This document shows positions 1 to 40,000 of a stretch of 40,000 nt of DNA, piece after piece (positions within the stretch are counted from its first letter, which is position 1; every line of letters begins with the position of its first letter). The translations under genes were made by a program, and so were the position numbers. The stretch lies in contig JAHBMJ010005264.1 in assembly GCA_018398765.1 (NCBI GenBank), positions 7,501-47,500 on the forward strand. Reading direction: 5' to 3'. The stretch comes from Chromera velia (Eukaryota > Sar > Chromeraceae). Under the pieces are notes generated by a model, which had not been told where the DNA came from, searched no databases, and worked only from the letters and a program-made list of their open reading frames with translations.

Positions 1-428
1 GTAATCTCTTTCTTTTAGCAGATCTTTGTTTATCATTGAGTCGCCGATCACTGAGTGTGGAATCGAAAAAGCAGGGAGTCCGACCCAACCAGGAGAGAGA
101 GGAGTATCAAAGCCCATCGCTCCTTTAAAAGAAAGGAACAAAGAAAAATCGACCTGCTTAGATAGATGGAAGACAGACAGACAAACAAAAGAAACTAAAT
201 CTTTCAATGTCGTTTCTCTTACTTTCCTGATATTCATTTATTCTCTTTTTTATCCTATTAAAATTTTGTTAAGTCAGCAAAAAAGCAACTATCAAGGGGT
301 TTTTGATCTTGATCTTGTCATGTGACTAATAATGAATTGACGATGGTGCCTTTTCTGGTGAACAAAGAAACGTAAAGTGTAAAGAACGTCACATACAAAG
401 GCTGAAGCCACGTGTGTACAACAAAAAG
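1..428. other. no gene recognised
   Basis: I see no convincing coding exon in this left edge. The open stretch beginning near base 26 has no recognisable domain and starts at a non-ATG codon. The DNA is mixed AT-rich and purine-rich sequence leading into the tandem LINE-tail repeats. Confidence 0.5.
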
Positions 429-735
429 GTTGATTGAAAACGGCCTGGAAGAAATTCTAGGCAGGCCACGAGGTGTGGTCTGAGCCTCAGTGATGGGGCA
501 TACCCCACTGCCGTTTGCGGGGGCGACCTCTACAAGACAAAACGGCGACAGTGCTCAAGGGCACTACTAAATTACTTATCACTTAGTTGATTGAAAACGG
601 CCTGGAAGAGATTCCAGGCGGGCCACGGGGTGTGGTCTGAGCCTCAGCGATGGGGCACACCCCCCTGCCGTTTGCGGGGGCGACCTGTACAAAACAAAAC
701 GGCGACAATGCTCAAGGGCACCACTAAATCACTGC
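429..735 (+). repeat. tandem dimer of a LINE 3'-tail unit (tail type alpha)
   Basis: Two head-to-tail copies with a period of 157 bp, starting at 429 and 586. Both match the sequence just 3' of the LINE copy 1 reading frame (9310-9447). Each unit holds a hairpin with a GNRA-type loop (444-461 and 601-618). Each also holds a long-range 7-bp stem, GCCGTTT with AAACGGC (510-516 with 540-546; 667-673 with 697-703). No reverse-transcriptase sequence lies upstream. These are therefore either 5'-truncated LINE copies or a SINE-like unit that shares the LINE tail. The similarity is seen directly; the origin is inferred. Confidence 0.8.
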
Positions 736-1520
736 TGTAAACATTGCGCTAACGAGAAATAATGTATAATTCAATCATTTTTTTCTTTCTTTTAAAAGCA
801 CTAAGGAAAAAAAAAGAAATTAACTTTAAAAACTAAAAGACGAGCTAAAAGATGAAGGACATGCACTCTACAGAGTTTGGTGACTGATTCACTATAACTA
901 TGAATGACTATTTTAAACGAGCTAGTTTTCTAGTTAATTTTAGTTAATTTTTAGTTATAAGTTGTTCATCCGGGATTATCCGGGACCCCCGATATCCCCC
1001 CTTCACCGGGGCCACGGCATGCTCCCCAGGAGCATCAAGAGTAATAGTATACTCTCTGAGAATAAATCAGCACGCACTGAGAGAAAAGGAGAGAAAGAAA
1101 GAGACAGAAAGACAAAGAGACTGACACTAGGCAGACAGAGTTCATCACTCAGGCAAAAATCAAATCTGTCAGGAAGGAAAAACCATTTGATCTGACAATG
1201 GAATGGAACAATGCGATCGATCGATCGATCAATCGACCACGGAGTCCCTCCCTTCCCACCACACGAACTCGCACGTGCATAAGCAAGAGAAGAGAGCAGG
1301 AGAGAAGGAGAGAAGAGGTAAAAGAAAGGGGCATTTCACCTTCTGGTGACACTAACTCGTCCAAAATCAGTCACACACACTGTCCCCTCTGTCCTCACGA
1401 GATTCCCTGCCCTTCTCCGCTTCACGCAGAAACAGCAGAACACGTTAACCCCTACAACAAATTAACAAAAGGATCAAGCGAGGACAGATGGGCGGCGGCC
1501 TATGGCCAGTTTCAACTCGC
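736..1520. other. intergenic: AT-rich stretch, possible minus-strand retroelement end, 3' flank of next gene
   Basis: 736-960 is AT-rich without coding signs. On the minus strand, about 1060 to 900 reads from a GC-rich, hairpin-containing stretch into a repeated TTAACTAAAA-like tail, which looks like the tailed 3' end of a retroelement inserted in reverse. The hairpin is ATGCTCC-CCA-GGAGCAT at about 1019-1035. A short (CGAT)n run sits near 1215-1230. The remainder to 1520 is probably the 3' UTR of the gene on the minus strand. No gene is supported here. Confidence 0.35.
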
Positions 1521-2688
1521 TTAACCTGTCACACCCGAGGCGGTGAAGGTCGGACCAGGAGTCGACCCCACGCGGTAGGTCCGAGCACGGGCGGGAACGC
1601 TGGTAGTAGAAGAGGGGGTGCGTGCAGTTGCCGGGACCCCCCTCACGACCCTTGCCGACGAGGGCACAGACGACGACTGAGCTGCGGGGACGTATGTGGT
1701 CGTGCCTGTCGTTGCGGTGGCAGTGGAGGTCCGGGGGGTAGTGCCAGTCCTAACAGAAACTCTGCTTGAGGAGGTGGGAGTGTAGGTCACCACGCGGGGT
1801 GTGCCTGTGGAAGCAACAGGGCTTGTCACGACGGTTTGCCGAGGGGGTGTGTAAGTCCGGCGTCCACTCACAACAGTTGTTGTTGTGGGTACAACTCTGG
1901 TGCCAGAAACAACAGTTGTTGTTGTGGGTACAACTCTGGTGCCAGAAACAACAGTTGCTGCAGGAGCGACGGCCTCTTCGTCTCTGACAATGTACACCTG
2001 AGTGGCAGGCTCAACAGGAGGACCACGCCGGCTGAAAGAGAAACCCCAACCTGCACCGAACCCTCTGCCGAAAGAGAACCCGAACCCGAAGCGAGGACCC
2101 CCGAAAGCAAAGGAGAAAGCAAAGGGCCCACCCCCGCGACGGCGACGGCGGCGACTACGGTAAACGATCCCCCCGCTTTCCTCGCTCATTCCAACGCGGG
2201 AGTCATAAGCGTACAGGTTCCTCTCAGGAGCACCTACAACAGGGTCACACAAAGAGAGAGGTGAGGATGGATGAGTGTGTTGCATGAATGAGAGGAAGAA
2301 GTGGAGAACAGAAAGAAAGGAGGAAAAGGAGGAAACCGAGAGGAGCACCAACAACAAACCGCGCGGCAGGGGTGGCGAGTTCACTTTGCGATCTTTCAAC
2401 AAATAGAGCAAAACGGCAAAAGAAATCATCGATCGATGACCAACAGCTCGCGTCATAGCGTCCTTTTCCTTCCTTCTACAAAGAGAAAGAAAGAGAGAGA
2501 GAATGGGAGCGAGGGAACTGAGGAGGGCTGTTCCGTTCAGAAAGATGCAAGAAAGAGGGGTGTCTCTTGTCTTCTCTTTGGTTCGAATCCTTCCCGAGTT
2601 TGGCTTGGTACGTAGACAGAGAACTCTCGATGGAATATTTGGGCTGTACAGAAAAAAAGAGGATCTGTAACACGGGTGGGTGTGTGTA

Positions 2689-2723
<35 letters not shown>

Positions 2724-4019
2724 TAGAGAGAGAGTGAGAGAGAGAGAGAGGGAGGGAGGGAGAGAGGTCACCTCAACTCACTGGGGCTGTCAATCTCTGT
2801 CGCCTCCCTCTCCCCCATTGCCTCCTGTACTTCCCCCTCCCCTTCCTCTGCTGCTTCTTCTTCCTCTGCTGCGTCCATGACGATTTGTGTCATTTCCTCT
2901 TCTCCGATGACCTTCGTCTCCCCTGTCTCCTCATCAGTGGAGGACCACTCAACGACAGGCAGGAGAACGGAGTCCTCCAAAAAAAGGGCCTGCAGGCACA
3001 TGCATGCAGAAGAATTTAAAGGGGGGGGGTGCCAGAGGTCGAATGAATGCATTCATGCAGTTGACGTATCGATCGTAGCCTCTGCTTGGCTGCCTGTACA
3101 CAGTTCTGTGTATAACGGCTCCGTGCGCATTGGTTGTTTTACATGATTGAATTGTCTCTGTGCTTCTGCGCGGCTGAAGAGAGGAAGACTGCCGTTTGGA
3201 CTCACTCCCTTTCTGTGCTCACTCACTGTCAAGAAAGAAATGGGGAGGCTTGCTGACAGGACGAAAAAAAGAGTGACACAGAGGGACACAACGGAACCCT
3301 GAGGAGGCATACGCACGGGTTTGGGAAGGAAAGAATGTGCAGTATGCATACAAGGGAACGATGGAGAAGAAAAGTGTTGGGCTGGAGGCCAGTGCCTGTG
3401 GACGTGCACCAGAGTACTTGAATAAATGCACTGGGAGGGAGGGAGGGAGACGGAGAGGGGGAGGTGCATCTTTTGTCAACGAGACGTCCACCCACATTGG
3501 CGGCAGCTGCCTCAACTGCTTCAAGGGGCACTACGTTCTCTGTCTCTTCCACCCCTTCTCGATCTTCTCCTTCCAATTCTCCGTCCTCCTCCACCGGCAC
3601 CTCGTCACCTTCCGTCTCCGTCTCCCCAAAGCCTTCGAAGGCGTTCCTGACTTCCTCATCGAACCGCTCAGGCGTCACTTTCTCACCCTCCTCGTCAACG
3701 ATCGGGGCCCAAGTGAAAGAAGGGACCCACACGGACTCTCCCACCATAACGGGCTGCAAACGTAGAGAGACAGAAGGATGCTCGACGCGAGGGGGCACAA
3801 AGGAAATGCATAAGGACTCGCTTCCCTTCTGCTCACCTCCAGAGTAAGCTCCGCCTCTGTCTCCTCCATATCCTCAAATGGAACCTCTTCTTCCTGAAAG
3901 AACTCTTCAGGACTCTCCTCTAGACCAACCTCAGGCCCTCCCAGGGAGACGGGCTCGCTCTGCGTCCCATCAGACAGGGCGCACACAGCGAAAGCAGCGG
4001 CGACCAAAGCGAACCTCAT
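1521..4019 (-). CDS. predicted secreted acidic/low-complexity protein, four exons
   Basis: My model is complement(1521..2233, 2782..2989, 3496..3753, 3837..4019), 453 aa. All junctions are GT-AG and keep phase (0, 0, 1): donors GTGAGC, GTGGGT and GTGAGT, with acceptors ending TTTGCAG, CTGCAG and GTTGTAG. The start Met is followed by an Ala/Val-rich hydrophobic stretch (residues 1-15) that looks like a signal peptide. Residues 30-210 are Glu-rich. Exons 2 and 3 appear to hold two diverged copies of one segment, each with a hydrophobic V(G/L)E(S/D)SV-like core, an E-rich loop and then a helix. Exon 4 has an Arg run, a Gly/Phe-rich part and a Thr/Val-rich part with an exact 13-residue duplication. 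It ends in TAA. I do not recognise a family. It is likely exported or surface-located, by inference from the signal peptide alone. Confidence 0.7.
1871..1948 (-). repeat. 39-bp coding tandem repeat, two perfect copies
   Basis: Copies lie at 1871-1909 and 1910-1948 within exon 4 of the secreted-protein gene. A unit of 39 bp is 13 codons, so the repeat keeps frame and duplicates a Val/Thr-rich peptide (VVSGTRVVPTTTT). The identity of the two copies suggests recent duplication. Confidence 0.9.
2680..2760. repeat. (TG)n then (AG)n microsatellite in an intron
   Basis: TG repeats run from about 2680 to 2706 and continue as AG repeats to about 2760, just 3' (on the minus strand) of the donor at 2781. 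Confidence 0.9.
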
Positions 4020-4599
4020 GACGAGAGGCCATACACAGACAATCGAAGCAAGGCACCACTATCCTCTCCACACAGATCCACGGTCAAACTTCCAGTACAC
4101 ATGTAGCAGTCTGAGAAGGTCCTCAGAAGGGCTCTCATTCATGCAAGTCAAGAGTCCCAATTAACACAGACTCCCGAGTCAATGTATGCTCAACACTTTT
4201 GTATTTAAAGTGCCCCCCCTGAGAGCTGTGGCAGCGTGGCCCCGGAAAGCGAAGTGTCAATTTTCCCACATTTAGGAAGGAGTGCGAGCGTTCCCCGGAA
4301 AGCGAAAAATTGCCGCAGAAATTATTAATAACGAAGACTCGACAATTTGAAGACGGCTAAATCCAGTCTGCCGAGTTCATGCATTGCCTGACAGCTCCAT
4401 CTGGAGAAATTTCTCATACCGTGTCTTCAGCAATTTAGTTCAGACAGTGAAGTAGCGATTTACGTGTCCTCGCAGCGTACCCCAAAAAGAGTGAAGTTCA
4501 GGACCAGTGTTTTGATCGGGAGACGGAAAGTGCAAAAAAGTTCCCGAACAGAGAGTTCTGTAGACCGTAACCGCCTCTCTTTGCACCGCCAGACGAAAA
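4020..4599. promoter_or_regulatory. divergent intergenic region with a duplicated 14-bp box
   Basis: This 580-bp gap separates two genes that start away from each other, so it should hold both promoters. The box CCCCGGAAAGCGAA occurs twice in the same orientation, at 4240-4253 and 4293-4306, 53 bp apart. Nothing else in the gap repeats this exactly. A role as a transcription-factor site is inferred from position and exact duplication only. Confidence 0.45.
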
Positions 4600-4857
4600 A
4601 TGGCGACAAAAGGCACCACAGTCGGAAAGGCCGGGCCAGGCTCAGACCTGCGTAAGTTCATGGAGAAGCGCTTGAGTGTTCGTCTGAATGCGAACAGGCA
4701 CGTAGTGGGAGTATTGCGCGGTTACGATCAGTTCATGAACATCGTGCTGGACAACACGGTGGAAGTCGTCAGCGAAAGTGAAAGCAACGAAATTGGAATG
4801 TGTGTGATCAGGGGGAACACAATCGTTCTGTGGGAGTGCCTTGATAAAGCGAAATGA
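4600..4857 (+). CDS. SNRPG: small nuclear ribonucleoprotein G (SmG), Sm-core subunit
   Basis: An intronless 85-aa protein starting at ATG 4600 and ending in TGA. SmG is one of seven Sm proteins that form the ring on the U-rich Sm site of the U1, U2, U4 and U5 snRNAs in the spliceosome. The Sm1 motif lies at about residues 27-58, with G41-Y-D43 and F45-M-N47 followed by an I-V-L-D strand. The Sm2 motif lies at about 66-80, with the signature I70-R71-G72-N73. These residues form the RNA-binding pocket in the family. The length is close to that of other SmG proteins (about 75-80 aa), with a slightly longer N-terminus. The neighbouring gene is transcribed divergently. The lack of an intron contrasts with every other complete gene here. 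I am very sure of the Sm family and confident of the G subtype. Confidence 0.95.
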   Translation: MATKGTTVGKAGPGSDLRKFMEKRLSVRLNANRHVVGVLRGYDQFMNIVLDNTVEVVSESESNEIGMCVIRGNTIVLWECLDKAK

Positions 4858-6540
4858 GGGGGGTGGAGTAAAGCGTCTCCATCCCTCCACAGAAATCAAA
4901 AACGGGACCATCGGGCTGTCTTGATTTGTTCTGGGAGGCTGAGTTGGAAAATCTGCGTGTGTCAAGCGTCTTGGTATTCTTTCTTTTGATCTGGAGACTG
5001 TCTGAAGAAGTTGGACATTGAAAGTCAGGAAGGGGCAAGACTTAGTTGGCCCTTCGTGAACACTGCGAAAACTTCTATTCTTCATTCACCGTGTCTTACT
5101 TATGTTCCTCGCCTATTGCCGCTATATTGCTTCCGATGAGCAATGTTTTGGGTGGCCGTGTACATTGCTGGTAAAGTAATTCGTTGTGTGTTGAAGTTGG
5201 TGTCATCTTCCGATGGGTCGGCTCTTTACATGTGAGTGTCGTGGTGCATTTCTTGTCGTTTATATCCGGTTTTGCGTCCTCCTTTTCTTTTCGCCTCGTG
5301 TCGCCTCTTCTCTTTGGGTTCTTCCAGTCACGCGTGCGCCTGCTCTCTCTTTCTGTTTTTACACACTCCTTTTTCTCCCTGATTTTTCCTCTGATAACTT
5401 TCATCGTGTTGCTGTCTGCATACTTTGTGTCTTTGTACATATTTTATTCTTTGACATACGTATACAACAAAGCATGCATGCCGGTGTCTTTGGACGCGCA
5501 CAGACAGGTAGACAAAGCAGACATTCAGGCAGGCAGACGTACAGACACGAACACAAACAGGTAGACAATCCTGTGCAGATTTTTCCGCGTTCATAGAGCT
5601 ACAGGCAGACGAAACCACACACAGACAGATCGCCAAGACGACAAACTTCGCAGACGACCAACACGACAAACAGGACATCAACCAACACCTGCATCGATCC
5701 ATGTTTCGACAGATCGAATCGGAGAGAGAAGAGAAGAGAGGGACAAGAAACCCTTGCAGGGAACGGATCGAAGTGGAGAAAGAGAAAGGGAGAGGGCTCT
5801 GAAAGGGACAACTGTTTTGGAAGATCGAGAGACTTTTTTTTTGGCCGCAGTGACTGTCAGAGTGATCTTGAGAGAATGAAAAAAGGGAATACAGAGAGGA
5901 AGAAAGAACAGTGAGCGGTCTCTCGCCATCCCTCCATCTCCCTTCCCTGTCTGACCGTCTGGAACAACAGCGAGCCACTGTGTGGGCAAACAAGACAGGA
6001 ATGAAGGAAGAAACAAAGAAGGAAGAAAGAAAAGAAGAAGACGAAAAGATTTACAGACGAGAAAAGCAGGATGAGGTAAAGGCTCTTCTAGTCTATCTTG
6101 GTGCCTGTTTGTCTGTCTGTCCGTCCGGGTGTTATGTCTGACTGTGTCCGCGCATCATACATTCTCTGGTTCTTCCCAACATGACTGCGTCCCTAGCTGC
6201 GTCCGAGACTACCCCCGAGTCACCATCTATCCACAATTCCTTCCATCCATATCATTCATGTCAACGCATACTGACTTAACGTAGATTCGTCGTAGAATTC
6301 AGTCGGACCTGTCTTATCCCTGTCTAGGTCCCTGTCTCTCTCCTTCCGAGTCCCTCCCTCCCTCCCTCCCCGGCTCCCTCTCTGAGACTCTCTCCATGAA
6401 TCCATCCCTAGATCCATCCATTCATACCCGAAAGAATTTCTGCTAGAGTTACTTACTAGTAGAATTGTTAGTTGTACTTGCCAATTTTCTAGCTAATTTT
6501 AGTAGCAATCGAGTTTGAACTTTGAAATGGCAGGTAACGA
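4858..6540. other. intergenic, low-complexity, no gene seen
   Basis: The SmG 3' flank passes into T-rich DNA (5180-5450), then CAGACAGA-rich and purine-rich DNA (5490-6080), then CCCT-rich sequence near 6350-6380. Reading frames here are simple-sequence translations with no domain. The last 100 bp (about 6437-6540) are AT-rich and lead into the truncated LINE. Confidence 0.6.
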
Positions 6541-6546
6541 TAGGTA

Positions 6547-9266
6547 ATGGTTTTAGACGATAGGGTCTGGAGGAGACTAGGAACAGAGAGAGAACCGAGG
6601 AGGATGAAAGACAGTCTCACAATAGAACAAGTTGCAAAAGGAAGCGAAAAACAGATAAAGCTCCCAGATGATGAAGTAGAAACAGAAAAGAAAGAAGAAT
6701 GCAAAAGATGCACAGCAGTAAGAGAAAAGAACACGAAGATAGCTACCGAAAAGGAAGTGAGGGAGGCAATAAAAAAAGTAGGGAATCCTAAGAAGGCTGC
6801 TGGAAAGGATGGAATGCCTCCGGGTCTGCTCAGGTTGCATGAAAAATCTTAAGTGATGGTGAATGTATATGCTGATTTGATGAATGCATCTTTTCGTTAT
6901 GCGTGGTGGCCAGAGGGATCATGGATAGAATGATTTACCGGTGACGGCATTGGCAAAGCCTGGCAAGTCACAGGCAGTGATGGGGGGATGAAGAAACGTG
7001 CACCTTATATGTGCAGATAGAAAATGGGGGGACACGATTCTCGGCAATAATGTAGAGAGAGAAGTAAGGCAGAACCCATGGCAGTTTGCATATAGAAAGA
7101 AAGCAGGAACATGCGATACCATCTTTCTTCTTTTATTTATGATTGCCCACCATCTCTCTGTGATTGTGGCCCTCGTTGATTTTACTTGAGCTTTTGACGA
7201 AGTCAGGCATAGCAAGCTTGAGTAGCAACTGAGAGAGGCAGGAGTTTCAGAGGAGTTAATCCGATGGGCCTTGGCATCGGTCAAGAAAGTAAGAGCAAGA
7301 GTGAAAGGGATAGAAAAGTGGTATCCAGAACAGATAGGGACAAAACAAAAGGGGTCCAGTGGGCCCATTTTTTTCAAAGGATACGTACACGACCTGTCAA
7401 AGAGAGTAAGAAAGGAAGGGAGGGCTGGGAGAAGGAGAATAAGAGAACAGGGAGAAAGACCGAAAGTACTGGTCGGAGAGGATGGGAGGTGGGTAGATTT
7501 TTTCTCCGTATTATTTGCAGACGATACGACTTTGCTCGATGCAACAAACAAAGAATTGAACAAACTGCTGGAGGGATTGAAGAAGTACGCAAAGCCGCTC
7601 CGTCTCCTTTTTTCTGATAAATCGAGAGTACTAAGGTTTGGAAGGCAAAGGCAGACAGAAGAGATCAGAATGGGCAGTTACTGTATAGTACTCAGTCTGA
7701 AAGAAGAGAAAGCACAGCCATTTTTAGGTCTGGTTCTTCCCTCAAACTGCGACCTCGATGTAATGATGGCAGACAGAGCAGTAAGAGCAGAGAGATGCAT
7801 ATAAGGATTGATAGGAAAGTTAGCTAGAGAGCCAGCCGTGCCGCCTGCAGAATGTTTTCATTTGTTTAATCAGATAGTGCGTGCAGTGTGGATGTATGGA
7901 TGTGAGATACACCTATGCACAGACAAGGCCTGTGCAGAATTCGACGAAAAACAAAGACGCTTTGTGAGGTGGGTCTTAGGGCTAAGGAAGACAGAAAGCG
8001 CAGACACTACATTGATGGAGGGGGGGATGTTTCCAATTGACATTGAAGTGGCAGAGAGGACGATCAGATGGGCAAGAAAGGCACTAAAAGAAAAGAGGAA
8101 GGAGGCGATTGGGCAGGGTGTCATTCATTGCTTGAGAGCAGGAGTGGAGGATGAACTGAAGAGGGGAAAAAGAACAGAGTTGCATCCCTTTCACTTCTTT
8201 CTGTACTTAAAGAAATGCACACAGACACTATTCACAGAGAGAGGCCTTCATCCTTTTTTAAAAGAGAAGCTTGCAGGCCAGCCAGGAGAGATAGGGACAC
8301 ACGCAGTGAATGAAAGAGTAGATAGGATGGAAAGATGGATTGTAAGCAAGACAGATAAAGAAATAAAAGAGAGGAAGAAAAAAATCTTCAGGTGGAGAAT
8401 TGAGAGGGGAGTGAGAGAGAGAGATAGAAGAGAGAGAGAAAAAGGAAGAAAAGTCCATATGGCACACATACACCGAACAAAAGCAAACGGAAACAGATTG
8501 CAGCTCATTTTGTTTGAAAAGGCGTCAGAAGAAAGACTAAGAGAGGGAATAAAAATAGAGAAAGAAAAACTGGGACGGGTGCCCTTTTGTTATAAGAGGA
8601 GAACACAGAAGGAGAGCAGCCTGCAGAGTAGGAGACAGGATATTAGCAGGAACAAAGGGAAAAGTGCCAGAAAGAGGAGGGCAGAGAGTGCCGTTCGAGG
8701 AGAAACTCTGCCTTTTTTGCAAAGGATGGATGGAAACAGAGGTGTTGGAGGACAAGATCTATATGCTGACTGAGTGTCCGATTTATGATAGAGAAAGAGC
8801 GCACATGTATAGAACATTAGGAGCAGACTGGAACGAGGGAAGAGAAAAGAGAGCAAGAGAAGTTTGCAGAGAGAAAAGAGAAGGACAAAGAGGAAGACTG
8901 CACACTGAGGCTCTGTTCAAATTCTTGATGAACGAAGGGCATAATGCGGTGGATGAGTTTCTGGGGAGGGCGGCGTTCAAAAGAAGAGTGTTCAAGGAAA
9001 GCCCAGGAAGGTACACACCTGGAAGCTCGTTAGATGAAACAGTGCTGGCACAGAGATACGGAGTGATCACAAAAAGAAAGGGAGGAACAGAAAGAAGAAA
9101 AGAAGAATACAAGACCATCCTGGAAGCAATGGAAGCAGAAAGACAGCTGAGGGAGGGAGAACGGGAAATTGCTGAGAAAAGAATGGAGAGAGGGTATACA
9201 CAATTTAAGCCAAAGTGTCCTTTCGTCCTGTGTCATTGGATCGATTTTTGGAGCAGTCCCTTCTGA
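6547..9266 (+). pseudogene. LINE copy 1 reverse transcriptase, broken
   Basis: Frame 1 (6547-6852) carries the linker and RT start (a KKAAGKDGMP-type motif). After a shift, 6998-8773 is one frame broken by only three stops: TGA 7187, TAG 7223 and TAA 7805. It holds the FAYRK...T motif, the D-F-T-stop-A-F-D box, the catalytic F-A-D-D box (about 7512-7526), and the W-M-Y-G-C-E motif of the thumb region (near 7885-7910). A further shift between 8664 and 8773 leads to the C-terminal part (8664-9266), with C-x2-C and a T-E-C motif of the zinc-knuckle type seen at the ends of many LINE proteins. The same order of motifs recurs in copy 2. Two frameshifts plus three stops make it inactive. Confidence 0.85.
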
Positions 9267-9309
9267 GTAGCCCATAGACCAAAGCATGCAAAGCGCAGAC
9301 AGATTGTTA

Positions 9310-9447
9310 TTTGTTAGCGGCCTGGGAAACCAGGCGGGCCACAGGGTGTGGTCTGAGCCTCAGTGATGAGGTACACCCCCCTGCCGTTTGCGGGGGCGAC
9401 CTTTATAAGACAAAACGGTGACAGTGCTCTAGGGCACCACTAATAAC
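9310..9447 (+). repeat. LINE 3' tail, type alpha, with conserved RNA stems
   Basis: It begins 44 bp after the end of the copy 1 frame. Stem 1 is CCTGG-GAAA-CCAGG (9321-9334). Stem 2 pairs GCCGTTT (9383-9389) with AAACGGT (9413-9419), ending in a G-U pair. It matches the two solo units at 429-735 and the partial unit at 9955-10045. In LINEs such tails can be recognised by the element's own reverse transcriptase; that role is inferred here. Confidence 0.85.
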
Positions 9448-9466
9448 TAAACTAACTAAACTAAAC

Positions 9467-9499
<33 letters not shown>

Positions 9500-9575
9500 C
9501 AGATCTTTATCTAGGTTTAAGCACGTTAAACACTTGTTTAAATACTTTTAAAAATTAGCGAACACTTATGAACAC

Positions 9576-9838
9576 TTGACACTCTAGGCGCCGGTTAGAG
9601 AGAAAAAAAAAGAAGAAAAAAAATAAGTGATTTGATGAGATCTTTTTTTTTTTTACTTTTTAACCCTGAACAACACTTAACAACAGTTGTGCAACGCACA
9701 AACAACACTTGTACAACACTTGAACAACAGTTGTAACTGAGTTGTTTGACTGATACAGAAAAAAAAAACAAAAAAAAATAAAGGGTTTTCGGGGATCTTT
9801 TTTCTTTTTTTTTCTCTAGCCGGCGTCTAGTTGACACT
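9576..9838. mobile_element. MITE-1, hAT-like, with perfect 8-bp target duplication
   Basis: The element spans 9584-9830 (247 bp). It starts CTAGGCGCCGGTTAGAGA and ends with the inverted match ...TCTCTAGCCGGCGTCTAG. It is flanked by TTGACACT on both sides (9576-9583 and 9831-9838). An 8-bp duplication with short inverted termini is the hallmark of the hAT superfamily, although P elements also make 8 bp. The interior has A/T runs and repeated CAACA/TTGT words and no coding capacity, so it is a non-autonomous element. It sits just 3' of the LINE tail. Confidence 0.85.
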
Positions 9839-9954
9839 GTTAGTGATACTGGCATGTAGCTTGACATTGAAATGGGAAACCAATTCTCCTTATATTAATC
9901 CTATCATGATCATTCATGATTCTATTTCATATTATGACTAGTATCATGATGTGT

Positions 9955-10045
9955 TACCGTTTGCGGCCCAATTTGCCGGGGCAACGACTATAAGACAAAA
10001 CGGTGGCAGTGTTCTACTAGTAGGTTAGGCTCTAGGGCACCACTT
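9955..10045 (+). repeat. partial LINE tail, type alpha (diverged)
   Basis: Only the 3' half of the alpha tail is present. Stem 2 is kept as ACCGTTT (9956-9962) pairing with AAACGGT (9998-10004), an A-U closing pair replacing G-C. The loop is longer than in the other copies and a CTACTAGTAG palindrome is inserted downstream. It stops at the CACCACT sequence where the inverted LINE segment begins. Confidence 0.75.
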
Positions 10046-10648
10046 TTTCAAGTTTTTCTCTGCTTTGTCTCACTTTTTCTCCCGCTCTCGACTTGGTCTT
10101 TTTCACTTCCTTCAGATTTCTTCTTATGATGATCTCTGGGCTGTCTCCTTCTTTTACTTTTGCTCCTCTTCAAAATTTCTTTTCTTTCTTTGCTGCTCGT
10201 TTGTATTCTCTCTCCACTGTATTGTGCAGCTGTCTGCAGAGCCTGTTTAAGCTTTCTTTCGTCACTCTCACTCCTTTTGCTACATTCATCATCTTGTCAA
10301 ATTCCTTTTCTATTCTTTCTTTCTTCAGACTTTCCTGCAAGTTATCTAAAAACTTCCTTTCCGCCCTTTCCGGCAGAGGTCCCTACCATCGTTTCTTTAT
10401 CTGATCCCTTTCTGAGAGCTCTTTTTCCGTTTTCTTGGCTCTCTCTTTTCCTTTCCTTCCGTTTTCGCTTCTTGGAAATCGCAGGCAAAGCCACAGGGCA
10501 ACGTGATCGGTAGTGATTGAGTGAACATGTCTTACTGAAAAGTCTTGAACTCTCAACAAAAGTTCAGGGGACACATATACATAATCATTCATCGTCCATG
10601 CATTCCGTCCCAATGCAGAAAAAGTAAACGCGCTGCTGTCCCGAAGTC
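10046..10648 (-). pseudogene. inverted LINE segment: C-terminal endonuclease and linker
   Basis: The minus strand reads as one frame from about 10645 down to 10046, with one TAG just after 10383 and one TGA further on. The first part has the end of an APE-type endonuclease: an N-D-Y-V-Y-V-S strand followed about 20 residues later by T-D-H, the counterpart of the S-D-H active-site motif. A Lys/Glu-rich linker follows. It abuts the sense RT of copy 2 at about 10650. Orientation and order fit a twin-primed insertion. Confidence 0.75.
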
Positions 10649-10649
10649 A

Positions 10650-12812
10650 AGAAAACCATAAAACATGCAAAAAGAACACAGACCAATTCATTTGGATTCT
10701 GCAGATGCGAAGTGGAGAGAACTGGGGATCAGAGATGCGGTAGAGAAAGAGGGGAGCGGGAAAAGGAATGAAGTGCAGTTTGCATATAGGAAGGGGGTGG
10801 GGACTCTGAATGCTATTTTTCTTTTGCTTCAATCGATTGCACGTTTTGAGTGTCTGTATGTTTCTTTCATTGATTTTACGAGCGTGTTTGATGAAACGAG
10901 TCATCGGATGATGGAAGTTCAACTAAGAAAACATGGAGTATCAGAAGAGACCATCAAGTGGGTGGCTGCATCTCTCCAGAACATTAGGGCAAGGGTGAGG
11001 GGAACGGACTGGTAGTTCAGAGAAAGCAAGGGGTCAAAGCAAGGCGGGCCGGCCGGTCCTTCTTTGTTTTCTACATATATTAACGACATGCCAGAAGAGA
11101 TCAAGAAGAGAGCAAGGCTGACAGGGAGGGGGCTAAAGGTCCAGAGAGATACAGACGGGTCGGAAGAAGACTTCCCCGTCGGCCTCTTCACAGACGACAC
11201 CTACCTGAAGTCAGCGGAGGCAAGGGAGATGGAAAGATTGCTGAGAGCTCTCGAGGAATACGTAGAGCCTCTCAGACTTCTTTTGTCAGACAAATCAAGG
11301 TTCGTCAAGTTCTGCTGGTCAGAAAGGGAAAGGGAAAGAAAGGAATCTTTTGTTTTGGGAGGGAAAGAGTTAGAGCAGGCAAAGGAATACCCATATCTTA
11401 GTTTGTTGTTGACAGAAGATTGCTCAGTAGATGCAATGATGAGAAAAAGAACAGTGAAAGCAGAAAGACTCTTTTTTACACTGAAAAGTAAGATCACATC
11501 AGCAGGAGAGATTCCCCTAGCCACTTGCTTCCATTGGTTTAAACAGACAGTGTGTGCCGTATGGCTGTATGGCTGTGAAGTGCATTCACATTCGCAGGAG
11601 TCTTTGGCAGACTTCGATCGATTGCAGAGGAGGTTCATTCGATGGGTTTTCCAGTTGAAAGAGAAAGAAAGCATACACACAACCTTTTTAGAGGCAGGCT
11701 TGCTTCCCATTGACTTAGTTGTAGCTCAGAGAACGCTGTTGTGCGCACAAAAAGTTTTGAAGAAAGCAAGAAATACACCAACAGGCCATACGCTTACCAA
11801 GTTAATTCAGGAGGGGGTGGACAGTGATTTGAAGGGGGGAAGACAACATCCTTTTCACTTTTTTCCTCATCTGAAGAAATGTGCTCAAACTCTTTTTCCA
11901 CACAGACGAAGCAACCCTTTTTGTATCAGGAAAGAGCTAGAAGCAGCAGAAAGACAGCCGGCATTTAAACAGAGAGACTAGATAGTAAGATGGGTTAGCG
12001 CACTACAGAGAGAATCGGTGGCAAAAAGAAAGAACGAAATCTTTGCAGAAAGAATAGAGAGCGCAATGCAAAAAAGAAAAGAAAACGAGAGAAAAGAACT
12101 ACAAGAAAGATCACTGATGCATCCGATACATACTGTAATATCAAACGGAAACCGCTTAAACTTGTGGCTGCACAGCAAACAGATAGATAAAAGAAACAGA
12201 GAAAACGGTCTCTCAATTGAGAGAGAAAGTATCAGGCGGACCCCTGTGTGCTATAGAAAGGTTGCACCCTCGTCAGTCCATAGAAGAAGAGCAGCATTCA
12301 GGGTGGGAGAGAGGAGCCTTGAGGTCAATAAGGGGAAATTCTCTCTTGATGGAGGGAGGGGGACCCCGCTGCATGACAGAAAATGCATTGTTTGCTCTGA
12401 TCTTCTTGGCATCTAGGTGGTTGAAGACGAAGTACACGTTCTGACCAAGTATTCTTTGCATAATGCTGAGAGGGCTGTTTGCTTGCAGGCTCTTTCAGAC
12501 ACATGGAATGAAGGGAGAGGGGAAAGAGCAGCAGGAAAGCCAAAATAGGGAGAGGGGAGAAACAGGAAGACAAAAAGGCTTACCTTGTTTTCTTTTCTTT
12601 TAAGTGAGACAGATGGAAGCGTCGACAAGTTTTTGAAGGATGTTGTCACAAAACGAGCTGCCATAAAGGAATGCCGCAAAAGAAATGTATGCAGCCTGCA
12701 AGATGTATTAAGCATTCAGCTGGACCAAGTCCATCAAATCCTTTGGTTAAATGAAAAGGAAAGAAAGAAAAGACAGGCAGAGTATTCAGCAACATGGCAG
12801 CAAATGAAGTAA
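10650..12812 (+). pseudogene. LINE copy 2 reverse transcriptase, single frame with four UAG stops
   Basis: One frame runs from 10665 to a TAA at 12810-12812. It is interrupted only by TAG at 11013, 11979, 12414 and 12546, with no frameshift. RT landmarks in order are: the Q-F-A-Y-R-K motif (near 10780), the F-I-D-F-T...F-D box, the G-G-P-A-G-P-S-L-F box (near 11045), the catalytic F-T-D-D box (about 11184-11198), the W-L-Y-G-C-E motif (near 11560), and a C-terminal C-x2-C...H knuckle near 12390-12440. It aligns throughout with copy 1 at moderate identity, so the two are different subfamilies and not recent duplicates. Endonuclease sequence is missing from the sense part and lies inverted just upstream. 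Confidence 0.85.
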
Positions 12813-13165
12813 GTAAAGGAAGAGGGAGAAACCAAAGGGTTGAGTGACTGGGAAGTAATGAGATTGGCCTCTAATCGATCGACCGTTTGTTTTGAGATGC
12901 CTCCGTTTGAAGTCTGTTTGAGCTCCGCCGGGTCGATCGGCGGGCCGCAGCATCGTCAGTGAGAGTTGATTGATTGCAGTCTTTCGCATGCAATTGATAG
13001 TAATTGATTGATTATCATGTAAACAGTTTTGGCCTGTGCGGGCCAGCCAGGAAGGTCCGATGCGTGTATACGCTTTTCCTGGACGCCGCACGTCGAGCGC
13101 TCAGCATTGGGGCAGGAGGTCAATCCTCCAGACATTAATCCTATCCTATCCTATCCTAACCTAGT
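12813..13165 (+). repeat. LINE copy 2 3' region and tail, type beta, ending (TCCTA)n
   Basis: This tail differs from type alpha. It holds a stem CCAGGAA (13047-13053) with TTCCTGG (13076-13082) enclosing GCGT-GTAT-ACGC (13062-13073). A second hairpin is GGAGG-TCAAT-CCTCC (13115-13129). It ends in repeated TCCTA units at about 13137-13163. The same ATTAATCCTATC word occurs at about 9893. Assignment to copy 2 is by position. Confidence 0.65.
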
Positions 13166-13268
13166 AGATGATAACAAAATAGTATTAAAACTATAGTATC
13201 ATATATGTCAAACTATTTTTTTTAAATTAGTAAAAGTTTATAGGAAAAGTTTCACATAATATACATTT

Positions 13269-13328
13269 CTTTATATTGAAAAAACTCTCTTTTGGTAACT
13301 TTATATTGAAAAAGCTCTCTTTTGTTAC
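13269..13328. repeat. 30-bp direct repeat overlapping the stop codon of the Myb gene
   Basis: Two near-identical 30-bp units, 13269-13298 and 13299-13328, each with TTTATATTGAAAAA followed by CTCTCTTTTG. The second unit includes the TAA stop (13325-13327) of the minus-strand gene, so the gene's last bases and 3' UTR are duplicated sequence. Confidence 0.8.
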
Positions 13329-14339
13329 CAAATAAACTCAGATCCTCCTGCTACAATGTCTTCTTCGTCTATGTCGTCCCATTCACTCATGGCCTGAGCA
13401 TTCGTCCTCTCTCGGCTTTCTTTTGGTTTATCTCCCAGCTCTCCATCCTCCCGTGTCTTTTTCTTTTTTTTCTTTTTCTTCTCTGGAATTTGATCTTCAA
13501 AAGATGCACCCCTGTCCTCGTTCAATTCCTCTTCCTCTTCCTCGTTGCCTCTCCTTTTGCCTCCGCCTTCTCTGTGCCCCCCCTGCTGTCTTTCAACATC
13601 CTTTCCCTTCCGCTTCTTCTTCTTCTTAGTCTTCTGCCGAACCTCCTCCTCCTCGTGTACATCGTCACCCCCATCAAGACCTTCCTGTTCCCCTCGCCTT
13701 TTTGTTTTTCTCTTCAAAGAGGAAGAAGAAGAATTTGAAAGACCAAAGGAAGAGACAGGAGGAGACGGGAGCATCTCCTCATCTTCTTCCTCTTGCCCCC
13801 CCCTCTCGGGTTCTTCCCCCCACGCCTCCTCCTCCTCCTCGATATGATCGTCCTGCTGCAGTTTGTGGTGATGTTCTTCAGACGCATCATCATCGCGTTC
13901 TTTCTTCTTCTTGCCTTTCTTTTTCTTTTTCGGTTGAGTGGGAAGAGGAAGAGGGGGATCTTCTGCGGCCTCTTCCTGCTGCGCTGTCTCCTCCTCAACG
14001 TCCTCAACTGATTCGAATATCTCAGAACGTCCATTCATCTTCCTCTTCCTCGACTTCTTCTCCTTCCTGTTCTGATTTTCTTGTGGATCCTCGTCGTCTG
14101 CATCCTCTCTTTTTGCCTTCTTCTGCCTCTTCATCTTTTTCGATTGCTTGTCGACTTCCTCCTCATCCTCTCTTCCTTCAAAATCTTCTGACAGCGGGGT
14201 TTCTTGTTCTTCGTCATGATTCCGCTTTTGTTTCTTCTTCTTTGGCCTTTCTTCCTCTTCTCCTTGTCGTTCTTCATTTTCGCTCCGTTTTTTCTTTTTT
14301 TTCTTCTTCTTCAGCTTTTCTTCTTCTCCTGCTACTTCT

Positions 14340-14370
<31 letters not shown>

Positions 14371-17300
14371 GCTCTTCATGTCTTTTCCGTTTCTTCTTTT
14401 TCGGTTTGGCTTCCTCTTCTTCCACTTCTTCCTTCACTTGCTGCTCTCCTCCGACCCCTTTTTTCGGCTTTCTCGCTCTCTTCAGCTTTTCATCGTCTTC
14501 TCTTTCGTCTTCTGCTTCCTGGCGCTCTAACGCAGCAGCAGCTGCTGCTGCCGCTGCTTCCTGCCTTTCCCTCCTTCTTTGTCTCTTTCTCTCCTTCTTC
14601 TCCTTCTGACTTCTCTCGTCAAGGTGAGAAGAGAATTTCGATTGAGGGGCGTCGAAACCCTCCCCCTCATCCTCATCGCTTTGTGGTACTTTTTTTGCTT
14701 TTCTCTTCCCCTTCTTCTTCCCGCTCTCTGTCGGCGGTCCATCGTCAAATACTTCTTCGAGCGCTTCCCCTTCCCTTTCTTCTGTGTCTGCCTCATCTTC
14801 ATTCGCCATCCTTTTCTTTTCCTTCTTTCTCTTCGTCTTCTTTGCCGGCTTCGCTGCGGACCCCATTCCCTCTCCCTCTTCTTCTTCAAGGTATTCATCT
14901 CTCCGAACAACAAATTCTCTTCGCATCTCCTCTTCCTCCTCAGGATGAAAACCCCCCAAATCACCCCTGCTGTCTCCGTCAGACTCCCCATCCGCACCCC
15001 TGAAGTACCGTCCATAAGTGTCAGGCAGTTCATCAAAGGACCCGCCCTTCTTGAGGATGGTCTTCAAATCCCCCAACAAAGAGGAAATCATCTCCTCGTC
15101 AGACACCCTTCTCTCCTCCGAACTGCAGTCTGCTTTCCGGTGGAGCTGGCGGACGCTTTTTTTGAAGCTCTCCACATCTTCACCTTTCGCCTTCCGTTCT
15201 GCCTCTCTCTTTTTCAACCGTTTCTGCACGCACACACTCATCCATCTACCCATCCACCCATCCAGTGATCCTTCGGCGCATCCACACGCGCACAGACAAG
15301 CCAACCCCGTTTTCTTCATTTCCCCCTGCTGCCGAGCAGGTGTGTATCGTTCCCGATGACTGGGGGGAAAGGGAGAGACATGGAGGCAAAGATCGAAACA
15401 GAAGATCAAGTTTACACCGATGCATGAAAGAAGCGAATCAGAACAATTGAGCAATGTGCGCAAGCAAAAGATGTTCCCAATACAGCCTCACTGAATCCCT
15501 CCCTCCCTCACGTACCCACCCTCATCATGTATCTGCAATGAAATTCTGGCCAGAAGGGCACCAGCCGGGTCCACGGCACAACGGAAGGGTCCCCGAACAC
15601 ACGCGAGTTACGACGAAGACACCGCAACATGTGACGCCACACGACCTGCAGGATTAATCAGCGTTAATCAACACATGGATGGATCAATCCCCCCAAGCTT
15701 GTTCTTCGGTTCTTTTTGTCATCCCAATTGATCTTTTCATCCAATCGAGGCTGGTCGAAGGGTGTGCGTTTGCGTCTGATGTATGGAATCATTGAAAGCA
15801 CACAGATGGGTGGAGCGACGAAAAGAGTTGGGCACCTGCATACATACGATCATCAGGCCTGGCAAACAAGGAGCAACGGAAGGCGCAATTACAGAAGAAG
15901 TTTGCAAAAAACGAACGCTTGGGCCAGGAACGGAGCGAGAGGGAGAGAAGGACGACGCGACCGACCGATTTGATTCCGGGATATCTAGTATTCGCCCCCC
16001 TCACATAATCCCAAAGAAAGAAGGACTTCAATGTCGACACCGAACGTCCAGGTCGAGATGCAGCCACTCTCTCCCACACAGACACCGAATCTTCCCGAGA
16101 CGAGTACGGCCCTTTTCTCTCTTTTCCCCTGTACTTCCTCTCCCTGTGTTCTCCTTCCTCCCCTTCCTCCTCATCCTCATCAAAATCCTCCCTGTCCCTA
16201 TACTTTTCGGCCTTCGCTTTCGGCAAAGCCCCACTCAGACCCCACTGCCGAGCTAAATCGCGAACGCCCTCAGGGAGGGGCATGGAAGGACAACCCGTCA
16301 CCTCCCTGCATCCATCCACCCATCCATCATGTATCGATCGAGCTTCGATCCCGGGTCAAAAAGAGAAGGGAACGGAAGAGGAGGGAAAACACCTGCATGC
16401 ATTCCCAAGGGAATCCTCCTCCTCCTCCACCAATTTCAAAGAAAAGAAGAGAAAAGAAGAGGAGGAGAAGACAGACGGGAATGCAAAATGGCACCTCCCT
16501 CTCGATCAGAATCCAGCTGAGCACCCCATGGCGATACATACGGACAGACTATGTTGATATCGTCTTGTCTTTACTTTACAGACAGACAGACTGACAGACA
16601 GACAGACAGACAAAAACAACCACACGAATTCAGCTACGGCGGCAGCTCGACCAACCTGTAGACTCTCAGAAAATCCTTCCGCTCCCCTTTTGTCAATCGT
16701 TTCTTCTTGACCCCAGACTTCTCCCTTGCAGCCAACCCAAGATCATCTTCATCTACCTGCTCCCCCCCTTCTCCTTCCTCTGGGTCAGAACCTCTCCCAG
16801 ATCCCTTCTGTGCACGGGGGGACAAAACCCGAGGCCTCCCTCCCGCATCATCATCGGAGGACGACGAGTCACCCTCTTCTTCACCATCGCGGCCCCATCT
16901 TCCCGTCTTCTCTCTCGCGCCTTCCCCCTCACTCCGACCCTTCCATGCACCCGTTCCCTTCACATACTGATGGGAGGAAGAGGAGGAAGAAGGCAAAAGA
17001 TCCTTCCGGTGTTTGATGTTGCGCCAGCAGTCTCTGCAGAAGTGTCGAAAAGAAACGGGATTCGTTATCCTCTCCTCTGTTCTCACTCACTTGTAAAAGA
17101 GCCAGAAAGAAAGGAAGACGCGCATCCGCATCTACATAAGGAACCCCCCCATGCATCAAGTAAGTCAACGATGGATGTTTTTCCGATTCGACAGGCAGAC
17201 ATACATACAACCCAGCCAGCAGGTAAACGAAAAAAAACACAGGCAGACCCGCTGGTGAGCACAAAAGAACCCCCCACCTTCCAGACACACAGACGCACGC

Positions 17301-19865
17301 GCATATACACACATTCGCACACGCACGCACACTTTCTCCCTTGCAGACACATCCATGCATACGCACAAGGAGAGAAGGGATGATGTGGGCGGGTGTGGAC
17401 GGAGAATGAGTTTGGAATTCGACGACTCGCTTCCATTCCGAAACCTTCGAACGAACGAAGGCCAACTCACTAACTGATCTATCGACGTACTGCATGCACT
17501 CACTTGATTGCGATGTTGGATCTCTTCCACCCCGCGAGTTTGTTGATTTTGGCCCATTGGTTCCCGTGCACGGCCTGCAGCCTCGCCAGGGTTCTCTTCT
17601 CTTCATCCGTCCACGCCCCCTCTGCATGCATGCATTCATGCACAATTAAGCAGAGGAAGGAAGGAAGGACATGAAGCTGGAGCGACAGACAACCGCTTCG
17701 CATAGTGTCTTCACTCATGCATTAACAAAAAGAGGTGAGGAGAGGAAAGGTTGAAGGAAGGGAAAAGGGGGGGTCGAGTGAAGAGCAACGAAAGCTCCAG
17801 AACAAGAGATACATACCAACTTCGTAGAGCAGGGAGCAAGAGGGAAGGAAGAGAAAGAGAGAAACCTGCTCCTTCCCATCTTCTCTCAGCAACAGCGTTC
17901 GTTTTGTTGCACAGGGCTCTGTCTTTCTTTCATTCGACACTCCTCCAAAGAGTTCCTCTCCCTCTCGAGGTGCCTCAAGGACATGCACAGAAATTCGCTA
18001 CTGACTTTTCACCGAATTGAGGAGGAGACTCTTTGCTCGCACTTTGATGCTGTTCAGAGGCCGCAGGGGGAGGCACACGCCTACTTGCGTGCAGACACAA
18101 ACAAGTAGGGAGAGGGAAGAGAGACAGTCAGGAAGGAAGGAACCGCCCCAAGTATAAATAAAGAGATAGCCAGACATAGAGACAGCCCCACAAAGTCAGT
18201 CAATCAGTCGGACCGTCCTTCTCTTCTCTCTCCTGAACTCAACTCAACTCAACCCAGCTCAGCTCCACAGATTGATGCACCCATCCATCCATCTATCTGT
18301 CGATCCAAAACAAAAGGAAAAGATTGAGGAAAGGACTCTCTATCCCCCCGGTTGCGTGGTAAGCCTTCTTTCACGAAAGGATTCATTTGGGCGACAGGTG
18401 GGAAGGAATCATCCAGACATAGAGGGAGGCCCATCACTGATTGTTTCCCTTCACTTATTTCTTCTCTCGACCTCTTTCTTTCTCTTTCTCCTGAGCGAGC
18501 GGGTGGGATCATGCAGCAGACTGAAAGAAAACCGCCACCTCGCTTCCTCGCTCACTCACTCTCTTGCATTCGCCAGCACCCAATTCGGCGGACGACACAC
18601 AGACGGACATCCAGACGACACACCGATTTCTTTCCAGTGCGACTGCTTGCCTCCCTGTTTGCCCTGGAGGAGGATGGCGTCCTTTGCCTCTTCCAGACTG
18701 CTGAAATTTCTCTGCATCACCCAAGGGGGCGGATCGAGGCGCAACAAGAGAGAGAGAGAGAGAAAGAACGAGAGAGACTTGCATCACTTTTGCGAGGGAG
18801 GAAGAGGAGGAGAGAGGAAGAGGCGCTAAGGCCAAAAAGAGACCCAGTGACAGTAGAGCAAGGAAAAAAGGAAGGAAGAAGCCGGGAGGCCGGGGAGGAA
18901 GCAAGCTGCAGAGAGAAGAGGAAGCTATGTTAGTAAAAGGCAAGATGAGGAGAGGACAGTCACTTGCACACGCCATGAGTTGTTTTACATTTCATTCTGC
19001 ACATCTGTTTTCTTCCATGCATGACTCACCTTTGCGTATGCCTCAAATGCTTCTTTCAGCGTATCGTCTTCTTCCTTCGACCAGCGTCCCTGAGAACAGG
19101 GAGAGAATTAAGGCAGAAAGAAAGGGGGAAGGGACGCAATTGTTGATTAGACAGACCATGCATTCCGCCATTAGAGGTGTACCGCGGCCACGGCTCAGGA
19201 GCAGCAAGATCGAATGAACAGGCGAGCGAGCGAAAGACAGAAGAGAGCAAAAGAGAAAGAGATAAGGAACGTGGACTGTTTTTTGGGGGGTAACACAAGA
19301 AACTCGGCATCGTTTTTTTTTTTTTCCTGACTGACCGTGCGGACAGGTCGATCGTAGTGATCGAATTGAGCCCTTCCTTCCGTGACTCCTTTCCTCTCTG
19401 CGGTCTTGATTGCACTTTTCTCCTTCAGGACTTTCTTCTCTTTTTTGTTCTTTTTCTTTTTCTTCCCGTGTCCCGGAGATTCGTCCTGCTGGTCTGTCTG
19501 ACTGTAGACCCGAGAGAAGCCCAGAGACGACACTCGACGTGGTTTCGTCTGCAGAAGTACCGACAAAAAATGAACTTATCGAATTCATACATATCATTCA
19601 CACCTGTTTTGTTGATGCCTTCGTCCTTGCCCCTCATGGATGCAACGGGTAGAGAACTCCGTGAAGTGAAACCTGTTGGCAAGAAGATGGGGAAGGGATG
19701 CAAGAATGGATTTGGCAGGACAGTAATGGGGCAAACTCGCGCAAGAGAGATTGCAGAATCTACTTCCACCTTCCAGTTGAACCCAAGTAAGAAACAAACC
19801 AGGGAAGGGAGGCCCCGCCTGACCAGAGAATTTGTCCCCTCGTCATCGCTGCTGCCCTCCGTCAT
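13325..19865 (-). CDS. Myb/SANT-repeat DNA-binding protein, TTF1/REB1/DMTF1-like, nine exons
   Basis: My model is complement(13325..15223, 16086..16305, 16656..17033, 17504..17619, 17913..18004, 18624..18711, 19030..19089, 19336..19548, 19800..19865), about 1,043 aa. It starts at ATG 19865, and phases agree at every junction. The best-supported Myb repeat spans exons 6-7 with the classic tryptophan spacing W176-x18-W195-x19-W215, ending D-C-W-R-N-I. A first, longer Myb-like repeat spans exons 3-5 (W96, W139). Exon 5 (17913-18004) and the exon 6 acceptor are my least certain calls. Residues 412-1043 are almost entirely Lys/Glu-rich with an Ala run, and end in an acidic tail. Related proteins bind DNA in the nucleus, and TTF1/Reb1 stop RNA polymerase I at rDNA. 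That specific role is inferred. In TTF1 the Myb part is C-terminal; here it is N-terminal. The gene is divergent from the gene at 20511. Confidence 0.75.
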
Positions 19866-20510
19866 TTCAGACAAGGTCTCAAGAAAGGGAACGAAGGACA
19901 GAAGAACAGAATAACAGACAGGCGATCACGAGAACAGAGGATCGACAGCAAGCCAGCGAAGGAATGTGCCCACCCCCCGTCTCCTCATATAATCTTTGCC
20001 GGCGGCTCTTCAGACAGCTTCTGGTGGGTGACCGGAATTTTTGAGACCGTCCATCAGAATGAATGTGTCTGTGGAAATGCATGGGAACGCTGACTTGCTT
20101 CTCGCCAACTCTGACGCAACTTTGACCATCTTGACGGATCGACTAATCGAAAGCTGAGGGAAAAGCTGACTTTTTTTGCATGTGCCATGCAGGCCCTCCC
20201 ATGCTGGCGCATGCACATACATGTGCATGTGAAATTGCGCGCGCACGTGTTGCTTGCCACGGTTAATCGATGCTCAAAGCAACGTATGTAAATGCTTTCG
20301 TGATAGGACCTACACATTCACTCGTCCCATACACACATTTCTCCTCTGTGTGAGCACTGAGTAATGCTTCGTTGAGGAAATGATCCGTTCGCATGCAGCT
20401 CTTGGCGCGTGCAACAAGCACATGTGTTTCCCAATGAAACGGGTGTTGCATGGCAGAATGACCTTTCTCGGTCGTCCTAGGAAAGATCGGTAGTAAAGAC
20501 TCTGCCGCAA
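19866..20510. promoter_or_regulatory. divergent intergenic region with inverted repeat
   Basis: This lies between the starts of two genes. It contains the inverted repeat CATGCACAT-AC-ATGTGCATG at 20210-20229, several TGCATG words, and a GCGCGCGCACGTG run just after. It is likely to hold both promoters, judged only from position. No gene is supported within it. Confidence 0.4.
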
Positions 20511-20985
20511 ATGGATCAGCCGGTCAAAGACAGTAGACGACCGTCGGTTACCCCGGATGGCACAGCCGGGGCACCCGCAGCGGAAGCAACGGATGGAGAC
20601 AGAGAGGCCCCTCTGGGAGAAGGAGGGGGTGTTGTTGTTCCCTCCCCTTCTTTCCGGGTCCTCGGAATTCCGGGCCGTCCTCTGTCGGGAAATCGGGTGG
20701 GTGTGCCTCCGCTTGTTGTCCGGCGCTCCTCTTCCTCTGTTGCTGTGGCGGAGGTCGCGTCAGTGCGTGTGAAGAGACACATCGAGAGCCCAGAAGCACC
20801 GAAGTAAGTTCTGCAATGGAGTCAAACTGCCATGCACTCTGCAGCACCATTTTTGGGCAGATGCGTGCTCTGATAAGCACAAGAGAGTCTTAAAAGGAAG
20901 AACTTATTTTAGCTCCCCGGCCCATCGCCCTCGAAGTGTGTGTTTGTCTCTGAGTATGTGTGCGGGTATGTTGGTACCCCCTCAA

Positions 20986-21043
<58 letters not shown>

Positions 21044-24000
21044 GTCTGTCTATCTTTCTATCTATCTATTTGTCTACCTATCTCGTCCTCCTTGTTCGCT
21101 TTTTCTTTCCCGTCGTCTTGTAAGGCTCCGCGGGTGTCTCTCTCCCTTCCCTTCCTCGCCTTCGTATTGTTTGATGCCACTGAGGCCTCGACAGACACCA
21201 TGCACCACAGGATCGATTGAGTGAGTACACCGACAATCAAATTGAAGGATCCTGAACATGCATGAAAACAATGATTGACTGACTGACTCTCTTGCAGCTC
21301 CTTCCGCGCGTCTCTCCAGTCTGAACTGCAAAAGTTCGAGAGCGCCGCCGTCCAGTTCCATCCAGACAGGAGGGTCGTCAGAGACAGATCCCAACGAAAT
21401 CTGATTGCAAAGCTGGACGCTGCACATGAAGAACTGGAGAATCGCCAGGCGAAGGTGGACGCCTCGAAGCAGTCTGTGTCGAGCAAGGGAGGAATCAGAT
21501 TTCGTGAGGACCCTGCATCCCAATCTGTATCTCCAGAGGGAAAACGCGTAAGTCCTAAACCTCGACGGGTCCATCTTCTTGAACGAGCTTTGAAGAGAAC
21601 GTTACAGGACGAGGCAGACTTTCCCGACGACGAAGAACGATGGGGAGAAATCACTCGGCCCTCCTCTCCTGTCAGTCTGAGTGGGAAAGAGAAAGAAGCC
21701 AAAGACGCAAAGAGACCCGCAGAGCCTCCAGGGTTTCAGGCGGGGGGAAGAAGGCAGAGTCTCGACGAGCGTGTATCTCGTGGGGTGGGTGGGTGGTTGG
21801 ATTCAGAAGGGTACCGGAGTGTGTCGCCAGAGAGGGTGGGGATCGCGCCCTCTTCCCACAGAGAGAATCTGAACACGAAGTTGAGAGACGACGATATGGA
21901 GGCGGCAGGGCAGAAAGTAAAGTGCCTGGACAAAAGGGAGCACCAGTCAGTCTTGCTTGATTCTGTTTTCTTTCTTTTGTGTTCAGACTCAGATGCAGAT
22001 TAGAGGGGAGGGAGGCACCTCACGGCACGCACTGACAGTCAGAAAGTCCTCAATGCCACAAAACTGAACGTGCGCAGACGGAAAGATAGTGAAAAGGAGA
22101 AACATGCAGAGAGGTCGGTGCATACAAAGAACCCATCCATCAATCTATCCATCCGGGAATTATGCAAAGCTTTGCGCGAGGCCGTGTCTCAGTCGACTGT
22201 CACCGTCGACCTCGGTCTTCAACCACATCTTGACAACGTATGCCCAACTAAAGATGAAAAGAGAAATTATGAAGCGAGTCGACGCGATTGAGCTCATCTC
22301 CACGGATGGATGCACAAATGCTTGGATGAATGCAGGGGCGTGACATCTCAAGTAGTGGCAGAAAAAATTGCGGCTATCTCGTCTCTGGAGATGAATATCA
22401 AGTCTTTTTACGGTCAGGGGGGGTTAGGGGGTGGCAGAGACTGAATAGAGAAAAGAGTGAGAGAAGTGCGACTACGGACTCGATCAGCAGACTCCGAATA
22501 CTCATTCTCAGGGGAAGCTGTTGCACGCCAACTGTGAATGTGTATGAATTCCTCCTGTATGTCTGAGGGTTCAATAAACACTTGATAGATGATTCCCCTG
22601 TCCCGAAAAAACAAATGCATTTCCTTGGCCGCGAGTGTGTTCCTTCATTTGATCGACGCATTCTTGTTTTGCTTTACAGCAAGTTTGCTTGTTTGTTTGC
22701 TTGTTTGTCCTCTTTGCTTTTTGTCCACCTCTTCAATTTCTGCTGCAAACGAGGACTGATCCAACTCGTTTCTGTTTCTGCTCTCTGCCCTCTTTCTCCC
22801 CCTCCCCACCCCTGACCTGATCCCTCCAAGCCCATGTACCTCCCCGTATGCACATGTGCAGATGGATGCCACCCAGCAGCCATCGGAGTTCCAAGCGATT
22901 GGAAAGCGCACGGTTGGTCGGTCTCTCCTCTCCATCCATGGATCCTTCCTTCTTTCCTTCCTTCCTTCTTTCTTTCTTTCTTTTCTTTCTTTCTTTCTTT
23001 CTTTCTTTCTGTCTCTCTTTGTTTGTTTCTGTCTCTTTTCAAATGAAAGAAAAAGCGAACCGCTGCGGATGTCGCAACTGCACTAATGGTCTCTCTCCAA
23101 ATACACGGGTGTGAGAGAACGGACTGGATGCATGAGAGAAAAAGAGCAAACAGCTCAAGGAGAGCGTGTGTGTCATTTGAATGAAGATGATCCTCGGCGC
23201 ATCGAGGGTAAATTCGGATTGCTGTAAGAGACTTCAATTGACTTTTTCTTTCTTTTGATGCTTCTTTCTTTCCTTTCAGCGGTCGAGGTAGCTGCAGTCG
23301 GTGCCGCTGGGCAGACTTTGAGGAAGTCGCATACCTCTGCGGCGCTGCAGAATTTCCGCCTTGGGGGAGCCAGTGGAATGGGGCGGCGGAGCTCCATCAA
23401 GATTGTGGAAGACGAGGAGACTCCAGAAGAGTCTGTCTCGTTGTTTGTTTTTCTGTCTGTCTGTCTGTGTGTTTTTCTGTCTGCCTCTTTGACGCTGTAT
23501 GTGTCCCCTGCCTACCCTGCTGACAGTCGCTCTTTCTGCATTTTCGCATTCCTTCCAGATATCTCTTTCCGTTCTCGTTTTTCTTCATTTCATTGACTGG
23601 ATTATTTTCGCGTTTGCGCCTCCAACCGTTGGTCGATCAAACTGCATGCTTTGTGTCAGTCCTTGGGGGGCGTGGAACCCGGAGACCTTTATGTTTGAGC
23701 AATTTTTTGCTTTCTTGCGTCAAAGGCGTTCTCCATTTCTAATGCTCGCCCTTTTCTTTGGTTTCCTTTTTCTGTCTGATGCCTGCAGAAGAGAGAAGAA
23801 ACTGAAGGTGAGTGAGTCCCTCGGACTGTCAAGTTCTGCACTCCGCTGAATCTTTCTGGCTCTGCTTGTCCTGTTGTTCTGATCTTACCTACTAAACGGG
23901 CATAAAATGAAATCTGTACTAATTGAGATTGAAACCTTTTTGGCCCGTGCTGCTGCTTTGTGTGTGCTATGCTTGGTCGCGCATGACACCTTTTCGCTAC

Positions 24001-24424
24001 CCTACCTTTGGGGGTCACTGCTCAATCGCTGTGTGCGCAAATTTACGATTAGTGGATGGACTTAATGGATCTGCAGGCGCGCCTCCAACTGTTCAAATAC
24101 TTTCGGTCTGAGCGTGTAGCCCAAGACACGGAGAACTTCGCAAAGAAAGACAGGAAAGTGGGGTTACAAGGTCAGTCGATCAAGCAGTCATTCTTGTGAT
24201 CGGTCAGCGGGACAGGGTTTCGCACAGTCAGTAGCTGCCGCCGGGTTGATTAGCTGGCGGTTGTACTTTGCGTTTTTCCGTGTTGGGTGGTTTTTGCTGT
24301 GGCCTTCTTGCTGAGTGTCAGCCTGCCTGCCTGCCTGTTTGCATGCCTGCAGTCACTTGCAAATGGTCTGGGTGGCAGGCTGAGAAGGCGGCCAAGCGCG
24401 AAGTGAGTCCGTTATCCTCTGTTC

Positions 24425-24455
<31 letters not shown>

Positions 24456-27400
24456 TGTGCTCTGAACTTCTTTCTTTCGGCTTTGCTCCAATTGACGTTT
24501 CTTCTTCTGTACCCCTTTCTCTTCTCTGGAGAGAGACTAGCTCTATCTACTTTCTTTTCGCTCGGAGCGAAGACATGTCCGTTGCAATGTCCAGCATCAG
24601 CGTCGACCACTTTCTCGTGTGGGTGAAGCAGCTGCTCATGTGAGTTGTTTCAGCTCCTGCCATTTTACTGGCTACTGCCCTGTCCGTTTAGGTCCCCGAT
24701 TTCCTTCCGCCTCTTTGTGTCTTCAGACCTTCTTCTCTTTTATTTCTTCCACTTTCCGCAGGCTGCCCTTGCGTCCAAGTTTGAACTTCCCCCCGTGACA
24801 ACCTTGAAGGCCTTACTAGATGAGTCGAGGTCGCAGAGGGAAAAGAGAACGCGATTGAGGAAAGAGGCATGGGAACGGAGCTGTGAAGTGCACGAGAACA
24901 GAATCATGAGGATCGAATCCGATGTCAAAAGAAAAAACGCGGCTCTCGATATGCATCTGAGGAGCCTACCTGTGGGACAACCGTCTGCCACACCTGCCCA
25001 ACAAGAAGCACTCAGAAGTCTGCGACGATGGAGACAGAGAAGATGGTATTGGATTTTGATGATGTGGCCCACCATCGCACAGTGGGCAGTCCGCTTTGCA
25101 TTTCATCGGTTGCAGTACCGACTGACAACGATGAGGAAACAGAACTTAGCGAGAAAATACGTTGCTCTGTGGAGGAAGCGAGTGGCATGTTTTAAGAGGT
25201 TGAGGCTGTTTAGAGCGTTTGGAAAGTTCGGGCAGATGCTGGCGAGATCGCAGATGCTGGGCAGAGCCTCGGGCAAATTGGCCAAGTTTTTGGATGTCAG
25301 TTCTTCTTCGTTTCGCTTTTATATGAAGTATGAAACCTGCTACTGAGGAGAGCTTTTGAGGTACCGGCAGGCAAAGCCTTTGCGTGCTGGTTGAGGCATG
25401 AATCTTTTAGTGTGAGGCCGAAATTGAATGTGTTGCCGTTCTGGGCTCTTCAATCTCCCTTGATGGTGTGAATGGTGTGTAGCGTCTGTCTGTGTGGGGT
25501 ATGCGTACGTCAGTGCAACGGGTCCGCATGTCTTGGAGACGCCTGTGAAAATATTGGGAGGGACGGTGTGGCCTTTCCTGTCACCAGAGGGGAACCAGAC
25601 TTGGATAGGCGCTTTTTTCACTTCTTTTTCAGTAGCCGTGCACGCTTTGGCATGACGTTTGTTGGTTTCTACATGCACGAATGAATGTGGTTGGTTGGTT
25701 GTTCCCTCTCTCTCCAGACTCGATCTGTCGTCTTCCTTCTGTGTCTCTCTCTCCATTTGCTTTCTTTCTGTGTAACAGCAATCATTTGTTTGGTCCCTCT
25801 CTCTGTTCTCGAGAGTCTGTTTCTCTAGTGTGAGGCTGTCCCTTTCTGTTGTCGTCTCTCTGCCGTGCTTGCAGGAGCTTCTCCGTTTTTTGACCATCAA
25901 AGATCTCAGACACGCTGGTCGCATTCTCATATCGACCAGCAGGTTCCAGAGAACTTATCAGAAGTCCAAGTCTCATTGGAGGGAAACACACGCGAAGATG
26001 CATGACCAATTTGTGGTCCTAGAGCGATCACTCTGCTCACACCGATACCAAACCCCCGAGTGTGTCAAGGCCGTTCTCTCGGGCTCACCAACTCTCTCGT
26101 CTCCAGGCCGAAAGAGCCGAGCAAGGATCAATTCGGCATTGAACGAATTTGCCTCTGCCGATGAACGCATGTTGGGGGGAGGGTTGACAGAGCCAGATGA
26201 GAATCTGTTTGCTGATGGAGCGACGACGTTCCGAGAGGAAGAGGAGGTCACGGAACGGTCTGATCTCTCTGCCCCCTCAATAAAAGTTCCTGCTGCCGCG
26301 TCGATTGCCTTATCGAGGATGTCCAGCAAGAGCTCTGTGGGGGCCAAGTCGGCCAAGTCCATTTCCAGACAGAAGAGCTCAAAGGGAAAGGGAGGAAAGG
26401 GAAAAAAGAAAAAGAAGGAGGAGGATTCCTTTTGCGACCTAGACGACCCCGCAGACTCTCTCTTGCTTGACGAGTCAGTGAGCTTACTTTCCTCGAATTT
26501 GTGTTGTATTTGTTTCTTCGGAAGAAAGAGTAAGCTTTCTTCTTTGTGTCGGAAAGGAAGGCGGATGCAGCAGACAGATGTGGAGGCGCGTAGCAAAAGA
26601 GGCAGGCAAAGAGATATACTGACATATATTTTCGAACAAAATACAAGAAAATCAGGTTTTTTGTCCTCCCAGAAGTGTGCTAGGCTTTGTCTCGTCTTCT
26701 TCTCTGTTTTTGCAAACAGATTTCGAGCTCCTCCTTATGTCTTCTCTCAGCCGCTCTTTTCGGTATCTGTGTTCTCAATCGTAAAGCGTGTTCTCAGCTT
26801 CTGTTGTGCTTCTCTTGGAATGAAGACCAAAAAGTGCCTTGTCTCATCTGATAAGACCGTCTGCCTTCCTCTTCTTGAAAAGCACTTTTGGTTTGTATCC
26901 ACTCATGCTGTGACAGACATGTCTTTCTTTTTTGGTTTGTATCCACTCATGCTGTGACAGACATGTCTTTCTTTTTTGGTTTGTATCCAGTTATGCTGTG
27001 ACAGACATGTCTTTCTTTTTTGGTTTGTATCCACTCATGCTGTGACAGACATGTCTTTCTTTTTTGGTTTGTATCCAGTTATGCTGTGACAGACATGTCT
27101 TTCTTTTTTGGTCTGTATCCACTCATGCTGTGACCGACATGTCTTTCTTTTTTGTGCCTCGATCGATCAACACAGCGACACACGGAGAGATCTGCTCAAA
27201 CAACTCATCAAGCAGCGGCGGCGCTCATACCAGTCAGTCAACCAGTCAGGCAGTCAGCCTGTCAGGCAGTCAGCCTGTCAGGCAGTCAGCACTTCATGAA
27301 GCCATTCAGTCGAGCAGACACTCTCCATTCCTGTCAGTCAGTCAGTCAGTCAGTCAGTCAGTCTTCCCACTCGACAGCCGTCCTCTTCCAGGAATCCCCA

Positions 27401-27786
27401 TTTTTGGACTTGACTCGGTACAGTCGTGCACAAGTCCCATCACTCAAAGTCTCTTCATAATGCTTTGGAGTCAAAGTCAAGGAACGTGAAGACAATTGCT
27501 GCGGAGACATGATGCAAAACTTCCTTTTGTGCATGTGTGCAGACACGCGCTGATGAAATGGAAGGCTCAGATGGAGGCCTTCAGGCGAGAGTGCAGGCTG
27601 AGGGAGAGTAAGGTCGGGCAGGAGAGGCGGAAACGTGAGAGCGTAGGACTGCATGGATGGATGAATGCCTGCATCAACTATCGACCTTTTGGGAAAGTTT
27701 GTTGCACGCCGCATCGGCGGTTCTGTCTTTTCGTACGAAGACGAGCGGAAACCTCAGTGAATGGAAAGAAAGAAAGTTAGAAAGAG

Positions 27787-27820
<34 letters not shown>

Positions 27821-28870
27821 GACAAAAAGAAAGAAAGAAAGAAAGAAAGAAAGAACCCAGCTGAAAGAAACCGAACTGGCACCGTGGAACACAGGAGAAT
27901 CAAAGAAACTAGAAGAGAAAAGGGAGCACGACTCGAACCTGCCTTCCCTTCTGTCTGCCTGTCTGTTGTTTGTCGTTCTTCCTGCGTGGTGTCTTTCCAT
28001 TTGTGCCTAGCTTTTTTTCAAGAAAAGAAGATCCACGATCTGCTTGGACTCTAGCTTTCTTTCTGCCTTCCTTCTCGCCTGCTTCTCCTTCCCTTCAGGT
28101 CTGGAGTCTAAAACCTTTGGATCCTGTCTCCTACCTGGAGCCTGGAGCCGGGATGCACGCGGCTGTTGCAGCTGCAGAGAGGGAGGCGGCGTTCATCAAC
28201 AAACAGTCCGAAATTCACGGCATCCGAGCGGTCATCATGCCGGCACCACCAGACCACCCGAGAACCTACCACAAGGAAGAAGCAAAAACAATTGTCAGTC
28301 TCTCTCTCTCTCTCTCTCTCTGTGGGTGTGACTGTGGGTGTGAAGCGATAGAGACAAACAGAGAGAAATAGACAGACAGAGCACAAGACACAGAAATCTT
28401 CAAGCCACCGAGCTAGGCGTCCTCCCGTGATCCTATCGAATCGATTCTTCATACTTGAATCAATCATTCAGACTGTGTGTATCATGTGTGCAATGCTTCG
28501 CCTTCGGTTAATTTCATGGGCATGAATCCATCCCAGTGCACGCTTGCGTCCAACGAAATGAACGTTGCGTGCTTGTGCTCCTGCTTGCTTTTCGCAACTG
28601 CGGTGATTCAATGTTCTGAGCAGGATAGCTGCAAGTATCGTTTGTTTGTAACATTGAATGCAAAAGAAGCCCAAGCATTCAAACTATGTCTCACTTTCCT
28701 GACGACTGCAGTTGATGGATTTCTACCGGATGGAGAGGAGGTGTAAGGAACAGGAGGAGGCAACGGGGCAAATGTTGGTGGAGTCCTCTCAGACGTTGAC
28801 GAATTTGATGAGCAAGCGCTTGGAAAAGCAGAAGAAGAAGAAAGGCGGATCAAAAAGCGTCAGTTCGTAG
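20511..28870 (+). CDS. unrecognised helical, basic protein, at least 13 exons
   Basis: Phase-consistent exons: 20511-20803, 21298-21945, 22336-22412, 23280-23430, 23789-23807 (19-nt microexon), 24077-24170, 24353-24402, 24762-25295, 25875-26477, 27176-27232, 27543-27696, 28099-28293, 28712-28870 (stop TAG). They encode about 1,010 aa. At least one short exon between 26477 and 27176 is missing, because the phases there differ. 21945-22336 may hold more exons, and 21123-21212 could be a cassette exon. The N-terminus is Pro/Ser/Gly-rich and disordered. The middle (24762-26477) is strongly helical, with Arg/Trp-rich amphipathic stretches such as R-R-W-R-Q-R-R-W and A-L-W-R-K-R-V, loosely IQ- or Sfi1-like. 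A Lys/Gly run follows, and the C-terminus is coiled-coil ending in a Lys run. A structural, possibly cytoskeletal role is a guess. Confidence 0.65.
20986..21075. repeat. (CT)n microsatellite in an intron
   Basis: Nearly pure CT repeat from about 20986, grading into CTGT and CTAT units by 21075, inside the first intron of the gene at 20511. Confidence 0.9.
22944..23010. repeat. (TTTC)n / (CCTT)n microsatellite in an intron
   Basis: Tetranucleotide repeat in the intron between 22412 and 23280. Confidence 0.9.
24425..24456. repeat. (TTTC)n microsatellite in an intron
   Basis: About eight TTTC units soon after the donor at 24403. Confidence 0.9.
26890..27154. repeat. 44-bp minisatellite, six copies, in an intron
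   Basis: Units begin at 26890, 26934, 26978, 27022, 27066 and 27110. Copies 3 and 5 carry CCAGTTATGC where copies 1, 2, 4 and 6 carry CCACTCATGC, giving an alternating pattern. It lies in the region where an exon of the host gene is still missing from my model. Confidence 0.9.
27233..27363. repeat. GTCA-rich repeat directly at a splice donor
   Basis: The donor GTCAGT at 27233 opens a stretch of GTCA/CAGT repeats, with a pure run at about 27333-27363. The repeat therefore offers many more donor-like GTCAGT words downstream of the real one. Confidence 0.85.
27763..27855. repeat. (GAAA)n microsatellite in an intron
   Basis: Long GAAA repeat with one short interruption near 27822, in the intron 27697-28098. 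Confidence 0.9.
28296..28321. repeat. (TC)n microsatellite at a donor
   Basis: TC dinucleotides begin immediately after the GTCAG of the donor at 28294. Confidence 0.85.
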
Positions 28871-29449
28871 TACGTTCAGTCCATGTATGTGCCTACAGAA
28901 AAGCTCAACGCACAAATATTTTCACATGAATCTATGAATGAGAAAATGAGAAGAAACAGACCAGTGAATCTGTCAAACACCTGAAGGTCTGTTCTCCTTT
29001 TTGTCATTACGCTTCCCTCTGTACGTCTCTTTGATCCTGCAAGTCATCCAGAATTAAACAGCCTGTGTAAAAAGGGAAACGGAGACCGCGACAGTGCGTG
29101 TGTATCTTTGGTCTCTTCTATGTCCTCCTTCCCGAACTCCTCGATCTTACGAGTTTGTAGGAAAAATATATTTGGTGGAAGTCTACACGGTTTTGAAGTT
29201 TGGACGGTTGAAAAAAGGTCTTTGACTTTTTTTTTGTGGAGGGGTCCGATATTTTACAAAAGATGTTATCCTGGATTTGATTCTTTGTTTAGTGAGCGGA
29301 TCTTTTTAAAATTTTGATAATTGGATGGAAAGCTGCGACTTTTGATTTTTTTTGTTTGCAGCCTAAACGACAAAAGTCTAAAGCGGCTAACACCGCCGGA
29401 GATAATTGAGAATTTAGTCAATAACTTGAACGCTTTTCAATCAATTGAT
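28871..29449. other. 3' flank, no gene seen
   Basis: Sequence after the stop at 28870 is probably 3' UTR followed by intergenic DNA. A 69-codon frame at 29108-29317 has no start context or domain that I recognise, and it becomes AT-rich toward the right. Confidence 0.5.
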
Positions 29450-29520
29450 TTTTTTTGATTGATTGATTGATTGATATGTTCCGCCCTAGGGCCTTCCCGC
29501 TATGTCTATCTGTCGCCAGA
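29450..29520 (-). repeat. possible minus-strand retroelement 3' end with (CAAT)n tail
   Basis: Read on the minus strand, GGCGACAG leads to a CCCTAGGGC stretch and then repeated CAAT units (29453-29476 on the plus strand as GATT). The order GGCGACAG, AGGGC, tetranucleotide tail resembles the ends of the alpha tail, but the middle does not match and stem 2 is absent. Confidence 0.3.
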
Positions 29521-29756
29521 GCTAGTTTTGAATCTAGTTTTGTAGTCATTACTAGATTCATTAAACTGTCTTGTTGATCTCATATTAAATTCAAAAAATG
29601 ATAATCATCTGTACTGAATTGATATTTAACCTGACTGGTAATTAATATATGTTCTAAAATCAAATATATAAATATAAGTATTGATTCCTAGTTTGGTTCC
29701 ATGCACTAGTCCATGTATGGACAGCCTACATCGGTTTTCAATTATAGTTCCAAATT

Positions 29757-30391
29757 AGGGTTGCTTTTTCCTCCGGCTATGACTCTTTGTGGCCGGCTAT
29801 GGCCGGCCGCCCGGCTAGAGACGTTGCTTACATAGGGGCCATCGCCGGAAATTTAAAAAAATAAAAAATGACTCCTAAAAACTTTTTTTTTCGCCTTCAG
29901 CGCTTGATCCCTTATAGACAATAAAACGTTTTTAAAACAATTTCTAAGCATCTTTCAACCGGAAAAAAAAAAGAAAAAAAAATTCAAACTGTTAGTTTTT
30001 TTTTTTGCGAATGTTGAATGCTTTGCATGCATATAGCCTAATACTAGAGGCTAATAACATTCAAACTGCTAGTTTTTTTTTATATCTATAATAGCATCTA
30101 ACTCAGACTAGCTATACTACTACTACTAGTCAGACTAGTCTACTAGTATCGCAAACTGTATAATCATGTAGTTTATATATGATCTTTTATAGCTCTAGCC
30201 TAGGCTCTAGCACTTCTTTTTAGAGACTGTTAATGTCTCTCCACCTATAAATTTTGAGTGACAGTTGATGTTGAGGCATCGGTCTGCTAAGTTTTGACCG
30301 GAGGGCTTTGACCGGCCGGGGACCGCTTGGCCGGCTTTGGCCAGCTGGCCAGTGGAAGCGTTTCATGGCCACCAGAAAAATTGGCAACCCT
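29757..30391. mobile_element. putative TIR element with GGCCGG-rich arms
   Basis: The left end AGGGTTGC (29757) is matched inversely by GGCAACCCT (ending 30391). The similarity continues imperfectly for about 70-100 bp on each side through T-run, ATGA and GGCC-rich blocks. No coding frame lies inside. I could not find a clear target-site duplication, so the exact ends and superfamily are open. The AGGGTTGCC start resembles termini seen in hAT elements. Confidence 0.45.
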
Positions 30392-31005
30392 GCGAGTCGG
30401 AGCCGGAGTCTAAATCAACTTTTTATACAATCACACAACTCAACAAACACCTGAACAAACATGGAGTAAATTTGAAATCAATCTAGGCCCTGCACTACAA
30501 AATTCTAAAAAACAAAAAATGGAAGTCTTGATTATTAAAAAAAAAAAAACTATAAAGCACTTCAATCTATTCAATTCAGTCTTCACTGACTCTTCAGAGG
30601 CCATCAATATAAAAAAGAAGAATATCATAAGATGTTTGTAGAATATATATTTTTTTAAAAAACATGTATATGTGTACACCCTAATTTATATATAAACTCC
30701 GTTTCATTTTTTTTTTTAGTTTTTTATTGAATGTTCTTAACTTTTTTTTATTTATTGATTTGGTTCCAAAATTCTATTTTTTTTTTTTTAATGAGGTCCT
30801 TAATTTTTTGCCTCTATATACCCTATATAAAAGTGTTAAAAAAAAATTAGTATATAAAAAATTGATAAATACATCAATTTTTTGTACGATTTTAATTTTT
30901 AATATCAATTTTTATACTTTTTTTTTGGTTAAGTTCCCCCAGGTCAACTATATATATGTATTAAAATGATGAAAAAATAAAAACATGAGAAGATTTATAG
31001 TAAAA

Positions 31006-31226
31006 CCCTGGCTCTAGGGGTATCACAGAGGGGGGAAAAAAGTAAAGAACTCTGTTTGTCAGGTACTTTTTTGTCGAAAACAACTGTTGTTTAGCTGTAC
31101 CTTGCACGGGTGTTGCACAAGTGTTGCAGGCAAAAAAAAAAAACTTGAAGAAAAAAAAAGTAAATAATTAATTAACTCGTTTTTCTAGAGACTTTTTTTT
31201 TTGCTGTGACTTGCCTAGCCCTGGCT
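31006..31226. mobile_element. MITE-2, hAT-like, with perfect 8-bp target duplication
   Basis: The element spans 31014-31218 (205 bp). It starts CTAGGGGTATCACAG and ends CTGTGACTTGCCTAG. It is flanked by CCCTGGCT on both sides (31006-31013 and 31219-31226). The outer CTAGG, the A/T runs and the inner ACAACTGTTGT and GTTGCAC words recall MITE-1, so both probably belong to one family mobilised by an unseen hAT-like transposase. Confidence 0.8.
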
Positions 31227-34200
31227 AAAGCATATAGGTCCTAGAGTGGCGCTAAAAAGAAAAAGAAAATGAAATCAACATTTTTAACTACTTATCACTA
31301 TTCTCTGAGTTTCCGTTAGTCTGCTCCCATTATCTGATGATTATCAGCGGTTTCATGTACGTCGACGTACATCATTTTTATCCTAATAGTTTTTATTTTT
31401 GTGAATTTAGCGAACTGTGTGAAGGGGCTGATTCGAGTTTATCTCAGGTCTGCGTTTTGTGTGTGTGTGTGTGTGTGTGTGTCCTGCAGCACGAACAAGG
31501 AAAGAAAACCCACCATGCATCATTAAACAAAAGAGAGGACAGCGAACGTAATCCCATGCCTTCCCATTCAAAACCAGCTAAGGCATTCCCGCACCCTCAC
31601 GACATGAGAGAGCTTCCCCACCCACGCAAAGAGAGGATCGAGACACGCAGTCAAGAGAGAAAAAGAAACCGAGGAGGGACACATGCCCGCAGTCCATGAC
31701 AGAGACGGAGACAGGACGATGATCCTGCACAAACAAACAAAGAGACAAACCGGAACTGACACACCCAGCAGTAATTCAGCAAAAATGCGCCGTGAAAAGG
31801 AAAAGGAAAAACGCAGGAAAACTCACTGCCTGCCCTGAGACAAATCAAACTGGCGCATCGAACGATCAGCCTGCCGACCCCCCCGGCCCCTCCCACCTTC
31901 CCCACCTACCCCCTCGATCGAACTCGAATGAATGGATCAATTGAATTGAATTTCGCCCTCGTCAGTCAGAGGAAAAAGAATGAATGCCTAAGCAATTCGA
32001 TCGTATCAAATGGACAAGCAAAAGAGAAGAAGGAAGGAAGAAAAGAAGGAAAAGTAGGGAGACAAAGTTGCAAACAGACATGCGCGCTTCAGACGCTCAG
32101 GAGAAATCCGAACAGAAAATCTTCACTCAGCGCTCGGTCGTTTCCTCTCTTCAGCCCCCCCCCCTCGTTCCCTTTCGACCCTTCTCCGGACAGTTAACCC
32201 CTCGCCCCTTTCTTCTTCTTCTTCTTCTTTCTGTTGGAATGTTCTGATTCCCTCATCGTCTTTCAGTGTAGCTTCTGTCTTGTCCGCCTTCCCCCCTTTC
32301 ACGACTTACAGTTTTTAGAAAAAGTAAACATGCACCAAGAAAGAGCCTGCCTGTCCTTTCACGATCTGCACCTCCCTCCCTTCCCAACTACTTGATTGAT
32401 TGATGTGCCAGCCAGCCACCTCACCTCTCTCCAAAAACTCGTTGCAGGTTGCACAAGATGATCGAGACAGAAACACGGTTGTCTCCCCATGCTTCCTCTC
32501 TCATGCACCCGTCACTCTGCCATTAATGCACGGGACTGCTCGAATGCTTGAGCAGCAGTGAGTGGATGGCTTTTCTTGTCGGCTTCTTTTTCTGTTCTTG
32601 CTGCTTCGACTTCTCCAGCCAGCCAGGCAGCCAGCCAGCCCCCCCTTCTCCCTCCTCGCTCCATCAAACCAAAAGAAAAATCGGCGGCGCACGCCACAAG
32701 AAGGAAGAAAGGAACGAGGGAGGCTCACATCTTCATTTGACTGTCAGGAGGCGAATTCACTTTTCCTTCTCTTTTCTCCAACACACATGAGACAGAACAG
32801 AAGTTCGAGACAAGCAAGAACCGAAGAGGCTGTCAGACTTGAGTGACAGAGTGACAAAAGATGAGACAAAAAGAGAGAGGGGAGAGTTCGGGAGCGTGTA
32901 ACAAAAGAAAGACGAGAAGAGACATTCATTTGAGTGTCATGGACACGTCAGTCAGAAGACGAAGAAAGAAGGGGAGGGCGGCAAAGGGGAAGGGAAGAAA
33001 GCCGCAGAGGGGAGATATATGACAGCACTCCTGCACGTGTATCCCCCCCTGCATCCATCCCTCAGTGCATTCGAATGTTGCAAGCAATCCACCACAATCG
33101 ATTTTTCATTTTGGGGAGCGTTCGCTTACTTTCACTTTTTGATCTTTCATCCCCCTTTCTTTCCCTCAGGTCAGCATTTTTTCTTTCTTTTCATCACAAA
33201 ATGCAACACGCAAAACAAAAGATTCAAAGAGTACGAGACGACAAAAAAGAATGCGATACTCTTTTCCCGCCCCCCTTGCAAGCCTCGACGACACACTGCT
33301 CTCTTTCCCTTTTTCCTTTTCCCTGCCTGGAGGAAACTTTATCCTCTCGGGCCGTAGAACCCTCCCTGCCCGAGGTGGAGGCGGACTTCGAAAAAGGGAA
33401 GGAAACAGATAGATAAGAGAAGAGAAAAGAAAGGACATGTTGGAAGGGAAGAGAGGGCTTCTCCCGTCACCCACCGTCTTTCCCTCCATTCTCTTTTCTC
33501 GAATGGATAGTGCAAGAACGCAATCAGTGGCGGAGAGCCAGCCACTGAAAAGAGCACACAGAGGCAAGCAGGGTAAGTGGGTGACTGTCGCAACGGATCT
33601 AGATCTGCGAGGTGACTGACCCGCTGGGTGAGGGAGAAGTGAGGGGGGATAGATAGAAACGTCTTCGTGGTTGAAAGGAAGGAAGCGGTCCGTCTGTCCT
33701 CTTTTCTTTTCTTTGGCGTGAGTGGACTGCATAGTGCGTTGATCCCGTCCAGTCGCTTTGTTTGTTTTTTTGGTCAGAAAAGGAAAACGGGGGTGAAGGG
33801 GAACGGACAGAGGAAGAGAGAGAGAGAGAGCTTCAGGTGCCCCAACAGCAGACAGAATCAAGAGAGAAGGGAAGAAACCATGAAGGGGGGGAAGATGAAT
33901 CGAGACCCACTGGAGAGACTGGAATGAAGGAGGGAAGGACAATCGAGAGATCGATCGAAAAGACCGACATCCACCCAACCACCCTCCCTCCCATAAACCC
34001 ACCTTTCAACAGGTCAATCGACCAGCAGGAAGGTGCATGCAGCCTCCCTCCCTCCCTCCCTCCCTCCCGTCATATGTCTCTCTGTCAACTCACTGACTTC
34101 CACCCTCCCTCCCTCCCTCCCATCCCCGAAAGAGGCGCCCTCCCGTCCTTCGTCACGCACTCACTCTTGACCAAAGAAAGCAACCAAGAACACGAGAGAA

Positions 34201-34457
34201 AAGATGGAAAGCAACGAAAAAGCTGGGAAGGAACGAGGGAATGCCGATCGATCTTTCTTCCACACTGAAGCAAGGTAGGAATCCTCTATTCACTGATAGA
34301 AAGGACTGTCAATAGCACAACGCACCTACCCCCTTTCCCTGCAACGCACCAATCCTGTTTCCCAACCCACCAGCCGCCCCCCCACAACATTTCCGTCTGC
34401 CCCATCCCCCCCCTCTCTCCCTTCGATCGTCCCTCCATCCATCCCTCCATCCATTCG
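31227..34457. other. long gene-free stretch of simple-sequence DNA
   Basis: About 3.2 kb of alternating purine-rich and pyrimidine-rich DNA. Features include a (GT)n run (about 31456-31482), an 18-bp perfect palindrome ATGTACGTCGACGTACAT (31355-31372), TTC runs (32209-32230) and (CCCT)n runs (about 34044-34066 and 34102-34120). A short ATG-started open stretch at 33502 ends at a good GTAAGT donor near 33571, but no compatible next exon was found. Long frames here translate to simple sequence. Confidence 0.5.
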
Positions 34458-37400
34458 TCAGATGTCTCTGCCTGCCATGTTGAAGGGCAGCCGTCCACGC
34501 ACGGGGGATCCCTCTGAGTGCGCGACTTCCGAGAAAGAGTCGAAGTCAAGTCCATCATCGTCCAGACCCCCTTTGAGAGTCCTCACCATCCCCCCCCGAG
34601 GACCATCATGACCCTGAGGAAATCCCACGCCCCCCCCACCCACGGGGCTCTTCTGGGCATCCGTGTGACCAGCTTCCTGTCGGTGTTGGTGGTCTTTGCT
34701 GCGGCCCTGCACTCACTCGCCCGAATTGCACTCAAGGTACGTGGTTCAAATTTCGTACCAAGACAGTTGAGGAGAGGAAAAACATAGCAGCAGCAGAAGA
34801 CACCACGATTGAAAGACCAACCGTCAGACGAGTGCAGCAGAGCTCTGCAGGTATATACTGGCTTAGTGAATCTTCAGAGCAAAGCAGAGAGGAAGAAGGA
34901 ACTGTGAAGGAAGTGAAAGAAAAGCCGTCCCTTGTCTTAACTGTCTCTGCCTAGATCCATTGACTCATAAGCATGGTCTTTCATTTTCTCTCAGCTCACG
35001 CGCTTTCTGCCCTATTCCCTTTTTTTGACCAACAACTCAATACTTGTGCTACACATTCTCGCTGACCTGTCTCCCACCCCCCCCTCCTTTGCCTTCGTGA
35101 CCCTTCGAGGAACCCCCCTTGCCTCCCCCGCCTGGCTGGCCGCCATGCGTGACAGATGGGAGAGGGTGCGCAAAAGGGCAGTCTGCCCCTTGAGTGCACT
35201 GGCTGGGTTGCATGCCGAACTTTTTGCACAACCGGAGCTGCCAAGAGTCCGAATTGATTTTGCGTCTCTTCCCGATGGTGTTCTCGAGTCGGTTCGAGGC
35301 CACACGGCCCCAACCCTCAATCTCGAGCATCTTGTGGATATTCGAGCACGAACTTTCAGCACAATTCGTCACTCGTGGACAGGGTTTTGGCCTCTCTGGG
35401 GGGTGTTTATACCGACACGTGTAAAGTCGGCAGTCTGTCGAATGACGGCACATTTGAGAACTGACGTGACCTCCTGAAGAACCCTTACCCTTCTCTCCTC
35501 CCCCCTTTTCTTTTTCTTTTTGCGTCTGTCTGTTCGACCCACCACCCCGTGCTTGCGGAGAGTCGGAAGGAATCCCATTGGAGCTGTGTGGGGGGATGCC
35601 GTTGCCTCCTTTCGCCCTCCCTTTGTCCTTCGGCTGCCCCCCGGGCCCCCCACGCAGAGGGCCCGACTGCCGTGGCCCTTCAGGACTCTCATGGGGGTAT
35701 TTCACAGGGGGGGGGGCGTGACCTAGGAGAGGCTGTGAGGAAGAGGAAGAGGACACCGCATCACCCCTGACACCCGACCCGTTTCCGTTGGCATCTCCCC
35801 CCTGCTGCACCTGGAGATAGCGCTGCCTCCTAGACGCACGGGGAGAGGGCGAAGAGGCTTCTTGGGTCTGATTGGTCTGGTGAGGTCCGTTTGTTTCCCC
35901 TCTTCGTCTGGTACCCTTTCCGTCTCTGTCTCTTTCCTTTCCCTTCTCCCTCTCCCTCTCCCTTCCCCCTTCTCGAACTCGAATGCCCAAAACCTGATTC
36001 AGAGAAGCAGACACAGACAACGACTCCTGTTGGTGCTGCGAGTGGTGGGGGTGATGGGGCCACTGGGCGTCATTGAGAGCCCCACCGGCCTGCCCTGCTG
36101 CCCCCCTTTTTTGCTCCCCCCTCTTCTTTGACATCAACGGGAAGAGGAGGAGACGCTCAGTCTGCCTCGCCCAGTTCCGAATGTCCCCAGGCATCGGGTA
36201 ATCCGATGGAGCGACAAGCCTGCACCACCCCACTCAGATAGAGAAACACGCAGACAAATAGACAGATTGCTTCCTTCTTGTCTTCAGGCCTAACTCCTTC
36301 TCAGGGACTCACAAAGACCAACAGACAAAAGAACGCCAGGCAGAAAGGCAAGCACGCAAGCGAGCCTCACGCAAACAAGGAGAACCAACAGCCCAAACAC
36401 TTTCTGAGTGAAACAGGGGACCGTGGGCAAACGGACAGACAGGCATACTACATTTTTGTTCTCCAGCCCTTTCTGCATGCACACAACCGAAAAGACAGAC
36501 TATACGTTTCTTTCTCTTCCTTCTTTTTTTAAATGTAAATAACAGACAACAGAAAAGACAGACTCTGTCGTCACAGACAGACAGACAGACAAACACTGAG
36601 ACAGAGACGGACATAGAGACAGACACAGACAGACAGTATGCTCTTACAGACGTGAAGACAGCATGATTTTCCTTCCAAGTGCGCATATGAGGCACAGACA
36701 GACTCAGACTCACCAGGTGTAGACTCGCTGGGGTGCACTGGCTTCGAGAATGTCGACGATCTTCTCCTCAACAGAGACCAGCAGAACATCCTCGCAAGAG
36801 AGGCGGGGATGCATTTGCTTGAAGAGACCGCCGAGGGGTGCGGGGTTTTCAAAGGTGTGGGAGATGCACAGATCAGAGACGGCACGGCCAATTGCCGCCT
36901 CTCTCGTCACTGTCTCCCACTGGACCGAACCTTTCGACCCGACCTTTGTGAATGGAACCTTTTCGACGCACCATCCTCTCTGTTCGGCATCGGAGAGGAA
37001 TATGGTGTGAGACGCGAGAGCAGCGTCTGAGGCAAATCCTGGAACCCCTTTTCGAAAACCGTCGACAGGGTCTGGGTGTATCAAAACCCTGCTGCCCCGA
37101 GGGAAGCAGACGTCTCTGCCGTCTTGGACTTTTCGAGGAAGTTCAGAAGAAATGAAGTCAATCACAGTTGAGAGAGATTTTTCGTTTCTGCCGAGGGAAT
37201 CGATCCACGAGAGGCCGTCTACCACAACACTCAAAACACGAGGGTGGGCAGCATGGGGGGGGGCAGAAGAGTCATCGGCCCGGGGGCCACCTATGGTGCC
37301 AGCGTGGGGGTGCGGGGGGGTGACAAAGAGGCTCCCATGCAACCCCCCGGGGGCAGCTGGTGGCTGCTGCAGGTGCATGCCCCCCCCGAGACTGACGCAC

Positions 37401-38950
37401 GCTCGCAGATCCATCTGGTGGGTCCCCCCGGAGGGAGTGAAGAGAGACCCTTGGGGGGGCTGCTGTAGAGATGGCGGGATGTGATTGTGGGGCCTGCTGG
37501 GTGCTGTTTGGTGATGGGGGGTTAGTGGAGGTTGTTGCTGCAGGTGCAGCTGCGCCTCACGAAGTCGGAGGCCCTGAAGCAGCGTGTCGATGGGAGTCGG
37601 GGTGGAAGGAGAGACGGCAGGAGGGTTGGGGCGTTGGTGGTGGTGGGCGAGGGGGGGGCGGGAGGCATTCTGCTGCTGCTGGAGGTGTAGAGAAGCAGCG
37701 GCCAAATTTGAGGGGGGTAGATTCTTTCCTACGGGGGCACTTGAAGACGTCGTCTGGGATTTCTGTGTGGGGGGATCGGGGGGGAGTCCGTGTGCCTGCT
37801 TCTGGTGCAGGGGAGTGCCGGTTGACTGAGCTGCTCTTGAAGAGGCAGTAGAGACTGTGTGGGCGAAATTGCAGCAGGACCCTCGTGGGCATCTGGGAAA
37901 GTTGAGACAGAGACGAAGACTAAAGTTCCCCATCAAAGCACGCCGCTTTCCGTTCGTATTCTGCAACTGATTACTGTATATTCCACCCTGTATACCCTCA
38001 CAGACGATTTTTCGATGCCGAGAAGGGCAGGCTGCGTTCTCACATGTGGTGGGGCGGGGACAGTCTGGGAGCCCCCTGGCGGCCTGGGCAGGGGTGTGAG
38101 TCGTCTCTGCTGATGACGTGAGGCGAGGCTCTGTAGGCCGTTGGCAAAGGCTGGGGTTGCTTTTGTTTTGCGTGTCCTGAGCGGCTTCCTCTTCTCCCCT
38201 CTCATCCTCCTCCTCCACCTCTTCCCCACGCCCCTCTGCTTCGTCCGGGCATTCACCCCCTTCACCCCCCTCACTCCCATCTCCCCCTCTGCCTGGGACC
38301 ATTGACTCGCCCTTTTCTGACTGCCCATCATGCGGGGATTCATGTGGAGCAGGTGCACCCTCACTTGCGTCTCTGCGTGGGGAATCGGGGGGGGGCGTAG
38401 TGTGGGCTGCCGTCTCCGCACGCGAAATCCCGACATGGTTATTGTCATCCGAAAAAGCCAGGCACTCGGGGGGAAATGATTGGGGAGAAATGAAACCGAA
38501 GCCCTCGGTTGAATCGTACTCAACAATCGCTCCCACAGCCCTCACCTCAAGCCCACTTGACCCCTCAGACAGATCCTCTGCGGTAGTCGAGAGTGCCGAA
38601 GCACCTTTGACCACTACCCGCAGAGGGTTGGGGGGAGGAGACGGAATGCCAACGAGATGCTTTTCACGGACGTGAACTTCAGCCCCGTTCGTACAGACCC
38701 TCACGACTCCTTGCTGCTTATCAAGATCCCAATGAGTAATCTGTCCAAGTTGAGAACACCCTTCCATACTCAGAACATAAATATTTTCGGCACACAGTCG
38801 ACCCCCCTGCCTTCCTGAAAGCTCCTCTGCAAATTCGAAAGTGACCAATGCCCCTTTGCATTTCTCGGGGTCATCTTCGAAGCCCTTCAACCCATCCAAC
38901 TCAAAATACAAATGCCGCTCGGCATCTTCCGTAAAATGGTCACACGACAT
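34458..38950 (-). CDS. cold-shock-like / CCCH zinc-finger / NYN-PIN-like protein, three exons
   Basis: My model is complement(34458..34706, 35067..36219, 36714..38950), about 1,212 aa. Donors GTGAGT and GTCAGC and acceptors GTGCAG keep phase (2, 0). Residues 1-180 have cold-shock-like pieces, with G150-F-G-F-I as an RNP1-like core. Five CCCH-type fingers are visible: C297/C303/C308/H312, C348/C354/C360/H364, C1003/C1009/C1014/H1018, C1026/C1032/C1037/H1041 and C1077/C1087/C1093/H1097. Most have the C-x5-C-x4-C-x3-H spacing of Nab2/ZC3H14 fingers. Residues 570-785 cross the first intron and resemble an NYN/PIN fold, with V-V-V-D578-G, a helix, and V-L-L-V-S then E-E where an Asp is usual. This suggests mRNA binding and possibly cleavage in the cytoplasm (inferred). 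The true start may lie upstream, because the first cold-shock piece looks halved. The last exon is the weakest call. Confidence 0.7.
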
Positions 38951-39735
38951 ATTGCAGAAAGGACCTGTGAAGCTGAATCACTCACAGACAGGCACGCTGA
39001 TCGATTCGTACAATTTCAGTCCCGTCTCTCAAAAAATCATGCAGGCTTCGTCTCCCTTCTCTTCCAGAGCCTCCATCGCAAGCAGAATGAAAGCACCAGG
39101 AAGACACGGACACTCACTCATGCACGCACGCACATAAGTCCAACCTTGCCAGAAAATGATTTCCTAAGCGAGGGTCTGCCTCAGTGATCATATTAATACC
39201 AGGAATTACCAGGACGCTTTAGGAATCTTGAGGATTCTTGACGAGACTGTCAGTCTGCATATGCATGCACATGCACAGCAAAAAAAGGAGCTGGGTGCAT
39301 AGCTAGACCGGGGCCCGCATGCATGGGCCCCGGCGCCGGGCGACCCGCGGCAAGCGGCCCCATAGCTTCGAACCGATGAAGGGCCCCGGCCGTCCGGGCA
39401 CCGCGTCTCCGAATGACCCGTCTCTGGTGTCGGACTTAATTGTGATTCTCTCGGGAACTGCTCAGCGATATGTACGCACATGTCTGCACGTACTATGCTT
39501 TCCCTGCAGAGGAGCCCATCCTTGTGCCGAGCGAACTGGTGGCTTCATCAAATCACGGCTGATTTTCAACGGGCTCTTAGCCTGCCTTGTAGACCATCGA
39601 CCGCCCGCTTCTTTTTTCGTGCGGTCCATGAAATCTTTTTGGCCATTCTGTCTCTTGTTCACTGTGCGTGCAGCAGGAGCAGGACGGACAGCATCGGCAT
39701 TTCTTTCTCTGCACCCCTTGCATGTAGAATGCTCA
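38951..39735. promoter_or_regulatory. divergent intergenic region with GC-rich palindrome
   Basis: This separates the minus-strand CCCH gene from the plus-strand gene at 39736. It holds a near-perfect palindrome at 39308-39333, with arms CCGGGGCCC and GGGCCCCGG around GCATGCAT, inside a short GC-rich patch (about 39305-39420). An upstream exon of the CCCH gene could also lie here. I saw no frame completing its first cold-shock piece. Confidence 0.4.
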
Positions 39736-40000
39736 ATGGGTCGGCTGCAACCGAGCGCAGCCCATGTCAAGCAACGGTCCACAGTCCTACTTGGGAAGAA
39801 ATCCGCCGCCAAAGGTCGCAAGAAATCATCAGAGAGTCTGTCTGGGAAGCCGCTGCAGCCTGCCGACCTTGACTTCGATCCATTCAATGCCCCTCCGGTA
39901 TCTGCTGAGGACTTTGTGGAAATCGATTTCGATGACGAGGACGATGCCGACCAGGACGAAGGGGAAGAGGATGTAGAGGGAGACGGAGACGAAGGAGACG
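39736..40000 (+). CDS. N-terminal part of an acidic protein, cut by window end
   Basis: An open frame starts at ATG 39736 (context TCAATGG) and runs without a stop to base 40000, 88 codons. It begins with a basic part with several Lys and Arg (about residues 10-45), then Pro-containing sequence. It becomes strongly Asp/Glu-rich from about residue 60 (F-D-D-E-D-D, then D-E-G-E-E-D). Such basic-then-acidic beginnings occur in nucleolar and chromatin proteins, but I recognise no family. There is no earlier in-frame Met just upstream. It is divergent from the CCCH gene. Confidence 0.55.
   Translation, partial: MGRLQPSAAHVKQRSTVLLGKKSAAKGRKKSSESLSGKPLQPADLDFDPFNAPPVSAEDFVEIDFDDEDDADQDEGEEDVEGDGDEGD

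Follow-up and report, generated by a model that had tools for sequence, protein, structure and literature searches.

A LINE copy in the window (the whole 40,000-nt stretch of Chromera velia DNA analysed) shares its 3′ tail with two units near the window's start, and the question raised by this locus is whether the tail acts as an RNA structure recognised by a reverse transcriptase (RT), and on what evidence. A sequence-only reading had described two stems, the first with GNRA-type loops, kept paired by compensatory changes. The stems, loops and coordinates that it gave are correct: stem 1 is located at 443-462, 600-619 and 9320-9335, stem 2 pairs 9383-9389 with 9413-9419, and each pair that it cited does form in the copy concerned. 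The tail is a genuine repeat: its 22-nt core (up to 3 mismatches) has 703 matches in the genome against 2 for the reversed control.

Table 1. Features of the window, with positions counted from its first base.
Feature	Positions	Strand	Remarks
5′-truncated B copy, body	1..440	+	B copies align mutually upstream of the tail
Tail of B copy 1 (solo unit 1)	441..570	+	A heptamer repeat follows, as far as about 585
Tail of B copy 2 (solo unit 2)	598..727	+	Copy begins GTTGATTG (586), where the repeat of copy 1 ends
LINE-A copy with broken RT ORFs	6992..9266	+	Start as detected by homology; last ORF stops at 9264-9266
LINE-A tail (shared module)	9318..9445	+	Followed by degenerate CTAA-rich repeats and TGAT microsatellite
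Stem 1, GCCTGG-GAAA-CCAGGC	9320..9335	+	B version longer by AA/TT, GARA loop
Helix H2, GGCCAC with GTGGTC	9337..9353	+	
Candidate first pseudoknot helix	9343..9379	+	Putative
Helix H3, GCCTC with GAGGT	9357..9372	+	
Helix P4, CCCCC (9377-9381) with GGGGG (9392-9396)	9377..9396	+	
Helix P2 (stem 2 of the sequence-only reading), GCCGTTT (9383-9389) with AAACGGT (9413-9419)	9383..9419	+	
3′ hairpin H5, GTGCT-CTAG-GGCAC	9424..9437	+	
Short degenerate copy, 5′-truncated	9957..10044	+	Local partial duplication in the knot

The compensatory changes did not hold up. In 121 copies of the tail, taken from the genome to which the window belongs, paired positions vary independently, the outcome that the sequence-only reading had itself named as refuting: broken pairs occur at the level of shuffled controls in each stem and double changes are not in excess. 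In a 54-copy subset counted with shuffled controls, 96.6% of cells were paired against 96.7% in the shuffles, and 2 pairs had changed on both sides against 2.4 expected. The large majority of differences from the family consensus (570/691, 82%) are C>T or G>A. Since C>T converts G-C to G-U without any selection, G-U pairs can mimic compensation. The G-U pair at 9383/9419 reflects C>T on one side only, at a CpG, with T at that column in 14 of the 121 copies, and the G-U pair in the TTCTAGG strand of stem 1 is again C>T (T in 13/37 B copies). The A of the A-U pair at 9956/10004 stands just outside the matching part of a degenerate truncated copy; a similar locus elsewhere (L070) aligns only from CCGTTT (9957) onward, so this A may belong to the flanking DNA. 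What had been read as compensation looks like the ordinary decay of copies, and a two-stem tail with compensatory evolution among copies as its proof now seems to us very improbable. If this is true, a caution follows: dead transposon copies in a C>T-prone genome yield G-U pairs resembling compensatory evolution.

The interpretation of the tail as a recognition structure at the 3′ end of a LINE remains the best one even though the reason given for it fails, because a second element, whose body is unrelated and in which no RT was found, carries the same tail. The supposed solo units turn out to be 3′ termini of this longer, dispersed element, here called B, about 2.55 kb in length; the window copy can be aligned for about 428 nt before position 429, roughly as far as the first base of the window. 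We considered a short SINE and ruled it out, since sequence common to the copies continues upstream as a longer body, and the 5′ start of this body is defined. The three other copies reaching this region match a 401-nt piece of copy C3156 from base 103-105, both B copies read begin GGGAGCTGCAG, and these two are 89% identical over 2.6 kb. B has an ORF, and no tRNA or Rfam head was found at gathering scores in the two full-length stretches, which sets it apart from typical SINEs.

B and the RT-encoding LINE-A have essentially only their last ~130 nt in common. This module is about 90% identical between them, with no detectable homology beside it, and in both elements short 3′ repeats come after it. 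Compared with LINE-A by tblastx, two B stretches (5.6 and 4.3 kb) matched over ~39 codons at the tail, with one further match of 25 codons (36% identity) in one copy. The B part of copy B1 has 8 open stretches of at least 90 residues, and the 7 of them scanned with Pfam (all but one of 101 residues) gave no RT; the absence of RT from B thus refers to one copy by Pfam and to two by comparison with LINE-A. The repeats had been described as tetranucleotides, and the usual unit in the copies read is a heptamer, ATCACTA or ATCACTT, counted with a pattern that presupposes those units; the CTAA and TGAT tetramers of the window copy are atypical among the copies read.

The product of the B ORF was also examined. 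A TFIIS-like or other named protein was not supported by Pfam or by solved structures. The best Pfam matches all fell below cut-off: Pex14_N (E 0.009) for a 229-residue piece of the ORF, Spem1 (E 4.7e-5) and TMEM237 (E 0.67) for a 114-residue piece of it, and Trypan_PARP (8.2e-5) and FlgH (0.074) for a repetitive 97-residue piece; the best match of the ORF among solved structures had E 0.55.

On the LINE side, homology between LINE-A and a LINE at 10680 is detectable from about 6992. The RVT_1 match of LINE-A (E 4.9e-4) is under the Pfam curated cut-off, and that of LINE D, a related element whose longest tblastx pieces are about 42% identical to it, is above the cut-off (E 1e-7); LINE D had no match up to E 1 among solved structures. 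An RVT_1 search of the genome did not place LINE-A by the best 150 of 1759 candidates. The tail is carried as well by a sister family, C (L092, L103, L155), in which tblastx finds, upstream of the tail, weak similarity over short stretches (7-26 codons) to the last part of the LINE-A ORF.

Under another history, B would have arisen by deletion from a third LINE that encodes RT, and the tail would be common by descent, as the slowest-evolving part, with no use across families. The 12 matches of the B ORF elsewhere in the genome (23-35% identity) could be ORF1 of other LINEs, and family C shows sister LINEs retaining the tail. Nevertheless, no RT was found in B1, the two full-length B copies begin at the same defined 5′ start and have hardly any LINE-A sequence beyond the tail, and a 130-nt module ~90% identical without neighbouring homology would be odd under plain descent. 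Even a deletion derivative would need RT in trans. We consider this history unlikely. Since B has no RT found and bears the same module on an unrelated body, it is most likely copied in trans, and the enzyme would most likely be that of LINE-A or of the sister LINE C; the sharing is observed, and the dependence is what we infer from it. What chiefly speaks for a recognition module is this sharing of the tail, of the kind seen in stringent LINE/SINE pairs, and not covariation.

The two stems are present, and a two-stem description is too simple, as further helices and a pseudoknot can be drawn. The module can adopt, by computation, a stem capped by a GNRA loop, two helices, an H-type pseudoknot in which CCCCC/GGGGG is crossed by GCCGTTT/AAACGGC, and a 3′ hairpin; it is the crossing of P4 by P2 that makes the knot H-type. 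Another H-type pseudoknot, the first of the two in 5′ to 3′ order, is possible upstream of the P2/P4 knot. Its candidate helix pairs GGGGTGT of the A majority (9343-9349, AGGGTGT in the window copy) with ACACCCC (9373-9379), in partial competition with H2 and P4, and the two candidate knots draw on one common C run. Foldability is computed; folding in the cell is inferred from it. Rfam gave 20 matches with E up to 5 in window positions 1-12000, none overlapping the tails. To our knowledge, the helices required for HDV-like or twister ribozymes are absent from the tail, and this resemblance was dropped. Among the papers listed for Chromera with retrotransposons, transposable elements or LINEs, no title or abstract start describes this tail.

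Among copies the 5′ truncation is variable and the 3′ end constant, as in LINEs. We sampled 97 of the first 100 exact-core copies, picked by the 3′ core: the 5′ ends of 38 fall within 29 nt 5′ of the core, a stretch spanning the second knot, 5 fall in the next 62 nt and 54 copies extend past the tail. The density of ends is about 0.0135 per nt in the first of these stretches and 0.0014 per nt in the second (binomial P 2e-14, for a 29-nt zone defined after inspection of the data). Match counts over the genome point the same way, with 657 for the 3′ hairpin, 703 for the 3′ strand of the knot and 299 for helices H2/H3. A smaller cluster in A lies 28-60 nt upstream of the tail (6/28 copies).

Alternatively, the tail would be a conserved DNA or RNA sequence whose fold is unimportant, the pairings being chance in GC-rich sequence and the truncation a product of G-richness; the 29-nt zone is indeed rich in G, and the enzyme could be stalled by this sequence instead of by a fold. 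Covariation is absent, and the MFE z-scores are modest: -1.56 for the A majority, with 16/200 shuffles folding as well, and -2.26 for B, with 4/200. For a motif picked after inspection of the sequence, shuffling A 1000 times equalled each knot singly in 14 and 15 cases (~1.5%), and the strongest knot of B in 10/400 (2.5%). On the other hand, both knots at A-majority strength occurred jointly in 0/1000 shuffles, and the difference in stem 1 length between A and B keeps the GNRA loop and leaves the longer stem perfect. The A and B majorities differ in just two stem columns, and both stay paired, which by chance would happen roughly 1 time in 4 and is weak evidence. On balance a purely sequence-based tail appears improbable to us.

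The copies are dispersed, with varied flanks. Among 42 truncated copies, candidate target-site duplications of at least 8 nt numbered 2, against 1.7 by chance, and those of exactly 7 nt numbered 8, against 3.4; the two full-length B copies had none. No empty site spanning both joined flanks of one B copy was found in 40 scored of 118 candidates, and each flank of this copy matches a different repeat.

Taken together, we favour with fair confidence the interpretation that the LINE-A tail is most likely of the stringent type, borrowed in trans by the RT-less B, and that it also stalls the enzyme. The last ~130 nt of LINE-A would then be a 3′ UTR RNA module that the LINE RT recognises to start target-primed reverse transcription (TPRT), and the heptamer repeats after it probably result from slippage at initiation. 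The knot probably slows the enzyme as well; many insertions end inside it and leave fragments of roughly 40-80 nt, an excess of ends that we observed in a sample and that stalling would explain. More tentatively, and with somewhat less than even expectation, we hypothesize a tandem-pseudoknot 3′ module common to at least three families of one eukaryote genome, including the RT-less, ORF-bearing 2.55-kb B, in which the recruiting knot is also a strong stop that yields the many insertions of roughly 40-80 nt. If true, the insertions are an in vivo footprint, made of hundreds of events, of the point at which a LINE RT is stalled by the very structure that it recognises, and the ORF-bearing, RT-less partner shows that 130 nt of tail suffice for recruiting an RNA with a gene on it.

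Longer RT-less composites such as SVA, HeT-A and similar elements are thought to be mobilised by the enzyme of another element. B resembles them in being a longer RT-less element. Closer parallels are the stringent LINEs, whose 3′ tails are common with SINEs and whose protein binds a stem-loop in the tail (PMC4176376). Their pairs (UnaL2; zebrafish ZfL2-1 and ZfL2-2), like the elements here, have the tail in an RT-encoding and an RT-less element and combine short repeat units with a stem-loop in the tail (PMC4176376). The module here differs in being about 130 nt long, with several drawable helices and a pseudoknot, and its partner differs in being 2.55 kb long with an ORF and no tRNA or Rfam head. 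The 3′ UTR RNA of R2, structured and bound by protein to start TPRT, is comparable too; A-clade (vertebrate) R2 has a pseudoknot there, and many other R2 elements have a stem-loop in its place (PMC12503042). Rfam gave no sequence relation between the tail and R2. R2 inserts into rDNA, whereas the copies described here are dispersed in varied flanks.

The tail, i.e., the last ~130 nt common to the reverse transcriptase (RT)-encoding LINE-A and to element B, is a dispersed repeat of this genome. The stems quoted in the sequence-only reading are present in the window sequence. In the 177.8-Mb assembly (4040 contigs, the window being 40 kb of it), a search for the tail core, AGACAAAACGGYGACAGTGCTC, with up to three mismatches gives 703 matches versus 2 for the reversed control, one for helices H2/H3 gives 299 versus 2, and one for the 3′ hairpin gives 657 versus 1. 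Full-length tails were obtained by reducing 225 candidate alignments to 137 without overlaps and then to 121 without duplicate entries of one copy: 84 of type A, including a few from LINE C (a sister of LINE-A), and 37 of type B. Copies not spanning the tail were excluded and, since many were collected by resemblance to window copies, well-preserved copies are over-represented among the 121. Among 3′ repeat units, ATCACTA is the most frequent in 41 A-type tails and ATCACTT in 33 (other or none in 10); of the B-type tails, 35 have mostly ATCACTT and 2 have none.

The two units described as solo tails proved to be 3′ ends of element B, whose copies align upstream of the tail over the up to 1.5 kb compared. 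Two B copies (loci L048 with L187 versus L054 with L188) share 89% identity across 2.6 kb. A 401-nt piece of the full-length copy on contig C3156 had 17 genome matches: three other copies begin matching at query base 103–105, one further match is partial and within B, 11 cover just the 62 nt immediately upstream, which belong to a different repeat, and one is short and internal. Both B copies read start with GGGAGCTGCAG; this and the common match start define a 5′ start for B, which is ~2.55 kb long. Each flank of the C3156 copy matches a dispersed repeat of its own, which ends or starts at the B boundary; among 40 scored of 118 candidates for an empty site, none spanned both joined flanks.

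In tblastx, B and LINE-A share the tail (~39 codons) and, in one copy, a single 25-codon match at 36% identity. No RT was found in seven of the eight open stretches of at least 90 residues in one B copy (B1), and two full-length B stretches showed neither a tRNA nor an Rfam head. B carries a 229-residue open stretch, 85–86% identical in two other copies, there with internal stops. Its 12 weak relatives elsewhere in the genome (23–35% identity) are an unnamed protein family of this genome.

LINE C, at three loci, gives short weak matches to the end of the LINE-A ORF, upstream of the tail. The tail of LINE D is quite unlike this one and ends in ATCCT repeats; similar end pieces lie directly downstream of B1 and, by eye, ahead of an A-type fragment in locus L134.

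Positions of tails and other features (window positions unless a contig is named)
Feature	Position	Remark
Tail, B copy 1	441-570	
Tail, B copy 2	598-727	
Tail, LINE-A	9318-9445	
Start of B copy 2	586-597	exactly where the heptamer repeat of B copy 1 stops
Short ORF	4600-4857	presumably resembles LSm/Sm-type protein
Partly duplicated knot strands	9957-10044	by eye
LINE D	10680-13160	~42% amino-acid identity with LINE-A in longest pieces
B ORF relatives	G000:C2180:9341-9811; C3858:44845-45255; C2457:73518-73919; others	some in 300-400-residue open frames
Flanks, full-length B copy	G000:C3156:58187-58246; 55551-55624	

The sequence-only reading held that compensatory changes among copies support the tail stems. 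In the 121 tails, broken pairs are close to the shuffled mean in every stem of both families, with no excess of both-side changes over shuffles in any stem; paired positions therefore vary independently, and the claim does not survive. A second count, on 54 tails hand-picked out of 107 of standard length, agrees: 96.6% of cells are paired versus 96.7% shuffled, with a covariation score of 0.100 versus 0.101. Slid structures pair fewer cells than the drawn one because the latter came from the same sequences, as the tool warns, and some equal or exceed it in both-side changes. The 691 differences from the family majority include 321 C>T and 249 G>A, with the highest rate at CpG (214 differences at 2176 sites), followed by CpA (154/2046), CpT (94/1936) and CpC (88/3660). 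This bias (570 of 691, strongest at CpG and CpA, in tails of loci L004–L186 and of the window) is what cytosine methylation and deamination, or a repeat-directed mutator, would be expected to produce. Since copies decay neutrally once inserted, dead copies can hardly reveal constraint on active ones. Only two stem columns distinguish the A from the B majority; these lie in H3 (UA to UG, GU to GC) and keep pairing. Stem 1, the GNRA-type hairpin, is longer in B by AA/TT, with a GARA loop. As signs of a constrained fold, these differences are suggestive only.

Nested minimum free energy z-scores of the majority tails are −1.56 (A) and −2.26 (B). An H-type pseudoknot can be drawn in the A majority, combining CCCCC/GGGGG with stem 2 (GCCGTTT/AAACGGC) plus one extra pair; its loops measure 1, 2 and 16 nt. 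A second, upstream one can be drawn between the H2 region and GGGGTGT/ACACCCC. In 1000 dinucleotide shuffles of A, the strength of each knot was equalled in 14 and 15, and two near-disjoint knots as strong in none; a separate run of 400 equalled the strongest knot in 4 (A) and 10 (B). Part of the C run is common to both knots, so their simultaneous full formation is uncertain.

In the copies sampled, insertion ends cluster where the stem 2 knot can be drawn. Among the matches listed, 97 of the first 100 places with an exact core were assessed. Of 80 newly retrieved copies, 37 have their end in the 29 nt immediately 5′ of the core, 5 have it in another part of the tail and 38 extend past the tail; of 17 already collected and judged by eye, one ends in this zone and 16 extend past the tail (combined: 38, 5 and 54). 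By element, ends in the 80 copies fall in loop 3 (15), the GGGGG strand (6), the next two bases (3), the GCCGTTT strand (7), the base between (1), the C run (5) and the remaining stretch (5). Since the zone was drawn after the ends were seen, the binomial P (2e-14) overstates the significance, though the tenfold difference in rate holds. Exact-core selection is blind to ends inside the core; no large loss is apparent there, as the 3′ hairpin count is not above that of the core. A weaker second cluster, 28–60 nt upstream of the tail, holds six of 28 A copies measured out of 29, two values being spurious (far larger than the upstream DNA compared).

The 121 tails also contain 14 insertions across 11 alignment blocks, some duplicating knot strands. 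By eye, such strands are partly duplicated locally in L110, L153, L161 and the window, which would fit an enzyme slipping or jumping back at these points. The two window B tails stand head-to-tail, 157 nt apart; copy 2 may have inserted into the repeat of copy 1, or the enzyme may have jumped templates.

The mechanism with most support is that of a stringent-type LINE tail serving LINE-A and LINE C in cis and B in trans. What the analysis shows directly is that the elements share the tail, that B starts at a fixed point and yielded no RT, that truncations are in excess in the sampled copies, and that the knots can be drawn. The LINE enzyme would recognise the tail RNA, would mobilise B in trans through it and may stall on its fold. 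The module size and knotted form, a partner with an ORF and the footprint of insertion ends may be new; among the open-access matches listed, no title or abstract opening describes them. In other systems, it is established that LINEs can have stringent tails and that such tails are shared between elements (PMC4176376; PMC5135761), and the 3′ UTR of A-clade R2 has a pseudoknot (PMC12503042).
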